Shown piece after piece: positions 1-64,000 of a DNA stretch of 64,000 nt. The DNA is from Chloroflexota bacterium. GTDB taxonomy: Bacteria; Chloroflexota; Anaerolineae; Anaerolineales; UBA4823. Every line of letters starts with the position of its first letter. Positions within the stretch are counted from its first letter, which is position 1. The notes under the pieces were generated by a model, which saw only the letters and a program-made list of their open reading frames with translations, was not told where the DNA came from and ran no database searches. The translations under genes and the position numbers were made by a program. The DNA is taken from the NCBI GenBank assembly GCA_029265355.1, contig JAJUJL010000001.1:310001-374000 (forward strand), written 5' to 3'.

Positions 1-490
1 AGCTTTCATCGTCCAGACGGCAGTCGGCATCGGTGAGATAGATAATCTCTCCACTGGCCATCTTTAGACCGTGGTACAAGGCACGCTGTTTGCCTTCTCC
101 TGGCGCCTGGCGCAGTACGAGCACCTGTTCTCCTGCGAACGGCTGTGCCAACTCGAAGGTGCCGTCCTCACCGCCTGCCACCAGCACCAACTGCTTGTGC
201 GGGTAGCGCAGCTTCAGGAAGCTTTCGATATGCGCCCGGATGTGCTCCGCTTCGTTCCAGGCCGCCACCAGTGCGCTCACCTTGGGCAGGCGCGGCCAGT
301 CTTTCAAATCCGGCAGCGGTGGCGCGGCTTTGATCTCTGTCAGCTTGCGCTGATCGCGCTGCCAGAGCTGCCACTGCCGCAGCAGCACCGCGCCCAGGCC
401 AAGCAGGAACAGCCCGCCAGCATGCCTGTCCGCCCAGCGCCGAGTCCGGCCTAGTGCAGCCAGAAGGCCGGGGCGGCTTCCCTTGCCCAT
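1..490 (-). CDS. GT2-type glycosyltransferase (partial, 3' end outside window)
   Basis: The minus-strand frame opens with ATG at 490 and runs off the window edge, so only about 163 N-terminal residues are visible. A hydrophobic stretch near residues 24-38 suggests a membrane anchor. It is followed by a GT-A nucleotide-sugar fold: VSALVAAWNE near residue 71, a GEGKQRALYHGL block, and the metal-binding LTDADCRLDD (DxD-like) at the cut end. The family transfers a sugar from an NDP-sugar to a lipid or glycan acceptor at the inner membrane. It is the last visible gene of a same-strand glycan cluster. Acceptor and sugar cannot be inferred. GC-rich shadow frames exist on both strands but lack these motifs. 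Confidence 0.85.
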   Translation of the reverse strand, partial: MGKGSRPGLLAALGRTRRWADRHAGGLFLLGLGAVLLRQWQLWQRDQRKLTEIKAAPPLPDLKDWPRLPKVSALVAAWNEAEHIRAHIESFLKLRYPHKQLVLVAGGEDGTFELAQPFAGEQVLVLRQAPGEGKQRALYHGLKMASGEIIYLTDADCRLDDES

Positions 491-1761
491 GATTCTCCTT
501 TGATCCATAAATACACACTCTTTCCCGCTTGCACGGCCTGCACCCGCTCGCGGTCCTCAAAAAAATCCAGCGCCAGGCACTGGAAAGCACACTCAGACCG
601 GTAGGGCTGGCTTTCAACCCCCGGCAGCGGCGCACCGCTGGCGTGTGCTGCCAGCCAGTGGAAGGCCTTGTCGCACCAGCCAACCACGTGCAGCAAGTCG
701 CGAAAATCCGACTTCTTTCCGGGCTTCCCGCCGATCTGGGCCGCGAAGCCGCGGGCAGTCTGGAACCCGCCGCTGGCATCCTGCCCGTTGAGCATAAAGC
801 GCTGCAGCTCTTCCAGGTCATACTGCACGCCGTGCGCCCCCAGCATCTCGGCTGCCAGCAGCACATCGCCCAGGGCGGCGATCCACATCGGCCAATGGTT
901 GCCCTGCCCGCCGGGATACAGCGCCGGCAGCAGGCCGCCTTCTCGGCTCCGTTGGCGCAGCACAAAATCCATTGCCGCCTGCGCGGCCGCCAGGTATTTC
1001 TCCTCTCCGCTCCACTGATAGCCCTGCAGCAGCCCGGCTACGCAGCGGGCGATGTAATAGGGCATATATTTCGCCACGACCCGGCTGCCAAAGGAATTTT
1101 GGGCGATGGCGCCCTGCAGTCGACCCGGCTCGCTCACCTGGTGCGCCAGGATGCGCTCCAGGTTGGGCAGCGCGTACTGCTCGGCCCAGCGCGCTTCGCC
1201 CGTTAACCGGCTCCAGGCGAAGAATGCCTGGCAGGCGGTGGCGGCTTTGTTGGGCACGAAGGAAGCGATCTTGGGATGGTCGCGAAACGACCGTGTTTGC
1301 GCATCCCACAGCTTTTCCAGGTAGTAAGCGCGCAAGGTCTTTTCTGCCGCCGCCAGGCAGCCCTCCCACAGCGGGTCGCCGATCTCCTTCAGCGCCTCAG
1401 CCAGCGCCAGCAGCCCCAGGCAAACTGCGGCTTCGTGCGGCGTGCCGCCCGAGGCCGGGTTGATTTCGAAGGCCGAATACGGGTAATGACCGTTCTCCAT
1501 CTGCGCTTGCAGCAGGTCTTCCCCGGCGCGGCGGGCTTTGGCCAGCCAGCGCTGCTCGCCGGTGCGCCGCCACAGCGCCAGGTAGCCCTGCAGGATGCCT
1601 TCGTAGCGCCAATCAAAGCCCGGGCCGGTGTAGAGCAGCGACTGCTGCCACCAATGCGCCACCGGGCCGCCGTAGCCCTGCCTTCCCTGCGGGCCGCGGG
1701 TCGTCTCCAGCCAGGCTTCCAGGCGCGCCGCCGCCAGGTCGAATTCGCCAGGCGCGATCAA
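451..1761 (-). CDS. alpha/alpha-toroid (six-hairpin-like) protein of the glycan cluster
   Basis: A 436-residue product if translation starts at TTG 1761. This codon overlaps the stop of the preceding gene as TTGA, which suggests translational coupling. The same frame stays open upstream to 2154, but that part overlaps the better-supported upstream gene and reads as low-complexity Arg/Ala sequence. The body shows repeated helical hairpins rich in Trp, Tyr and Gly (GFDWRYEGILQGYLALW, a WMAQYAL-like block, NHWPMWIAALGDVL), as in N-acylglucosamine 2-epimerase, C5-epimerase C-terminal or glycosidase toroids. No signal peptide is seen. It overlaps the GT2 gene downstream by 40 nt. A sugar epimerase or hydrolase role is inferred; no catalytic residue could be assigned. 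Confidence 0.62.
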   Translation of the reverse strand: MIAPGEFDLAAARLEAWLETTRGPQGRQGYGGPVAHWWQQSLLYTGPGFDWRYEGILQGYLALWRRTGEQRWLAKARRAGEDLLQAQMENGHYPYSAFEINPASGGTPHEAAVCLGLLALAEALKEIGDPLWEGCLAAAEKTLRAYYLEKLWDAQTRSFRDHPKIASFVPNKAATACQAFFAWSRLTGEARWAEQYALPNLERILAHQVSEPGRLQGAIAQNSFGSRVVAKYMPYYIARCVAGLLQGYQWSGEEKYLAAAQAAMDFVLRQRSREGGLLPALYPGGQGNHWPMWIAALGDVLLAAEMLGAHGVQYDLEELQRFMLNGQDASGGFQTARGFAAQIGGKPGKKSDFRDLLHVVGWCDKAFHWLAAHASGAPLPGVESQPYRSECAFQCLALDFFEDRERVQAVQAGKSVYLWIKGESWAREAAPAFWLH

Positions 1762-2360
1762 CGGCGCACCGCCAGCGCCAGCGCCACGCTCGCCCCCCAG
1801 GATCGAGAGAGGGGTTTGATGTAGCTTTTGCGGGCGGTGAATTCCAACCGGTCGCCGAGAGCCAGGCACCCGGCTTTGCGCGCCAGCGCCGCCAGGGCGT
1901 TGAGCAGCACGGATTGTCCGCTGTGCAAACCATGCAGCGAGTGCAGCGCAAAACTGTTGTCGGGCAGCGCCTGGAGGAAGCGCTCGAACCCGCCGGCCTG
2001 TTCTCCCAAAGCCCCTCCACGCCAGTCGCGTCGCTCTGGCAGGCGGCGGGCGGGCGGCAGCGAGAACAGCACTGCCAGGCGCGCCTGGCTGGGCAAAGCT
2101 GCGGCGAGCTCTGCCAGCGCAGACTGCCAGCCATCCCGCTGCGGCTCGATCCACAGGGCGGAACGCCAGGGCGGCTGCAGGCTGTGAGCCAGGCGCATTT
2201 CGAGTTCAGCAGCCAGGCTCGGCTGTTCGCCGCGCAGGCGCAGCGGCGGATGGGGCGCCAACCAGGCGCAGGCGGCGTCCAGGGCAATGCGGTATTCCAG
2301 CGGCGCCAGCTCGGAGAAGAGCATAGCGGAATTTACGCGTGGTCCTTTGGATAAGGGCAT
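1758..2360 (-). CDS. unrecognised protein of the glycan cluster
   Basis: A 200-residue product from ATG 2360; a second in-frame ATG at 2324 is possible. The start is 18 nt after the glycosyltransferase stop at 2379 and the stop overlaps the next gene's TTG. The sequence is Ala/Leu-rich with alternating strands and helices (a SALWIEPQRDGW block, then a LAVLFSLPPARRLPE strand and a C-terminal GASVALALAVRR strand). This arrangement resembles a reduced Rossmann-like methyltransferase, but no GxGxG loop is present, so I do not assign that function. The evidence for coding is operon spacing, the stop-start overlap and codon periodicity. Function unknown. Confidence 0.55.
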   Translation of the reverse strand: MPLSKGPRVNSAMLFSELAPLEYRIALDAACAWLAPHPPLRLRGEQPSLAAELEMRLAHSLQPPWRSALWIEPQRDGWQSALAELAAALPSQARLAVLFSLPPARRLPERRDWRGGALGEQAGGFERFLQALPDNSFALHSLHGLHSGQSVLLNALAALARKAGCLALGDRLEFTARKSYIKPLSRSWGASVALALAVRR

Positions 2361-2378
2361 CTCAACCAGGCAACGCCA

Positions 2379-3524
2379 TCACTCACAAACAATTTCCCGA
2401 AATAATCCTTCCAGGTCATCAATCACCGTGTTCCATGTCAAGCGTCCTCGGATATACTCTTGCCCGGCTCGAACTTGTCGACTGGCTTTTTCGCGATTGG
2501 TTAGCATGCAGTCTATCGCCGCTTTCAGAGCTTCAATATCTGCATAGGGCACCAGGTATCCAGCTTTGGCTTCGGCGATAATTTGCCCCGAGCCGCAGTC
2601 ATTCGTGACCACAACCGGCGTACCGCACAGCAGCGCCTCGAACGGCACCAGGCCGAAGATTTCATACACCGCCGGCGAGGCCAGCACATCCGCATCGACA
2701 TACGCAGCCAGCTTCTCCATCCCGTACAGCGGTCCCAGGAAACGCACCTGCTCATGTACGCCCAGTCTCTTCGCCAGCGACTGGAGGCGGCTCAACTCCC
2801 CTTCATCCGGACCGGCGATCAGCAATCTATAAGCGCCGTCTTCTGCTCTGAGCCGGGCAAAAGCCTCAATCAACTTATCGATCCCCTTCCTCTTATGCAA
2901 TCTGCCCAAATAGAGCACCACTTTGGCGCTCGCCGCGATGCCGAGCTTGCTGCGCAGCCTGCCGCGCGGCGGCAGAGAGGAAAACTCAGCCAAATCCAGC
3001 CCGTTATAGATTATCCGGATGCGCTCCTCTTCGATCCCAAACTGGCGATATTGTTCCACCTCGACCGGTGAGACAGCCACTAAACGGCTGGCGCCGCGCA
3101 ACAGCGCCTTGCCGAAGATCAAGTCATAGATCCGTTTGGGCAACTTGCGCTGCACAATTACCGGTAATGTGCCATGTGCTGAAACCAGGTATGGAACACC
3201 GAATTTCCGGGCAAAATGACCCACAACAGCATTTTGATAGGTGCGCACGGTGTGCATGTGGATCACGTCGAAACTGGCCACGTTTTCCCTGGACCACTGC
3301 ACAAGCTGCGGTGTAAGGTAAAAACCAAATCCGGCCAGCACAGCCGGCAAGTAGATCACCTGGAATGAGATGTCCTCGAAGCAAGACTCCTTCAGGCTGA
3401 AATCGCTGGTTACGACGGTGATCTCATGACCACGCGCTGCCAGGTGGCGCGACATCTGGTAGGCCGCCTGGGCCGAGCCGCCCATTTGCGGGGTAAAAAA
3501 GGGGATCACCTGCAAGATGCGCAT
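2379..3524 (-). CDS. GT4-family glycosyltransferase
   Basis: 381 residues with a two-domain GT-B fold. The N-terminal part begins [18 protein letters not shown], the usual family opening with a Gly-rich acceptor loop, followed by RGHEITVVTSDF. The C-terminal donor domain has VLYLGRLHKRKGIDKLIEAF near residue 204 and the retaining-enzyme E-x7-E motif in YEIFGLVPFEALLCGTPVV. Such enzymes build capsule, exopolysaccharide or glycolipid chains from NDP-sugars on the cytoplasmic face. The ATG at 3522-3524 overlaps the stop of the upstream DUF362 gene as ATGA, so the two are translationally coupled. Donor sugar is unknown. Confidence 0.9.
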   Translation of the reverse strand: MRILQVIPFFTPQMGGSAQAAYQMSRHLAARGHEITVVTSDFSLKESCFEDISFQVIYLPAVLAGFGFYLTPQLVQWSRENVASFDVIHMHTVRTYQNAVVGHFARKFGVPYLVSAHGTLPVIVQRKLPKRIYDLIFGKALLRGASRLVAVSPVEVEQYRQFGIEEERIRIIYNGLDLAEFSSLPPRGRLRSKLGIAASAKVVLYLGRLHKRKGIDKLIEAFARLRAEDGAYRLLIAGPDEGELSRLQSLAKRLGVHEQVRFLGPLYGMEKLAAYVDADVLASPAVYEIFGLVPFEALLCGTPVVVTNDCGSGQIIAEAKAGYLVPYADIEALKAAIDCMLTNREKASRQVRAGQEYIRGRLTWNTVIDDLEGLFREIVCE

Positions 3525-4561
3525 CAGTGCTCAGAAGATCCGTTTTTCTTCCACTCGGGTGGAGCGCCTGCCTTGCCATATAAGAAGTGTTCAACCAGGG
3601 GAATTCTGCGCACGGAAAAGAGCAGCTTGTGGAGAGGTCCGGCGGTACTGCTCAGCCAGAACAGGCGCGTGAAAAAATGGCTGCGAAATCCCAACAATGA
3701 GATGTAATCCAAAAAAGCTCGTTTCATGAAAAATCTCTCACCATGATACTGCCCAATCTCTTCGTTTGTGCGCACCTGATCCAGGTTGGATGGCATCATG
3801 TTGATCTTTTGCGCCAGCCGCAGGTGCCGGATGGTGCGAGGATCGATGCCCATAATGGCGCAAGTTGCCAGGCTGGCCGCGCCGGCGTCATCCCCAATGA
3901 TCAAAAGATCCTTGCGAATCGCATCCCCTGTCATCGGCCCGGCGCCATTCAGGAAATAGGTTCCGTCCAGGATGGCCAGCCGGGGATTCAACAGATGATT
4001 GATTGCCAGGATTTTATGATCAAATTCGGGGTGTTCGCGCAATCGCAGCGGCGAGGGCAGGCAGCCCCACTGATTCTTGAATGCCAGGCTGACGCCGGTC
4101 ATCACGTGCATTTTAGGCACCGGCATGGTGATAAATACGTCGGTTTCATGGAGCAGCAGTTTGGGCAGGGAGACTGAAACTTTTTTTCGGGCAATCTCAA
4201 CAACGACGGTCTCGCTGGGCAAGTCTGAGAGGTTGACCACCTGAATGCCGTATTTTTCCTGCAGACTATACAGGTTGTGACCGGCAAAAGCTTCTTCCGC
4301 TTTATAAGCGTGGTAGCCACCATCCGATTCTCCGACCGATATCCGCCCCGTTCGCTGTTTCAAAGCTGCTACGACGGCTTCGATGGCTTGGGGCGTCGTG
4401 GTAACGCCGGGCAGGTGCTGCGGCCAGGTCAGGTTAGGTTTTATGAAGACGCGTGCGTTCTGGGGAACAATCTTTTCCCACTCCAGCCATTGAAAAGCTC
4501 GTAGAACCGCCTGTTGATCAACCCCACCGGCAGCGAGTTTTTGGATATGTACACTACTCAT
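3524..4561 (-). CDS. DUF362 domain protein
   Basis: 345 residues from ATG 4561, chosen because this ATG lies inside the tail of the preceding acyltransferase gene (ATGAGTAG overlap). A start at 4579 would add six residues. The protein matches the DUF362 pattern: [12 protein letters not shown] near the N-terminus, [35 protein letters not shown] in the middle, and [21 protein letters not shown]. The domain often occurs with iron-sulfur modules, but no Cys cluster is visible here. Its reaction is not established. Its place between an acyltransferase and a GT4 glycosyltransferase, with overlapping starts on both sides, implies a role in making or modifying the same glycan. Confidence 0.82.
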
Positions 4562-5213
4562 GGTGTATTTTTTCTGCACTGTCTAGAATGCGAATGACTT
4601 TTGCCGGGTTGCCGGCCGCGATTGCACGCGCCGGAACATCTTTTGTGACGATACTGCCAGCGCCGATGGCTGCTCCGGCGCCAATCCTCACCCCCTTGAG
4701 CACCAGGCTGTTCATGCCAATGAACACATCATCTTCGATCACCACCGGCGCGTGCTTGCCGGCCAGGAAATCGACCTGCCGCTGCGCCGCGTCCAGCGGA
4801 TGAAAGTCTGTATCCACAATCGTCGTATTGGCACCGATCTGCACCCGGTCGCCGATCTGGATGAGCTCTGCAGCCACGAGGGTCGCCCCGGTCATCCCGA
4901 CGTTATCCCCAATCACGATGCGCGCCGACGCGCTGCGGGTCGCCAGCACAACCGGATGGTTGGGGACCAGTGGATTGGTGGACGGCCAGGATCGCAAATA
5001 GGCGCCGCCGCCGATGCTGATCTGGCTGCCGCCGTAGCGCTGGATGATGGGCATGCCCCAGATGCGCCAGCCCCGACTCCAGCGGATGCCGTGCAGGGCG
5101 AACATCAGACGGATATAGGGATACGCCAGGATGCGGCGAACCTCGTAGCCCACCGCCCAGGGCATCGCCAGGGCCTGCTGGTAAAGGCTGGGCTTCGAAC
5201 CGAAGCTGTCCAT
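4554..5213 (-). CDS. left-handed beta-helix acyltransferase (hexapeptide repeat)
   Basis: 219 residues from ATG 5213, which overlaps the previous stop as TGATG; TTG 5216 is an alternative. The C-terminal two thirds carry hexapeptide repeats ([64 protein letters not shown]) and the usual closing [23 protein letters not shown] holds the His expected to be the catalytic base. These trimeric enzymes transfer acetyl or another acyl group to a sugar hydroxyl or amine. The context points to acylation of the surface glycan. The N-terminal 60 residues are basic and aromatic and may sit at the membrane. Confidence 0.9.
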
Positions 5214-6007
5214 CAAGCGCCTCGATCCAGCTTTCTGGAATACACCCCGATCGACAGGCTGTTGTGCAGCCGGTGGAAGTACAGCAGGGGCGCTGGGGAG
5301 CGCAGTCGCTCCGCCACACGGTACTGCTCCTCGAACTGCTTGCGGGCGGTCATACCCGATTTCGAGCTCCCATGCAGGCGGAAGGCGGCCAGCTCCTGCG
5401 GCAGCACGTGCAGGCGGTAGCGCCTTCCCAGGCGCAGCCAGTAGTCGTAATCCATAGTGTAGTGCAGGCTCTCGTCCAGCGGGCCAAGCGCTTCGTAGGC
5501 CGCTCTGCGCCAGAACGTGGCTGGCTGCGAGATGTAGTTGAGCACTTGCAGCACGCTGTAGCTGCGCAGCCGCAGCCAGAAATTCTTGTAGCGGGTGATC
5601 AGGCGGCGCGTTTCTACCCCGCCGGCGTCGATCGTGCGGCAGCGCCCGGTCAGCCAGGCTGCCTCGGGGTGGGCCGCAAAATACGCCCCCACCCGGCGCA
5701 GCGCCCCCGGCAGGTACAGGTCGTCAGAGTTCAGGTAAGCCAGCACCTCGCCGCTCGCCAGGCGCAATCCCTTGTTGATGGCGTTGGCCTGCCCGCTGTC
5801 TGCCTCGCTGATCCAGCGCAGGCGGCCTTCGTATTTTTTCAAGATGTCGAGCGTGCCATCGGTCGAGCCGCCGTCGATCACCCAGTATTCCAGTCCCGGG
5901 TAATCCTGCTCCAGCACCGAGCAAATGGTCTGCTCGATGAACGCGCCCTGGTTGAAGGAAGGCGTGATGATGCTGATCGTGGGCCAGGCAGGGCTGCTGC
6001 CGGTCAA
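5213..6007 (-). CDS. GT2-family glycosyltransferase
   Basis: 264 residues with TTG 6007 as start. No in-frame ATG lies before the first catalytic strand, and the TTG overlaps the upstream stop as TTGA, as in the 1758-1761 overlap. Motifs: [35 protein letters not shown], the DxD-type [13 protein letters not shown] and a [17 protein letters not shown] segment, all as expected for a cytoplasmic GT-A inverting enzyme. In-frame sequence upstream of 6007 is Arg/Ala-rich and is the shadow of the next gene. Likely adds one sugar to a lipid-linked glycan. Donor unknown. Confidence 0.88.
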
Positions 6008-6990
6008 GCGTCCTTCTCCCTGTCCAGGTGGCTGTGCAGCATCTCCGCCAGCAGACCGCGCACCGAGTGCAGGATCACCCCCGTCGAGAGCATCACCAGC
6101 CCGGTGACCGCAAACAGCACGCTGGCGAAACCGGTGCCGATCGCCACCTGGCGCACCTGCAGGAAGATGTTCACCACGCGCAGCCCCAGCGCCACCCCCA
6201 CCAGGAAGCTCAGCAGCCCCGGCAGGCCGATGAACAGCAGCGGGCGGTACTGCCCGGTCAGGCGCAGGATGCCGTTCAGCACCACCAGCCCGTGCTGCCA
6301 CACCGGGCGCTTGGGCTTATCCGTGTAGCGGATGGTGATCGGCACCTCCACCACTTTCAGCCCGTGCTCGCGCGCGACAAACTGCATCTCCGATTCGACG
6401 CTGAAGTCGGACGAGTGGAAAAGGTCGGCGTTGTAGGCTTTGGGCGAGAAGGCGCGGTAGCCGGACTGCGAATCGCTCACCGCCACGCCGGACGCCAGCC
6501 GCGTGGCCTGGTTGAAGAACCAGTGCCCGATGACGCGGTGGCGCGGCACGCCTTCGGGCCGCTTCATGTAGCGCGAGCCGATGACGATGTCGGCCTCGCC
6601 CGCCAGCACCGGGCGCACCATCTCCGGAAGCTGCTCCGGCAGGTGCTGCCCGTCGGCGTCGATCATCACGATCGCCTCCGGTTTCAGGCTGCGCGCTGCC
6701 GAAAAGCCGGTGTTGAGCGCCTGGCCCTTGCCCAGGTTGCGGGCGTGGCGGATGACGTTTGCCCCGGCGGCCTTGGCGATGGCCGCCGTCTCGTCGCTCG
6801 AGCCGTCATCCACCACGATCACCGCCACCGGGTACCTGAGCAGCTTGAGCACCACGCTGCCGATGAAGCGTTCCTCGTTGTAAGCGGGAATGATCACCAC
6901 TACCGGATGGGCGTGCAGGTCTACCCCCACCCGCTGCCCGGCGATGGGCTGGGTGGGCTCACGCCTGGTGAATTGCATCGTCGTTTCCAT
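6004..6990 (-). CDS. polyprenyl-phosphate-type GT2 glycosyltransferase with C-terminal membrane domain
   Basis: 328 residues from ATG 6990, preceded by AAGGAAGG six bases upstream; an upstream start at 7059 lacks such a site. The catalytic domain has VVIIPAYNEERFIGSV, VIVVDDGSSDETA, IVMIDADGQHLPEQ and the IVIGSRYM element typical of DPM1/GtrB-like enzymes. The last 100 residues hold two hydrophobic segments (RPLLFIGLPGLLSFLVGVAL and the ASVLFAVTGLVMLSTGVIL helix), as in GtrB-like proteins. The enzyme probably charges a polyprenyl phosphate with a hexose at the membrane. It is the first gene of the minus-strand cluster; its stop overlaps the next start. Confidence 0.87.
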   Translation of the reverse strand: METTMQFTRREPTQPIAGQRVGVDLHAHPVVVIIPAYNEERFIGSVVLKLLRYPVAVIVVDDGSSDETAAIAKAAGANVIRHARNLGKGQALNTGFSAARSLKPEAIVMIDADGQHLPEQLPEMVRPVLAGEADIVIGSRYMKRPEGVPRHRVIGHWFFNQATRLASGVAVSDSQSGYRAFSPKAYNADLFHSSDFSVESEMQFVAREHGLKVVEVPITIRYTDKPKRPVWQHGLVVLNGILRLTGQYRPLLFIGLPGLLSFLVGVALGLRVVNIFLQVRQVAIGTGFASVLFAVTGLVMLSTGVILHSVRGLLAEMLHSHLDREKDA

Positions 6991-7103
6991 ATCCGCCTTC
7001 CTTACCGGCTGACCGCCCTGTCGTGAAAAAACATAGAAAAACAAACCGCAAAGGCGCAAAGACGCCAGGATGCTAAAGCTCGACGCAAAGTTCTTTCTCT
7101 TGT

Positions 7104-7260
7104 TTGATCTTAGCTGTCATTGAGAGATGTTTCCATGACGCTGGAAGCGTCATCCGGACTGGGAATGACAGATATGTCATGAGTAGACCAGCGTACTGTG
7201 CTGGTCGTGGCAATCTCCGATCAGGCCATTCTGCGTAGCCCATCTCGTGCGAGCAGCTTA
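7104..7260. repeat. dispersed intergenic repeat, copy A
   Basis: It begins TTGATCTTAGCTGTCATT and ends TGCGAGCAGCTTA. The last 60 bases match 14720-14779 at 54 of 60 positions by direct comparison, and the opening block recurs at 13925 and 14645. The GTCATTGCGAG and CAATCTCC elements are typical of widespread non-coding bacterial repeats with partial dyad symmetry. Copy A is noncoding and sits in the divergent spacer between the glycan and thiamine operons. Confidence 0.75.
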
Positions 7261-7491
7261 TTCTTGTTCCAGGGGTTTCTTCGCGCCTTCTCGGTTATCC
7301 CACCTTTTTCCGCCGCGCTCCGCCCTTCCGACAACGGCAGACAGGCGCGGGACTGGCTGAAATGATTTTACATGGGATCAACCTGGCGCTACGAACCACT
7401 TGCATGGCAGGTAGCTTGCCCCGCAAGCAGTTGGATTGGCTGATCCCCTGAAGTTGCGCAGGTATAGACAAATTTATACTCTTTCGATTGG

Positions 7492-7511
7492 CAAATGTCA
7501 ACTGACATTTG
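7492..7511. promoter_or_regulatory. perfect 20-bp dyad, possible operator
   Basis: CAAATGTCA-AC-TGACATTTG has two perfect 9-base arms around a 2-base centre. It lies about 34 bases upstream of the -10 element at 7545, so a bound protein would sit at about -45 to -64. Activator or repressor binding is inferred; no regulator gene lies beside it. Confidence 0.55.
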
Positions 7512-7541
7512 TCACAAAATGGGTGATACTTTTGGGTTTGG

Positions 7542-7550
7542 TGGTATACT
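7542..7550 (+). promoter_or_regulatory. extended -10 promoter of the thiamine operon
   Basis: TGGTATACT gives an extended -10 (TGN then TATACT). No good -35 is seen at 17 bases. Transcription would start near 7556, just before the TPP aptamer. Confidence 0.6.
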
Positions 7551-7565
7551 ATTTTTAAAACAATC

Positions 7566-7666
7566 AAGCACGGGGAGCCCGGTAGCGCCGGGCTGAGAGG
7601 AGGGCGCACAGCTCTCGACCCGCCAACCTGATCCGGGTAATGCCGGCGTAGGGATCGCAGCATAAA
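7566..7666 (+). ncRNA. TPP riboswitch (THI element)
   Basis: All conserved blocks are present in order: GGGGAGC, a GCCCGG/CCGGGC hairpin, CTGAGAGG, a variable arm, ACCTGATCCGGGTAATGCC and GGCGTAGGGA. This aptamer binds thiamine pyrophosphate and usually lowers expression of downstream thiamine genes. It lies immediately upstream of thiamine pyrophosphokinase and a thiamine-type ABC importer, which fits. Boundaries are approximate. Confidence 0.96.
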
Positions 7667-7678
7667 CACCCCCTGCAG

Positions 7679-7709
7679 CCTCCGCCGGCACCGGCGGAGG
7701 TGTTTCTTT
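7679..7709 (+). promoter_or_regulatory. riboswitch expression-platform hairpin covering the thiN ribosome-binding site
   Basis: CCTCCGCCGG and CCGGCGGAGG (7679-7688 and 7691-7700) can form a very stable stem, extended outward by AAACACC and GGTGTTT. GGAGG at 7696-7700 in the 3' arm is also the Shine-Dalgarno site, seven bases before TTG 7708. The hairpin is followed by a TGTTTCTTT tract, so it could act by sequestering the ribosome site, by termination, or by both. Confidence 0.7.
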
Positions 7710-8367
7710 GCACACACACCGGCGAGCTATCATCATTGCCAATGGGCGCCTGGATCGACCCGAGGAGGTCGCCGCCCATCTCCAGCCCGGCGATCTGCTG
7801 ATCGCAGCCGACGGCGGGGCGCGCCGCCTGCAGGAGGCCGGGCTGCTGCCGCACGTGCTGATCGGCGATTTCGACTCGCTCGACGCCGCCCAGGTGCACG
7901 AACTGGAAGGGGCCGGGGTGAAGGTGGTACAGCACCCGGCGCGCAAGGATTACACCGACCTGGAGCTGGCGCTGCGCTACGTCGCCCACAGCGACCTGCG
8001 CCATGTGCTGGTCTTCGGCGGCCTGGGTGGGCGCTGGGACCAATCCCTGGCCAACCTGCTCATCGCCGCCGCCCCCGGATTGGAACGCCTGGAGGTCGAG
8101 CTGGTGGATGGGCAGCAGCGCATCTGCCTGCTGCGCGGCGGGCAGCGCCGCACGCTGCACGGCCAGCCCGGCGAGACCGTCTCGCTCATACCGGTGGGCG
8201 GGGAGGCCGGCGGCGTCTACACCCAGGGCCTGGAGTACCCGCTGCACGGCGAGGACCTGCATTTCGGCGCCACGCGCGGCATCAGCAACACGCTGCTCGC
8301 CGCCCAGGCGACCGTCTCGCTGCAGCGCGGGCTGCTGCTGGTGGTGCAGGCACCGGCGGGCGTGTGA
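7708..8367 (+). CDS. thiN: thiamine pyrophosphokinase
   Basis: 219 residues from TTG 7708; GGAGG seven bases upstream supports this unusual start and no other start precedes the first strand. The enzyme transfers pyrophosphate from ATP to thiamine to give TPP in the cytoplasm. Visible motifs: IIIANGRLD at the N-terminus, AADGGARRLQEAGLLP, the metal and ATP site IGDFDS, then KDYTDLELAL and FGGLGGRWDQSLANL, all family signatures; the C-terminal domain has the expected GETVSLIP strand. It is the first gene after the TPP riboswitch and heads the transporter operon, so imported thiamine would be converted to the ligand that shuts the operon off. Confidence 0.95.
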   Translation: MHTHRRAIIIANGRLDRPEEVAAHLQPGDLLIAADGGARRLQEAGLLPHVLIGDFDSLDAAQVHELEGAGVKVVQHPARKDYTDLELALRYVAHSDLRHVLVFGGLGGRWDQSLANLLIAAAPGLERLEVELVDGQQRICLLRGGQRRTLHGQPGETVSLIPVGGEAGGVYTQGLEYPLHGEDLHFGATRGISNTLLAAQATVSLQRGLLLVVQAPAGV

Positions 8368-8370
8368 ATG

Positions 8371-8511
8371 CACCCCCTCCCTGCCCTCACCCAAAATCAA
8401 GAACGGATTTTGGGGGAGGGAGCAAAGTCCCCTCGCACTTCCAGGGAGAGGGCCACGGGCGAGCGCCCACCCCTTTCCTTTAGGGAGGGGGGCAGGGGGG
8501 TAGGTCCCCGG
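8371..8511 (+). repeat. intergenic C/G-rich hairpin repeat, copy 1
   Basis: The core stem pairs CCCTCACCCAAAATC (8384-8398) with GATTTTGGGGGAGGG (8406-8420), with one mismatch. The flanks are CCCT/AGGG-rich. A close copy lies at 9638-9757. Both sit in the spacers on either side of the binding-protein gene, so they will be present in the operon mRNA. Confidence 0.75.
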
Positions 8512-8546
8512 CTTGAACCGAGTAACCGATGCCAGAGGTGCTGTGT

Positions 8547-9626
8547 ATGAACACGAAATTTCTTTTCCCGATCTTCTTTCTCCTGGCGGCGCTGCTGATG
8601 GCGGCTTGCCAGCCTGCGCCGTCCACGCCGCAAGTTACGCAAACCTCATCGCCGCAAGGTCCACAAACCCTCTCCGTGATCACCCACGATTCGTTCGCCG
8701 TGTCCGAGGCGGTGGTGGCGGCTTTCGAGCAGCAGCACAACGCCAGGGTGCAGTTCATCAAGAGCGGCGACGCCGGCGCAACGCTGAACAAGGCCATCCT
8801 CTCCAAGGATAACCCGCTGGGAGATGTGCTCTTCGGTGTGGATAACACCTTCCTGAGCCGGGCGCTGGCGGAGGACATCTTCGAGCCGTACAACTCGCCG
8901 CTGCTGGCGCAGGTCCCCGCCGAGTTCCGCCTGGACGACCAGAATCGCCTGCTGCCCATCGATTACGGCGACGTGTGCCCCAATTACGACATCGCTTATT
9001 TCGAGGATAAGGGCCTGGCGCCGCCGCAGACGCTGGACGACCTGCTCGAGCCGCAGTACAAGGGGCTGCTGGTGGTGCAGAATCCAGCCACCTCCTCGCC
9101 TGGGCTGGCTTTCCTGCTGACAACGGTGGCCAACTACGGCGCGGACGGCTACCTGGAGTACTGGCAGGGACTGGCAGCCAACGACGTGCTGGTGGTCAAC
9201 GGCTGGGACACGGCTTACTACAGCGAGTTCAGCCTGCACGGCGGGACGCGGCCGATCGTCATCTCCTACGGCTCCAGCCCGCCGGCGGAGGTGATCTTCG
9301 CCGAGCAGCCGCTGGAGACAGCCCCCACCGCGGTGGTGACCGGCGGGCGGGCCTGCTTCCGCCAGGTCGAGTTCGCCGGCATCCTGAAGGGCAGCCAGGA
9401 GCGCAAGCTGGCTGAGCAGTGGCTGGATTTCATGCTCTCGCTCGAGTTCCAGCAGGATATGCCGCTGCAGATGTTCGTCTACCCGGTCAATCCGCAGGCG
9501 GCGCTGCCGGACGAGTTCGTGCGCTACAGCGTTATTCCGCAGGAGACCGCCGCGCTCAGCCCGGACGAGATCGCCACCGGGCGCGAGGCCTGGCTGCAAG
9601 CCTGGACAGAGACGGTGCTGCGGTGA
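8547..9626 (+). CDS. thiB: thiamine ABC transporter substrate-binding lipoprotein (ThiB-like)
   Basis: 359 residues from ATG 8547 with GAGGTG upstream. A signal peptide ends in a lipobox LLMAAC, so the protein is probably lipid-anchored outside the membrane. The mature part follows the ThiB/TbpA pattern: TLSVITHDSFAVSEAVVAAF, DNPLGDVLFGVDNTFLSRA, IDYGDVCPNYD, NPATSSPGLAFLL and a WTETVLR end. Binding proteins of this group capture thiamine and its phosphates. It lies between the kinase and the permease under one TPP riboswitch. A related iron(III)-binding protein is the main alternative, but the riboswitch and the GDVCPNYD-type motif favour thiamine. Confidence 0.92.
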   Translation: MNTKFLFPIFFLLAALLMAACQPAPSTPQVTQTSSPQGPQTLSVITHDSFAVSEAVVAAFEQQHNARVQFIKSGDAGATLNKAILSKDNPLGDVLFGVDNTFLSRALAEDIFEPYNSPLLAQVPAEFRLDDQNRLLPIDYGDVCPNYDIAYFEDKGLAPPQTLDDLLEPQYKGLLVVQNPATSSPGLAFLLTTVANYGADGYLEYWQGLAANDVLVVNGWDTAYYSEFSLHGGTRPIVISYGSSPPAEVIFAEQPLETAPTAVVTGGRACFRQVEFAGILKGSQERKLAEQWLDFMLSLEFQQDMPLQMFVYPVNPQAALPDEFVRYSVIPQETAALSPDEIATGREAWLQAWTETVLR

Positions 9627-9637
9627 GGGCTATGCCC

Positions 9638-9757
9638 AACCCCCTGCCTGCCCTCCCCCAAAATCAAGAACGGGTTTTGGGGGAGGGAGTAAATCCCGCG
9701 CCCTCCCAGGGAGAGGGCCGGGGTGAGGCTGAGCGCCTCCCCCTTCCCAGGGAGATG
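9638..9757 (+). repeat. intergenic C/G-rich hairpin repeat, copy 2
   Basis: CCCTCCCCCAAAATC (9651-9665) pairs with GGTTTTGGGGGAGGG (9673-9687). It is closely similar to copy 1 at 8371-8511 in both stem and flanks. It separates the binding-protein and permease genes and ends a few bases before the permease start. Confidence 0.75.
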
Positions 9758-9763
9758 CCCTGA

Positions 9764-11464
9764 GTGAGGGTAAAATCGCTCGCCCTGCTGTGGATGGCGC
9801 CGCTGGGCTTCCTGGCGCTGTTCTATTTTTACCCGCTGGGCAGCATCCTGCAGCTCAGCTTCGCCCGCAGCGCTGGCGGGGCGGCCGGCGCGCTGCTGGA
9901 GGCGCTCCGTTCGGTTGCAGTGCGGGAGGCGCTGTGGTTCACACTGTGGCAGGCGGCGCTTTCCACGCTGTTGACGCTGTTGGTGGGGCTGCCAGGGGCT
10001 TACCTGCTGGCGCGCTACCAGTTCCGGGGAAAATCCTGGCTGATGGCGCTGGCCAGTGTGCCCTTTGTGCTGCCCACGCCGGTGGTGGCGGCGGCGTTCC
10101 ATGCCCTGTTGGGGCCGCGCGGCTGGGCCAACCAGCTCCTGATGAGCCTGCTGCAGCTCGAAACGCCGCCCATCGCTTTCGTCAACAGCCTGGCAGCCAT
10201 ACTGGCAGCCCACGTTTTCTACAACACCACCATTGTGCTGCGCGTGGTGGGGGATTTCTGGTCGCGGCTCGACCCGCGCTTGTGGCAGGCGGCCCAGGCG
10301 CTGGGGGCGTCGCGCCGCCAGCGCTTTTTGCGGCTGACGCTGCCGCTGCTGGCGCCAGCCATCGCCGCCGCATCCCTGCTGGTGTTCATCTTCGATTTCA
10401 CTTCCTTCGGTGTCATCCTGCTGCTGGGCGGGCCGCGCTTTGCCACGCTGGAGGTGGCCATCTACCAGCAAGCCACCGGGCTGTTCAACCTGCCGCTGGC
10501 GGCGGCGCTCTCCTTGATCCAGCTCGTCTGCACACTGTCGCTGACCGTGATCTACTCACGGCTGTCGGCGCGCCTCAGCCGCCCGCTCAGCCTGCGTCCG
10601 CGAACCTATACGCAGCAGCGCCTGCGCACCTGGCGCACCCGCCTGGCGGCCGGCCTGCTGGCGGGCGCCCTGCTGGTTTTCTTCACCCTGCCGCTGGCCG
10701 CCCTGGCGCTGCGCTCGGTGACCAGCATTGAGGCCCGCAGCCGCCTGGATCGCCCTGCCGCCCCCGGCTTGACGCTGGATTATTACCGTGAGCTGGGCGT
10801 CAACCGGCGCGGCTCGCTCTTCTACGTCACACCCGCGACGGCGATCGCCATCTCGCTGGGCTACGCCGCGGCCACGGTGCTGCTGGCGTTGGCCTTGGGG
10901 CTGCCGGTGGCCTGGGCGCTGGCGCGCGGCGGCGATGCGCCGCTCAACCGCTGGTTGGACCCGCTGCTCCTGCTGCCGCTGGGCACCTCGGCGGTCACCC
11001 TGGGGCTGGGCTTCATCGTGGCCCTGGACCGCCCGCCGCTGGACCTGCGCGCTTCGCCGCTGCTGCCCCCTTTGGCGCACACGCTGGTGGCTTTCCCCTT
11101 CGTGGTGCGCAGCCTGGCGCCAGCGCTGCGCTCCGTGCGTCCGCGGCTGCGCCAGGCGGCGGCCGTGCTGGGCGCATCGCCCTGGCAGGCGCTGCGGCGC
11201 ATCGAGCTGCCCATCATCGGGCGCGCTCTGCTGGTGGGAGCGGCCTTCGCCTTCAGCATCTCGATGGGCGAATTCGGCGCCACGGCGGTCATCGCCCGTC
11301 CAGAATACCCCACCATACCCATTGCCATCTACCGCCTGCTCTCGCTGCCCGGCAGCCTGAACTATGGGCAGGCCATGGCGCTGAGCGCCATCCTGATGGC
11401 GGTCACCGCCGGCAGCATCCTGGCCATCGACCGGCTGCGCACAGGCGAGGGAGACGAGTTCTAG
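9764..11464 (+). CDS. thiP: thiamine ABC transporter permease (ThiP-like, two fused halves)
   Basis: 566 residues from GTG 9764. The protein is a tandem fusion of two permease units with about twelve membrane segments, as in ThiP and FbpB. Each half carries an EAA-type cytoplasmic loop: AAQALGASRRQRFLRLTLPLL in the first and AAAVLGASPWQALRRIELPII in the second, where the ATPase docks. The link between the halves is basic (RPRTYTQQRLRTWRTR). It forms the membrane channel for thiamine together with the neighbouring ThiB and ThiQ. The stop at 11464 is one base from the ATPase ATG at 11466. Length and organisation fit the family. Confidence 0.92.
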   Translation: MRVKSLALLWMAPLGFLALFYFYPLGSILQLSFARSAGGAAGALLEALRSVAVREALWFTLWQAALSTLLTLLVGLPGAYLLARYQFRGKSWLMALASVPFVLPTPVVAAAFHALLGPRGWANQLLMSLLQLETPPIAFVNSLAAILAAHVFYNTTIVLRVVGDFWSRLDPRLWQAAQALGASRRQRFLRLTLPLLAPAIAAASLLVFIFDFTSFGVILLLGGPRFATLEVAIYQQATGLFNLPLAAALSLIQLVCTLSLTVIYSRLSARLSRPLSLRPRTYTQQRLRTWRTRLAAGLLAGALLVFFTLPLAALALRSVTSIEARSRLDRPAAPGLTLDYYRELGVNRRGSLFYVTPATAIAISLGYAAATVLLALALGLPVAWALARGGDAPLNRWLDPLLLLPLGTSAVTLGLGFIVALDRPPLDLRASPLLPPLAHTLVAFPFVVRSLAPALRSVRPRLRQAAAVLGASPWQALRRIELPIIGRALLVGAAFAFSISMGEFGATAVIARPEYPTIPIAIYRLLSLPGSLNYGQAMALSAILMAVTAGSILAIDRLRTGEGDEF

Positions 11465-11465
11465 T

Positions 11466-12623
11466 ATGTTGCAGCAACGCTTCTTTACACGCCCGAAAAA
11501 AGGGGCCGGGGGTGGGGAGGACCATACAGCCCAGATGGGTAATCACCCTGGGCTGCAGATTGTCGATATCCACAAATCTTTCGGCAGCAAGCTGGCGCTG
11601 GCCGGGGTATCTTTGCAGGTGCTGCCCGGCGAGATCCTGGCGGTGCTGGGTCCCAGCGGCTGCGGCAAGTCCACCTTGCTGCACATCATCGCCGGGCTGG
11701 AAACGCCCGAGCGCGGCCGGGTGCTTTGGGACGGGGTCGACCTGGCCGGTACGCCCGCCCACCAGCGCGGCTTTGGGCTGATGTTCCAGGATTACGCCCT
11801 CTTCCCGCACATGAACGTCTTCCAAAACGTGGCCTTCGGGCTGCAGATGGCCGGCCTGCCGCCGGCCGAGACCCAGGCGCGCGTGGCGGAAACCCTGGCG
11901 CTGGTCAACCTGCCCGAGATGGCGCAGCGCGATGTGAACACGCTCTCCGGCGGCGAGCAGCAGCGCGTGGCCCTGGGGCGCGCCCTGGCGCCGCGCCCAC
12001 GCCTGCTGATGCTGGACGAGCCTTTGGGCGCCCTGGATCGCGCTCTGCGCGAGCGCCTGCTGCTCGAGCTGCTGGCCATCCTGCGTCGTCTGCAGCAGAC
12101 CGCTATCTATGTCACCCACGACCAGGAGGAGGCCTTCTCGCTGGCCGACCGGGTGGCGGTGATGCAGGCGGGGCGCATCGTGCAGAGCGGCGCGCCGCAG
12201 GACATCTACCTGCACCCGGCCACGCCTTTTGTGGCGCGCTTCCTGGGCATGGGCAATTTGATCGAGGGGCGGGTGAATACTCCTGGCCAGGTGGAGACGG
12301 CCCTGGGCGCCCTGCCGCTTCCCGGGGCGCAGCCAGGGACTGGGCTGGTGCTGCTGCGCCCGGACGCCGCCGAGCTGGTTGCCGCGGATGCGCCGCTCCG
12401 GGCCGGCCGCTTCCGCCTGCAGGGTGAGCTGCGCGCCTGCTCATTCCGCGGCCGCACCTGGCAGGCGGAGGTGGTGACGCGCGGCGTGGCGCTGCGCTTC
12501 GAGCTGCCCGCCGCGGGACAGGTGTGCGCCGCCGGTCAGCCGGTCACGCTGGAGATCGACCCGGTGCAGGCGCTGCAGTGGTACCCGGGCGCCGTTTCCC
12601 CCGAATCGGCGGATCTTGCTTGA
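11466..12623 (+). CDS. thiQ: thiamine ABC transporter ATP-binding protein (ThiQ-like)
   Basis: 385 residues from ATG 11466; ATG 11535 is a possible later start that would remove a basic, Gly-rich 23-residue extension. Walker A GPSGCGKSTLL, Q-loop MFQDYALFPHMNVF, signature LSGGEQQRVALGRAL, Walker B LLMLDEPLGALD and the switch His in YVTHDQEEAF are all intact. A C-terminal regulatory domain of about 130 residues follows, longer than in enteric ThiQ and more like the MalK/PotA group. It powers the import of thiamine with the preceding permease and binding protein. Last gene of the riboswitch operon. Confidence 0.92.
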   Translation: MLQQRFFTRPKKGAGGGEDHTAQMGNHPGLQIVDIHKSFGSKLALAGVSLQVLPGEILAVLGPSGCGKSTLLHIIAGLETPERGRVLWDGVDLAGTPAHQRGFGLMFQDYALFPHMNVFQNVAFGLQMAGLPPAETQARVAETLALVNLPEMAQRDVNTLSGGEQQRVALGRALAPRPRLLMLDEPLGALDRALRERLLLELLAILRRLQQTAIYVTHDQEEAFSLADRVAVMQAGRIVQSGAPQDIYLHPATPFVARFLGMGNLIEGRVNTPGQVETALGALPLPGAQPGTGLVLLRPDAAELVAADAPLRAGRFRLQGELRACSFRGRTWQAEVVTRGVALRFELPAAGQVCAAGQPVTLEIDPVQALQWYPGAVSPESADLA

Positions 12624-12660
12624 TCATCCCTGCTGAGCCGGCGAAGATCATCGAGATCGC

Positions 12661-12689
12661 TTGACACGCATACCATCCATATTTATAAT
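12661..12689 (+). promoter_or_regulatory. perfect consensus sigma-70 promoter
   Basis: TTGACA at 12661-12666, 17 bases, TATAAT at 12684-12689. Both hexamers and the spacing match the consensus exactly. Transcription would start near 12696, leaving an 86-base leader before the rhodanese gene. Confidence 0.85.
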
Positions 12690-12781
12690 AAATATCATCA
12701 ATATTGTCGGTAAAGATTGGGGCGCGGTTTACAGACCACGCTCAATGGTTCAGAGGTTTGAATCAATAAAGGAGAGTGCTC

Positions 12782-13627
12782 ATGACGCAAGGTTACGCCC
12801 ATCCCGAGTACCTGGTGGAGACAGATTGGGTTGCCGCCCACCTGGATGACCCGTCCATCCGCCTGGTGGAGTCCAACGAGGATTACCTGCTCTACGACAC
12901 CGGGCACATCCCCGGGGCGGTCAAGGTGGATTGGTTCACCACCCTGCAGCACCCGCTGCGCCGCGATTTCATCACCAAGCGCGAATTCGAGAAAATGTGC
13001 TCCAGCCTGGGCATCGCCAACGATACCACGGTGGTGTTCTACGGTGACAAATCCAACTGGTTCGCCACCTACGCCCTGTGGCTGTTCCGCTATTACGGGC
13101 ACCAGCGTTTGAAGATCATGAACGGCGGGCGCGCCAAGTGGGTCAAAGAGAATCGCCCGCTCACCAAAGTTGTGCCATCCTATCCCGCCGCGCAGTACCA
13201 GGCCAGCGATCCGGACGACAGCATCCGCGCTTTTCGCGACGAGGTCTTTGGACAGGTGGCGAAGCGCAAGCCGCTGGTGGATGTGCGCTCGCCCCGCGAG
13301 TACACCGGCGAGCTGCTGCACATGCCCAATTATCCGCAGGAAGGCGCGACGCGCGGCGGGCATATCCCCGGGGCGGTCAACATCCCCTGGGCGACCGCCA
13401 CCAACGAGTCGGATTCGACCTTTAAATCCGCCGAAGAGCTGCGCCAGCTCTACGAGAGCCAGGGCATCACCCCAGACAAGGAGATCATCGCCTACTGCCG
13501 CATTGGCGAGCGCTCCTCGCACACCTGGTTCGCGCTCACTTATCTGCTGGGCTATCCCAAGGTTAAGAACTACGATGGCTCATGGACGGAGTGGGGTAAC
13601 CTGGTAAACGCCCCCATCGAAAAATGA
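12782..13627 (+). CDS. thiosulfate/3-mercaptopyruvate sulfurtransferase (two-domain rhodanese)
   Basis: 281 residues from ATG 12782, preceded by AAGGAG. Two rhodanese domains are visible. The N-terminal one is non-catalytic and has [23 protein letters not shown]. The C-terminal one has [25 protein letters not shown] and the active-site loop [11 protein letters not shown] with its catalytic Cys. These enzymes move a sulfane sulfur from thiosulfate to cyanide or a thiol acceptor. The CRIGERS loop is typical of thiosulfate sulfurtransferases. The gene stands alone between a perfect promoter and a strong terminator, which predicts high constitutive expression. Sulfur supply for the thiamine or Fe-S pathways is only a guess. 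Confidence 0.93.
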
Positions 13628-13635
13628 TGGCCACG

Positions 13636-13688
13636 CGATGGGGTTGTTCGGGCGGCGTGATACTCGAACAACCCCATCGTTTTTTTTT
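13636..13688 (+). terminator. strong intrinsic terminator
   Basis: CGATGGGGTTGTTCG (13636-13650) pairs perfectly with CGAACAACCCCATCG (13665-13679) around a 14-base loop, followed by nine T residues. It starts nine bases after the rhodanese stop. Confidence 0.95.
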
Positions 13689-13705
13689 AACCACCGGGCT
13701 ATTGG

Positions 13706-13912
13706 CTACAAAATCTGCAAGAGCTGCGCTCCCACCTCGAAGCCAAGATATTCCAAGATGGCGTCGCCGGTGTACCACAGCACCACCAGAGAGGCGATGC
13801 AGCAGCAGCACAGCACCACGATCACCACGATGGCGATGATCAGGGTGTTGTTGTTGCGCTTGCGGGCTTGATCGAAGGACTGCACAGTTGAATCGAAATC
13901 GTCTTGCATCAT
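13706..13912 (-). CDS. small single-pass membrane protein with a four-Cys run
   Basis: 68 residues from ATG 13912 (or ATG 13909), with AGGAG four to seven bases upstream. A charged N-terminus (QDDFDSTVQSFDQARKRNNN) is followed by one strongly hydrophobic segment, TLIIAIVVIVVLCCCCIASL, and a short outside tail. Four consecutive Cys lie in the membrane span. Such runs may be palmitoylation-like, metal-binding or simply compositional; no family was recognised. It lies head-on to the rhodanese terminator and downstream of a repeat. The length, ribosome site and clean membrane segment support a real gene. Confidence 0.65.
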   Translation of the reverse strand: MMQDDFDSTVQSFDQARKRNNNTLIIAIVVIVVLCCCCIASLVVLWYTGDAILEYLGFEVGAQLLQIL

Positions 13913-13924
13913 GACTCTCCTTTT

Positions 13925-14062
13925 TTGATCTTAGCTGTCATTGCGAGACCAGCGTCGGGCATTTTACATCCGCCTGGGCCTGGCAGCCTGCCCAGAGCGG
14001 AGCGAAGGGCAGCAATCTCCACGCCGGCCGGGAGACTGCTTCGTTTCACTCGCCGTGACAGG
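13925..14062. repeat. dispersed intergenic repeat, copy B
   Basis: Opens TTGATCTTAGCTGTCATT, shared with copies A and C; AGACCAGCGTCGGG is shared with copy C. Unlike the other copies it ends with a dyad: AGCAATCTCC pairs with GGGAGACTGCT and the outer GTCATTGCGAG pairs with CTCGCCGTGAC. It fills nearly the entire spacer between two minus-strand membrane-protein genes, ending just before the ribosome site of the 13706-13912 gene. Confidence 0.75.
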
Positions 14063-14065
14063 TCG

Positions 14066-14632
14066 TTAAGCGCTCCTCTGCTGCGAGCGATGGCTGAGGC
14101 GGCTGATCAGGTAGGCTGCCAGGAGGACCGCCACGACCACCAGTACCACCGGCACAAGCACCGACAACACCGAAACAATGGTAGATACTACATCTTCCAG
14201 GATGCTGACGGGCACGTTGCCTGCGCCGCCGGTGGTTGCCGTGACCGCCGGGCGGATGGCCAGCGACTTGGCGGCGTGCACGCCGCCCGCTACCAGCAAC
14301 CCCAACGCCAGCGAGAAGATCGGGTTCACATCGGTGATCACGCGGGCGCTGGCCGCAAAGACAATGGCGCCAGCGGTGGGGCGCACAAAGGTCTGGATGG
14401 CATCGTTGATATGGTTGACCGCCGGTACCTTGTCTGCAAAAAATTCTATCAGAGAAAGCACCACCAGCAGGCCGATAATCCACCAGCTCTCCAGCGCGTT
14501 CCACGGCTCGCTCAGGTTGATCAGGTCGGTGAAGCGCGAGATCAGGGCGATCACCAGCAGCGGGATATAGGCATTTAGACCTGCGCTGGCGGACAGGCCA
14601 AAAGCGGAAAATATGCCGGTCAGAAGTTCCAT
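14066..14632 (-). CDS. DUF4126 membrane protein
   Basis: 188 residues from ATG 14632, preceded by AAGGA. The N-terminal GIFSAFGLSASAGLNAYIPLLV motif and the following ALISRF segment are the DUF4126 signature. About four to five hydrophobic segments are present (residues 5-30, 50-66, 83-115 and a long C-terminal helix with VVLVVVAVLLAAYLI). FADKVPAVNHINDAIQTFVRP in the middle is also typical. The function of this inner-membrane family is unknown. The gene is flanked on both sides by copies of the same dispersed repeat. The short charged end RLSHRSQQRSA would be cytoplasmic. Confidence 0.87.
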   Translation of the reverse strand: MELLTGIFSAFGLSASAGLNAYIPLLVIALISRFTDLINLSEPWNALESWWIIGLLVVLSLIEFFADKVPAVNHINDAIQTFVRPTAGAIVFAASARVITDVNPIFSLALGLLVAGGVHAAKSLAIRPAVTATTGGAGNVPVSILEDVVSTIVSVLSVLVPVVLVVVAVLLAAYLISRLSHRSQQRSA

Positions 14633-14644
14633 AGCGCTTCCTTT

Positions 14645-14779
14645 TTGATCTTGGCTGTCATTTCGAGACCAGCGTCGGGTGTTTTTTACCCGCCTGATGC
14701 TGAGGCGTTCTTCTCAGCCCTGGTCGTGACAATCTCCTATCAGGTCATTTTGCGTAGCCCACATCGTGCGAGCAGCTTA
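14645..14779. repeat. dispersed intergenic repeat, copy C
   Basis: Starts TTGATCTTGGCTGTCATT and ends TGCGAGCAGCTTA. Its final 60 bases match copy A at 54 positions; AGACCAGCGTCGGG is shared with copy B. It lies between the DUF2085 stop at 14797 and the start of the DUF4126 gene, whose ribosome site directly follows the repeat end. Confidence 0.75.
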
Positions 14780-14796
14780 TGCGGCTGCTGGCGTCT

Positions 14797-15615
14797 TCAT
14801 CCCAGGGTGAAGCCCTGCCAGGTGCCGGTCAGCCAGAAACGCGCCAGGTCGAGCAGGGCGATCTGCAACAGCGCTGCGCCGAAGCCAACAGCAACGGACA
14901 GCCCCAGGTGCAGCCAGCTCCTGGCCTGGTTCTCACGGTGAAACGCCATCAGCCACAGCATGCTGTAGGTAGTGGTCAGGATCAAGAGCACCCCGGCCGC
15001 GCTGATCAGCGCCAGCGGGTAGAGGATGGCCGGTTTTTCGGTGAGCACCAGCGCGTCCATGCCCAGCGCCAGCAGGATCAGCAAGCCCAGGCTGCGCCAG
15101 TTTGCCAGCGCCGGCCGCGGGTCGTGGTCGATCCAGGCCGTCTGATTGAAGGCCGGGTACAGGGCTGCGGCGATCACCAGTCCCATGCCAGTGCCGGTCA
15201 GCAGGCGCGTCCAGTTGAAGGTCTCATACAGGTGGGGGACGAACGGAATCAGGCTGAGGAATGAATTGCCGCCGTCGATGACGAAAGCCAGCGCCAACCC
15301 TCCCAGGACGAACATGATCGACTTGGGCGGCAGGCCGCTGCGCCGCCGGGCGGTCGCCGCCTGGAAAGCAAGGCCGAGCACGGCGCCCAGGTACATGCCG
15401 CTGCAGCGGGCGCACAGCGGCAACGGTCGCCCATGCAGGTGGAAAGAGCGCGCCTCGATGCGGTGGCAGACCGCGTAGCCGATGGCATCTGCTTTGCCGA
15501 GCAAGCCTGCCGGTGTGTTGATCATCCATCCCAAGGCCAGCAGCGCCACCGCCAGGTACACCAGGCGGCTCCATCCTTGCGGCCTGTCGCGCAGACCGAT
15601 CGCCTCGTTGTGCAT
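14797..15615 (-). CDS. DUF2085 membrane protein
   Basis: 272 residues from ATG 15615. Upstream in-frame sequence to 15846 is Cys/Arg-rich noise overlapping the leader of the divergent gene. The DUF2085 hallmark AVCHRIEARSFHLHGRPLPLCARCSGMYLG spans two Cys/His groups (CH and CARC) beside the first membrane helix. About six further hydrophobic segments follow, ending in LLDLARFWLTGTW. The Cys-His arrangement suggests metal or heme binding, but no function is known. It is transcribed divergently from the DUF3048 pair and is the first of three small membrane-protein genes on this strand. Confidence 0.88.
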   Translation of the reverse strand: MHNEAIGLRDRPQGWSRLVYLAVALLALGWMINTPAGLLGKADAIGYAVCHRIEARSFHLHGRPLPLCARCSGMYLGAVLGLAFQAATARRRSGLPPKSIMFVLGGLALAFVIDGGNSFLSLIPFVPHLYETFNWTRLLTGTGMGLVIAAALYPAFNQTAWIDHDPRPALANWRSLGLLILLALGMDALVLTEKPAILYPLALISAAGVLLILTTTYSMLWLMAFHRENQARSWLHLGLSVAVGFGAALLQIALLDLARFWLTGTWQGFTLG

Positions 15616-15746
15616 AAACCGATTATAGATGTTTTCCCTCAAAACGCAAGCGGGACGGCATTCCCAATCGGCGGCGGTTGGCAAAGGCCTGCAGACGCGG
15701 TATGATAGCCCATAATAAAGAAAACAACATTGGAGACACCTTTCGC

Positions 15747-16958
15747 ATGAAACGAACCCTACTGCTGTTCCTTTTGCTGGCGCTGCTGCTGGCAGGCTGC
15801 AACGCCGCCGAGCCGGCGCCGCTGCCCACCCCAACGCAGGCGACAACGGATACCGCCACCAGCCAACCCACCCCGCTGCCCAGCGAGACGCCCACGCCTG
15901 AGCCCAGCGCCACGCCCACTCCCCTGCCCAGCGAGACGCCCACTCCCATACCGCAGGATTACGGCCCGTCCAATTTCCCGGCAGACGTCAATCCGCTCAC
16001 CGGTCTGAAGGTGGGCGATCCCAACCTGCTGGAGCGCCGCCCGGTAGCCATCAAGCTGCAGCTCTTCCCGCGCGGCCAGCGCCCGGTGTTTGGCGTTTCA
16101 CTGGCAGACGTGGTCTACGACTACTACCAGAACAACGGCCTGACGCGCTTGAACGCCGTGTTCTACGGCCAGGACGCCGAGCAGGTCGGGCCGATCCGCT
16201 CAGCGCGCCTGTTCGACGGCGCCATCGTGCGCATGTACAAAGCCCTCTTCGCCTTTGGCGGGGCGGACGCGCGCATTCTGACGCCCATGCTCAACTCCGA
16301 TTACGGCGACCGCTTGATCCTGGAGGGCAGCAGCACCTGCCCGGCCTTGTGCCGCCAGGATCCGAACGGTTTCAATTTCCTGGTTGGCAATACCGCCGAG
16401 ATCGGCAAATACGCCGCTGGGCGCGGCGTGAGCAACACCCGCCAGGACCTGTCCGGAACGACCTTCACCCACCAGCCCCCTACCGGTGGCGCGAGCGGCG
16501 TGCAGCTCTCGGCGCGCTACTCGATCAGCGCCTATGTGCGCTGGGATTACGATCCCGCCAGTGGGCGCTACCTGCGCTTCCAGGATGCCCAGGAAGACCA
16601 GAACAACCAGAACGAGGTCTACGAGCCTTTCATGGATGGTTTGACAGAGCAGCAAGTGGGCGCCGAGAATGTGATCGTGCTGCTTGTCAATCACGAGTTC
16701 CTGCTGCGGCAGGCCAACAACGAGATCGTCAACATCCAGCTCTCCGGCAGCGGCACTGCCTACGCCTTCCGCGATGGTCTGGTCTACCAACTGCTGTGGA
16801 ACCGCCCCGCGCCGGAGACGATGGTGTTCCTGACTTTTCCGGATGGCACGCCCTATGCCCTCAAGCCCGGCGTCACCTGGTACCAGGTGATGGGCGCCAG
16901 CACTCTCACCCAGGTGAAGGATAACGGTGTGTGGCGCTTTGAGCTGCGCCTGCCCTGA
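15747..16958 (+). CDS. DUF3048 lipoprotein, copy 1
   Basis: 403 residues from ATG 15747, with GGAGA ten bases upstream. A signal peptide ends in LLLAGC, so the protein should be lipid-anchored on the outer face. A Thr-Pro-rich linker of about 55 residues follows, then two DUF3048 units: NPLTGLKVGDPNLLERRPVAIKL, GLTRLNAVFYG, EQVGPIRSARLFD, and the C-terminal YAFRDGLVYQLLWNRP with VTWYQVM. The family (YerB-like) has no established activity. The sequence of copy 2 immediately downstream follows it block for block. TATGAT at 15701 may be its -10. Confidence 0.9.
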   Translation: MKRTLLLFLLLALLLAGCNAAEPAPLPTPTQATTDTATSQPTPLPSETPTPEPSATPTPLPSETPTPIPQDYGPSNFPADVNPLTGLKVGDPNLLERRPVAIKLQLFPRGQRPVFGVSLADVVYDYYQNNGLTRLNAVFYGQDAEQVGPIRSARLFDGAIVRMYKALFAFGGADARILTPMLNSDYGDRLILEGSSTCPALCRQDPNGFNFLVGNTAEIGKYAAGRGVSNTRQDLSGTTFTHQPPTGGASGVQLSARYSISAYVRWDYDPASGRYLRFQDAQEDQNNQNEVYEPFMDGLTEQQVGAENVIVLLVNHEFLLRQANNEIVNIQLSGSGTAYAFRDGLVYQLLWNRPAPETMVFLTFPDGTPYALKPGVTWYQVMGASTLTQVKDNGVWRFELRLP

Positions 16959-17057
16959 TCCGCGAGCGGCGCCTTGCACATCTATTAGCGCGCCAGAGCT
17001 GCCCGGCGCTGTGTTTTGCGGTATCATCCGACCAGGAATATGACCCCTGGGAGCCTG

Positions 17058-18392
17058 ATGGGTAAACTGCGCATTCTGCTCTTGCTACCGTTCGCCATCC
17101 TTCTGGCTGGGTGCGCGCCCGCCGGCTGGCAGGTCGCCACCAGCCGCGCCATCCAGGTCGCGCCGCCTGCCACCCCATCAGCGGTGGATGAACAGCGCCT
17201 CGCCAATCAGCACCCATTGTCCTCAACGACCCCCACGACTGAAACGCTGCCGGCGTCCCCACAGCAAACCGCGCCGCAAGCCACTCCGCAAAACGCGCCC
17301 GATCGGCCCACGGCCACACCCATGCCCTACGTGCAGGGCAGCCTTTACTTCAGCGCGGGCGTCAACCCGCTCACCGGCTTGAAAGTCGAGCAGCCCGCGC
17401 TGCTGGCGCGCCGCCCGATCGTGATCAAGGTGACTAACTTTCCGCGCAGCGTGCGCCCGCAGTGGGGCCTATCCCGCGCCGATCACGTCTACGAATATTA
17501 CATCGGCGACGCCATGTCGCGCTTCATTGGAGTCTTTTACGGGCAGGATGCTGAGCAGGTGGGGCCAATCCGCTCGGCGCGCCTGTTCGACGAGCATGTC
17601 ATGCGCGCCTACCAGGGCATTTTCATCTTCGGCTGGGCCGACGATCCTATCCTGGAGCCGCTGCTCACCCCGGACTTGAAAAACCGCCTGGTGGTCGAGC
17701 AGGCAGATAACTGCCCACCGCTGTGCCGCATCGGACCGTCGCGCGCTTACAACAACCTGTTCGCCGATACCCGCGCCGTCGCCGCCTACCTGGAATGGCG
17801 CCGCAACGACAACAGCCGCCAGAACCTCAGCGGGCTGCGTTTCGAGGAGGCCGTCCCACCCAGCGGCAATCCCGGCAGCCGCTTTGCCATTCGCTATTCG
17901 AACATCTCGTACAACTATTGGGAGTACGACAGCGCTCGCGGGCGCTACCTGCGCTACCAGGAAACCGCCGATCAGAAAGATGGGCAGCTTAGCTACGCTC
18001 CCCTGACCGACAGCCTGAGTGGCGAGCAGCTCAGCGCCAGCAACGTGCTTGTGCTGTTGCTGCCGCACAGCTATTACCTGAGATCCAGCTCCACCGAGAT
18101 CCTGGACCAGGTCTTCACCGGCGAGGGGCGCGGCTACGCTTTCCGCGATGGGCAGATCTATCCCATCCTGTGGTCGCACCCCGATCCGAACAGGCTGCCC
18201 ACCTTCAGCCTGCCCAATGGGCGCGCCTATCCGCTCAAGCCTGGCAATGTGTGGTTCGAAATCCTGAGCGAAGAGACGGTCTTTTCGCCGGCGGAAGGCT
18301 CCGGCTGGAGCTTCGATTTCGCCCTGCCCGAGCCACCGCCCACCGCCACCCCCACGCCACGCGGTCTCAAAGACGGGACACAATCTCCTTGA
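17058..18392 (+). CDS. DUF3048 lipoprotein, copy 2
   Basis: 444 residues from ATG 17058 with GGGAG four bases upstream; ATG 17040 is an alternative. Lipobox ILLAGC, a Thr/Pro/Ala-rich linker, then the same motifs as copy 1: NPLTGLKVEQPALLARRPIVIKV, YYIGDAMSRFIGVFYG, AEQVGPIRSARLFD, YAFRDGQIYPILWSHP and NVWFEIL. A short PPTATPTP tail ends the protein. It is clearly a tandem duplicate that has diverged. TATCAT at 17022 gives it its own -10. Its 3' end overlaps pyrD on the other strand by 26 bases. Role unknown; probably cell-envelope. Confidence 0.9.
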   Translation: MGKLRILLLLPFAILLAGCAPAGWQVATSRAIQVAPPATPSAVDEQRLANQHPLSSTTPTTETLPASPQQTAPQATPQNAPDRPTATPMPYVQGSLYFSAGVNPLTGLKVEQPALLARRPIVIKVTNFPRSVRPQWGLSRADHVYEYYIGDAMSRFIGVFYGQDAEQVGPIRSARLFDEHVMRAYQGIFIFGWADDPILEPLLTPDLKNRLVVEQADNCPPLCRIGPSRAYNNLFADTRAVAAYLEWRRNDNSRQNLSGLRFEEAVPPSGNPGSRFAIRYSNISYNYWEYDSARGRYLRYQETADQKDGQLSYAPLTDSLSGEQLSASNVLVLLLPHSYYLRSSSTEILDQVFTGEGRGYAFRDGQIYPILWSHPDPNRLPTFSLPNGRAYPLKPGNVWFEILSEETVFSPAEGSGWSFDFALPEPPPTATPTPRGLKDGTQSP

Positions 18393-19389
18393 CCAGACCC
18401 GGGCCGCGGTACACCAGCCCGGTGTAGACCTGCACCAGGGACGCCCCGGCGTCTAGCTTCTCACGCGCGCTGGCGGCATCCACAATGCCGCCCACACCGA
18501 CGATGGGCAACCTGTCGCCCGCCCACGCCCGTATCTGGCGGATAAGCTGTGTGCTGCGCGCTCGCAATGGCGCGCCGCTCAATCCGCCGCTCTCCCGCGC
18601 CAGGTTCGAAGCCAGCGCCGGGCGCTCGATGGTGGTGTTGGTCGCAATCACCCCATCCATGCCGGTTTGCAGGATCGCATCCAAGGCGTCTTCCAGCTCG
18701 GCGCTGCTCAGGTCGGGCGCCAGCTTGACCAACAGCGGCAACCTGCCTCCCAGGGTCTCGGTTTGCTCCCGCCGCGCAGCAGCAAGCTGGCTCAGCAGAT
18801 CCTGCAGCGCCTGGCGAGCTTGCAGCCGACGCAAGCCCACCGTGTTTGGCGAGCTGACGTTGATCGCCAGGTAGTCTGCCAGCGGCGCAAATTGCCCAAG
18901 CAGTCTCAGGTAGTCCTGCGCGGCGGCTTCCAGCGGCGTATCTTTGTTCTTCCCCAGGTTCACCCCTAGCACCAGCCCCGCAGGGCGCTTGCCCTGTAGC
19001 TGCCCCGCCACGTAGGCTGCCCCGCGCCCGGGGAAGCCCATGCGATTGATCAGCGCCTGGTCAGACGGCAAGCGAAAAAGGCGCGGCTTGGGATTTCCCG
19101 CTTGGGGCAGGGGCGTGACCGTGCCAATCTCGATGTGACCGAATCCCAGGCAGGCCAGCCCGCGCCAGGCAGCGCCATCTTTATCATAGCCGGCTGCCAG
19201 GCCCACCGGGTTACGAAATTCCAGGCCGAAGACGCGCACCGGGCGCGGCTCGCTGCGAAACCAAAAACGCACCAGGGCCGCCACGGGCGGCAAACGACCC
19301 GCCAGTCGCGCCAGGGAAAGCGTCAGGCTATGCGCTTTCTCCGCATCCAGGTGGAAGAGCCAGGAGCGCAACAGCGGATAAACGTTCAT
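18367..19389 (-). CDS. pyrD: dihydroorotate dehydrogenase (quinone-dependent, class 2)
   Basis: 340 residues from ATG 19389. It oxidises dihydroorotate to orotate with FMN and passes electrons to membrane quinone. The N-terminal helix pair (MNVYPLLRSWLFHLDAEKAHSLTL) is the membrane-docking element of class 2 enzymes. FRNPVGLAAGYDKDG, GFGHIEIGTVTPLPQAGNPKPRLFR, NRMGFPGRG and YLAINVSSPNT (catalytic Ser in the class 2 position) follow, with the FMN-phosphate loop IVGVGGI. No PyrK is needed, and none is seen. Last gene of the pyr operon; its 3' end overlaps the DUF3048 gene coming the other way. Confidence 0.96.
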   Translation of the reverse strand: MNVYPLLRSWLFHLDAEKAHSLTLSLARLAGRLPPVAALVRFWFRSEPRPVRVFGLEFRNPVGLAAGYDKDGAAWRGLACLGFGHIEIGTVTPLPQAGNPKPRLFRLPSDQALINRMGFPGRGAAYVAGQLQGKRPAGLVLGVNLGKNKDTPLEAAAQDYLRLLGQFAPLADYLAINVSSPNTVGLRRLQARQALQDLLSQLAAARREQTETLGGRLPLLVKLAPDLSSAELEDALDAILQTGMDGVIATNTTIERPALASNLARESGGLSGAPLRARSTQLIRQIRAWAGDRLPIVGVGGIVDAASAREKLDAGASLVQVYTGLVYRGPGLVKEIVSRL

Positions 19390-19411
19390 TCGACCATCCT
19401 CAGGGTCGCTG

Positions 19412-20848
19412 TCACCCGCTGGCCGCCAGGAACCGGCGCACAGCCTGCGCCTGTTCGGCGTCGATGCTGCCGTTCGCCTGCCAGTGCGCGATCAGGTCAG
19501 CCAGGCTGAAGACGCTGTGCAGCCGGTAGCCAGCCTGGGCCAGGGCTTGCGCTGCGCCGGACTGCCGGTCGACCAGCACCACGACGTCGCTGACAAGCAA
19601 GCCGGCGGCGGTCAATTTTTCGATCGCCTCGAACTTGCTGCCTCCCGTGGTGGCGAGGTCGTCGATCACCGCCACGCGCTCTCCCGGCGCATATTCGCCT
19701 TCGATTTCCGCTCGGGTGCCGTAGGCCTTGGTTTCCTTGCGCGGGTAGAGCATCGGCCAGCCGGATTGCAGGGCAATGGCGGTAGCGATGGGCAGCGCCG
19801 CGTAGGGCAGCGCTGCCAGCCTGTCGAAGCGCAAGCCGCGCAGCAGCGAGATATAGGCCGCGCCCACCTGCGCCAGCAGCGCCGGGTGCGAGGCCAGCAA
19901 GCGCAGGTCCAGGTAGATGGGCGAGTGCAACCCGGATTTGAGGGTGAAATCGCCGAAGCGCACACAGCCCGAGCGCAGCAACCCATCCGCCAGGGCCGCC
20001 AGGGGGGGTGAAAAGAGGCCGCTCACCGTCGCGCCGCCAGATTGGGAGAGAATTGCGCCACGCGCCCGGTTGATTTCCAGGCGCAGCGCCTCAGCCGCGC
20101 GCGCCGGATCATCGGCGCGCGCCACGCTGCGTGACACGGGCACCAGCAGCCCCATGCCATCTGCCCGCAAACCGGCCTGCAACGCCGCCTGCAGATCGCC
20201 GCCCTGCGCGCCAACGCCCGGCGCCAGGATCCACAGATCCGGGGCAAGCCGCCGCACCGCAGCCAGCGCCTGCGGGTGCGTGGCGCCCACCACCACTCCC
20301 AGGTTTCCGTTGGTGTTCCAGGATTGCGCCAGGGCCGCCACGTGCTGGTAGAGCGGCTTCGCCTCCGTTCCCGGAAAGCCTGGCTGGCTCACCAGCGCGT
20401 CTTGCAGGTCAGCGGAGCCTGGGTTGGAAGTCTTGCACAGCAGAAAGACTCCCCACTGCGGATCATCGAGAAAGGGCGTCAGCGAGTCGCGCCCCAGGTA
20501 GGGATTGAGGGTGATGGCGCTGGCGCGCAACGTCTCGAAAGCCGCCTGGCGATAAGCCTGTGCGGTGGAGGCAATGTCGCCGCGCTTGGCATCCAGGATG
20601 ACGGGTATGCCCGGTGGTACAGCGGCAATCACCTCCTGCAGCGCCTGCCAGCCTGCCGCGCCAAAGCGCTCGAAAAAGGCGCTGTTGGGCTTGAACGCGG
20701 CTGCGCTCGCCTGCGTGCCTGCGATCAAGGCCAGGCATTCCTGGCGCGCCTCGTCCGCTGAGGTCGCTTCATGCGGGTCCAACCCGATACAAAGCAGCGA
20801 ATCGATGGCGTGGGCGCGCCTTTCCAAACGCTCGAAGAAGGTTGTCAT
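19412..20848 (-). CDS. pyrFE: fused orotidine-5'-phosphate decarboxylase / orotate phosphoribosyltransferase
   Basis: 478 residues from ATG 20848. Residues 1-275 are a PyrF of the type 2 group, with LCIGLDPH, FKPNSAFFERFG, the catalytic ILDAKRGDIAST (Lys88) and APGVGAQGGDL. Residues 283-478 are PyrE, with RFGDFTLKSGLHSPIYLDLR, the PRKETKAYGT loop and the PRPP site VIDDLATTGGS at 394-404. Together they perform the last two steps to UMP. The order decarboxylase-transferase is the reverse of the animal UMP synthase. Stop codons are absent throughout, so this is a true fusion. It lies 15 bases after pyrB and 22 bases before pyrD. Confidence 0.95.
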   Translation of the reverse strand: MTTFFERLERRAHAIDSLLCIGLDPHEATSADEARQECLALIAGTQASAAAFKPNSAFFERFGAAGWQALQEVIAAVPPGIPVILDAKRGDIASTAQAYRQAAFETLRASAITLNPYLGRDSLTPFLDDPQWGVFLLCKTSNPGSADLQDALVSQPGFPGTEAKPLYQHVAALAQSWNTNGNLGVVVGATHPQALAAVRRLAPDLWILAPGVGAQGGDLQAALQAGLRADGMGLLVPVSRSVARADDPARAAEALRLEINRARGAILSQSGGATVSGLFSPPLAALADGLLRSGCVRFGDFTLKSGLHSPIYLDLRLLASHPALLAQVGAAYISLLRGLRFDRLAALPYAALPIATAIALQSGWPMLYPRKETKAYGTRAEIEGEYAPGERVAVIDDLATTGGSKFEAIEKLTAAGLLVSDVVVLVDRQSGAAQALAQAGYRLHSVFSLADLIAHWQANGSIDAEQAQAVRRFLAASG

Positions 20849-20863
20849 CGGCTGCCCTCTGCC

Positions 20864-21856
20864 TCAGGCCTTGCCCAGCACCATCGCCAGCAATGCCATG
20901 CGCACGTACAGGCCATATTCCATCTGGCGGAAGTAGGCGGCGCGAGGATCGTCATCCAGCTCCATGCTGATCTCATTGACGCGCGGCAGGGGGTGCATCA
21001 CAATCATGCGTTGCTTGGCAATTTTCATCGTCTCAGGTGTGATCACATAGGCGCCTTTGACGCTCTCGTACGCCTCGGGGTTTTCAAAGCGCTCCTTCTG
21101 CACCCGCGTGACATACAGCACATCCGTCTCTGCCAGCACGTCCTCCAGGCGAGTATGCTCCGACTGCGGAATGCCCTTTGCATCCAGCTCAGCGATGATC
21201 TCAGCCGGCATACGCAGGATTTCCGGCGCTACGTAATGCAAGCGGATATCAAACAACGAGAGCAGGCGCGCCAACGAATGCACCGTGCGCCCGAACTTGA
21301 GATCTCCCAGCATGGTCACCGTCAGCCCATCCACCTGGTGCAATTCTTCGATGATGGTGAACAGGTCCAAAAGCGCCTGGGTCGGGTGCTCGCCGATCCC
21401 GTCGCCGGCGTTGATGATCGGCTTACGTGCATATTTCGCCGCCAATACCGATGCGCCCACCTCAGGGTGGCGCAGCACGATCACATCTGCGTAGCATTCC
21501 AGCGTGCGCACGGTATCGGGCAGCGACTCGCCCTTCGAGACGGACGAGTAGCGCACCTCATTGATCGGGATCACGCTGCCGCCCAGGCGCTCCATGGCTG
21601 AGGTGAACGAGGACGAGGTGCGCGTGGAAGGCTCGTAAAACAGGTTGGCCAATATTTTGCCCTTGAGCAGGTCGAAAGTGCCCACGCGCTCCACCATGAC
21701 GCGCATCTCGTGCGCCACGCCAAAGATGTAATCCAGGTCAGCGCGGCTGAACTGCTTGACGGAGAGGATATCTTTGCCGTAAAAAGGCGCCCCGCGGTGG
21801 TCGCCAAAGGGCAGGTAGGGGTTATCTTTGCGATTAGCTAAAATATAGTTGGTCAT
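20864..21856 (-). CDS. pyrB: aspartate carbamoyltransferase catalytic subunit
   Basis: 330 residues from ATG 21856, with AAAAGGAG six bases before it. It condenses carbamoyl phosphate with aspartate. [12 protein letters not shown] (carbamoyl-phosphate site, residues 74-84), [29 protein letters not shown] and [11 protein letters not shown] are the expected substrate-binding motifs. In-frame sequence upstream to 22162 overlaps pyrC and is noise. No pyrI regulatory subunit is present nearby. It lies 28 bases after pyrC in the same operon, so expression probably follows the pyrC leader. Confidence 0.96.
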
Positions 21857-21884
21857 TTTTTCTCCTTTTGGCTTTTTGTGCCTT

Positions 21885-22979
21885 TCAAATATGCTTCGCT
21901 GGCTGTGCTGCCCGTAAATTTTTGCCCGAGCCGGGCAGCGCCAGCACCTTTCCGTCACGGTAGACCTCCTGGCCGCGCAGCGCCACCCGCCGCACACGGC
22001 CGCGCACCTGCCAGCCTTCAAATGGCGTCCAGCCGCAGCGGGTGAACAGGTGCGCAGCCTGTATCTCCCAGGCGGCATCCTCATCCACCTCGATCCAGGT
22101 TTCCGGCTGTTCAGGCAGGGCGAAGATTTTTTTGGGGTTGGTGTGCATGCGCAGCACCACATCTGCCAGCGTCAGGCGGCCCTGGTGCACCGCGCTCAGC
22201 AGCAGCGGCAAGGCCGTTTCCAATCCAGGGAAACCCGGCGGCGGATCCTGGCCGTCTTTCTCCGCCGGCGTGTGCGGGGCGTGATCTGTGGCGAAACAAT
22301 CGATGACCGCCAGGTTCTCCCACAAGGCATCCCGGTCGGCAGGCGAGGCCAGGCGGGGGCGCACCTCGCTGCGCCCGCCGCCCAGGCGCGGGATGTCCTC
22401 CTGAGTCAGAAAAAGGTGATGCGGCGCCACCTCGCAGGTGATTTTCAAACCGCGTTCTTTCGCTGCCCGGATGAGCAGGATCTCCTCGCGCAAGGAAACA
22501 TGCGCCAGGTGCAGCGGGCGGTCGTAAATGGCAGCCAGCAAGATCACTGCCGCGAGTGTGCGCGCCTCAGCATGCGCCACGATCGGCGAACCTCGCGGCC
22601 AGCGCCGAAAGTGCTCCATCCACAGCTCCATGCGATCCAGGCGCAGCGGGCCATAGGTCTGGTCCAGATACATCTTCAAGCCCGCAGTGGACGGCGCCAA
22701 AGCATCCAGGTGTCGCAGATTGTCCGGGCCGGCGCCCAGGTATTGGGCGTAATCACAACGCGCTTTGCTTTCCGCAGCCCGCAGCGCCAGGTCCAGTGTA
22801 GCTGGGTCGGTGATCGCTGGGCGAGTATTGGGCATCGCCAGCACAGCCGTGAAACCGCCCGCCAGGGCAGCGGCAGTGCCGGTATCCCAGTCCTCCTTGT
22901 GGGTCGCGCCAGGTTCGCGCAGGTGTACATGGGGATCGATCAATCCGGGTAGTCGTATGCTCATCGTGTCACCAGGCAT
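21885..22979 (-). CDS. pyrC: dihydroorotase
   Basis: 364 residues from ATG 22979, or 359 from ATG 22964, which has a weak GGTGA site. It cyclises carbamoyl aspartate to dihydroorotate. The amidohydrolase metal site is visible: [10 protein letters not shown] at the N-terminus, [11 protein letters not shown] with the bridging Lys, VAHAE, HLAHVSL and FATDHAPHT. It is shorter than the type I enzymes, like the bacterial enzymes related to the CAD domain. First gene of the pyr operon. A perfect hairpin and a seven-T run end exactly at the first ATG, so there is no room for a promoter between them; control by attenuation is likely. Confidence 0.94.
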
Positions 22980-23077
22980 AAAAAAAGGTGGTGATGGGAG
23001 TCTGGTTTCCCATCACCACCTGGTGAATAAAAAATTCCTGTTCCCCGCCGGGTGAGCGGCCTGGTAACCGGAATCTT
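22980..23077 (-). promoter_or_regulatory. pyr operon leader with two hairpin/T-run structures (probable attenuator)
   Basis: In the minus-strand sense a first stem (23077-23070 with 23038-23031) is followed by six T. Next a 13-bp perfect stem (23020-23008 with 22999-22987, 8-base loop) is followed by seven T and directly by ATG 22979. The segment 23026-23022 (TCACC) can pair instead with 23017-23013 (GGTGA), part of the terminator's 5' arm, giving a possible antiterminator. The first structure may also serve surE as terminator. Confidence 0.65.
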
Positions 23078-23175
23078 GGGTAAATGGAGTGTTTTCATTC
23101 CGCCCGATTTTACTGAACAATTCCAATCTGTCAAGGCCTGATTTGACTCCATCGCAATGTTTGCCGGTGTCGCAC

Positions 23176-23940
23176 TCACCATTTCCAGGCGCTCAACTCC
23201 TGCTGGATAGCATACGCCGTCAAGTCGAGGTGCAGGGGAGTGATAGACACATAGCCGGCTTTCAGCGCCCCAAAATCCGTGCCCTCCTCCGGAACGCCAG
23301 TGGGGGCATCACCGCCGATCCAGTAATAAGGCCGGCCGCGCGGATCTTCGCGACGCACCAGGGTATCGCGGTAAACGCGCAACCCCTGGCGAGTGACCAG
23401 CATACCCTTCAACTCATCATCCAACAGGTAGGGCACATTTACATTCAACAAAATTCCCTTCGGCAGGCCATTTTCGATGACCGCTGACACCACCCGGCGG
23501 GCGACACGCGCTGCTGGGGCGTAGTCCAGTTGTCCCAGGTGGTTTTCAGGCGAATCGAGCGATATGGCCACACCGGGTAGGCCCCAGATGGCTGCTTCCA
23601 TGGCAGCCGTGACCGTGCCAGAGTAGGTGACATCGTGGCCCAGGTTGGCGTTGGGATTGATGCCCGAAACAACCAGGTCCACTTTCTCCGGCAGCAATTG
23701 CAGGATTGCCAGGGCCACGCAATCCGATGGCGCGCCATCCGTGGATAGGGCTGTGCTGCCATCAGCCAGGCGCACCTCGCGCACCCGCAGCGGGCGATCC
23801 AGCGTCTTGACATGCCCGGAGGCCGACCAGTTGCGGTCGGGCGCCAGCACGGTGACCGCGCCCAGGCCGCGCATTTCATGTGCCAGCGCCAGCAGCCCCG
23901 GCGCCAACACACCATCATCATTGGTGACCAAGATATGCAC
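23176..23940 (-). CDS. surE: 5'/3'-nucleotidase SurE
   Basis: 254 residues from ATG 23940. The family dephosphorylates nucleoside 5'- and 3'-monophosphates and short polyphosphates using a divalent metal. The SurE signatures are at the N-terminus and middle: ILVTNDDGVLAPGLLAL (metal Asp pair), VTVLAPDRNWSASGHV, LSTDGAPSDCVALAI and VVSGINPNANLGHDVTYSGTVTAAMEA. The C-terminal part has the expected YRDTLVRREDPRGRPYYWIGG and DFGALKAGYVSITPLHLDLT. Lies upstream of the pyr operon on the same strand, which would link nucleotide turnover and synthesis if they are cotranscribed. Confidence 0.96.
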   Translation of the reverse strand: MHILVTNDDGVLAPGLLALAHEMRGLGAVTVLAPDRNWSASGHVKTLDRPLRVREVRLADGSTALSTDGAPSDCVALAILQLLPEKVDLVVSGINPNANLGHDVTYSGTVTAAMEAAIWGLPGVAISLDSPENHLGQLDYAPAARVARRVVSAVIENGLPKGILLNVNVPYLLDDELKGMLVTRQGLRVYRDTLVRREDPRGRPYYWIGGDAPTGVPEEGTDFGALKAGYVSITPLHLDLTAYAIQQELSAWKW

Positions 23941-24062
23941 GCCTATCCCTCGTCTCAGAAATTGCGCTAATCAGCCCGCGCCCCTCACCAACAGGTCATT
24001 ATACTACCCGTGAAGGGGCATTCGACCGACTTGTTTGCCTTGCCCATACAAGTTAAAGAAAT

Positions 24063-24098
24063 GCGGGAGCGGTTCCCAATCCCGAGAAACGCTCCCGC
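24063..24098 (-). terminator. intrinsic terminator of the cytochrome operon
   Basis: GCGGGAGCG pairs perfectly with CGCTCCCGC around an 18-base loop; in the minus sense ATTTCTTT follows. It lies 28 bases after the stop of the last cytochrome gene. Confidence 0.75.
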
Positions 24099-24125
24099 CT
24101 GGCGCCGCCTTTGAACAATCCGCCA

Positions 24126-24956
24126 TCAACTGGCGCGGCTGCGAGATTGCAAGCCGAGCGCCAGGGCGATGACCAATACAAAGGCAACGATCAACACCAG
24201 CACGCCGCCCCATCCCGAGAAGAACGGATTGGCAGGCGCGGGCGTCGCAACCGGCTGGGCGCCGGTATCCACCGCTGGCAAGGTCAATACAAAAGCTGTC
24301 AGATCATTGATCTGCGCCTCGCTCAATGGCCCACCGTTCGCCTGGCTCCAGGCTGGCATAAACGAACCTGCAACGCCATTCGAGATGGTCGCTTTGATAG
24401 TCAGGTCGGGGCGAATAGCAGACCAGGTCCTGGAAAGGTTCGCTCCTACGCGCCCCAGGCCATCTGCCCCATGGCACACGGCGCAGTTTTGGTCGAATAG
24501 AATTGCGCCTTGATTGGGATCGCCCTCCACATTTGGCAAAGGCGTCATCGCCGGGCGAGGCGCGGCGGTTGGCGCAGGCGCCACAAAGGCCGGCCCATTG
24601 TTACCCCAGCTCAAGATGTAAACGGTCAGAGCCTCGATCTCAGCGTTGGTCAACGGGCCGCCCTTATCGATGCTCCAGGCAGGCATGAAAGAACCCGGAA
24701 TGCCATTGGCGATCGTACTGCTGACGCGCAGGTCTGGTCGTATAGCGGGCCAATCTTTGGCCAGGGTGGCTCCAACCCGCCCCTGCCCATCCGCCCCGTG
24801 ACAGACTGCGCAGTTTTCGGCAAACAGGCGCGCACCAAGCTCGATCTGCGCCGGGTCGGCGGTTTGGGCCAGTGCTGCCAGCCGCCAGCCAAGCAAGCTG
24901 ATCACGGCTGCCAGGAGCGCCAGCCCTAGGATGCGGAGACGGCTTTTGAATGCCAT
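24126..24956 (-). CDS. membrane-anchored diheme cytochrome c
   Basis: 276 residues from ATG 24956. An N-terminal signal or anchor helix (LGLALLAAVISLLGW) leads to two c-type heme domains with CAVCH at residues 49-53 and 158-162. Each domain has a distal SFMPAWS Met ligand and an LT..I..LT closing helix. The domains are near duplicates (GADGxGRVGAxLxxxWxAIRPDL in both), separated by a Pro/Ala linker. A C-terminal membrane helix (GVLVLIVAFVLVIALALG) follows. It carries electrons outside the membrane and is the last gene of the Rieske/cytochrome b operon, eight bases after the other cytochrome c, so it is probably the electron exit of the complex. Confidence 0.93.
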   Translation of the reverse strand: MAFKSRLRILGLALLAAVISLLGWRLAALAQTADPAQIELGARLFAENCAVCHGADGQGRVGATLAKDWPAIRPDLRVSSTIANGIPGSFMPAWSIDKGGPLTNAEIEALTVYILSWGNNGPAFVAPAPTAAPRPAMTPLPNVEGDPNQGAILFDQNCAVCHGADGLGRVGANLSRTWSAIRPDLTIKATISNGVAGSFMPAWSQANGGPLSEAQINDLTAFVLTLPAVDTGAQPVATPAPANPFFSGWGGVLVLIVAFVLVIALALGLQSRSRAS

Positions 24957-24963
24957 ACCGGCC

Positions 24964-25809
24964 TCACTTAAGGCTCAACATATAGGCGATCAGGTCGGCA
25001 GCTTCCTGCGCGGTGAGCGTCTCGCCATAGTTCTGCGGCATCAGGTTTGCAGCGTAGCCTTCGACAACGTATGCGTTGGGGTTGACGATCGACTCCAGAA
25101 GGTACTGCTGCGCCGAGGTGGCCTGTCCGGTGTAGTCCGCAGCCGAATAACGGGTCTCGGCGCGGGCGCCGACGCCGGGAACGCTGCCGCTGGCAGCCCA
25201 GCCAGGCCCAATCGCCTGGGAAATGTGACAACCGGCGCAACCTTTCGTGGTCGCCAATCCTTCACCCAAGGCCGGGTTGCCCTCCGGGAGCTCCACGGTG
25301 ATATCCGTGCCCACGGGGGGACCTGCCATCACCGGCTCCTGCGAACGGTCAGGTGCGGTCGCTTGCCAGTTCATAATGAATGCAGCGATATTGCGGATTT
25401 GGTCCTCGCGCAGTGGACCGCCGTAGGACTCAGCCCAGGGCGGCATCGCCGGACGTCCCTGCCCGGCGTAGCGATCTGGGCGTGTGGAGGTCAAACGGCC
25501 GCTGGAGACGGTGGCGACGATGTAATCCTCGATCGTGCCGCTCCATCCCACCTCATCCACCCGCTCGGTGAAGAAATATTTGTCATTCAGCGGCGGGCAC
25601 AAACCCGGCACGCCCTCGCCCTGCGGGCCATGACAATCTTTGCAATTGGTTTCATAGAGCGCGGCGCCCACCTCGATGGCGCTGGCAGCCTGGCCGCGGG
25701 TGAACTCTGCCATGCGGTCTTCTTCATTGATCCCATACCACAGGATGATACCGCCGGTCAGCAGGATAAAAATAACGCCCAACGAGATCTCAATCTGAAT
25801 TCGATTCAT
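24964..25809 (-). CDS. membrane-anchored diheme cytochrome c
   Basis: 281 residues from ATG 25809. One N-terminal membrane helix (ISLGVIFILLTGGIILWYG) anchors two c-type heme domains on the outer face. The hemes bind at CKDCH (56-60) and CAGCH (191-195); Met ligands are probably in RPAMPPWAE and NLMPQNYGE. The domains differ from each other and from the neighbouring cytochrome, so this gene is not a simple duplicate of it. Gene order Rieske-cytochrome b-this gene makes it the best candidate for the cytochrome c1-like subunit of the quinol-oxidising complex. Confidence 0.92.
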   Translation of the reverse strand: MNRIQIEISLGVIFILLTGGIILWYGINEEDRMAEFTRGQAASAIEVGAALYETNCKDCHGPQGEGVPGLCPPLNDKYFFTERVDEVGWSGTIEDYIVATVSSGRLTSTRPDRYAGQGRPAMPPWAESYGGPLREDQIRNIAAFIMNWQATAPDRSQEPVMAGPPVGTDITVELPEGNPALGEGLATTKGCAGCHISQAIGPGWAASGSVPGVGARAETRYSAADYTGQATSAQQYLLESIVNPNAYVVEGYAANLMPQNYGETLTAQEAADLIAYMLSLK

Positions 25810-25838
25810 AACCTGATGGCCCTCCCGAAGATTGCGGG

Positions 25839-27440
25839 CTATTCGTGCACTCTTTCGCGATGTAAGAAGATGTGCTTCTCGTAAGACTTCGCATCGCCGG
25901 TGATAACATCATTCCAGTTGATGCGCAGCGTGATTTTCTTCAAATCGGTCTGCCAATCCTCGATGACCATCACCGCCTGGGCGTCGGGAAGCCGTTCGAA
26001 GGGCTGCAAGTCTTCTTGGGTGGCGGCAAAGTTCACGCGCTCGCTGAATTCGCGAAAGACTGCGGTCAGATCGGGACAGCCGAAATCCAGGGATGGACAC
26101 AGATCGCGTGGAACGCTTTCGCCCACCTCATAAATGCCGGCGCTCAACTGCTCATAGGGCACCCCCCGCAACGGCCCAACCCCTTCTTCAGGCACCAAAT
26201 CCTGGATGATACGCGTTGCCGCCGGGGTCTGGATTCCATATTGAGGCAAGCCCATGTAGCTCAGGACCACCAATACCAGCACCGAGAGGATGCCAATACC
26301 CACGGCAAACGGGCGTTTGTACAGGCTGCGATACGGGTTGCGATCGATATATGGCACGCCCACCAGCAGCAGCACGAGGATCGTGGGCAAAATGATGCCC
26401 ATCAAGGATTTATCGCCCAGCTTGAGCATACCCTGCAGCCACCAGAAATACCATGGAGCCTTCGTATCCAGCGGCGTCACCTGGGGATTAGCGATCGTCT
26501 CCAGCGGCGCGCTGTAGCCGAGGAGGGTCACCCCTGCCACCATGGCAAACAGACCCAGGCTCACCAGAAATACCTCATGGGTGAACAGGTCAGGAATGAA
26601 ATCGATGCGTTGGCGGGCATTCTTTTTCACCTCGGCCGGCACATCCCCCTCTTCCATCGAAGCAGGCAGCGAAATGCCATGCTCTCGGGAAACTTTGTAA
26701 TAATGGATGCTGATCACCAGGATCGCCGCCAGAGGCAGCAGCACCACATGCAGCAGGTAAAAGCGCAGCAAGCCGCCCGCGCCAATGTCCGGCGCACCGC
26801 GCAGCAACAGGTTGGCTTCATTGCCAAACAACGGCGCCGCCTCCGCCATGCTGGTGCCAATCGTCACCGCCCAATAAGCAAGCTGGTCCCAGGGCAGCAA
26901 GTAACCGCTGAAGCTGAGAAGCAGGGTAACGCCCAGCAGTACCACACCCGTCAACCAGGTGAAGGAACGCTCCTTTTTATAGGAACCCGTCAGAAAGGTG
27001 CGCAGCATGTGCAGCACGGTAAAGATGACCATCCCCTCCGCACCCAGGCGGTGTATATCGCGCAGCATCTTGCCAAACGGCACATTGCTCATCAAGTTTA
27101 AGATCGAGTCGTAGGCCTCTGCTGGGGATGGCGTGTAATAGATCATCAAGATCAGGCCGGTGAGCAACTCAACGAAGAAAAAGAAAGAAGTGAAGAAACC
27201 CAGCCGAAAAGTGTGAGCGAAGATGGTCGAGCCCTTCTCATAGTAACGCGGCCGAATGTGAAATAGAAAACTGGTGGTGTGGACTTTGTACCGTGGGTTT
27301 GGCTTCTCTGTGGGTGCATCGCCGCGCATCACCGCGCGCAGCTCGTTTAAACCCAGGCCAGCCGTGATAATCCGCACACGGTTGTCCAAAGCCTGGATGG
27401 CTTTCTTGCGTAGATCCTGGAAATCAAGCGTTCGATTCAT
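25839..27440 (-). CDS. cytochrome b of a bc-type quinol-oxidising complex
   Basis: 533 residues from ATG 27440 with GGAAGG upstream. Heme ligands His130 and His144 (13 residues between) and His231 and His246 (14 between, the spacing seen in b6 proteins) are visible. The quinol site has APWYFWWLQG in place of PEWY, as in several menaquinol-type complexes. About eight to nine membrane helices are present. A C-terminal extension of roughly 130 residues after the last helix carries two Cys (DLCPSLDFGCPD) and is predicted to be soluble. It oxidises quinol and passes electrons to the Rieske protein encoded just upstream. The long tail is the odd feature. Confidence 0.94.
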   Translation of the reverse strand: MNRTLDFQDLRKKAIQALDNRVRIITAGLGLNELRAVMRGDAPTEKPNPRYKVHTTSFLFHIRPRYYEKGSTIFAHTFRLGFFTSFFFFVELLTGLILMIYYTPSPAEAYDSILNLMSNVPFGKMLRDIHRLGAEGMVIFTVLHMLRTFLTGSYKKERSFTWLTGVVLLGVTLLLSFSGYLLPWDQLAYWAVTIGTSMAEAAPLFGNEANLLLRGAPDIGAGGLLRFYLLHVVLLPLAAILVISIHYYKVSREHGISLPASMEEGDVPAEVKKNARQRIDFIPDLFTHEVFLVSLGLFAMVAGVTLLGYSAPLETIANPQVTPLDTKAPWYFWWLQGMLKLGDKSLMGIILPTILVLLLVGVPYIDRNPYRSLYKRPFAVGIGILSVLVLVVLSYMGLPQYGIQTPAATRIIQDLVPEEGVGPLRGVPYEQLSAGIYEVGESVPRDLCPSLDFGCPDLTAVFREFSERVNFAATQEDLQPFERLPDAQAVMVIEDWQTDLKKITLRINWNDVITGDAKSYEKHIFLHRERVHE

Positions 27441-27482
27441 ACAGGCCTTCCAATCGAGCTAATCGTAGGATGAAATACCTGG

Positions 27483-28040
27483 CTAGGCGTGGCGTTTCCC
27501 CTGAACGCGCTTTCCCGTATCAATCCGGATGACAGCATTGGGATTATCGGGTACAGGGACGGGAGAGCCATCGCTCGATTCAGCTAAGACTGTGTTTGTA
27601 TCTGGATCGACAATCTGGATAGCAAACCGGTCCAGCGAGCGAGGCGCAGGTCCCAAGATATATTCCCCATTCGCCTGGAACTGGGAACCGTGGCATGGGC
27701 AAATAAACTTCCCCTCCTGGTTGTTCCAGTTATAAAGGCAGCCCAGGTGTGTGCACACCTTGTAGATGCCAAGCACGCCATCCGATGTGTTGGACAGCCA
27801 CATCTTCACCTTGGGCAAGTTCACCGGCGGGGTGTCTACCGGGGGCAAATCAGAAACCTTTCCGTACGTGTAGATGCCGCCGAACTCACCCTCTTTGAAG
27901 CGCGGCATGGCGAACAAAAAGGTCACGCCCCCCAGGTTCACCGTCAAGAAGCCCAGTGAAACCAGCCAGGCAAAATTGAGGAACTCGCGGCGGTTCATTG
28001 GTCTCTTATCCAGTGTCACTTCAGATTTCGCATCCGCCAT
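27483..28040 (-). CDS. Rieske iron-sulfur protein
   Basis: 185 residues from ATG 28040, preceded by [23 protein letters not shown] is a Tat-like signal-anchor. The 2Fe-2S cluster is bound by CTHLGC (96-101) and CPCHGS (114-119), the standard two-Cys, two-His pattern with the disulfide Cys101 and Cys116. [13 protein letters not shown] follows, as is usual. It accepts one electron from quinol at cytochrome b and hands it to cytochrome c. First gene of the four-gene operon, 42 bases before cytochrome b. Together they form a respiratory bc complex, so the cell respires. Confidence 0.96.
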
Positions 28041-28347
28041 CGATCATTCTCCTTACATTTTATGGAGGTATAAGGTCTGATAACGACAAATATTGTAACA
28101 CCGACAAATGAAAAAGGGCACAATTCAGAGCAATTTACTGCAGATTCTTGAGTGCGACCATTGGGTAGTCTACCAAAAAACGAGACTCACGCCATACACC
28201 GCGGCAAAACATCCGTGTGATTTTGTGTAATCCAAAGGGGTGATCGTCCAATCACCCCTGGGCATGTTTACCAGCAACCGCCCAGCGCTGTGGTATCATC
28301 GAGGCAACCGGAACTGACGGCACCTGTTTCTCGCATGGGAGGCGCAC
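28041..28347. other. divergent spacer between Rieske operon and a small membrane gene
   Basis: 307 bases with no supportable gene. An extended -10 (TGGTATCAT, 28291-28299) serves the plus-strand gene. AGGGGTGAT and ATCACCCCT near 28218-28242 form a 9-bp hairpin with no T-run. A TTACAAT element near 28095 in the minus sense may belong to the Rieske promoter. The rest shows nothing recognisable. Confidence 0.6.
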
Positions 28348-28725
28348 ATGTCGATTGCTGAGATCCACGCCCGCTTGGGCAACACCGCCCTCTATTACCT
28401 GCTGATCATGGGCCTTTGGGCGCTATGGCGCTACTTTCGTAAACAAGGCATGGACAGCAATTATTGGGGCGCGCTGGTCATCGGAGAAGTGCTCATTTTG
28501 TTGCAGAGCGGGATCGGCGCATACATGTGGTTGGTTGGGCTGCGCCCGGGTCGCGGCATTCATATCCTGTACGGCATCGTCGCCCTGCTGATCATCCCCG
28601 GGCTGTACCTGTACACCAAGGGTGACGACAAGCGCCCCGTCATGCTGATCTATGGCATTGCATTGCTCATCGGCGTTGGCGTGCTGCTGCGCGCCATTAT
28701 GACAGCCGCGGGTGTGCCTGGTTAA
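28348..28725 (+). CDS. four-helix membrane protein of unknown function
   Basis: 125 residues from ATG 28348 with GGGAGG five bases upstream. Four hydrophobic segments can be seen at residues 14-28, 39-62, 71-91 and 99-117, with short loops: a basic RYFRKQGMD, a LRPGRGIH and a TKGDDKRP loop. The HARLGNTALYYLL start and the GIHILYGIVALLIIPGLYLY segment recall small heme- or quinone-related membrane proteins, but no assignment is safe. A His in the first helix and another in the third could be ligands. Its divergence from the Rieske/cytochrome operon may be meaningful, but is not proof of a shared role. Confidence 0.75.
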   Translation: MSIAEIHARLGNTALYYLLIMGLWALWRYFRKQGMDSNYWGALVIGEVLILLQSGIGAYMWLVGLRPGRGIHILYGIVALLIIPGLYLYTKGDDKRPVMLIYGIALLIGVGVLLRAIMTAAGVPG

Positions 28726-28800
28726 ACTCAGCGGCGACCGCCGTTTTCACCAGCAGTCGCCGCTCGCTCACCGGTAGCCTTCTCCCGATCTGCGGTTAAC

Positions 28801-29865
28801 TCACGCTTCCACGCTCACATCCGCAGCAGGAAGGTGCCCGTGCAGAGTATTCTTACCGCCCTTTTCCAGCGCCAACAGCTCGCGGTACAACAGCGTCCAG
28901 GCAGATGAGTCGAAGGTCGCCAGCAACCCTCCCAAGAATCCACCGCTCAGAATCATCACCAGGAAAAACAGCGGAATACCCACTACACCCGCCGCGATCC
29001 AGGGCAACGTCCCCTGCGAGAACAGGCTAAACAAACCACCCACCAGCAACGCCGGCAACCCGCTCAGCACACCCGCCACGATCAGGATCAGCACGAATAC
29101 CGGCAGCATCAATAGCATGTAGCCAATGGCAATCCCGAACAGGATCAGCGCCATGATGAGCACATCGCCTGGTCGCCCGCGCGCCAATGCGAAGCCACGG
29201 CGCAGGGCATCCATCACGCCCAGGTCTTCCAAAATGCAGGCGCGCCGCACCAGGTTCATCACCTGGGCCAGCAGTATGCCTGCCACCACCAGGATGAAAC
29301 CAAACAAGATGCCCAGCCCGGCTGCCATCACGCCACCAGCCACACGCAAGGCAACTACATCAGTGAGAAAAGCGAGCAGGGGCGCTGCCGCCAGCAACAG
29401 CAGTAAGATCACCGCCAGGGCGAAAGCTAACCCCACCAGCAGATCGATCAAAAACAACCGCAAGGCGGTGCGCGACCACCCCAATTTTAATCCCTGCCGT
29501 GCGCTGATTTTGACGCCGCTCTCTTCATAATCATTGACCATGCGCACAATGGCGTTCTCGGCAACGTAGCGTGCGATCCCTGCCGCAACCGTCAGCAAAA
29601 CGATGAAACAGATCAGCACAATGGCAAGGCTCCAAATCGCCTCCATGCTCGGAGCGTCGAAGCGAAAATCTGGGAAGCCGCGGAAATCAAAATCTGGCCC
29701 ACGGCGAAAATCACGCGCATCGAAGCGTATTCCGTTGTTCCCACTGCCTGCGCTGCTGCCAGCTCCGCTGGTCAATGCCAGCAGAAAGCCAAACAACCAT
29801 AGGGCGCGGTAATCACGCGCAATCTCATAAGCCCGCTTGAGTATTTGGGTGTATTCCATATTCAT
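28801..29865 (-). CDS. multi-pass membrane protein cotranscribed with an ECF sigma factor
   Basis: 354 residues from ATG 29865, which overlaps the anti-sigma stop as ATGA. It begins MEYTQILKRAYEIARDYRALWLFGFLLALTSG after two residues, then a Gly/Asp/Phe-rich outside loop, and about six long hydrophobic segments, including a Leu/Ala-rich run near residues 140-165. RRACILEDLGVMDALRRGFALAR is an amphipathic internal segment, as in permease-like DUF membrane proteins. Function unknown. Its translational coupling to the zinc-finger anti-sigma factor suggests it is part of the sensor side of that circuit or its target. Confidence 0.8.
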   Translation of the reverse strand: MNMEYTQILKRAYEIARDYRALWLFGFLLALTSGAGSSAGSGNNGIRFDARDFRRGPDFDFRGFPDFRFDAPSMEAIWSLAIVLICFIVLLTVAAGIARYVAENAIVRMVNDYEESGVKISARQGLKLGWSRTALRLFLIDLLVGLAFALAVILLLLLAAAPLLAFLTDVVALRVAGGVMAAGLGILFGFILVVAGILLAQVMNLVRRACILEDLGVMDALRRGFALARGRPGDVLIMALILFGIAIGYMLLMLPVFVLILIVAGVLSGLPALLVGGLFSLFSQGTLPWIAAGVVGIPLFFLVMILSGGFLGGLLATFDSSAWTLLYRELLALEKGGKNTLHGHLPAADVSVEA

Positions 29866-30494
29866 TCTCCAATCCAAGGATTTCTGCGCCGCATCGGCGC
29901 GAGATTGAACCATTCACTCCTCTGCAAGATCCACCAGGAGGCCAGCCAACTTGCCAGCAGCGCCACGAGCATCGCCGATGACCCAATCCCACTCAGCTCG
30001 CCTGGCAACCAGCCTGTGCCTATTGGTAGGAGGGTCTTCAGCACCCCAGCGACCGTTCGCAGCCAGTAAGCCAGGAGTGCCTGCGCACCTCCAGCGCCAG
30101 CCGGTAGATCCAACCATTCCCACGGCAGCCAGCCTGCCAGTTCCGCCAACAGGAAGACATTGGATGCCCAGCCGATCACCCACTGCAACGCCCAGCCCAG
30201 CAGCGCCAACAGCGGAGTAGCCCACCAGGCAGCCCACAGCATCTTCTGCAAAGCCGGCTGGGCTTTTCCAGCCGGCAGCCGCCCAATCACCCGGGCGACG
30301 AACTGTTCCTGGCCGAGTTGCGGAGCTGGCGACTGGCTTTCCTGCAACAAGTCGGAAAGGTTGCGCAATGATTGCAGCTCGCTGCGGCAATCTGCACAAC
30401 CTGCCAGATGCACTTCCACCCGTGCGCGTCGCGCGCCGGATAATTCGTGATCCTGGTAGGCGGGCAGCCATTGAAAAACGTGTTCTTCTGCCAT
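29862..30494 (-). CDS. zinc-finger anti-sigma factor
   Basis: 210 residues from ATG 30494. The N-terminal domain has the ZAS signature His29-x3-Cys33-x2-Cys36 (VEVHLAGCADCRSEL), which binds zinc and clamps an ECF sigma factor. After a linker the second half holds at least three hydrophobic segments (near residues 85-115, 135-160 and 172-195), so it would hold the sigma factor at the membrane. It follows the sigma gene by four bases and overlaps the next membrane-protein gene. The trigger that releases the sigma factor is unknown. Confidence 0.88.
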   Translation of the reverse strand: MAEEHVFQWLPAYQDHELSGARRARVEVHLAGCADCRSELQSLRNLSDLLQESQSPAPQLGQEQFVARVIGRLPAGKAQPALQKMLWAAWWATPLLALLGWALQWVIGWASNVFLLAELAGWLPWEWLDLPAGAGGAQALLAYWLRTVAGVLKTLLPIGTGWLPGELSGIGSSAMLVALLASWLASWWILQRSEWFNLAPMRRRNPWIGE

Positions 30495-30498
30495 CGAG

Positions 30499-31074
30499 CT
30501 ACTCTCTTTCCATCAATTCTGCCAGCGATTTGCGCAGCGCGCTGCGGGCATAATTCAGGCGTGACATCACCGTTCCCAGGGGTATCCCCAGCGCATCGCT
30601 GATATCCTGGTAGCTGAGCTGCTGGTACTCTCGCAGTACCAGCACCGCCCGGGAAGCTTCCGGCAGCGCCATCACCGCCCGCCGCACCATTTCGGCTTGC
30701 TGCTTGCGTTCGAGGCGGGCTTCCGGGCCACTTTGCGCCGCAGCCAGCGGTGCATCTTCCAGGGCCATGTGGTGCGGCTGTTTACGCAATGCATCCAGGG
30801 CAGCATTGATGGCGATGCGATACACCCAGTTGCGAAACGGTCGCTGCGGGTTATAGCGCTCCAGCCTTTGCCATGCCCGCACAAACGCTTCCTGGGCAGC
30901 TTCTTCTGCCAGATCGATATCACCGCACATGTGATATACCACTGCAATCACCGGCTGGTGATAGCGAGCCACCAGCTCACCGTAAGCACTCTGGTCACCG
31001 CCAAGCGCTGCGGCACTCAATTTTTGTTCGCTGGCTGGGGCGGCGCCGGTCATGCCAAGCTGTTCCTCTCTCAT
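30499..31074 (-). CDS. ECF-family RNA polymerase sigma factor
   Basis: 191 residues from ATG 31074; ATG 31053 is an alternative with AGAGGA upstream. Region 2 is visible as AYGELVARYHQPVIAVVYHMCGDIDLAEEAAQEAFVRAWQ and RPFRNWVYRIAINAALDALR, and region 4 as ALPEASRAVLVLREYQQLSYQDISDALGIPLGTVMSRLNYAR. Region 3 is missing, as in all ECF factors. It directs transcription of a stress or envelope regulon and is followed by its zinc-finger anti-sigma factor. The two are probably co-expressed from a promoter downstream of the 31114-31140 terminator. Confidence 0.93.
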   Translation of the reverse strand: MREEQLGMTGAAPASEQKLSAAALGGDQSAYGELVARYHQPVIAVVYHMCGDIDLAEEAAQEAFVRAWQRLERYNPQRPFRNWVYRIAINAALDALRKQPHHMALEDAPLAAAQSGPEARLERKQQAEMVRRAVMALPEASRAVLVLREYQQLSYQDISDALGIPLGTVMSRLNYARSALRKSLAELMERE

Positions 31075-31113
31075 CTATTGTACGTAAAACCGGCGAAAAA
31101 TATTCGGAAAAGA

Positions 31114-31140
31114 AAAACTGGCGCTGAGAACGCCAGTTTT
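31114..31140 (-). terminator. bidirectional intrinsic terminator
   Basis: AAAACTGGCG and CGCCAGTTTT pair perfectly around a 7-base loop, with T-rich sequence following on either strand. In the minus sense it ends the LVIVD gene transcript before the sigma operon. Confidence 0.85.
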
Positions 31141-31163
31141 TCTTGAGAACATCGCATTAGGGT

Positions 31164-33656
31164 TTACCGGTTGACCATGGGCAAGAATATTTCTTGAACG
31201 CCCTGCCGTTCCGCCAGCAGCGCCCACAAAGAAGCGTGCTGCGGCGCAGCGCTGACCAGGTTGGCTGCGGTATCGACTGCACTGCTCGGCTCGCGCACCC
31301 AGCGCACACCATCCCAGTAATACAATCCCAGCGTGCTCTCATCGGTCCCGGGGAAATCCGCCGGGTCGTACTGCCATTCCACCTGGTAGGGCTTGAGCGG
31401 CTGCTTGTACCCCAAACTTGAAGACATGGTCAACTCATAGTAATACTCTGCGCCGATAGTCATGAAGGTAGCTGGCATATTTCCGTAAAAGCGCGGGCGG
31501 AGATAGACGTAAGTCGTCTCTGTAAATGTATCGGCCGGAAATTCGAGCGTCAGCGAGTAATACTCGCTGGTCAGCAGCCCGCCGGTGATGGGGATACTTG
31601 ACCAACTGGCCGGCGCCTGCCACACCTCGAACAAGCCCTCCGAACCGGCCGCCATGTAAATGAAATCTCCGTTGACGGCCACGTCCCAAACCGCGTAAGG
31701 GTAGCGATAAGAGCCGCTCGTCTTAAGCTCCGTGGGGCTGGCGCGGTAAAGCTTCCCACCCTCCAGATCGCAAGCCACATAGACCTGGCCCGGCATGGTC
31801 AAGAGGTTGTTTGGGTCGCAGCCCAGGTAATGCGAGGCTAAAATGGTGGGCGAGAAGGGATGGGTAACATCCAGCAAGCTCAAGTCGCCGTCATTTCCGC
31901 TGGCTACCGCCAGGTACTGGCCAGATGCACCGGGCAGATCAATGAAGTCCAGCTTGAGCGCATCTTCTACTTCCCAGGGCTTATAGGTGAGCATTCGAGT
32001 AATCGAGAGCGGCTGGGTAACATCTAAAACCGCCACCCCATTATGATAATCTGCCAGGTATGCCAGCAGTTGAGCCGGGCTATCCGGGTTGGGCGCAACC
32101 GCCACCGAGAAAAAGTCAGGCGGATTGAGTAGCGTTTCGGTAAACACGGCAGTCAGCGCCAGCGCAGCGGGATTGGTGATATCCACAATTTGCATCTGCT
32201 GCCGGGAAGCCAGGTAGGCGTTGTTGCCGTGTACAAACACATCGATCGGGTAGCTGCCCAAATTCAGGCTGTCCAGCTCTTGCGGTTGGCTGGGATTTGA
32301 GACATCCACTACGATAAGCTGTTTTATTTCGTCGCCGGTCGACAGATCATAATACCGGTACCCCAGGTAGGCTTTGCCGTCTTGCACCAGGCGCAGAGAT
32401 CCAGGCCGATCCAACCCGCCCACGTACTCCAGCAGGCCTGGCCCCACGCGGCGGTAAATGCGCAAACCCTGTCCGCCTGTGAAGTACAGCAGGTCTCCGA
32501 CCATCTGCAGGCTGCCCACGGAGCCTTCATCCACATACGATCCCAGCGGCGCAGGAATCGCTGGATTGGTGATATTCACCACATCGAATCGATTGCCAGA
32601 ACTCATCAGCGCCAATTGCAGGCCGTTCACCTCGCCGCCAGCTACCCCAGCCAAATTGGTTGGATAGAAGCCAACTTCCACCGGTAGGCCCGGGCCTGAA
32701 GCATCCATCACCAGCAGCCCTTCCTGCAACCCCCTTTGATAAGCCAGCACCTTATCCCCGTACCAATCAAAGCTGTAGATTGCTTTATCAGAAGGGGGAA
32801 AGTTGGTGGAGGCGGCCAGCGCCGGCTGGGCCGGGTTCGCCAGGTCCACCAGGTGCAGGTTGCCATAGTCACCGTCCGCGATCAAGGCGCGGGTACCCTG
32901 CACGGCAAAATCGCTCAAGCTCCACACCGGCAGCGCCAGGCTGCCTGCCAGCACGGGCTGGAGCGGGTTGCTCACGTCCATCACAAAGAATTCGTTTCCA
33001 CTGGAAATCCCATAGGCATACATCTTGCCGTTCACGGGATGCTGCGCCACCTGTACCTGGAGAATATCTTCTGCGGTAGCATAAAGGCTTTTCACTCTGG
33101 ATGGCGCGGCCGGGTTGGACACGTCAAAAATACTGAGATACCCGATCGCGTCGCCAACATAGGCGTATCCATTGAAAACATCTACATCCATATAGCCGTA
33201 CTTGGGTGAAGCAGAAAAGGCGATTTCGGTTGGGGTGGCGGGATTCGACACATCCAATACGTGCAGGCCAGCGCCGGGGCTGGTCGTGTACGGCGCAACT
33301 CCAGGATCCGCCAGGTAGGCATAGTTCCCATCAACATCCACACGAATGGATGGATTGGGCATCAGGTCGCTCTTCCCCAGCAGCGTCGGATTGGCGGGAT
33401 TGGCGATCGAGAAGACATAAAAGCGCTGCCCGACAATGAAATACACCAGGTTGCCGTTGACCGTGATGGCATAATACTGCCCCCAATACTGCTCGACCAG
33501 CTCCATGCCATCGCCGCCGAGTTTTGGATCATCGATCGGAGCCGCCTCCGGCGCGACCGGGTAAGGCACTGCCAGGGCGACCGCGCTGATCAACACCGCG
33601 ACCAATGCTGAAGCGCACAGCGCACATAGTACAAGGAGAGCAATTCGCTTAGCCAT
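31164..33656 (-). CDS. secreted LVIVD-repeat beta-propeller protein
   Basis: 830 residues from ATG 33656 with GGAGG seven bases upstream. A signal peptide (LLVLCALCASALVAVLISAVALA) leads to at least ten LVIVD-type repeats of the form LxVLDVSNPAxPxExxS, for example GLHVLDVSNPATPTEIA, LSIFDVSNPAAPSRV, FFVMDVSNPLQPVLAG and LIVVDVSNPSQPQELD. These fold into beta-propellers. After residue 720 the repeats stop and a beta-sandwich region with several Tyr and Trp follows. The protein ends QEIFLPMVNR, a tail shared in type with the 48248-50665 product. No Cys cluster or catalytic motif is seen; a role in adhesion or surface structure is inferred. Confidence 0.9.
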   Translation of the reverse strand: MAKRIALLVLCALCASALVAVLISAVALAVPYPVAPEAAPIDDPKLGGDGMELVEQYWGQYYAITVNGNLVYFIVGQRFYVFSIANPANPTLLGKSDLMPNPSIRVDVDGNYAYLADPGVAPYTTSPGAGLHVLDVSNPATPTEIAFSASPKYGYMDVDVFNGYAYVGDAIGYLSIFDVSNPAAPSRVKSLYATAEDILQVQVAQHPVNGKMYAYGISSGNEFFVMDVSNPLQPVLAGSLALPVWSLSDFAVQGTRALIADGDYGNLHLVDLANPAQPALAASTNFPPSDKAIYSFDWYGDKVLAYQRGLQEGLLVMDASGPGLPVEVGFYPTNLAGVAGGEVNGLQLALMSSGNRFDVVNITNPAIPAPLGSYVDEGSVGSLQMVGDLLYFTGGQGLRIYRRVGPGLLEYVGGLDRPGSLRLVQDGKAYLGYRYYDLSTGDEIKQLIVVDVSNPSQPQELDSLNLGSYPIDVFVHGNNAYLASRQQMQIVDITNPAALALTAVFTETLLNPPDFFSVAVAPNPDSPAQLLAYLADYHNGVAVLDVTQPLSITRMLTYKPWEVEDALKLDFIDLPGASGQYLAVASGNDGDLSLLDVTHPFSPTILASHYLGCDPNNLLTMPGQVYVACDLEGGKLYRASPTELKTSGSYRYPYAVWDVAVNGDFIYMAAGSEGLFEVWQAPASWSSIPITGGLLTSEYYSLTLEFPADTFTETTYVYLRPRFYGNMPATFMTIGAEYYYELTMSSSLGYKQPLKPYQVEWQYDPADFPGTDESTLGLYYWDGVRWVREPSSAVDTAANLVSAAPQHASLWALLAERQGVQEIFLPMVNR

Positions 33657-33970
33657 TTCTTCCTCCAGGTTTTGCTAGCAATTTACAGAAAACGCGGATC
33701 GATTGTGTGGGTCCACTCAGGGGTTTGGGTGTCCAGGTCCCCCTTATATTCCATCATATAGAATTATTTTCGCATGTCAAGCGGAAAATGACAAATTGCA
33801 TAATCTTAAAAAGAAGAAGATCATATCCGAATGGCAAGACACGAAGGGCAAATTCAGGACAAAGATTAGCGAGGGGGAGGTGTTGACCTAACCCAGGATA
33901 TTGGATATAGTGTTTATAGAAGGGCTGAGATCTTCCAATACACATCTCATATGATAAGGAGGGTAGGGGT
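33657..33970. other. divergent spacer
   Basis: 314 bases between the LVIVD gene and a plus-strand membrane gene. It contains the TTGACC/TATAGT promoter described separately. A T-rich section near 33745-33780 may hold the promoter of the LVIVD gene. The open frame 33703-33891 has no ribosome site and Lys-rich random composition; I do not call it. Confidence 0.6.
33883..33911 (+). promoter_or_regulatory. sigma-70 promoter
   Basis: TTGACC at 33883-33888, a 17-base spacer and TATAGT at 33906-33911. Each hexamer has one mismatch to consensus. Transcription would begin near 33918 and leave a 53-base leader with AGGAGGG before ATG 33971. Confidence 0.75.
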
Positions 33971-34579
33971 ATGGATGCTCGAAATTCCGGATTCGACCGA
34001 CTGTTGTGGATTTTGATGGTGGTGCTCTACCTGGCCAGCCTGGTCGCCTTCACCTATGCCAACTGGCGCGTCGAGCCAGAGCATGTGCTGTGGATGCACG
34101 CGATGAACGCCCTGATCCTCTCCATCCCGCTGGTTCTTTTTTACGGGTCGCTATACGTATTGATCCACGCCTGGCAAGAGCATCGCCTTAGCGGGCAGGT
34201 CAGCGCCCGCCTGGCAAAGATCATCCATTGGGTGCCGCGCCTTGCGGCGGTCTTGATCATCTGCTTTGTAAGCCTGTTCTCGCTGGATGTGTTCGAGATG
34301 CAGGCCTCTCCTCTCGAGCTGCTGGGCGCATTCCTCATGCACAGCCTGCCGTCGATCACCATGATCGTCATGCTGGTTTTTGCCTGGCGGCGACCCGTGG
34401 TTGGTTTTGTCGCCTTTCTGCTTGCCGGGTTGTTCTTCATGTATTTCGTTATTTTAAGATTGGACTTGGGCAGCTTTCTACTTTTCGCTGGCCCGCTGCT
34501 GCTGATTTCTGCCATGTTCTATGTCGATTGGCGCTGGCTGAAATCCCAACCTCCGGCATCGCTTAACGCTGCCGCCTAA
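33971..34579 (+). CDS. multi-pass membrane protein of unknown function
   Basis: 202 residues from ATG 33971, with AGGAGGG upstream. Six hydrophobic segments are visible, near residues 10-27, 45-67, 90-108, 116-136, 143-162 and 168-187. Loops are short and basic (HAWQEHRLSGQVSARLAKIIHW between helices 2 and 3, FAWRRP). The protein ends in a Pro/Ala tail. No family motif was recognised. The strong promoter and clean ribosome site suggest good expression. It is followed 23 bases later by the propeller hydrolase gene, so the two are likely cotranscribed. Confidence 0.8.
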   Translation: MDARNSGFDRLLWILMVVLYLASLVAFTYANWRVEPEHVLWMHAMNALILSIPLVLFYGSLYVLIHAWQEHRLSGQVSARLAKIIHWVPRLAAVLIICFVSLFSLDVFEMQASPLELLGAFLMHSLPSITMIVMLVFAWRRPVVGFVAFLLAGLFFMYFVILRLDLGSFLLFAGPLLLISAMFYVDWRWLKSQPPASLNAAA

Positions 34580-34602
34580 TTGCAGCTCGACCTCGCTAAG
34601 AC

Positions 34603-35952
34603 ATGGAGAGGCCCAATTCGATCCCGCTGCTCACCTACCTGAAACGTCTGGTGGGCCTGTTACTGATTCTCGCCCTGATCTGGCTCTTGCTTGAAATCAT
34701 CGTGCGCATCTACCTCGAAGCGCCGCTCTCCGCCGATTTCTACAGCTCCATCTCCCGCAGCCAGGTAACAACCTACCAGAAAGCCTATGGCGTGCAGACT
34801 GTCTCCGGGCCGGGCTGGGTGCACCTGGGCTGGGTCGCCCACCCGGAAGAGGAGAGCTACCGGGTCGAGCAGCAAATCAACGGCGCCTGGACGGAGCTTG
34901 GCAAGACCCGCTTCGGTTCTTTCCTGGTTTCGGGTCAGGGCGGCAGCTTCCGGGTGTGGGCTGAGCCGCGCCGCGGCGCAAAACCCCGGCTGCTGGGTGA
35001 GGTCACCGCCCTCAGCCTGGCAGGCGAGCCGCCATTGTTCATCCCTTCCATTGCCAGCGGTTGGCAGACGCTGTTCAAACCGTCGGTATCCGGCGATTAC
35101 ATCAATGACCACACCATTTACCAGGACGCCAACGGCGACTGGCGGTTGGTTGGCATCACCAGCCGCAGCCAGGGAGACTTCAACGCCGAGCGCTACTTCG
35201 CAGTGGGCGTAAGCCCGGATTTTCCCCCAGCCGGCGGCATGCAGGAAGGTGAACCGGTCGCCGACTTCGGCGAGCTGGCCTGGGCGCCGCACGTCATCCA
35301 GGCGCAGGGCCGCTACCACCTGTTCTGGTCGCCCCACGCCCTGCACCAGATGGAGTCGCCCGACGGCGTTGAGTGGCAAAACCACCGCGTGACCATCCCG
35401 GCGCCGTATCACAAGTTCTTCCGCGATCCGATGGTGATCCAGGTCGCCCCAGGTCAGTGGCTGCTCTACACCACGGCCCGCGGGGCATATTTCTCTCAGG
35501 TGGACGTTTACCAATCCTTCGACCTGCAAGGCTGGCAGTACATCCGCACCGCCCTGCGCAGCGCGCGGGGCAGCGAGCGCAATGCGCCTTTTGCATCGAC
35601 CGAATCGCCGTTTGTCACGCCCTACCAGGGCCGCTACTACCTGAGCCTGACCTACAACAACGACTCGTTCTTCTGGCCCGGCATCCTGCTGCTGTTCAAG
35701 ATCTGGTTGAACCCGGGCAGCTACAACGACACGCTGGTATTTCACAGCGCCAACCCCTACGATTTTGGCGTTTACCGCGGCCGGAGCAATAGCCCCACGC
35801 TGCTGACCGAGCTCGAAGCCCACGCCCCCGAGCTGGTCTACCACCCGGAGCAGGATGCCTGGTACATCACCACCGCTGGCTGGCCGTGGGTCGCCAGCCT
35901 GACCTCCGGAGAGGTTGCCGTGGCGCCCCTGGGCTGGGAGCCGGCGCGCTGA
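34603..35952 (+). CDS. membrane-anchored GH32/43-like five-bladed propeller protein
   Basis: 449 residues from ATG 34603. One N-terminal helix (LVGLLLILALIWLLLEIIV) anchors the protein with its bulk outside. Residues 60-130 look like a small beta-sandwich (GPGWVHLGWV, YRVEQQINGAWTEL). From about residue 155 there are propeller blades with acidic motifs in the order expected for clan GH-F/GH-J enzymes: GDYINDHTIY, AWAPHVIQ, FRDPMVIQ and ESPFVTPYQGRYYLSL. The RDP and ESP motifs could hold transition-state stabiliser and acid catalyst. The substrate is not clear, and some relatives lack activity. It is likely coupled to the upstream membrane gene. Confidence 0.75.
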   Translation: MERPNSIPLLTYLKRLVGLLLILALIWLLLEIIVRIYLEAPLSADFYSSISRSQVTTYQKAYGVQTVSGPGWVHLGWVAHPEEESYRVEQQINGAWTELGKTRFGSFLVSGQGGSFRVWAEPRRGAKPRLLGEVTALSLAGEPPLFIPSIASGWQTLFKPSVSGDYINDHTIYQDANGDWRLVGITSRSQGDFNAERYFAVGVSPDFPPAGGMQEGEPVADFGELAWAPHVIQAQGRYHLFWSPHALHQMESPDGVEWQNHRVTIPAPYHKFFRDPMVIQVAPGQWLLYTTARGAYFSQVDVYQSFDLQGWQYIRTALRSARGSERNAPFASTESPFVTPYQGRYYLSLTYNNDSFFWPGILLLFKIWLNPGSYNDTLVFHSANPYDFGVYRGRSNSPTLLTELEAHAPELVYHPEQDAWYITTAGWPWVASLTSGEVAVAPLGWEPAR

Positions 35953-36009
35953 ACGTGAACTTTGATGAGGAAAAACGCACCGGATGGGGGTAAACCCCCA
36001 CCCGGTTGG

Positions 36010-36099
36010 TGGCGGAGAGGGCGGGATTTGAACCCGCGTCACCTTGCGGTGAACACGCTCTCCAGGCGTGCGCGCTAGGCCAGACTACGCGACCTCTCC
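36010..36099 (-). tRNA. tRNA-Ser (GGA)
   Basis: Minus strand 36099 to 36010. Acceptor GGAGAGG pairs with CCTCTCC; the anticodon stem CACGC/GCGTG encloses CTGGAGA, so the anticodon is GGA. The long variable arm TCACCGCAAGGTGA marks it as class II. The T arm GCGGGTTCAAATCCCGC is intact and CCA is encoded. Confidence 0.97.
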
Positions 36100-36135
36100 G
36101 AAAATATCGCTGCGGTTTTCTCCCACAGCGGCAAA

Positions 36136-36144
36136 ATTATACCA
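36136..36144 (-). promoter_or_regulatory. extended -10 promoter of tRNA-Ser
   Basis: In the minus sense TGGTATAAT is a perfect extended -10. It overlaps the stop codon region of the acetyltransferase gene and lies 37 bases before the tRNA 5' end. Confidence 0.75.
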
Positions 36145-37054
36145 TAACCACACCGGCGCGCTTCTCGAAGAGATATAAACTGCGCTCCCAATACGGTTGA
36201 AATCCACTGCTCTCCAGCGCGGCCTGGGCAGCCGCATTGACCGGCGCTACCCAGCCAGCCGGGCTGCAGCCCAGGCGCATTGCCAGCCGGCGGAAATCCA
36301 GCAGCGCCTGCGCCAAGGCCTCGACCGGGCAGGCAATAGCCAGGAGCTGCAGGTGACTGGAGAGACCATCCTCATTTTCGTCGGTTGCCACCAGCAGGAA
36401 ATTCTCCGAGTTTCCGGGCTCGCCTCCCCAGACCCAGGCGCGGCCTTCTTTGACGATCTCCAGCAGCCGCTCCCGGCTCGGCTCAGCCCACACCCAGATC
36501 AAATCCAGCAGCCCGCCGGTCCAGGCGAGCTCGGGCGAGGTGTGCACGGCTCGCTCTAACTGTTCGAGCTGCGATTCGCTGACCGGTCGCAGGCGGTCGC
36601 AAGGCTCATCCAGGGCCGGGGCGGCGTAGCCCATCAGCTCTGCCGCCAGGCGGAAACCGGTGCGCCGGCACAGGTGGTGCACCGGCAGGCGATGCGCTGA
36701 GGTTGCCAGCCGCACCACACCGCCCTGCTTTTCCCAGTATTCAAGCACATAATCGTGCAGGCGCGAGGCGATGCCGCGGCCTTCGAAGTCCGGGTGCACG
36801 CGCAGCGCCTGCATCCACCACTCGTTATTGCCCAGCGGCGCGAGGCGGTTCACGCCCACCACCCGCCCGCCGTACTCGGCGACCGCCAGCAAGCCCTCCG
36901 GCTCTGCCAGCCATTCTTCCCACACGTGGGGCACGTAATCGCGCCCCTCCCAGATGAGCCTGGTGAGCGCCAGCACGTCTTCGGTATCCTTGGGCAGCGC
37001 CGGGCGGCAAACGACGGTGTAATAGCTGGATGGACTGAACCAATTGATTGCCAT
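36137..37054 (-). CDS. GNAT-family N-acetyltransferase
   Basis: 305 residues from ATG 37054. The acetyl-CoA motif is in WMQALRVHPDFEGRGIASRLHDYVLEYW (Arg/Gln-x-x-Gly-x-Gly/Ala type; here EGRGIA). AEYGGRVVGVNRLAPL is the preceding strand and HHLCRRTGFRLAAELMGY the following one, where the acetylated product is normally held. Beyond residue 160 is a second region of 140 residues with a weaker GNAT-like layout, so this may be a tandem GNAT protein. It would acetylate an amine; the substrate is unknown. Its 3' end contains the promoter of the tRNA-Ser gene. Confidence 0.85.
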   Translation of the reverse strand: MAINWFSPSSYYTVVCRPALPKDTEDVLALTRLIWEGRDYVPHVWEEWLAEPEGLLAVAEYGGRVVGVNRLAPLGNNEWWMQALRVHPDFEGRGIASRLHDYVLEYWEKQGGVVRLATSAHRLPVHHLCRRTGFRLAAELMGYAAPALDEPCDRLRPVSESQLEQLERAVHTSPELAWTGGLLDLIWVWAEPSRERLLEIVKEGRAWVWGGEPGNSENFLLVATDENEDGLSSHLQLLAIACPVEALAQALLDFRRLAMRLGCSPAGWVAPVNAAAQAALESSGFQPYWERSLYLFEKRAGVVMV

Positions 37055-37424
37055 ACATTAACCTGTCACTCTGTGCAAATCAACTTCCCTGTGGAATTTT
37101 TCGGCCTGGATGGAACCCTCCTATTTGCACGGTAGGGGTGGGTTTGTTCAGGCAAGGCTTGCCAGCTCGCAGTGCTCTGCATCAGGCATTTCAATCGCAC
37201 CAACCAGGGTAAAAATCCACCCTGCCTGCCCGAGGGCCGGAATCTGTCGGAAAGGCGGGTTTTGTCTCTGCCCTGTCGGCCCGCATGGTTGGTGAATTTT
37301 TCGACGGAGGCATATTGCTGGTACGAACCCGCCCCTACCGGACGCTCTCTCTTTGGTGGAGTAAAGCTTCTCCGAGGCTCAGTATGCCAGGGTTCTTGTC
37401 ACGCAGTGATTCCCCTTCCTTCCG
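37055..37424. other. spacer with inverted-repeat element
   Basis: 370 bases with no supportable gene. It contains the inverted-repeat-bounded element at 37131-37339. Sequence to either side shows nothing recognisable. Open frames crossing it (such as 37172-37654) are Cys/Arg/Pro-rich and run antisense into the GH1 gene. Confidence 0.6.
37131..37339. repeat. short element with inverted ends (MITE-like)
   Basis: GGTAGGGGTGGGTT at 37131-37144 and AACCCGCCCCTACC at 37326-37339 are inverted copies with one mismatch, 209 bases end to end. The interior is rich in short inverted C/G tracts (CCACCCTGCC, GGCGGGTTTTG) and has no gene. It may be a nonautonomous mobile or REP-like element; no target duplication was identified. 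Confidence 0.55.
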
Positions 37425-38753
37425 CTAATTCGGAAAAATCTCCTCGAACAATTCCGGTGTGTAGCGCGCCACGATCTCGGAAGAGATGCCGTTCTCCCGG
37501 CAGATTTCGGCGTACAAATCGGCGCTCTTGCGTTTGCGCCGCACCTGGGTTTCCACATCCAGCTCCCACAGCCCAAAGCGCTGCGTCCAGCCGCGCTCCC
37601 ATTCGAAATTATCCACCAACGTCCAATGGAAATAGCCTTTCACCGGGAAATTGAAGTTCACCGCCCGCCATACCTGGTGCAGGTGCTGTACCAGGTAGCG
37701 TGGCCGCAGCGCATCTTCGGCGTCTTCGATCCCATTCTCGGTAATGATCACCGGCAGCTCGAACTGGCGGCACCACTTGAGCGCTTCAAACATCCCTTGC
37801 GGCTCGTTAGCCAAGAAACCGTTCGGGCTTTTCTCTGCCTGCGGATCGAAGTGCGTGTCGGCAAACAGTCCGCCCGGGTTGAATGGGCTGAAGGTCACGT
37901 ACTCGCGCGTGTAATAGTTCAAACCAAGGTAGTCCTGGGTGCCTTTGGCTTCCGGGAGGCTCACCTTGCGCGTTGGGATGCGCAGCACGCCGGTCTGGCA
38001 GGCCTGGGGGATAGCGTCGTTGAAAAGCTGACTGCGCAAATGGGTGACCATCTTCGAAAAAGGCAACCAACTCCGGGCGGGAACAAAAGAACGATAATTG
38101 ATCGCCAGGCCAACCCGCGCCTGGGGTTGAAGCCGATGAATGGCGCGGTAAGCCGCGGCGTGTCCTTTCAGCAGGTTCAAAGCCACCTGCAGCGCGGCGC
38201 CAAGATCGCTCTTTCCGGGCGGAAAGAGGCCCAAGAAATAGCCCAAAGACACGTAGATATTGGGCTCGTTGATCGTCACCCACAGCGTGACGTAATCCTT
38301 CAGCGCTTCCACAACCCGTTCGACATAGGCGGCAAAATACTGCGGCGCCTTCTCATTCTCCCAACCGCCCATCTCGGTCAGCCAAAGCGGGTCGGAAAAG
38401 TGGTGCAGCGTGACCAGCGGCGTCAGGCGGCGCTCGCTCAGGCCGCGCAGCATGTTCAGATAGCGGTCCAGGGCGTTCTCATCCCATCGGTCCGGCGACG
38501 GCTGGATACGGCTCCACTCGATCGACAGGCGGTGGGCATTGTGCCCGTCCTGCGCCGCCCGGTCGAAATCCTCCCGCCAGCGGCCTCCCCACCAATCGCA
38601 CGCCAGGCCGGATTTATCCCCTTGCAAAATGCGCCCGGGCTGCTGCTCCCAGGCCCACCAGTTGTTGTTGGTATTGTTGCCCTCGACTTGATGCGAGGCG
38701 GTGGCGGCGCCCCACAGGAACCCACGCGGGAAATGAAATGCAGCTTGAGCCAT
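37425..38753 (-). CDS. family 1 glycoside hydrolase (beta-glucosidase-like)
   Basis: 442 residues from ATG 38753 with AGGAG six bases upstream; the frame stays open to 39059 but that extension lacks features. The family-opening FLWGAATASHQVEG (residues 12-25) and RLSIEWSRIQP are present. The acid/base Glu163 lies in VTINEPN and the nucleophile Glu339 in VIITENGIED. The sugar site has HWTLVDNFEWERGW. No signal peptide, so the enzyme is cytoplasmic and cleaves beta-linked oligosaccharides, glucosides or galactosides, after uptake. It has its own spacers on both sides and is probably monocistronic. Confidence 0.95.
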   Translation of the reverse strand: MAQAAFHFPRGFLWGAATASHQVEGNNTNNNWWAWEQQPGRILQGDKSGLACDWWGGRWREDFDRAAQDGHNAHRLSIEWSRIQPSPDRWDENALDRYLNMLRGLSERRLTPLVTLHHFSDPLWLTEMGGWENEKAPQYFAAYVERVVEALKDYVTLWVTINEPNIYVSLGYFLGLFPPGKSDLGAALQVALNLLKGHAAAYRAIHRLQPQARVGLAINYRSFVPARSWLPFSKMVTHLRSQLFNDAIPQACQTGVLRIPTRKVSLPEAKGTQDYLGLNYYTREYVTFSPFNPGGLFADTHFDPQAEKSPNGFLANEPQGMFEALKWCRQFELPVIITENGIEDAEDALRPRYLVQHLHQVWRAVNFNFPVKGYFHWTLVDNFEWERGWTQRFGLWELDVETQVRRKRKSADLYAEICRENGISSEIVARYTPELFEEIFPN

Positions 38754-39280
38754 GCAGTTCTCCTGAGAAAATGTCAGCTCTTTTATGGCTGTCTTGAATA
38801 TTTTAGTCGCCAGAGCGATTTTGCGCAAACCGGTAAGGGCTGTCACATACGACTGTCTTAAGATCGGGAAAGCAAATCCTAAAATTTCCTCACCATTGTG
38901 CGCAGCAGATGGGAAATTGAAAAGGGCATGCATTTTCGCCGAGACGTTACTTTTCAAGAAGACCAAACCCGTATGACTGACAAGAGAATGGGGCGGACTA
39001 TGGCGAGTATCAATAATCTGGTGATTTGCCTGCTGAACAATCAGGGCTTCTCGAACCACGCAGAGGCTTGCTGAGAATTTGATGCTTCTCCTGCCAAGGC
39101 GTTAACGCTCATTTGTGCACCTTAAGAAAGGCGGGTTCAACTCGCCACACACCCCTGACCAAATCATTTAGGTCCGTTATCCTATACAAAAATGTATACG
39201 ATGAGCGAGCTAAGTAAACCGCCGAAAGTGTTTAGAGCAAATCGGCCATCGCGACGGCGGTTTACTCCAAGGTTTCGCTG
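38754..39280. other. spacer with two dyads
   Basis: 527 bases without a supportable gene. Two perfect inverted repeats occur: TATACA-AAAA-TGTATA at 39183-39198, and AGTAAACCGCCG / CGGCGGTTTACT at 39213-39224 and 39255-39266. Neither has a T-run. They may be operators or decayed remains of whatever lay upstream of the 39281 remnant. The rest shows nothing. Confidence 0.6.
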
Positions 39281-39771
39281 GTGATCGTTCACATTTTTGT
39301 AAAAACACTTCCGGCGAAACACCTACTCCAATCTGATCGCAAGATCTTTCACACCAACGACCTGGCGGTGCTGTGGGGGGCCGCCAGCCGCTACAAAGTC
39401 CAGTACTTCCCAGAGATCGACCGCCTGATCAACAGCCAGACCATTGACACCATGATTGCCAACAAGCTGGTGGCGATCACCGATCGCTCTGCCCAGCACA
39501 AAACCATCGCCGGGCGGGATATTTACGATATCCATCACTTCTTCGTCCAGGGTTATCCCTACAACTACAACCCGGCGGTGATTCAGGAGAGGACCGGGCT
39601 GGAACCGGCGCAATACTTCGCGAAGTTATTTGCCTTTATCAAAAAGCGTGTCACCAGACGATCATCAACGAGGACCTGAACTCGCTCCTGCCCGAGCGTA
39701 AATTCCAACATCTGAGGAAGATCCTGATCCCGGAGACGCTGGCTCTGCTGGAAAGGGAGATGAAGAAATAG
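39281..39771 (+). pseudogene. truncated and frameshifted AbiEii-like nucleotidyltransferase remnant
   Basis: The frame from 39281 encodes HTNDLAVLWGAASRYK, TIDTMIANKLVAITDR, AGRDIYDIHHFF and AVIQERTGLEPAQYFAKL, then breaks near 39646. The neighbouring frame continues with HQTIINEDLNSLLPERKF and IPETLALLEREMKK to a stop at 39769-39771. One extra A in the A-run at 39641-39645 would restore one frame. The layout matches the C-terminal half of AbiEii/AbiGii-type toxins; the N-terminal nucleotidyltransferase domain is missing, with a stop at 39233-39235. No AbiEi antitoxin is nearby. Either an old pseudogene or, for the frameshift alone, a sequencing error. Confidence 0.55.
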
Positions 39772-39837
39772 GCTGGATTGCCGGGTTTATATTTCCTGGT
39801 CATCAGGTTCACATTTCTTCCTGGAATCGCGCTATCG

Positions 39838-39846
39838 TGGTATCCT
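39838..39846 (+). promoter_or_regulatory. extended -10 element abutting the thiolase start
   Basis: TGGTATCCT ends six bases before ATG 39853. Transcription from it would begin at or beside the start codon, giving a leaderless mRNA. TTCCTG lies at the -35 distance. Confidence 0.5.
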
Positions 39847-39852
39847 CAGCGC

Positions 39853-40986
39853 ATGCCCGAAGCCTTCATCCTCTCGGCTGTGCGCACCCCAACCGGCGTT
39901 GGCAAAGCCAGTGGCGCGCTGGCGCCGTTCGCTCCGGTGGAGCTATCCGCCCGGGTCATGCAAGAGGCTGTGCAGCGCGCCGGCGTCTCGCCCAATTGGG
40001 TCGAAGACGTCATCTGGGGCTGCGTGACGCCCATAGGCGACCAGGGCGCCAACCTGGCGCGGCTGGCGGTGCTGCAAGCTGGTTTCCCGGTCAAAATTCC
40101 GGCGGTGACGCTCAATCGCATGTGCGGTTCCGGGCAGCAGGCGGTGCACTTCGCCGCCCAGGCCATACTGGCGGAAGACATGGACATCGTCATCGCCGGC
40201 GGCACGGAGATGATGTCCCACCAGCCGCTGGGCAGCGATTGGCCCGCGGAATGGCCGGCCAATTTCCCCTACGCGCTGGTGCACCAGGGGTTGAGCGCTG
40301 AGATGATGGCTGAAAAATGGGGGCTTTCCCGCCAGGCGCTGGATGATTACAGCTACCAAAGCCACCTGCGCGCCATGCACGCCATTCAGCATGGCTTCTT
40401 CGAATCCCAGGTCCTGCCTCTCCAGCGCCCGGACGGGCGCGTGGTAACCATCGACGAGGGCGTGCGCATGCCGCCCGACCGGGAGCGCATGGCGGCGCTC
40501 AAGCCGGTTTTCAAAGCGGACGGCGTGATCACCGCCGGCAACGCCAGCCAGATCAGCGATGGCAGCGCCGCGCTGGTGCTGGCCTCCGCCAGAGCCGTCG
40601 GGCGTTACAACCTGACGCCCATCGCCCGCATCGATACCCGCGTGGTGGTCGGCTCCGACCCGGTGCTGATGCTGGACGGCCCCATCCCTGCCACGCGCAT
40701 GGCGCTGCGCCGCTCCGGGCTCTCCCTGCAAGACATCGACGTGATCGAGATCAATGAAGCCTTTGCTTCAGTGGTGCTGGCCTGGGCCGCCGAGCTGCAG
40801 CCAGACATGAGCCGCGTCAATCCCAACGGCGGCGCCATTGCCTTGGGGCATCCCCTGGGCGCTACCGGCGCCATCTTGATGACCAAGCTGCTGCACGAGC
40901 TGCTGCGCACGGGTGGGCGCTACGGCCTGCAGACCATGTGCATCGGTCACGGCATGGCGACCGCCACGATCATCGAGCGCCTCTGA
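39853..40986 (+). CDS. thiolase (acetyl-CoA acetyltransferase family)
   Basis: 377 residues from ATG 39853. No Shine-Dalgarno sequence precedes it, but the start of the conserved MPEAFILSAVRTPTGVGKASGAL leaves little doubt. Catalytic Cys91 is in LNRMCGSGQQAVHF, His333 in ALGHPLGATGA and Cys363 in MCIGHGMA. VIEINEAFASVVLAW is the substrate-loop Asn/Glu motif. It joins or cleaves acyl-CoA thioesters: beta-oxidation, or acetoacetyl-CoA formation. No other fatty-acid genes adjoin it, so direction is unclear. The stop is 33 bases before folK. Confidence 0.94.
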   Translation: MPEAFILSAVRTPTGVGKASGALAPFAPVELSARVMQEAVQRAGVSPNWVEDVIWGCVTPIGDQGANLARLAVLQAGFPVKIPAVTLNRMCGSGQQAVHFAAQAILAEDMDIVIAGGTEMMSHQPLGSDWPAEWPANFPYALVHQGLSAEMMAEKWGLSRQALDDYSYQSHLRAMHAIQHGFFESQVLPLQRPDGRVVTIDEGVRMPPDRERMAALKPVFKADGVITAGNASQISDGSAALVLASARAVGRYNLTPIARIDTRVVVGSDPVLMLDGPIPATRMALRRSGLSLQDIDVIEINEAFASVVLAWAAELQPDMSRVNPNGGAIALGHPLGATGAILMTKLLHELLRTGGRYGLQTMCIGHGMATATIIERL

Positions 40987-41018
40987 GACGCGCCAGGCAG
41001 CCCCTCACCCCACTAGCG

Positions 41019-41510
41019 ATGCCGCATTCCGTTTTTATCGCCCTGGGCGCCAACCTGGGAGATCGACAGGCCAACCTGCAACAGGCGCGCCAGCTTCTGC
41101 AGCCGCAGGTGCGCCTGCTGACGGCCTCCAGCATCTACGAGACGCCCCCCTGGGGTTACACCGACCAGCCCCATTTTTTGAACCAGGTGCTGCATGGCGA
41201 AACCCGCTTGAATCCATCGCGCCTGCTCGTCCATCTCAAAAGGATCGAGAAACTGATGGGGCGCCAGCCCACTGTGCGCTTTGGACCTCGGCCGATCGAC
41301 CTGGACCTGCTGTTCTACGACCGGCTGGTGCTGGAAACGCCCGAGCTGATCCTGCCACACCCTCGCCTGCACGAGCGCAGCTTTGTACTGGTGCCGTTGG
41401 CAGAAATCGCTTCAGATTTCGTGCATCCCGCGCTGGAGCGCACCATTGCTCAACTTCTGGAGCAGGTGGACACCAGCGGTATTGTCCTGTATACCCCAGC
41501 AGAGCAATAA
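41019..41510 (+). CDS. folK: 2-amino-4-hydroxy-6-hydroxymethyldihydropteridine pyrophosphokinase
   Basis: 163 residues from ATG 41019; an open frame back to 40938 overlaps the thiolase gene and reads as noise. It transfers pyrophosphate from ATP to the folate pterin, one step before folP, which lies 720 bases downstream. FIALGANLGDRQANLQQA at the N-terminus, SSIYETPPWGYTDQPHFLNQV (pterin pocket) and GPRPIDLDLLFYD (metal-binding) are the family signatures, followed by LPHPRLHERSFVLVPLAEI. Length is normal. With folP this shows that folate is made de novo, though folB and folE are not in the window. Confidence 0.96.
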   Translation: MPHSVFIALGANLGDRQANLQQARQLLQPQVRLLTASSIYETPPWGYTDQPHFLNQVLHGETRLNPSRLLVHLKRIEKLMGRQPTVRFGPRPIDLDLLFYDRLVLETPELILPHPRLHERSFVLVPLAEIASDFVHPALERTIAQLLEQVDTSGIVLYTPAEQ

Positions 41511-41530
41511 CCCCCTCCGACCTGCGGCCA

Positions 41531-41563
41531 CCTCCCCCATTTTGCTACGCAAAATGGGGGAGG
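41531..41563 (+). terminator. perfect 15-bp hairpin after folK
   Basis: CCTCCCCCATTTTGC (41531-41545) pairs perfectly with GCAAAATGGGGGAGG (41549-41563) around TAC. CCCCCTCC and GGGAGGGGG flank it, and TCTTTTTCTC follows about 16 bases later. It may terminate the folK transcript. It is similar to the C/G-rich hairpin repeats at 8371 and 9638. Confidence 0.6.
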
Positions 41564-41722
41564 CTGGGAGGGGGTTCACTCTTTTTCTCTGCTCCCTGTA
41601 CGGACAGGATTTTTCAGATACAATATTTACACAACTGGGGTGTTGTGCGACCGGAGCTTGCCCACACTCCACCTGGCTGAATTTTCGTAGTGCTTGTGTA
41701 TCAAAGAGCAGGAGTGATCTTC

Positions 41723-42148
41723 ATGGAACCTGTGGATCTGAAGCCTCTCAAATGGAAGCCTGAGCCTGGCATCGCCTACTCGGTCGAGCGCCGAGCCGAC
41801 GGCGGCATGCACCTGACCTTCACCGGCGCCGACCCGGCAACCCTGGCGCACTGGCGGCGCTTTGGCCTCGAGCACCTGATGGACTCCGACCGCTTGGTGC
41901 GCAACCTGTACGACCTGCGCCAGTTGGATGACCTGCCGCAGCAAGCTATCGATTTTGCTGTGGAGCTGAACAATGATCCATCCGTGCGCAACATTCGCCT
42001 GGCAGCCGTCGCCACCAATGAAAAAGTGATCGCCGGGCTGCGCAAGATCGCCGCCCTGACCACTGGCGGCGGGGTCGAGATGGGCGTTTTCGCCACCATC
42101 GAAGAAGCGGAAGCCTGGTTGGATCGACCGCTCACCCTGCTGGTCTGA
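41723..42148 (+). CDS. small STAS/SpoIIAA-like protein of unknown function
   Basis: 141 residues from ATG 41723, with AGGAG nine bases upstream. The pattern MHLTFTGADPATLAHW, RLVRNLYDLRQLDDLPQQAIDFAVELNN, IRLAAVATNEKVIAGLRKIAALT and GVFATIEEAEAWLDRP follows the alternating strand/helix order of STAS or SpoIIAA-like domains, including the last acidic helix commonly annotated with that fold. No conserved phosphorylatable Ser could be assigned. No signal peptide. It lies between folK and folP but is not obviously part of folate synthesis. Fold is inferred, function unknown. Confidence 0.7.
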   Translation: MEPVDLKPLKWKPEPGIAYSVERRADGGMHLTFTGADPATLAHWRRFGLEHLMDSDRLVRNLYDLRQLDDLPQQAIDFAVELNNDPSVRNIRLAAVATNEKVIAGLRKIAALTTGGGVEMGVFATIEEAEAWLDRPLTLLV

Positions 42149-42233
42149 TCGCCTCCATCCAATATCCTATCGAGCAGGGCCCTGACGGCGCGCCAATAGC
42201 AGCGCGCAATGATCGATTTCGGGAAAGACGCAC

Positions 42234-43136
42234 GTGAGCCCCTTGTTGCACCCCTCTCTCAGTATTGCCGGATTCACCTTCGAATGGGGACGCCGCACCT
42301 ATGTGATGGGCATCATTAACCTGACGCCGGACAGCTTCTCCGGCGATGGGCTGCAGGCCGGGCCGGGCGACCTGGCGCAGGCCGCCCTGGAGCAGGCGCG
42401 GCGCTTCGCTGCCGCCGGTGCAGACATCCTCGACCTGGGCGGCGAAAGCACTCGTCCCGGGGCGCAGCCAGTCAGCCTGGATGAGGAGATGGAACGCGTC
42501 ATTCCTGCCATTCGCCGCGTGGCTGCCGAGATGGATGTGCTCATCTCGGTAGACACTTACAAAGCCCCCGTAGCGGAAGCCGCCCTGCACGCCGGCGCGC
42601 ACTTCATCAATGATGTGTGGGGCTTCAAGGTGGACCCCGAACTGGCTGGGGTCGCCGCCCGCTGGAATGCGCCTGTGATCCTGATGCACAACCGCTCCTC
42701 CTGGGCCAATGCCCAGATCAAAGAGCGCCTGGGCGGGCGCTACATCGGTGTGCCTTATGAGAACTTACTCGAAGATATCCGCCGTGAGCTGCTGGAGAGC
42801 GTCGCCATCGCCCACCAGGCCGGCATACCGGATGAGCGCATCATCCTCGACCCCGGCATCGGCTTCGGAAAGACCGTCGAACAAAATCTGGAGCTCCTCG
42901 ACCGCCTGGGCGAAATCCGCACCCTGGGGTACCCTGTGCTGCTGGGGCCGTCGCGCAAATCCTTCATCGGCTATACGCTGGATTTGCCGCCAGACCAGCG
43001 CCTGGAGGGTACCGCCTCCGCCGTTGCCATCGGCATTGCCCGCGGCGCCGATATCGTGCGCGTTCACGACCTGCCTTTCATGGTCAGAGTGGCGCGCATG
43101 GCAGACGCCATCGTGCGCCGCACACCGATGGTTTAA
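42234..43136 (+). CDS. folP: dihydropteroate synthase
   Basis: 300 residues from GTG 42234, with GGGAAAG upstream; the next ATG (MGIINLTP) would cut into the first motif. It joins p-aminobenzoate to the pterin pyrophosphate made by FolK. Signatures: VMGIINLTPDSFSGDG, ADILDLGGESTRPGAQP, ILMHNRSSW, IILDPGIGFGKTVEQNLELL and LLGPSRKSFIG, ending with DIVRVHDLPFMV. All substrate loops and the sulfonamide-target motifs are intact. The usual Arg in the last motif is present (RVHD). It is transcribed toward acnA. Confidence 0.96.
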   Translation: MSPLLHPSLSIAGFTFEWGRRTYVMGIINLTPDSFSGDGLQAGPGDLAQAALEQARRFAAAGADILDLGGESTRPGAQPVSLDEEMERVIPAIRRVAAEMDVLISVDTYKAPVAEAALHAGAHFINDVWGFKVDPELAGVAARWNAPVILMHNRSSWANAQIKERLGGRYIGVPYENLLEDIRRELLESVAIAHQAGIPDERIILDPGIGFGKTVEQNLELLDRLGEIRTLGYPVLLGPSRKSFIGYTLDLPPDQRLEGTASAVAIGIARGADIVRVHDLPFMVRVARMADAIVRRTPMV

Positions 43137-43351
43137 CGACGATGATTCGCATCTTAGAGGTGTTTTTTTATCAGCAGAATTTACTGGCAAAAAAAGTCGT
43201 CCGTCAGGCTTTTCGATCCGGTCATCCAGGATGAAAACCCACCCCCATCCTCGGCCGCATCCGCCATGCGTTATAATTAGCTCTCCGAACCATCCATCTC
43301 AAGTCGTGTCAACAGCACGCTTGCAATAGAACTCACTTTGCTGGAGGTACC

Positions 43352-46050
<2,699 letters not shown>

Positions 46051-46054
<4 letters not shown>

Positions 46055-46079
46055 CAGGTGCGCCCACCTGCGGTATCCT
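46051..46079 (+). promoter_or_regulatory. promoter of SRP RNA
   Basis: TTGACA at 46051-46056 (overlapping the acnA TGA), a 17-base spacer, then TATCCT at 46074-46079. Start predicted near 46086, which matches the SRP RNA 5' end. Confidence 0.85.
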
Positions 46080-46085
46080 TCTCTG

Positions 46086-46191
46086 CGCCCGGGCGGGTCC
46101 GGCGCGGCAGAAACCTGCGAACCCTGTCAGGTCCGAGAGGAAGCAGCAGTAAGAAGGTCAATCTGGGTGCCGCCGGGTAGCCTGCCCGGGT
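46086..46191 (+). ncRNA. ffs: signal recognition particle RNA (small, 4.5S-like)
   Basis: The conserved apical domain GAACCCTGTCAGGTCCGAGAGGAAGCAGCAGTAAG occupies about 46119-46153 and closes with TGGGTGCCGCC. The outer arms GCCCGGGCGGG and CCTGCCCGGGT pair. It forms the particle with Ffh that brings membrane proteins to the translocon. The apical loop has GAGA rather than GGAA as its tetraloop. Small bacterial type; no Alu domain. Confidence 0.95.
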
Positions 46192-46224
46192 ATTGTATGG
46201 ATCATCCGCCCGAAAATGTGAATG

Positions 46225-46282
46225 TGCGGGGTGATGGCGAAAGACATAGCCTTTCGCCATCACCCCGCAATTTATTTTTATT
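46225..46282 (+). terminator. terminator after SRP RNA
   Basis: TGCGGGGTGATGGCGAAAG (46225-46243) pairs perfectly over 19 bases with 46251-46269 around a 7-base loop, followed by ATTTATTTTTATT. Confidence 0.9.
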
Positions 46283-46299
46283 GGGTGTTAGAAGTTTCA

Positions 46300-46326
46300 G
46301 AGCGGCTGGTTGAGAACCAGCCGCTC
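46300..46326 (-). terminator. hairpin ending the TadG-like operon
   Basis: GAGCGGCTGGTT and AACCAGCCGCTC pair perfectly around GAG, 10 bases past the stop of the 46337 gene in the minus sense. The following minus-strand sequence (TGAAACTTCTAA) is only weakly T-rich. Confidence 0.6.
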
Positions 46327-46336
46327 CGATGGGCTG

Positions 46337-47695
46337 TTATTTGTACAGCTCCAGTTTCGAGGGTATCTGGGGATTCTCCTCGCCATCGAAATTCACCACC
46401 ACCTCAGCATTACCAGAAATCTTGACTGTATGCGCGATAATCTGGCAGTTGACCTCGCTGATCTCATCCGGGGTGCCAGTAACATCCACACGGCTATGCG
46501 GCGCATATACCAGTCCCAAGTACTGGTTATCAGAACCCCCGGTTAACGATACCTCCCCCATAGGGGAACCTTCAGTGTCCACATACATCAGCACGCCGGG
46601 CATGGCTTTACCGCTGCTGCAGGCCGTGGTGCAATTGCGCGCCGGGGGGGCGTTCAGGATGATCGTACCGTTGCCGCCAAAAGACACCGACCCATCTTTG
46701 ACGTAAATGGTCACATCATTTCCGGTCAGGTCGCCGCCGTTGACCGAGAATACCTTACTGTTGTTATTGACGCTGCCCATGAAGCAGAACAGACCAGCCT
46801 CCATCACATGCACGCCGTTGTTGATGCTGATGCTGGAATAGCGACCTGGTTCAATGGTGCCATCGCCGTTGTAGTTGCCTCGATTGGGTAAAGAATTGCA
46901 ATCGGCTGTTGGGGGATCCAATTCATAAGACTCGGGCGGCATCGGCGATCCGTTTTCATTGGGGGTTGGTGAAATATTCGCAGAACCGCCGCTCTGGGTG
47001 AAGCAGTCCGGATAAGAGCAGGCTATCTCATAACCACCCTCGACCGTGATATTTCCGCCGCCGCCGACGCTCATGCAGGCATTCGAAAAGATGCCGCCAC
47101 CGGTGACCGTGGCCTCCACACCGCCATCAAATTGCACGCCACCCACGTTGCTGTTGGGACAATCTTCGGCAATGGCAACGATGGCATTGCCGTAAGCCAG
47201 CGGCATGCGCGGGCGGATGCGAGTGATGGCCTCCACGCTGCTTTGCAGAGTTCCGTTGTAAACAAAATGCGCCAGGGAGGTGTTGGTTTGCTTGGTGATA
47301 TAAGTCTTGATATCAATATATTTGTCATCTTTTCCCACCAGATCGATGTCTCCGCAGACAGCATCGACACCGTGGGTATCGGTAATGACTTTGTCGATGG
47401 TGTAGCCGTTCTGCCCTGCTCGGCTAATAGCCGCATCTTCGCCGGCAGTCATTGCAGCCAGCACAGCGCTGCCATTGCAATTCCAATTCACATAACTGGC
47501 GCCGCTGTTTTCGAGACTCACCGCAGCAGCTCCCCCACCTGCCAATGAAGCAGCATCTGCAGCGCTCTGCGCATGCCGGCGATCGGAATACAGCATGCCG
47601 CCATCCAAAGCCAGCGCAGTAAACCCCAGCAATACCACTACACCCAATACCAGCAAGACTAATACCTGCCCTTTTTCGCTGCCTTTTGTTTGCAT
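46337..47695 (-). CDS. TadG-like surface protein
   Basis: 452 residues from ATG 47695. The N-terminus is the TadG/TadE-type anchor: GSEKGQVLVLLVLGVVVLLGFTALALDGGMLYSDRR then HAQSAADAASLAGGGAA. The rest is extracellular, Gly/Asn-rich with many short beta strands (GGGIFSNACMSVGGGGNITVEGG, NNSKVFSVNGGDLTGNDVTIYV) and about a dozen Cys, suggesting a disulfide-stabilised beta-solenoid. PTPNENGSPMPPESYELDPP is a linker. Related proteins are assembled or exported with Tad pili, but the operon contains no pilin or ATPase. Last gene of the four-gene minus operon. Function inferred from the anchor only. Confidence 0.85.
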   Translation of the reverse strand: MQTKGSEKGQVLVLLVLGVVVLLGFTALALDGGMLYSDRRHAQSAADAASLAGGGAAAVSLENSGASYVNWNCNGSAVLAAMTAGEDAAISRAGQNGYTIDKVITDTHGVDAVCGDIDLVGKDDKYIDIKTYITKQTNTSLAHFVYNGTLQSSVEAITRIRPRMPLAYGNAIVAIAEDCPNSNVGGVQFDGGVEATVTGGGIFSNACMSVGGGGNITVEGGYEIACSYPDCFTQSGGSANISPTPNENGSPMPPESYELDPPTADCNSLPNRGNYNGDGTIEPGRYSSISINNGVHVMEAGLFCFMGSVNNNSKVFSVNGGDLTGNDVTIYVKDGSVSFGGNGTIILNAPPARNCTTACSSGKAMPGVLMYVDTEGSPMGEVSLTGGSDNQYLGLVYAPHSRVDVTGTPDEISEVNCQIIAHTVKISGNAEVVVNFDGEENPQIPSKLELYK

Positions 47696-47732
47696 TGCGA
47701 ACGCTCCAATTCTCCTTGCGGTGGATCTATTT

Positions 47733-48230
47733 CTAGTTGCAGGCGGGCGTCAGGATCGTGTCGGTCGCCGAAGCGCTGATGCTGACAGTCTGTGTACCCA
47801 AAATTGCACCCAGGAAGGGCATGGTCAAGGGGAATTGAGTGTATTCCACCTCCACGCGGATACCTTTGCCAGCGCAGGATGCTCCGTCCGGGAAGCTGAC
47901 CGAGATATCCACCACCGGATCGGCGGAGATAGCCACTTCTTCCTCTTCGCCAAAACCCAGGGACGCCGCGCCAGAGCCCGGTTCTTCGCTCGCCAGAGCT
48001 TGCAACACACTGGAGCTATTCATCACCCGCTCTTCAATGCTGTCGGTAACCCCTGGAAATATGGAACCATACATGGCGCCTTCCTGGGCGGCCTCGCGCA
48101 GCGCCATATATGTGAAGATCGCCCTGCCCAGGTCAACCAGGCCAGCCAGCAGCATCAGCAAAAGAGCCAGCGTCAGTGCAAACTCGATCATGCTTTGTCC
48201 ACGTTCACTGCGTTCTATTTGTTCACTCAT
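47733..48230 (-). CDS. TadE-like protein
   Basis: 165 residues from ATG 48230, with GGAGG seven bases upstream; the GTG at 48251 gives a weaker start. ERGQSMIEFALTLALLLMLLAGLVDLGRAIFTYMALREAAQEGAMYGS is the TadE pseudopilin-like segment with the conserved Glu. The outer domain is a short beta region containing two Cys (DGASCAGKG and the C-terminal TPACN), probably disulfide-linked. It lies between the NIDO-like gene and the TadG-like gene. Likely a minor pilus or envelope component whose export uses Tad machinery encoded elsewhere. Confidence 0.88.
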   Translation of the reverse strand: MSEQIERSERGQSMIEFALTLALLLMLLAGLVDLGRAIFTYMALREAAQEGAMYGSIFPGVTDSIEERVMNSSSVLQALASEEPGSGAASLGFGEEEEVAISADPVVDISVSFPDGASCAGKGIRVEVEYTQFPLTMPFLGAILGTQTVSISASATDTILTPACN

Positions 48231-48247
48231 CTCTGCACCTCCATAAC

Positions 48248-50665
48248 TCACCGCCGAAGCAGCGGTAAAAAGGTTTGCCAGGCGCCGTCATAAGCCGCGT
48301 TTCCCCAACCGTACATATTTGTACTGATCGTCGGGTTTGAGCCTGCACCATATTGGAATATCATCGGGGGAGTAACCACCGCCCCACTGCCATCGATCAA
48401 TGCATACCCCAGGTAATTGCTCTGTTCAACTTCCGCCCAGGTCAACACAGCTCGTCCAAAACCATCCCCGCTCACCGAAACCACGCCTGGAGCGCGCCCT
48501 TTCGGCTCATCCAGCAAAACGGGGGCCACAGCCACGTCCATATTCGCGCCGCTCAGCATGGCATACTCGATGGCATTGCTATTGGGCACATTCCATGCCA
48601 AAAACACCTCGCCGTTATTCAATTGTATGCCATCGGTCGTAGAACCATGGCTACCAACGATATCCGTCTCGCTTCTTACCATCGCGCCGTCAACGTCAAT
48701 CAGTTGGTAGACTGTTTGCGTTTGATCATCTACTGGGTTCAAAGGGTCGCCAGGATCCAGGCGCACATAAGCAACCACAGAGCGCCCATCCTGCAGCGCC
48801 ACAATTGCAGGAGTCCGATAGCGAATGCCGCCATGCTGGCTTTGCGTGATCGCAGCCGGTAAACTGACTGCCGAACCAGTGGAGTCGTAAACCGCCAGGT
48901 AAATATCCGAACTGTTGCCATCCTGGAAAGATCGCTCGTCGTTCCAGGCTAAAACAAAGTGGGTGTCTCCGGTTGCGGCGATACGCGGCGAGACAAAGAC
49001 GGGCACATCGTAGTCATCCCTTCCGCGCCAGGCATTATTATCGGTCAGGCGCAGCGCTGGTACGATGGTATTGCCGCTGCTGTCCAGCACTGCAAAATAG
49101 ACGTTCTGGTTGGTGGTCAATCCCTGGGTCAGGATGCGCACCCAGATGGCGCCCACTCGACCGTCCGGCAGGCCGGCCAGCGTCAGAAAGCGGTCCTCAG
49201 TTTTCACCAGCGCACTGGCGTTATCGGTCAGTTTGCGTGCCGGCGCCAGCAATCGCCCAAAACGATTCAGTATCGTGAACTCGAGATTGGTGTGGAAGAG
49301 GGTCAGGGTGGGCGACACCACCACGCTGATATTTTTTTCCCAGGCGTAGAAATAGTTGCCGCCCGGCATTTGCGTCATCGAGATATTGCTGCCGGTAAAT
49401 TGCTCCTCGCTGATGCGCGGGCTGAAACTCGTCTCCTGCCAGGTGAGCTGCAAACGCATTCCCAGCTCAGCGTCGAAATAAGCCTGGGCAAAAGGCGCTG
49501 GCACAGCCGCCTGAATTGTGATTTGCGCCCGCTGCAAGTTATCGGAATTGGAGACAGCTTGCAGGACGCCGTGCGTATAACTGCCAGCGCCAGCGTTGGA
49601 TGGCGCCAGAAGCCTGATCTTCACTTCATAGCTTTCACCCTGGGCTACCGTGCCCGTGCTGGCCGTATTTTCGCCATGCGCCGAGTGCAAGGCTTCACCA
49701 TCAGCATCGTAGAATTCAGCCTGCCAGCCGGGCTGGTCAGGGAGCCAGGAGAGTGTGTATGAGTCTGCGCCCAGCTCTCCGCTGTTGATGATAGTCATTG
49801 TCAGGTCAACCTGCTGCGAGATAGTGAACCCGGAGATGTACACCGGCGTGAGCTTCACCCGGTAAGCTGCCGGCGGGCGCACAAAACGCAACGCGGTAGC
49901 TGTCGACAGGCCGGGCGCATTGTAGAGATATTGCAAACCGTCCGAGCCATGGGCATCTTCGATGCCGACAGTCGCCTCGGTCAGTACGCCTGTCAACGTG
50001 AGATACTGAATGACAATATCGCCGTTTTCGTGCAAGATAGCCTGGAAAGTGATCAGATCATTGCTCCCGATGCGCGCAAATTGATTCCATTGCACGACGA
50101 AATATTTTCCGGTCGGAGAATCGATGGTCTGAACAAATACCTGGCTGATCTTCTCGCCTCCCTGGCCGACCAGCATTATCAGGTCGTCCCAAAATGGGGC
50201 GATAATATTATCGGGGTAGGTGTCGCGCGGCATTGGCCGGTTGACAAATTCGTCGCTTTCCTTGCCAAAGGTGATTATCCCGTTGGTGGATATATAGAGT
50301 TCGGAGAAAGTCTGCTCGTAGAACTTAAAACTGAAACCGATCTGGATCGGACCGGCGTAATCATCATCACGGGTGGTGAAATCTACCGGGGTACCCGAGG
50401 CGGTGGCGTCAAACCAGGCTGGCGTCGTGGTCACCAAGAAATAACCAAACAGATCGCTGACCACACCCTCAGGTGCAGGCATACCTTGCTGAACGCTGGA
50501 GGGATCTGCCTTCACCGGCTGAGCGGGAGTCTCAACAGGGCCGGGTGCGGGTTCAGCCGCCTGCACGCTGCCTGCAAACAGGTTGGCAGCCAACATCCCA
50601 ATTGCCAGGGTTGCTTGAAAAAGCTTACGCAAAAATTTCGGTGATCCGATCATCATGCGCCTCAT
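48248..50665 (-). CDS. large secreted protein with NIDO-like domain and FLP tail
   Basis: 805 residues from ATG 50665, overlapping the preceding stop as ATGA. A signal peptide (LFQATLAIGMLAANLFAGSVQA) leads to a domain with SELYISTNGIITFGKES and DNIIAPFWDDLIM, the pattern of nidogen/NIDO-type domains. A beta-sandwich follows (VDLTMTIINSGELGADSYTLSWLP), then a long region of repeated strand motifs (FVLAWNDERSF, VVAYVRLDPGD, GEVFLAWNVPN, AVLTWAEVEQSNYLGYALIDG) that looks like a propeller. It ends WQTFLPLLRR, like the LVIVD protein's FLPMVNR. Placed inside the Tad-like operon, it is probably an exported surface or adhesive protein. Confidence 0.8.
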   Translation of the reverse strand: MRRMMIGSPKFLRKLFQATLAIGMLAANLFAGSVQAAEPAPGPVETPAQPVKADPSSVQQGMPAPEGVVSDLFGYFLVTTTPAWFDATASGTPVDFTTRDDDYAGPIQIGFSFKFYEQTFSELYISTNGIITFGKESDEFVNRPMPRDTYPDNIIAPFWDDLIMLVGQGGEKISQVFVQTIDSPTGKYFVVQWNQFARIGSNDLITFQAILHENGDIVIQYLTLTGVLTEATVGIEDAHGSDGLQYLYNAPGLSTATALRFVRPPAAYRVKLTPVYISGFTISQQVDLTMTIINSGELGADSYTLSWLPDQPGWQAEFYDADGEALHSAHGENTASTGTVAQGESYEVKIRLLAPSNAGAGSYTHGVLQAVSNSDNLQRAQITIQAAVPAPFAQAYFDAELGMRLQLTWQETSFSPRISEEQFTGSNISMTQMPGGNYFYAWEKNISVVVSPTLTLFHTNLEFTILNRFGRLLAPARKLTDNASALVKTEDRFLTLAGLPDGRVGAIWVRILTQGLTTNQNVYFAVLDSSGNTIVPALRLTDNNAWRGRDDYDVPVFVSPRIAATGDTHFVLAWNDERSFQDGNSSDIYLAVYDSTGSAVSLPAAITQSQHGGIRYRTPAIVALQDGRSVVAYVRLDPGDPLNPVDDQTQTVYQLIDVDGAMVRSETDIVGSHGSTTDGIQLNNGEVFLAWNVPNSNAIEYAMLSGANMDVAVAPVLLDEPKGRAPGVVSVSGDGFGRAVLTWAEVEQSNYLGYALIDGSGAVVTPPMIFQYGAGSNPTISTNMYGWGNAAYDGAWQTFLPLLRR

Positions 50666-51795
50666 GGGATATTGGTCACCACGCTGATCACCTGGCAGTA
50701 CGGCCGGTCAAAAGTGAGCTCGATTTGGTACACGCCCGAATAAATTGCGCTGCCAAAGGTCAACACTAAAGGCGACTGCACATCGGGAAAAGTGCCGCTC
50801 CAGTTGGGGAAGCGTGTGACCGAAGGCGGCAACCAGGAGCTTTTAGCGGGTGGAGCCTCATCAATGCCGAGGAAAGTGATCGATTTCAAGTCCACATTGC
50901 CATCGGTGGGCCAGGAGACATAGATTTTGGTGACGCCAATCGGTATGGTTGGCTCGGAATTGGTGATGGTCCACTTCAGTTTTTTGCGGTTCGGTTCGAT
51001 CTCGACCACTAACGCACCAATTGGGCAACCCGGTGTCGGCGTGGGGGTAAACGTCGGTGTGGCGGTATGGGTTGGAGTGGGCGTAGGCGTATCGGTTGGT
51101 GTAGGCGTCAGCGATGGGCCTGGCGTGGGAGTGTCGGTTTGGGTTGCCGTAGCGGTGTGGGTGGCAGTTTGCGTGGCAGTCGCCGTCGCCGTCGGTGTGC
51201 TGGTTGTGGTGGGCGTAGGCGTCACCGTGGGCGTACTGCTTGGCGTCGGGCTGGGACCGATGGTCGGCTGACGCGTATTGGTCGGGTAAGGCGTGGGCGG
51301 CGTTCCCTGGACTTCTACATCTTTGATAATCGTGCGAGCCGTGGTAGAGGAAATGGGCACCGCCGGGATATTCACCAGGGGCACAATTGGCTGGTAGTTG
51401 ACCGTCACGCTGACCCTCACTCGGTCGCCCAGCTCGACTGTGGCGCCGCTGGGAGGGCAGGCGTTGGCGTAAATATCAGTATCCGGTCCGTGGTCGTACC
51501 CAATTGTGGTGTTGTCTGCAGTAACGCCAGCGATACTCCCCACCCTGACGGCTGCGGCGCGAATCCCAGCGCAGTCCAGGAAATGCGGTACACCACCGCC
51601 GACGTCACCAGCCGCAGCGCCATAACGCGCGGCTTCCCGGCTGGCAGCCGAAACCATGCTGTAAACCAGCAAAAAACGCCCCACTTCGATCAAGCCCAAC
51701 ATCAGTATCAGCAGCAAAGGCAATACCAGGGCGAATTCCACCATGCCCTGGGCTTTTTGGTTTTTGTTCTTCCGGGGAGCATTGTTCTGCACCAT
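50662..51795 (-). CDS. TadE-like protein with Thr-Pro linker and extracellular domain
   Basis: 377 residues from ATG 51795 with AAGGA upstream; GTG 51798 is one codon earlier. KAQGMVEFALVLPLLLILMLGLIEVGRFLLVYSMVSAASREAARYGAA is the TadE-type anchor with the conserved Glu. After an outer domain of about 110 residues comes a Thr-Pro linker of about 95 residues (TATATATQTATHTATATQT, PTPTHTATPTFTPTPTP). A C-terminal beta-sandwich of about 115 residues follows (KKLKWTITNSEPTIPIGVTKIYVSW, FDRPYCQVISVVTNI). First gene of the operon. This anchor-linker-domain layout is unusual for TadE and fits an exposed sensor or adhesin. Confidence 0.85.
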   Translation of the reverse strand: MVQNNAPRKNKNQKAQGMVEFALVLPLLLILMLGLIEVGRFLLVYSMVSAASREAARYGAAAGDVGGGVPHFLDCAGIRAAAVRVGSIAGVTADNTTIGYDHGPDTDIYANACPPSGATVELGDRVRVSVTVNYQPIVPLVNIPAVPISSTTARTIIKDVEVQGTPPTPYPTNTRQPTIGPSPTPSSTPTVTPTPTTTSTPTATATATQTATHTATATQTDTPTPGPSLTPTPTDTPTPTPTHTATPTFTPTPTPGCPIGALVVEIEPNRKKLKWTITNSEPTIPIGVTKIYVSWPTDGNVDLKSITFLGIDEAPPAKSSWLPPSVTRFPNWSGTFPDVQSPLVLTFGSAIYSGVYQIELTFDRPYCQVISVVTNIP

Positions 51796-52128
51796 CACAT
51801 CCTTGCCTGTTTTCTCCTGTCTTCCCCACCCTCACAATGTAATGGGGAAGCTAAATCCAACCGACCTCGTCTCATTTATCATAAACGACAACGCTGAACG
51901 CACGATATTGTTACGAAACAAGCCCAAACTTTCAGGTCCGTAAGTTGTGTTACATTGCAAGGCATTAATGTAATTTTTATTGCCGCTTCGGAGAGGAAAC
52001 CCAGGACTTTCAGCTCCGCCCTGGGTTTTCTCCCGCCCTCCCGGGGTTGGCTATAAAAAATGTTTTTGTTTTTTTGGGGACGGCTTCACCGTCCTCTAAA
52101 AAACCTAAACGCTTCCGCCGTGCTCACG
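51796..52128. other. spacer before the Tad-like operon
   Basis: 333 bases without a supportable gene. AAACCCAGG and CCTGGGTTT near 51999-52035 form a hairpin with flanking GGAG/CTCC pairing. GGACGG and CCGTCC around TTCA near 52078-52095 form a second one. Poly-T/A tracts surround it. The promoter of the Tad-like operon must lie here; no clear -35/-10 pair was found. No riboswitch consensus was recognised. Confidence 0.5.
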
Positions 52129-53235
52129 CTAATTATCTTTGGTTTTCTTAGGTTTGGGCGTTTTGGTTGGCTTGGGTGTCTTGGTGGGCCGTTTCGTTTC
52201 GGTCGGCGTCGGTAAAGGCGCCTCAATCGTTTGTTCCGTGGGTGTAGCGGTGTAGACGGGGAGGCCGCTCGTGGGTGTTGGATATGGAGTATCTGTCAGT
52301 GTCAGCACCAGGGTTGCTGTTGGGGATGGGAATGGGGTAGCAGTGCTGCCTGGTAAAAGGATTGGCGCTGAAGTCTCTGTTGCGGCCGCCTCTTCGAACA
52401 CCGGAAGTGTAGGAGTGGCTATACTCTCTTCGATTTGCTGGATCAAAGCCTGCACCTGGAATTCTCCCGCTGAGGCGATATCCACAGCGCGCTGCAGTTC
52501 CAATGCAGTTTCCGGCGCACTGTTTTGAAGCAGACTCGTAAAGATCGCCTTGCTCCTCTCCAAGGCATGCTCCAAGTCCAGTCCAATCGCCGCGGCGACC
52601 ACCGGGTTGCTTTCGCGAATCTCCAACAGGTTGCTGATCGCCAGTTGGATATGCACCTGCATGCGGTCCAGGGTAGCGGCCAGCCAGGCGGTACGATTTT
52701 GCGCCACTAACGTCTGGGCTTCTTCAGCTCTGCGATCTGAAAAGCGGATGTGCAAGCGGGCATCTTGCGCTGGGCTGAACGCAACGGTGAGCTGGATATC
52801 CTCCATAGCCGTCTTGAGGGGGTATAGGGTCTCTCCAGGAAGGGAAGCAAGCGCCATCGTGGCTGTTACACCGCTAAATACGAAAACCGCCAGTACTACC
52901 ACCAAAGAGATGGCAATCGTCATAGCTCTCGGCGAGAGGCGAACGTACTGGAGCAACGCCAACCAGAGCTGTGACCCGGCATTTTGGCGATGTTTCTGCC
53001 CCTGCTCGGCAACCATCGCCTGCAAGCGAAACCGGGATGCTGCCAGGTAACCGGGGCGCAGATCCAGTGATTGGCGCGCAGCGGTGAGCAGTTGGGCGGC
53101 TTCCAAGGAGGAAAGTAACTGCGATTCGTGCTGCGGATAGCGCGCCGCCAGTTCTTCAGGCTGGCCTTCGCCAGATTCTAAAGCCGCCAAACAGCTTTGC
53201 AAAATATCTTCGATGCTATCTTGCTGTTTCGACAT
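52129..53235 (-). CDS. DUF5667-type membrane protein, probable anti-sigma partner (module 1)
   Basis: 368 residues from ATG 53235; TTG 53238 is one codon earlier. The cytoplasmic N-terminus (EDILQSCLAALESGEGQPEELAARYPQHESQLLSSLEAA) resembles an anti-sigma binding region. One membrane helix, AMTIAISLVVVLAVFVFSGV, precedes the outer DUF5667-like domain: ALASLPGETLYPLKTAMEDIQLTVAFSPAQDARLHIRFSDRRAEEAQ. The tail is Thr/Pro-rich and ends in a Lys-rich block (TKTPKPTKTPKPKKTKDN). It is placed right after an ECF sigma gene. The role is inferred from topology and gene pairing. Confidence 0.8.
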   Translation of the reverse strand: MSKQQDSIEDILQSCLAALESGEGQPEELAARYPQHESQLLSSLEAAQLLTAARQSLDLRPGYLAASRFRLQAMVAEQGQKHRQNAGSQLWLALLQYVRLSPRAMTIAISLVVVLAVFVFSGVTATMALASLPGETLYPLKTAMEDIQLTVAFSPAQDARLHIRFSDRRAEEAQTLVAQNRTAWLAATLDRMQVHIQLAISNLLEIRESNPVVAAAIGLDLEHALERSKAIFTSLLQNSAPETALELQRAVDIASAGEFQVQALIQQIEESIATPTLPVFEEAAATETSAPILLPGSTATPFPSPTATLVLTLTDTPYPTPTSGLPVYTATPTEQTIEAPLPTPTETKRPTKTPKPTKTPKPKKTKDN

Positions 53236-53240
53236 CAACG

Positions 53241-53801
53241 CTACTCTGCTTCTTCTTCCATAATCGATCGTAACGCCGATAACGCCCGGTGTTGCAGCAC
53301 CCGTACCGCCCCTGGAGAGCGCCCCATCACCTGGGCAGTCTCCTCTGGGGAGAGTTCACCCAAGAATCGCAGCACCAACACAGAACGATAATCCTCGCGC
53401 AGTTGAGCCAGGTGTTGGCGGAGTTCGCTGCGCGCAAAACCCGCACTGGTCTGATCTCCTGGGCCCATCTCGGTATCTTGCAGGCTCAGATCCTCGATAG
53501 ACACCTGTCCTCGGCTGTGCACAGATTGGCGGTAATAATCGGTGAGCAAATTGCGAGCGATCCGGAAAAGATACGCCGCGAATGGCAGTCCGCGCTCCTG
53601 ATAGGCTGGCAGCGAGCGCCAGGCTCTCAGAAATACTTCCGTCAGCAAATCTTCTGCATCCAGCCGGTTATCAAGGTGCGCAAATAAGAACCGAAAAACC
53701 CGCGGCGCGTAATGCTCGTACAATTCGCCAAAGGCCTGCGAATCGCCCTTGCGAGCCCGGTTCAGAAGCTGAATTTCGTCAACTTCATCCCCACGGTTCA
53801 T
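53241..53801 (-). CDS. ECF-family sigma factor (module 1)
   Basis: 186 residues from ATG 53801. Region 2: AFGELYEHYAPRVFRFLFAHLDNRLDAEDLLTEVFLRAWRSLPAY and AAYLFRIARNLLTDYYR. Region 4: LREDYRSVLVLRFLGELSPEETAQVMGRSPGAVRVLQHRALSALR, with the helix-turn-helix at the end. It ends two to five bases before the start of the DUF5667 gene, so the two are translated together. It is one of two closely similar sigma/DUF5667 modules that lie side by side; the two sigma factors are clearly paralogous in region 4 (VLQHRALSALR versus ALQHRALSALR). Confidence 0.93.
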   Translation of the reverse strand: MNRGDEVDEIQLLNRARKGDSQAFGELYEHYAPRVFRFLFAHLDNRLDAEDLLTEVFLRAWRSLPAYQERGLPFAAYLFRIARNLLTDYYRQSVHSRGQVSIEDLSLQDTEMGPGDQTSAGFARSELRQHLAQLREDYRSVLVLRFLGELSPEETAQVMGRSPGAVRVLQHRALSALRSIMEEEAE

Positions 53802-53890
53802 TCGCTCACTCTAAAAAACGTGCACAAATGCATTTTGTTACAATTTCCTAAAACATCATGGGCCTTACAGTAATGATATCACAATGAAAA

Positions 53891-53918
53891 CCTCCCCATG
53901 TGTGATCACATGGGGAGG
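53891..53918 (-). terminator. intrinsic terminator between the two sigma modules
   Basis: CCTCCCCATGTG pairs perfectly with CACATGGGGAGG around TGAT. In the minus sense TTTTCATTGT follows. It ends the module 2 transcript 32 bases after its stop. Confidence 0.85.
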
Positions 53919-53950
53919 AGAGCAGTCAACCTTATGAACAGGTGGGGGCA

Positions 53951-55114
53951 TTATGGGCGGTTGTTATTTGATCCTCCCGTATCAGAAGGCTTGGGCGTCG
54001 CGGCTGGCTTTTGCGGGTCGGGCTGTTGAATTTCACCCTGGTTTTGAGGACCGGGGCCAGTGCTGGGGCCATATCCAGCATCCGGCTGGGTCACCTCGCC
54101 CTGGTTCTGGGGGCCGGGGCCGTAGCTGTTGCCATCGCCTTCAGGCGTAGCGAAGGGGCCGTACGGACCATAGCCATCCTCTGGTTGGGTGACTTCGCCT
54201 TGATTCTGCGGACCGGGGCCAGGTCCAGGCCCAACCTGCAGGCCGCAGCCGGGGCAGTCGATCGTATCGCTCACCACTTCCACAGGCTCGGTGCCTTCCA
54301 GCAGTACACCGCTCTCCGCCTGTTCCTGCGCCCAGCGTAACTGGTTGCGGAAAGCCAAGGGATCGGTGATGCCCAGCTCCGACAGGCCAATCTGCAAGCG
54401 CCGCACAGCCTCCAACCGCACCATGGCGGGTTCAACGCCCTCAGGTATCTTGGTGCGAGTCATGAGCTGGTCGCGATCGTGCTTGCGGATATGAACACCG
54501 ATCACTGCCAGGGTGCTGGACATCGCCTCATCATCCAACTGGCTCGCCAGTTCCATGGCGTTGAACACCTGCTCCTGGTAGCGCCGGACAAGCGGCCCCA
54601 TAGTGTTCTCGGTCAATTCGCCCGCGTTCTGCTCCGCATTTTGGCGAGCGAAGGCCAGGATTTCTTCATTGCGCCGGTCGGCAAATTCCAAAAGCAGGTC
54701 GATTTTCTCTGCGGTTGAGCCAGCCAGGCCCAGGCGCACATCTTCGCTCAACAACTTCACGCCATACAGCGCATCATTGGGCATGCTGTCCTGTGCGGCA
54801 TACACCGTCGCGCCTGCCCCGCCAAACAGCAGGCTAAAAACAACCACTAAACTTGTCAATACGGTAACCATCGAATATCGCTCCTTTCTCCTAAATGGAC
54901 TGCTCACTTGATCAAACCATACTTTAAGACGCAGTGAACGTGGAGGAGATACGACGGGTTTGGCAGCTTGCTGTTTTGCAAGTTCCCTGGCTTCTGCCAG
55001 GAAGCGCGCTCGCCCCATGGCCGCTTTCTGCTCGTTGCGGGCGGCCGTGCTCTTCAAGGCTTGCAGGCGTTCAATGACCTGGTTTTCATATTGCTCTGGG
55101 CTATTGGATGTCAT
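53951..55114 (-). CDS. DUF5667-type membrane protein, probable anti-sigma partner (module 2)
   Basis: 387 residues from ATG 55114, overlapping the sigma stop as ATGA. The cytoplasmic part is basic and helical (VIERLQALKSTAARNEQKAAMGRARFLAEARELAKQQAAK). The helix MVTVLTSLVVVFSLLFGGAGATVYA spans the membrane. The outer domain begins AAQDSMPNDALYGVKLLSEDVRLGLAGSTAEKIDLLLEFADRRNEEI, parallel to module 1. The tail differs: three repeats of GPGPQNQGExxQPD separated by Tyr/Gly/Pro sequence. A Cys pair (TIDCPGCGLQ) precedes the tail. Likely a membrane-bound regulator of the neighbouring sigma factor. Confidence 0.8.
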   Translation of the reverse strand: MTSNSPEQYENQVIERLQALKSTAARNEQKAAMGRARFLAEARELAKQQAAKPVVSPPRSLRLKVWFDQVSSPFRRKERYSMVTVLTSLVVVFSLLFGGAGATVYAAQDSMPNDALYGVKLLSEDVRLGLAGSTAEKIDLLLEFADRRNEEILAFARQNAEQNAGELTENTMGPLVRRYQEQVFNAMELASQLDDEAMSSTLAVIGVHIRKHDRDQLMTRTKIPEGVEPAMVRLEAVRRLQIGLSELGITDPLAFRNQLRWAQEQAESGVLLEGTEPVEVVSDTIDCPGCGLQVGPGPGPGPQNQGEVTQPEDGYGPYGPFATPEGDGNSYGPGPQNQGEVTQPDAGYGPSTGPGPQNQGEIQQPDPQKPAATPKPSDTGGSNNNRP

Positions 55115-55653
55115 GATTCAATCTCCATATCCAGGATGCGTCGCAGTGCACTCAAGGCCCTGTGTTGCAGGGCTTTCACCGCCCCAATGGGCTTGTCCAA
55201 CACCGCAGCGATCTCCTGATTTTGCATATCCTCGATAAATCTCAAGATAACAACTTGTCTTTGTTCTGGCGTCAGCAGGCGCACCGCCATGCGTACTCTT
55301 TCCTGCTCGATCCTCTCGCTAACCATATCCGACGGGTCCGGGTCATTGCCAGCCTGCAGGCTGTACTCCAGCGGGATGCTCGGCGGAGGTTGGCGGCGAA
55401 ATGTATCGGTGATCCAGTTATGAGCGACGCGGTACAGGTAGGCTTGCAAATGCTGCTGAGGTCCGATGCCATTCCTCATGGCTCTTAAAAATCGGCTGAA
55501 CGTCTCTGCAACACACTCCTCTGCCAAATCCTCATCGGCCAACAGGCGCAGCGCGTATCGATAAAGCTTTGGACTGTAGGTGTCGTAGATCTCAGCCAAC
55601 GCTTGCTCATCAAACTCACGGGCGCGCTGCAACAAGGTACTTTCATCGCTCAT
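55111..55653 (-). CDS. ECF-family sigma factor (module 2)
   Basis: 180 residues from ATG 55653. Region 2 is in ALAEIYDTYSPKLYRYALRLLADEDLAEECVAETFSRFLRAM and LQAYLYRVAHNWITDTFRR; region 4 in LLTPEQRQVVILRFIEDMQNQEIAAVLDKPIGAVKALQHRALSALRRIL. The stop overlaps the DUF5667 start by four bases. Compared with module 1 it has a longer, acidic linker between regions 2 and 4 (GNDPDPSDMVSERIEQ). It is transcribed away from rsmA, with a 220-base divergent spacer in between that must hold both promoters. Confidence 0.93.
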   Translation of the reverse strand: MSDESTLLQRAREFDEQALAEIYDTYSPKLYRYALRLLADEDLAEECVAETFSRFLRAMRNGIGPQQHLQAYLYRVAHNWITDTFRRQPPPSIPLEYSLQAGNDPDPSDMVSERIEQERVRMAVRLLTPEQRQVVILRFIEDMQNQEIAAVLDKPIGAVKALQHRALSALRRILDMEIES

Positions 55654-55850
55654 TTTGTCACTCTATATGACGCCAAATATCTTAACGAGATACGCTATCG
55701 TAATATTTGCATCAGGACTCATGCAAAGGGCAGGAAATTCGGGATGCTTTAGCGGGTGTTGCTCGCCAAAAACAAACCCAAATTCATTTGGACGGCATTT
55801 TCAACATCTCCATTATACGTCTGCAGGGCGCAACCTGTAAAAATTTCGAA

Positions 55851-55859
55851 TGTTATAAT
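55851..55859 (+). promoter_or_regulatory. perfect extended -10 promoter of rsmA
   Basis: TGTTATAAT matches the extended -10 consensus exactly. Transcription would start near 55866, leaving only about eight bases before ATG 55874, so the mRNA would be almost leaderless. Confidence 0.7.
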
Positions 55860-55873
55860 CAAGGTACCCTTTC

Positions 55874-56779
55874 ATGAACGACACCCCTCTTCCCCCGTTG
55901 AATGTAGCCCAACTGCTGCGCCAATACAACCTGCGCCCAGATGCACGCCTGGGGCAAAACTTCTTGATCGATGAAGCTGCCCTGCAGCGCGTGGTCCAGG
56001 CTGCCGCGATTCGACCAGATGAAACCGTGCTGGAGATCGGGCCTGGCCTGGGAAGCCTGACTCGCCACCTGGCGCTTGCCAGCCGTAACGTGGTGGCTGT
56101 GGAGCTGGATCAACGCTTATTGCCTGTTTTGAGCCAGGTATTGCAAGGATACCCAAACACAACCGTTATTCCAGGCGACATCTTGAGCCTGGACCCCGCA
56201 GCGCTGATCAGCGCGTCCGACTACCTGGTGGTCGCCAATATCCCCTACAACATCACCTCGGCATTGATCCGCCATCTATTGGAGGCTGGACGCCGCCCAA
56301 CGCGCATGATTCTGACCGTGCAACGCGAGGTGGCAGAGCGCATTTGCGCCACGCCGGGCGCGATGAGCCTGCTGGCTCTGAGCGTGCAGTTATACGGCGC
56401 CCCGAAGATCTGCGCTCGTATCCCCGCGGGCGCTTTTTACCCGGCGCCCAAAGTTGACTCGGCCATCGTGCGTGTGGACCTGTACCCAACCCCCTTGCTG
56501 CCCCTGGCAACTGTCGAGATCTTCTTCCGGTTGGCAAAAGCCGGCTTCAGCCAAAAACGCAAGATGCTGCGCAACGCACTGGCCGCGGGGCTGCACTGGC
56601 CAGCCGATCAAACAGACGCGCTGCTGCACTCGGCAGGCATCCTGCCGCAACGAAGGGCTGAGACGCTATCTCTGCACGAGTGGTTCACCCTGGTAGAATC
56701 GTTTATCGCACAATACCCCGGACCCACCCAAGTTAACTCAAGCCAGAAACCAGAAAATGATCGCAGCCAGGAAACGTAA
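55874..56779 (+). CDS. rsmA: 16S rRNA dimethyladenosine transferase
   Basis: 301 residues from ATG 55874. It dimethylates two adjacent adenines in the 3'-terminal hairpin of 16S rRNA using S-adenosylmethionine. LGQNFLIDEAALQRVV, VLEIGPGLGSLTRHLA (SAM loop), VVAVELDQRLLPVL, VVANIPYNITSALIRHLL (catalytic NxPY) and VQREVAERICA are all present. The C-terminal domain has KAGFSQKRKMLRNAL. An extra tail of about 20 residues (GPTQVNSSQKPENDRSQET) overlaps the opposite-strand MFS gene by 42 bases and is probably dispensable. Confidence 0.97.
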   Translation: MNDTPLPPLNVAQLLRQYNLRPDARLGQNFLIDEAALQRVVQAAAIRPDETVLEIGPGLGSLTRHLALASRNVVAVELDQRLLPVLSQVLQGYPNTTVIPGDILSLDPAALISASDYLVVANIPYNITSALIRHLLEAGRRPTRMILTVQREVAERICATPGAMSLLALSVQLYGAPKICARIPAGAFYPAPKVDSAIVRVDLYPTPLLPLATVEIFFRLAKAGFSQKRKMLRNALAAGLHWPADQTDALLHSAGILPQRRAETLSLHEWFTLVESFIAQYPGPTQVNSSQKPENDRSQET

Positions 56780-58021
56780 ACCCGCGCTGAGGCACAACAT
56801 TTCTCGCATACCCAGCCACTCCACCAGCAAAGGACCGCCCAGAGAACCCGCCAGGATGCCAAAATTGAGCACCAGGTTATGAATGGCCATGTGAGCTGGG
56901 CGATCATCCTCCGGCACGCGTTCCATCAACCGGTTGAGTAAGCCTGCATTGGTCAGCGCCCACATGACCCCACCAATCAAGGATGCCACCATATACAGGC
57001 CCACCCCGCGCGCCAGTGTATTGACCAACGGATATAAACCGTATAAGAAAGCGCCCAAGATCAGCACGCCGCGATGCTGCAGACGATTGGTCAGTGCGGT
57101 CACTTGAAATGAAGTCAGCATCATCGTCAAAAAAAACAACGCGCTGCCCAGGCTGATTTGTCCATCGCTCAACTTCAATTCGCGCACAAAAAAAATGGGG
57201 AATACCGGAATAGGCAGGTACTGAAATGTATAGAATACCAGGTAAGCCAGCATGAATAGCCCGAATGAACTGCGCAGCAAATCCAGGCGCAGCAAAGGTT
57301 TACCCTCGCTGCGTGTCAGATAGCGCAATCCTGCCGGCATGCGAAAGGTATCCAAAAACCGCAGCAAACCGGGGCGGGCAAAATCCATGATCGGTTTCCC
57401 CACGCGCTCCGGGACTGCGCCATGTGATCGCAAGCGTCCCAGGTGAAAGCTGCTCATCATCGCCCCCAGTACGCCAAGCGCAAAAACAAGCTGGTAATTA
57501 CCAGGAAAGGTGAGGCGATCCAAGATTTGCCCGCAGGCCAGGGAGGTGATGATCATGCTGACCGCCAGCAAGGCATTGCGCCGGCCCACCACCGTGGCGC
57601 GCCACTCTGGCGATACCAAATCTGCAAACATTGCGTTGAAAGCAATCGCCAGAACAGTGCTGGGTATTGAAATGAGCAATGTCACCAGGATGATGATCCA
57701 GATTTGCGCCTGCGCGCCGAGCAGCGCCGGCAGCGGCACCAACACCAGGTAACCCAGGCGGCCGGCGAGCGATGTCCAGTACGTGACACGAACATTGCTG
57801 CGACCCTCTAACCAACGCCCAGCGGGCAACGACAGAACCAGGTTGACCATGCCCGGACCGGCGTTGAGCAGGCCGAGTTGAAAGCCGCTGGCCCCCTGGC
57901 GGGCGGCATACACAGCCAGGAAAGCCATCAAACTGCCTGCCAGCACTCCGAACCAAAACACATCTGCGTACAGGTGCCAAAAATTCGAACGCTCTGTGTC
58001 TGTCATGCTGGGCGAGGACAT
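56738..58021 (-). CDS. MFS-family transporter
   Basis: 427 residues from ATG 58021; ATG 58006 is an alternative. Twelve hydrophobic segments are present in two sets of six, with a loop near residues 190-230. The GRWLEGRSNVRVTYW loop corresponds to the cytoplasmic loop 2-3 motif, and LTNRLQHRGVLILGAFLYGLYPLV mirrors it in the second half. VSPEWRATVVGRRNALLAVSMIITSLACG is typical of drug/sugar efflux-type relatives. Substrate cannot be deduced. It is convergent with rsmA, with overlapping 3' ends, and lies downstream of the mannosyltransferase gene on the same strand. Confidence 0.88.
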   Translation of the reverse strand: MSSPSMTDTERSNFWHLYADVFWFGVLAGSLMAFLAVYAARQGASGFQLGLLNAGPGMVNLVLSLPAGRWLEGRSNVRVTYWTSLAGRLGYLVLVPLPALLGAQAQIWIIILVTLLISIPSTVLAIAFNAMFADLVSPEWRATVVGRRNALLAVSMIITSLACGQILDRLTFPGNYQLVFALGVLGAMMSSFHLGRLRSHGAVPERVGKPIMDFARPGLLRFLDTFRMPAGLRYLTRSEGKPLLRLDLLRSSFGLFMLAYLVFYTFQYLPIPVFPIFFVRELKLSDGQISLGSALFFLTMMLTSFQVTALTNRLQHRGVLILGAFLYGLYPLVNTLARGVGLYMVASLIGGVMWALTNAGLLNRLMERVPEDDRPAHMAIHNLVLNFGILAGSLGGPLLVEWLGMREMLCLSAGLRFLAAIIFWFLA

Positions 58022-58099
58022 GGCAAAATTTTATCCCTCTTTACCCATACCTGCCAGGCGCGCCTGTACCAGGCAAAGCCTTTTCTTCATTAAGAATAA

Positions 58100-58822
58100 T
58101 TATCGGTGTAAATCGCGGTAATCGAGAAGCATTTGCCAGACGCGTATCGCCGCCTCGCGCTGGATGCGAAATGACATCTTCGAATGACCCCACTTGCGAT
58201 CAGCAAAATAGAAGGGAAGCTCACAAAACCGGAATTCCAGGCGGTAGGCAATGTATGCCATCTCTACCTGGAAAGCGTAGCCATTCGAGCGCACTCGCTC
58301 CAGCGGCATGGCCTCGAGCGTGGCGCGCCGCCACATGCGGTAGCCGCCTGTGACATCCTTGATTGGCAGTCTTAAGATGCTGCGGGCGTAGAGATTACCA
58401 AAGGCCGATAATCCCCGCCGCCAGGTCGGCCAGCGCCGGTCCACCGAGCCTCCTGAAATGTAACGCGAGCCCATGGCAACATCATGATCTCGCAGTCCGA
58501 CAAGCATTTCCTTGAGCAATTCGGGCGGATGGGAGAAATCGGCATCCATCTGCGCAACTGCCTCTGCACCCGCTTGCAACGCCTTTTGCATACCCTGGAT
58601 ATAAGCCGTGCCCAGGCCGAGCTTACCTGGCCGGTGCAAGACTTCCAGGCAGCCGCTATATTCCTTGCGCAAGGTCTCTGCCAGTTCCCCCGTGCCATCT
58701 GGACTGTTATCATCCACCACCAGGATCTTTAAGCCGGGTATCCCGAGATCGAACACTTGAGCGATCAGCTTTGGCAGGTTCTCTGCTTCATTGTAGGTTG
58801 GGATGATTACAGTTGGTTGCAC
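58100..58822 (-). CDS. polyprenyl-phosphate mannosyltransferase (DPM1-like)
   Basis: 240 residues from ATG 58822. It transfers mannose (or another hexose) from a GDP-sugar to polyprenyl phosphate. PTVIIPTYNEAENLPKLIAQVF, ILVVDDNSPDGTGELAE, AVAQMDADFSHPPELLKEM (metal-binding DAD) and VAMGSRYISGGSVDRRWP are family motifs, with PIKDVTGGYRMWRR and SNGYAFQVEMAYIAYR completing the catalytic site. There is no C-terminal membrane domain, as in soluble bacterial Dpm1 proteins. It follows the response-regulator gene by 11 bases. The lipid-linked sugar would feed glycoprotein or glycolipid synthesis. Confidence 0.93.
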   Translation of the reverse strand: MQPTVIIPTYNEAENLPKLIAQVFDLGIPGLKILVVDDNSPDGTGELAETLRKEYSGCLEVLHRPGKLGLGTAYIQGMQKALQAGAEAVAQMDADFSHPPELLKEMLVGLRDHDVAMGSRYISGGSVDRRWPTWRRGLSAFGNLYARSILRLPIKDVTGGYRMWRRATLEAMPLERVRSNGYAFQVEMAYIAYRLEFRFCELPFYFADRKWGHSKMSFRIQREAAIRVWQMLLDYRDLHR

Positions 58823-58833
58823 AAAAGATCATC

Positions 58834-59697
58834 CTAGAGGCGCGCATCCGCCAAGGCTCGCTTCAGGCTCTCCAGATCGGTCGGAACCTGGACACCAGCC
58901 GTGAGGCTACCCATGCTCACAGCCAGCTTCTTCCCTGGATAATGGCCCCTGCCTCGGTCGCGCAATGGATAAAAATAATCGACAGACTGCTCCAAGCGGC
59001 TGCGAATGCGCTCTGCCAGGCTGGATAGAACCGCTGGCGTGGTAACAATTGCGAAATTCGTGTCTCCCAAATGGCCAACGAAATCGCCCGGGTTTCCCTG
59101 TTCCCGGACCGCGTTCTTTATCATCAAACTCACCGCGCGCAGTACATCGTCAGAAGCCACAAAGCCATAGGCATCTCGGAAGGCATCCAGGTTTTCGAAT
59201 GAAACCCTCAGGATACACCAACCGCTGCTTTTTAAACACTCTTCCAGCCGTTCATCCATCAATGCGCCTTCGGGGAGACCGGTGACCGGGTTATTGAGGG
59301 CGCCAGAAGAAGAGCGGCGCAGTGCATTGCGCACCCTCAGGCGCAGCTCCTGGATATCGAAGGGTTTGGTGATATAGTCGTCAGCGCCGAGCTCGAGGCC
59401 CAGCAAGCGGTCATCACGAGCGCGTTTTTCGGTGAGAAAAATGATCGGGATATTCTCGGTTCGCCGGTTGCTGCGCAGCCGCCGGGCGACTTCATAGCCA
59501 TCGATATCTGGCAAACGAATATCCAGAATGACCAGGTCCGGGTTGTTTTGGCGAGCGGCGTGCAGCGCATCTTCACCCCAATGGACAGTGATGGTCTCGT
59601 AGCCCTGAACATGGAAGTATGCGCTGAGCATATCCGCCACATCAGGATCATCCTCGACAATGAGAATGAGGGGCGTTTCTCTGGACAAATGTGCCAC
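58834..59697 (-). CDS. response regulator with degenerate GGDEF domain
   Basis: 287 residues from GTG 59697, which directly follows the TAG of the preceding gene. The receiver has acidic residues Asp16/Asp17, phosphoacceptor Asp59 (VILDIRLPD) and Lys111 (DYITKPFD). The second domain opens like a GGDEF domain (NPVTGLPEGALMDERL), but the active-site loop reads GHLGDTNFAIV, with LGDTN at 209-213 in place of GGDEF, so cyclase activity is unlikely. It may bind GTP or c-di-GMP or just transmit a signal. Grouped with V4R and Roadblock genes; no histidine kinase is adjacent. Confidence 0.9.
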   Translation of the reverse strand: MAHLSRETPLILIVEDDPDVADMLSAYFHVQGYETITVHWGEDALHAARQNNPDLVILDIRLPDIDGYEVARRLRSNRRTENIPIIFLTEKRARDDRLLGLELGADDYITKPFDIQELRLRVRNALRRSSSGALNNPVTGLPEGALMDERLEECLKSSGWCILRVSFENLDAFRDAYGFVASDDVLRAVSLMIKNAVREQGNPGDFVGHLGDTNFAIVTTPAVLSSLAERIRSRLEQSVDYFYPLRDRGRGHYPGKKLAVSMGSLTAGVQVPTDLESLKRALADARL

Positions 59698-60333
59698 CTA
59701 TCCAATGGGTGTCTTCTGGATAATAAACTCGCACACCTCGTGTCCCATCGCCATGCACTGTGATTCGTTCACCCGGAATTCGTTGCCCCCCGAGACCCAT
59801 TTCAATCCCTCTTGCAGCAAGCCAACGGCGATGAAGCAGACTGGTTTGTCCGATCCTGAGCGTCCCCAGCACACCGGACAGCGGTGAATGGTATAGACAA
59901 AATCAGTTTCGCGTTCTTGTACCGTCGTGTACTGGTCGCTGATCTGGCTGAAGATTTTTGCCATGGCTGGAATGCCTATTTTCATCTTTGCGCTGAGCGG
60001 CAAAACCTTAAAGGCCAGATCGCCCGCGCCAGCCAAGGCGCCAAAGTTGCGCAGCGAATCGGCGAAGGCAGCTCGCCCTACGCGCAGCGCCAGGCCGCGA
60101 CCACCGCGGGGGCCATACATCTCCTCCAATGCCAGGTTGAAGGCCGACATATCCGCAAAATCGAACTCGCGACGCAAGTTGTCGGGCGGCAAGTTACCGA
60201 TGAGGTGGTTCAAATGCGCAAGGTTCAGTATCGCGTTGAGCCCATTTTTGCCCATCACTTCTTCCAGGGCTTTGAATGCAATCAGCGCCATTTTATTGGC
60301 GTAGTAGTACCCACTCTTTGGAATAGGTTCCAT
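59698..60333 (-). CDS. V4R (4-vinyl reductase) domain protein
   Basis: 211 residues from ATG 60333. The N-terminal 100 residues are helical (YYYANKMALIAFKALEEVMGKNGLNAIL, DMSAFNLALEEMYGPRGGRGLALRVGRAAF). The V4R domain at about 105-211 has the family Cys pattern: HRCPVCWGR, PVCFIAVGLLQEGLKWVSGG and the closing ESQCMAMGHEVCEFII. V4R domains bind small hydrophobic ligands or tetrapyrroles and often act as sensors. It sits between a Roadblock gene and a response regulator, with overlapping spacing on both sides, so a sensory role is more likely than a pigment enzyme. Confidence 0.88.
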   Translation of the reverse strand: MEPIPKSGYYYANKMALIAFKALEEVMGKNGLNAILNLAHLNHLIGNLPPDNLRREFDFADMSAFNLALEEMYGPRGGRGLALRVGRAAFADSLRNFGALAGAGDLAFKVLPLSAKMKIGIPAMAKIFSQISDQYTTVQERETDFVYTIHRCPVCWGRSGSDKPVCFIAVGLLQEGLKWVSGGNEFRVNESQCMAMGHEVCEFIIQKTPIG

Positions 60334-60347
60334 AATCTTAAGCCACC

Positions 60348-60719
60348 TCAGATCAACTTGGCAAGATCTTCTGTTGCACGGCGCATATCCAGGAAGATCA
60401 GACCCAGCTTGGCCTGCTCACGCGCCAGGGCTGTCAGCACAGCTTCTTCTCCAACAGACATCAAAATCACATAGCCATTCTCACCCTTGATGTACACCTG
60501 GTCCAGTGTACCGCGGCCCAGCTCATTGGCGATCCGCTCTCCCAGCGAGAGCATTGCAGCCGACATGGCTGAGACGCGGTCCTCCTCGACCTCCTTCGGC
60601 AGCGCCGATGCAATGCTCAGGCCATCCACGCTCACCACCGCGGACGCCTCGATGTCTGGGGAGGACGCTTGCAGGTCACGTAACCTATCCACCATCATTT
60701 GGGAGCGAGATTTTGTCAA
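60348..60719 (-). CDS. Roadblock/LC7 domain protein
   Basis: 123 residues from TTG 60719, chosen because CAGGAG lies eight bases upstream; the in-frame GTG at 60728 would overlap that site. TKSRSQMMVDRLRDLQASSPDIEASAVVSVDGLSIASALP is the LC7 start with its central strand; VSAMSAAMLSLGERIANELGRG and YVILMSVGEEAVLTALAREQAKLGLIFLDM complete the domain. Bacterial LC7 proteins pair with small GTPases or sensor proteins. No MglA-type GTPase is found here; the V4R and response-regulator genes follow at once. A three-protein signalling unit is inferred. Confidence 0.9.
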   Translation of the reverse strand: MTKSRSQMMVDRLRDLQASSPDIEASAVVSVDGLSIASALPKEVEEDRVSAMSAAMLSLGERIANELGRGTLDQVYIKGENGYVILMSVGEEAVLTALAREQAKLGLIFLDMRRATEDLAKLI

Positions 60720-60878
60720 CGCGGCCACTCCTGACTATCCATCCTTTTCCTGTTCAGCAAACCAGGGAAAGCCAGAAAATTCCATTAATTTTGTATTAGC
60801 GCCAAAAAAAACAAATCGGATTAGCTTAGAGTACCCTAAATTTAGCACAGGCATGTCTTTGTGTCAAGCAGCAAGGAT

Positions 60879-60915
60879 TATAATTACAGGGTTTGAGCCC
60901 TGTTCTTACAGGGCT
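60879..60915 (+). promoter_or_regulatory. promoter -10 and 5'-terminal hairpin
   Basis: TATAAT at 60879-60884 has only a weak -35 (CTTTGT at 60857, 16-base spacer). AGCCCTGT (60896-60903) pairs perfectly with ACAGGGCT (60908-60915) around TCTT, so the mRNA would begin with a stable hairpin close to its 5' end. No T-run follows. Confidence 0.5.
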
Positions 60916-60980
60916 GTAAAGTCATCTGCGCACATCTCGGTGGCATGGATGGCTTACAAAACCTACTTCAGGAGTTTGTG

Positions 60981-61952
60981 ATGTATAAGAAAGCTATCAT
61001 GATACTACCCCTGCTGGTAATCTTGGGTAGCGCACTGCTGGCAGCCTGCGCCCCAGCAAGCGCGACACAGACGCCGCCTCCGGAACCAGTCACTTTGAAA
61101 ATGGCTTTGCTGCCGATCCTGGATGCTGTGCCCGTGTTTGTCGCCCAGAAAGAGGGTTTATTTGCAAAACACAATGTGGCTGTCGAGATTATCCCGGTTG
61201 GTTCCGCTCCCGAAAGAGACCAGGTGATCGCCGCCGGCCAGGCAGATGGCATGGTCAATGAAATCGTCTCCGTCATGCTGTATAACAAAGACCAGGTGCA
61301 AGTGCAAATTGTGCGTTATGCCCAGGCTGCCAGCCAAAATACCGCACATTTCTACATCCTTGCCTCCCCACAGAGCGGCATCTCCGATGTAGCCGGCCTC
61401 AAAGGTGTAGAAATTGGCATTTCCCAAGGCACGGTTATCGAGTACCTGACAGACAGATTGTTACAAGCTGAGGGGCTATCCCAGGCAGACATCAAAACCA
61501 TCAATGTGCCCCGCATTCCAGATCGACTGAATCTGCTGCTCTCAGGGGAGTTGAAAGCAGCCGTACTGCCCGATCCATTTGGCTACCTGGCGATGCAGCA
61601 GGGCGCGATCAATATCCTGGATGCCAGCAAACACCCCGAATACTCCAACAGTGTGCTCACCTTCCGCAAGGCCGTGATCGACGAGCATCCTGAAGCAATC
61701 CGCGGTTTCGTGGCTGCGGTCGAAGAAGCGGTTGCCATGATCAACACTGACCCAGCACGCTTTGCCAGCGTGCTCACCGAGCAAAACCTGGTGCCGCCAA
61801 CAGCCAGCGGCTTCAGCGTGCCATCCTTCCCGACTGCGGCTGTGCCCACACAGGCGCAATGGGATGATGTGCTGGCCTGGGCAAAAGAGAAAGGCCTGTT
61901 GACCCAGGATGTTGCCTATAGCAACTCGGTCAACGCCTCCTTCTTGCCTTAG
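60981..61952 (+). CDS. ABC transporter substrate-binding lipoprotein (NMT1/THI5-like)
   Basis: 323 residues from ATG 60981 with AGGAG six bases upstream. Signal peptide with lipobox LLAAC. The mature protein follows the NMT1/SsuA-like fold: LKMALLPILDAVPVFVAQKEGLFAKHNVAVEII, IAAGQADGMVNEIVSVML, SDVAGLKGVEIGISQGTVIEYLTDRLL and LLLSGELKAAVLPDPFGYLAMQQG. Relatives bind thiamine pyrimidine precursors, sulfonates, nitrate or riboflavin. Because the cell carries a TPP-riboswitch thiamine system elsewhere in the window, a pyrimidine precursor is a possible ligand, but no TPP riboswitch precedes this operon. Next gene begins 67 bases downstream. Confidence 0.88.
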   Translation: MYKKAIMILPLLVILGSALLAACAPASATQTPPPEPVTLKMALLPILDAVPVFVAQKEGLFAKHNVAVEIIPVGSAPERDQVIAAGQADGMVNEIVSVMLYNKDQVQVQIVRYAQAASQNTAHFYILASPQSGISDVAGLKGVEIGISQGTVIEYLTDRLLQAEGLSQADIKTINVPRIPDRLNLLLSGELKAAVLPDPFGYLAMQQGAINILDASKHPEYSNSVLTFRKAVIDEHPEAIRGFVAAVEEAVAMINTDPARFASVLTEQNLVPPTASGFSVPSFPTAAVPTQAQWDDVLAWAKEKGLLTQDVAYSNSVNASFLP

Positions 61953-62019
61953 AACTCGTTCCCGGTTGCCGGAGCTGCTCTGTCAGCCAGGGCAGCTCCG
62001 GAGGCTTACTTGATCGAAG

Positions 62020-62802
62020 ATGATCCAGATTGAAGCGCTCACCTACGGCTACCACGGCGGAATCCCGCTGTTTGAAGCCTTTAACTGGGAGACCCAGCCG
62101 GGCGAAGCCTGGGCGGTGCTCGGACCATCTGGTTGTGGCAAGACTACCCTGCTCTATCTGATTGCCGGTTTGCGCTTCCCCCAGGCTGGAAGGGTGCTGA
62201 TCGACGGCAATGAGCTCAAACGTCCTCGTCCGCGCAGCGGTTTGATCCTGCAAGATTACGGGCTGCTGCCCTGGGCCAGCGTTCGCCAGAATGTCGCCCT
62301 GGGGTTGAACGTGCGCCGCTTTTACGGCCCAGATGGCAAACACGCCCCCGCTGAAGCGCTGCCGCCGGCAAATGTGGATACCTGGCTCAAACGCCTGGGA
62401 ATCGATGCCATTGCAGAGAAGTTTCCTGGACAAATCTCCGGGGGTCAGCGACAACGCACCGCTATCGCCCGCACACTGGCCTTGCAGCCGGATTTGCTGC
62501 TCATGGATGAACCGTTTTCCTCCCTGGACGCGCCCACCCGGGAAAGCCTGCAAGCGCTCACCCTCGAGATCAAAGCCGAGCAAAATCTCAGCCTGGTGAT
62601 CGTGACCCACGCGATTGAGGAAGCTGCTATCATGGGACGCAAGATTTTGCTATTGGGGCAACCGCCCAACCGCCAGGCGGTAGTGATCGACAACCCGGGA
62701 AGCGAACATCCAGCCTACCGCAACTCCAGCGAATACCTGGCGCTTTGCCAGCAACTGCGCAGCCGGATGGAACCGGCCAGGACGATGTATGCGACGCCGT
62801 GA
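62020..62802 (+). CDS. ABC transporter ATP-binding protein (SsuB/TauB/ThiZ-like)
   Basis: 260 residues from ATG 62020. Walker A GPSGCGKTTLLYLIAGL, Q-loop LILQDYGLLPWASVRQNVALGL, signature QISGGQRQRTAIARTL, Walker B LLLMDEPFSSLDAPTRESL and switch His VIVTHAIEEA are intact. A Pro/Ala insertion (RFYGPDGKHAPAEALPPANV) lies between the Q-loop and signature. The PWASVRQN motif is typical of the nitrate/sulfonate/pyrimidine group. It energises the permease encoded next, whose start lies 14 bases inside this gene. Confidence 0.93.
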   Translation: MIQIEALTYGYHGGIPLFEAFNWETQPGEAWAVLGPSGCGKTTLLYLIAGLRFPQAGRVLIDGNELKRPRPRSGLILQDYGLLPWASVRQNVALGLNVRRFYGPDGKHAPAEALPPANVDTWLKRLGIDAIAEKFPGQISGGQRQRTAIARTLALQPDLLLMDEPFSSLDAPTRESLQALTLEIKAEQNLSLVIVTHAIEEAAIMGRKILLLGQPPNRQAVVIDNPGSEHPAYRNSSEYLALCQQLRSRMEPARTMYATP

Positions 62803-63529
62803 TCTGTTCGCCTCGGTTGTCGCCCTGGCATTGTTTTGGCAAATCGCTGCCTGGCTGGTTAATCGCCCGATCCTCCCGCCGCCCGGCCTGGTAGCCAGGG
62901 TCCTGGTTGAAGAGCTACAAGCCGAGTTGCCCGGCCATTTCCTGGCTTCTCTATGGCGTGTCATCGCCAGTACGGTGCTTTCCATATTACTGGCAGCGCC
63001 GGCAGGCCTGGTGCTGGGACAATCCAGGCGGCTGAATGCCCTCTTTTCCCCAATCATCTATCTGCTCTACCCGGTACCCAAGGTGGTCTTTGTACCGGTC
63101 GTGCTCCTGTTCCTCGGATTGGGGGACGCGCCAAAGATCGTTATCATCTTTCTCATCCTGTTTTTCCAGGTGCTGGTGCTGGTGCGCGATCAAGCTGCCA
63201 GCCTGAGGCCCGAGTTGATCCAGAGCGTGCGCAGCCTGGGCGCCGGACGCAGGGCTTTGTTCCGCTACGTGTATCTGCCTGCCAGCCTGCCAGCCATCCT
63301 GACCGCGCTGCGTCAATCGGTCGGCACTGCCGTGGCGGTGCTCTATGTGGCTGAGCTTTTCGCCACCCAACGCGGCCTGGGATACTATATCTATCTAAAC
63401 GGAAGCAACCTGCTCAACTATCCAGCCATGTACGCCGGCATTGTTGTTATGAGCCTGCTTGGCCTGGGCTTATACTTCAGCGTGGACTGGCTTGAAAAAC
63501 GACTGTGCCCGTGGGAGTATGCCCATTAG
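62789..63529 (+). CDS. ABC transporter permease (SsuC/TauC/ThiX-like)
   Basis: 246 residues from ATG 62789. Six hydrophobic segments are visible; PILPPPGLVARVL and SLWRVIASTVLSILLAAPAGLVLG are hallmark N-terminal elements. The EAA loop is SVRSLGAGRRALFRYVYLPASLPAILTALRQSVGTAVAVLYVAELF, where the ATPase docks. The C-terminal WLEKRLCPWEYAH is typical for the group. With the two preceding genes it makes a complete three-gene importer. The first gene overlaps the second, which suggests matched expression of ATPase and permease. Confidence 0.93.
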   Translation: MRRRDLFASVVALALFWQIAAWLVNRPILPPPGLVARVLVEELQAELPGHFLASLWRVIASTVLSILLAAPAGLVLGQSRRLNALFSPIIYLLYPVPKVVFVPVVLLFLGLGDAPKIVIIFLILFFQVLVLVRDQAASLRPELIQSVRSLGAGRRALFRYVYLPASLPAILTALRQSVGTAVAVLYVAELFATQRGLGYYIYLNGSNLLNYPAMYAGIVVMSLLGLGLYFSVDWLEKRLCPWEYAH

Positions 63530-63658
63530 GGACCTCGCCGGCAACGGGAATTGAAGCTTAAACAAGGGATTTTTGTCTTATAATTCATCTACCGGTGTCA
63601 GGACAGCTCACCCCTGGCAACTGGCTTGAACCACTTTTCTTAGTTTAGGAGGATGCTC

Positions 63659-64000
63659 ATGCTAAATTTGCAATCCCGCAGCCAGCCGCTCGCTTTTGTG
63701 CGAGTGCTGCTCAGTATTCTGCTGGCTCTCTCTTTCCTCCTGGCTGCATTTCCCAGCCAGGCTCAGGCTGCCACGACAACCTGCGTGGCTTACTACACCG
63801 TGCAGAAGGGCGATACCACCACCAAGATTGCTAAAACTTTCGGTTTGCGCTGGCGCCAGATTGCGGTGGCAAACGACATGGAATATCCCTATGTATTGAA
63901 GGCAGGTATGCGCCTGTGCATCCCTCCCAAGGATTTTTCCACCGAACCGACCGTTCCAGCTGCCGCAGTCTTGAAAGCCCAGGCCGTCAATAACCGCCTG
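63659..64000 (+). CDS. LysM-domain secreted protein (partial, 3' end outside window)
   Basis: ATG 63659 is preceded by AGGAGG six bases upstream; the frame is open to the window edge (114 residues visible). A signal peptide runs RVLLSILLALSFLLAAFPSQAQA. A LysM domain follows at about residues 43-88: YYTVQKGDTTTKIAKTFGLRWRQIAVANDM and LKAGMRLCIPPKDF, with a flanking Cys pair (TTCVAY and RLCIP). LysM binds peptidoglycan or chitin-like glycans, so this protein is likely attached to the cell wall. TATAAT at 63579 may be its -10. What follows the LysM domain is unknown. Confidence 0.88.
   Translation, partial: MLNLQSRSQPLAFVRVLLSILLALSFLLAAFPSQAQAATTTCVAYYTVQKGDTTTKIAKTFGLRWRQIAVANDMEYPYVLKAGMRLCIPPKDFSTEPTVPAAAVLKAQAVNNRL

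Follow-up and report, generated by a model that had tools for sequence, protein, structure and literature searches.

An operon of three genes for Tad-type pilins and one for a secreted NIDO protein raises the question of whether its products belong to a Tad pilus or form a surface structure of their own. A distinct surface complex that borrows Tad-type export had been proposed in a preliminary description. The operon was studied in a window of 64,000 nucleotides, the whole stretch of DNA that was analysed, which covers positions 310001-374000 of contig C19 in a 64-contig, 5.05-Mb genome (G000).

Organisation and conservation of the operon

The module occupies positions 46337-51798 of the minus strand in the tightly packed order A-NIDO-C-D. 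Gene A (50662..51798) encodes a TadE-like minor pilin (PF07811, E-value 4e-14) of 378 amino acids from a GTG start; the following codon, at 51795, is an ATG. Its reading frame overlaps the NIDO gene (48248..50665; 805 amino acids; PF06119, 2e-8) by four nucleotides (ATGA). Gene C (47733..48251) codes for a short TadE-like minor pilin (PF07811, 1.8e-12) of 172 amino acids from a GTG. An ATG at 48230 behind a GGAGG is probably the better start; it would yield 165 amino acids and lies 17 nt after the NIDO stop codon. A gap of 37 nt separates C from D (46337..47695), a TadG-like pilin of 452 amino acids (PF13400, Tad, 4.6e-11; DUF7305, 1.7e-5, slightly below the cut-off). Open reading frames and Pfam matches agree with the earlier view of two TadE-like, one TadG-like and one 805-residue NIDO protein in a tight operon. 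A hairpin of 19 pairs with a T-rich tail on the plus strand (46225..46269) lies between D and a convergent gene, presumably for aconitase, at the operon boundary. It has the longest stem among the terminator-like sites, which number 12 in the region versus 10.2 in shuffled sequences.

The conservation of the gene order, for which the preliminary description had proposed a check across Chloroflexota, was followed through the NIDO protein. Among 396 genomes of the class, 119 (the own genome included) had NIDO matches, about 12 of them near full length and most others in the NIDO domain region only. At the 15 loci around the best matches, from 14 genomes and several limited by contig ends, blastp detected no counterpart of A, C or D. 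This test combined blastp with a loose motif, which flagged a few unrelated reading frames. Taken alone, it suggested a gene order unique to this genome, an interpretation that was rejected after a wider scan of contigs with alignment A1. The scan yielded 56 loci, of which 20 (L112-L131, many on the same contigs as the 15 loci) were checked for Tad neighbours; the other 36 (L132-L167), mostly from other phyla with matches to the NIDO domain only, were left out of this check. A-NIDO-C-D was found in 3 of the 20 loci: L112 (uncultured Chloroflexi LaPlata_bin-0303, genome G396), L125 (Anaerolineales bin917, G397) and L131 (Anaerolineales Zod_Metabat.740, G398). With the window, four genomes share the order. 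This is a small sample, and three of the linked loci come from metagenome bins; the repetition of a four-gene order in three other genomes is more than chance. The remaining 17 loci carried full or partial NIDO relatives with no TadE or TadG match, and L113, L118 and L126 were shorter than 4 kb. Two of these short contigs are labelled Archaeoglobales (L113) and Acidithiobacillus (L118) and are probably mis-binned Chloroflexota DNA.

The linked proteins have diverged considerably. Identities to the window in L112, L125 and L131 are 39, 36 and 32% for NIDO, 48, 37 and 34% for A, 47, 52 and 49% for C, and 49, 48 and 40% for D. The NIDO tree separated the four linked proteins from 14 unlinked ones with a branch support of 100/99, and the D tree separated the four linked D proteins from 18 others with 100/100; both trees were midpoint-rooted for drawing only. 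That linked NIDO and D proteins each group alone fits genes travelling together. Inside the group, NIDO of the window pairs with L112 (99/96), with L131 on a long branch, and D of L112 pairs with L125 (94/87). This disagreement argues weakly against strict co-inheritance in detail.

Immediately upstream of the module lie genes for a DUF5667 protein (52129..53238, minus strand; PF18915, 1.7e-13) and an ECF-type sigma factor (53241..53801, minus strand; Sigma70_r2, 3.2e-19; r4_2, 1.4e-12). The sigma gene holds the same position in L125 (63% identical) and L131 (53%), and so does a DUF5667 relative. L112 has no DUF5667 relative there and carries a response-regulator-like gene instead. The pair, present in three of the four genomes, may control the module, with the DUF5667 protein as a possible partner of the regulator. 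Positions 52129-55653 of the window comprise two ECF sigma/DUF5667 pairs in tandem, whose DUF5667 proteins have low-complexity tails. In L125, one such pair lies on each side of the module.

Predicted structure of the pilins and the NIDO protein

Protein A consists of a conserved base (residues 1-165), a Thr-Pro-rich stalk (about residues 166-257; 51028..51303 on the minus strand, from translation and alignment) and a C-terminal cap (about 259-378). The Thr-Pro linker and outer domain noticed earlier in one TadE protein are confirmed. The base is 53, 58 and 46% identical to those of L112, L125 and L131 over 160-176 amino acids. Beyond it the proteins vary: the window protein and L112 have a Thr-Pro stretch, L125 has four Calx-beta domains and L131 has Ig/PKD-type domains. 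The cap is perhaps common to A proteins. For the window, the indication is a weak match (E-value 0.0046) to a cap profile of A proteins from A-C-D loci of the same taxonomic order, found in one of six seed runs; cap searches that started from the window, L112, L125 or L131 retrieved the seed only. Prepilin-type motifs, as read by eye, are retained in A and C.

An AlphaFold2 model of D (pLDDT 72.5, pTM 0.62, from 4 sequences) has a long N-terminal helix, a small head and a beta-solenoid (residues 163-438) of the ice-binding-protein (DUF3494) type. This model of moderate confidence agrees with the solenoid seen in the preliminary description. It superimposes on the ice-binding protein FfIBP (4nu2; Z 15.3, 192 residues, rmsd 3.1) and, with residues 27-445, on the pilin ComZ (6qvi; Z 12.7, 307 residues, rmsd 7.2). 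Foldseek gave no match for the model at an E-value of 0.001 or below, and PDB sequence searches from two alignments, the D profile included, gave no convincing chain. A PHROGs search had no match, and the best NCBIfam matches were far under their cut-offs. D is thus predicted to be a pilin with a DUF3494-like solenoid; a fold shared with an ice-binding protein is no proof of function.

Judged by eye, the NIDO protein begins with a signal peptide of Sec type, which is likely cleaved after VQA at residue 36. The NIDO domain (about 70-265) matches PF06119 with 34.9 bits over profile positions 2-111 of 186, above the curated cut-off of 25. Among the linked relatives, L125 passes the cut-off, L112 is slightly below (22.8 bits) and L131 has no match at an E-value of 0.1 or below. 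An Ig/NEW3-like domain (about 270-387), labelled from a sub-threshold Pfam match (E-value 0.12) and predicted strands, precedes a beta-propeller (388-795) and the tail FLPLLRR; the inner limits of the domains were set by eye. The AlphaFold2 model has a pLDDT of 83.8 and a pTM of 0.77 from 15 sequences, with low values at residues 31-67 and 798-805. From residue 392 onward, six four-strand groups and a split one indicate six or seven propeller blades. The region 388-795 superimposes on the propellers of CylK (Z 31.5, 316 residues, rmsd 3.0) and the lectin PLL4 (Z 28.7, 309 residues, rmsd 2.8). The comparison chiefly concerns the propeller and barely covers the other parts; the PilY1 structure 3HX6 is not among the 50 matches listed, which says nothing either way. 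The Pfam model for the C-terminal part of PilC/PilY1, which we take to be Neisseria_PilC, had no match in the window proteins at an E-value of 1 or below. With its own Sec-type signal peptide, as read by eye, the NIDO protein need not borrow Tad-type export, and the earlier proposal is not supported in this respect.

The last 14 residues of the NIDO protein (48248-50665) hold a motif of an aromatic residue or His, Leu, Pro, a hydrophobic residue and finally a hydrophobic residue, Ala or Thr. It recurs in a second protein of the window (31164-33656) and in L198, L207, L121 and L123. In a sample of the own genome, 4 of 382 reading frames (NIDO included) end with it versus 14 of 10146 internal 14-residue tiles (p 0.0035), and all four have hydrophobic N-termini. 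Other Chloroflexota loci had the motif in 11 of 463 reading frames versus 8 of 12042 tiles; eight of the 11 are NIDO relatives, in a sample biased to NIDO loci. None of 166 reading frames in L132-L167, mostly from other phyla, had it. The tail is possibly a sorting signal of Chloroflexota.

These properties bear on an alternative that keeps A, C and D as the Tad tip and takes NIDO to be an adhesin or glycan-binding protein independent of them, either extracellular or bound to the wall, which shares the operon solely because surfaces require both. The NIDO relatives found here are mostly free-standing, so the fold is not confined to pili, and the protein shares its C-terminal tail with unrelated, probably secreted proteins. 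However, the gene sits between both tadE genes in four divergent genomes, the reading frames overlap or nearly touch in the window, and the linked NIDO proteins form their own group. An independent NIDO protein is possible and rather unlikely.

Tad machinery and minor-pilin sets

The window has no match to the Pfam models of Flp, peptidase A24, the TadA-type ATPase or TadB/C, the single models that were also used for each genome-wide search. The reported absence of pilin, peptidase and TadABC thus holds for the window and not for the genome. All machinery matches of G000 are located on other contigs, apart from an ATPase on C19 at a distance of over 190 kb from the window, and the module indeed does not adjoin a complete tad locus. 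Contig C4 encodes an Flp-like pilin, CpaB, TadZ, TadA, TadB and TadC in a row. The names CpaB and TadZ are our assignments by eye, and the Flp match has 28 bits, below the Pfam cut-off of 32.2. A second Flp-like match on C4 (357715-357846), also below the cut-off, lies apart from the Tad core. The only peptidase A24 match is on contig C46 and adjoins a gene that we take to be murA-like.

Four TadE matches were found in G000, two in the module and two on C46. There, a second minor-pilin set follows the peptidase: a TadE, a TadG with a presumed vWA domain, and a TadE with Thr-Pro stretches and a part that appears PA14-like. This last protein has 896 amino acids (L005, 8434-11124) and is encoded behind the TadG-vWA-like protein. 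Two TadA-like ATPases lack TadB/C neighbours, C19:112569-113402 (L014) and C46:190177-191025 (L016). Next to the former are genes that, by eye, resemble those of response regulators and kinases; counterparts of this ATPase with 67-69% identity are encoded in G396 and G398.

The three related genomes differ in completeness. TadB/C-type matches are present in all of them and the TadA-type ATPase in G396 and G398. CpaB-TadZ-TadA-TadB-TadC are contiguous in both of the latter, with CpaB cut by the contig end in G396 and TadA 85% identical to that of G000. A prepilin peptidase above the cut-off is encoded by G396 and G397, and G398 has no match even at an E-value of 10 or below. TadE matches number 4, 2 and 2 in G396, G397 and G398. 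The Pfam model search found no TadA-type ATPase in G397, where what is left of tadC continues through a run of N into an unrelated reading frame (100 N in this 18-kb stretch). Because tadC breaks at the run of N, the missing TadA may be an assembly gap; G397 was therefore rejected as proof of a module without TadA. Tad core and prepilin peptidase occur together with the module in G000; the combination is incomplete in two of the relatives, as the searches gave no TadA in G397 and no peptidase in G398. Bifidobacterium breve likewise has its prepilin peptidase in a separate locus, as described in PMC6916266. PMC12488501 describes both pilus types in Chloroflexota without secretins and Tad in about a third of the genomes.

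Matches to D were detected in 207 of the 396 class genomes, often in the N-terminal part only. Twenty D loci were chosen as good matches and are not a random sample; one of them (L111) is the flank of a NIDO contig. In 15 of them, from 15 genomes that all belong to the same taxonomic order as G000 (family label f2), A, C and D are consecutive. A peptidase gene directly precedes A in 14 of the 15, and the other locus, L093, is cut at A. None of the 15 has a NIDO match. The arrangement was not seen in L092, L097, L098, L110 and L111, two of which (L097 and L110) are cut by contig ends. Six loci (L103-L108) have a second set after A-C-D, both sets forming one locus between presumed murA- and glmS-like genes. 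The peptidase-murA locus of G000 and G396 contains the second set only, and A-NIDO-C-D lies away from the peptidase in G000, G396 and G397. Several paralogues of the TadG-solenoid type occur near single loci, with five D matches in L096 and three each in L095 and L093.

The module is probably a minor-pilin set that has moved away from the other parts of a split Tad system and carries one extra gene, because A-C-D without NIDO adjoins the peptidase in 14 of 15 genomes of the same taxonomic order and the machinery of G000 is elsewhere. With the core on C4 and the peptidase on C46, a tip set of a Tad pilus is also preferred over the distinct surface complex of the preliminary description. In such a complex, the helices of A, C and D would be mere membrane anchors and NIDO would complete the assembly without TadA. 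The stretches read around the module in the four genomes, 64 kb for the window and 15-18 kb for L112, L125 and L131, contain no TadA, TadB, TadC or peptidase gene, and the bulky stalk, solenoid and propeller would suit a static structure. A pilus-free complex is nevertheless improbable: a Tad core is present in G000, G396 and G398, the lack of TadA in G397 may be an assembly gap, A and C keep prepilin-type motifs (by eye), and 14 of the 15 A-C-D loci from the same taxonomic order directly follow a peptidase gene. A chance insertion of an unconnected NIDO gene between the tadE genes would explain its absence from the 15 A-C-D loci and is very hard to credit, given four genomes with NIDO proteins 32-39% identical to that of the window and grouping apart along with their D partners.

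A candidate tip adhesin and its relation to known systems

Gene order, tree grouping, signal type and fold together lead to a reading in which the operon combines minor-pilin genes for the tip of a Tad (type IVc) pilus with one added non-pilin gene, and in which NIDO is the tip adhesin. We give it about an even chance. The C46 peptidase would cleave A, C and D, whose N-terminal helices are pilin-like. Following published models of Tad tips, the three proteins would assemble as a TadE-TadE-TadG tip on an Flp filament built by the C4 core. NIDO would be exported via Sec and then dock on this tip. Its propeller may serve as docking or scaffold part, with the NIDO and Ig-like domains pointing outward as binding part, as is thought for PilY1 on type IVa pili. 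The varying stalk of A and the solenoid of D could provide extra reach or binding surface.

A Sec-exported, propeller-based adhesin on a Tad tip may be the Chloroflexota counterpart of PilY1, with an independent origin: a NIDO-propeller surface protein that once stood alone would have been captured into a tadE-tadE-tadG operon. This reading is tentative and falls somewhat short of an even chance. If true, the NIDO protein would be a testable molecule for attachment and aggregation in Chloroflexota. In the examined genomes, tad loci can look incomplete because core, peptidase and tip sets lie apart. No description of an operon of this kind was found in the excerpts available from the open-access (PMC) literature on Tad, TadE/F/G, NIDO, PilY1 and Chloroflexota.

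Herrou et al. (PMC12075869) modelled Tad tips as interchangeable heterotrimers of TadE/F/G type with variable outer domains. Within Chloroflexales, the genes rcpC-tadZABC, tadEEG and flp occur in three species (PMC7332563). Like the module, tadEEG and the KilL-KilM-KilN Tips of Myxococcus (PMC12075869) co-encode TadE- and TadG-type pilins with extended, varying outer domains and occur in more than one set per genome; the second set of G000 is on C46. In contrast, the Tips as described in PMC12075869 are pilins only, and the module adds a Sec-type non-pilin NIDO/propeller protein. CpaL of Caulobacter, a TadG-type protein with a vWA domain, is predicted at the pilus tip (PMC12607857). D resembles it as a TadG-type pilin with an outer binding domain, although D has a solenoid and the vWA-type TadG of G000 belongs to the C46 set. 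ComZ, a competence pilin of Thermus (6qvi), is similar to D in its large size and fold but is not a Tad pilin.

The C-terminal part of PilY1 is a beta-propeller. PilY1, a non-pilin adhesin at the tip, is conserved towards its C-terminus and variable in its N-terminal part; its gene lies among those of minor pilins and is translationally coupled in M. xanthus (PMC13190605). NIDO shares with PilY1/PilC the large size, the secretion as a non-pilin (by its signal peptide, read by eye), the position among minor-pilin genes, a C-terminal propeller, predicted for NIDO, and a differing N-terminal binding part. It differs in lacking a PilC/PilY1 Pfam match, in its NIDO and Ig-like N-terminus instead of a vWA domain, and in partner pilins of Tad instead of type IVa. 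In the most likely reading, NIDO would work like PilY1 without being a recognised member of the family. The Tad tips in the literature consulted are pilins with fused outer domains (for instance PMC12075869); a non-pilin tip subunit, if true, would mean that the PilY1 principle arose twice. The comparison suggests that a Tad pilus may be able to bear a tip adhesin that is a protein of its own, comparable to PilY1 on other type IV pili.
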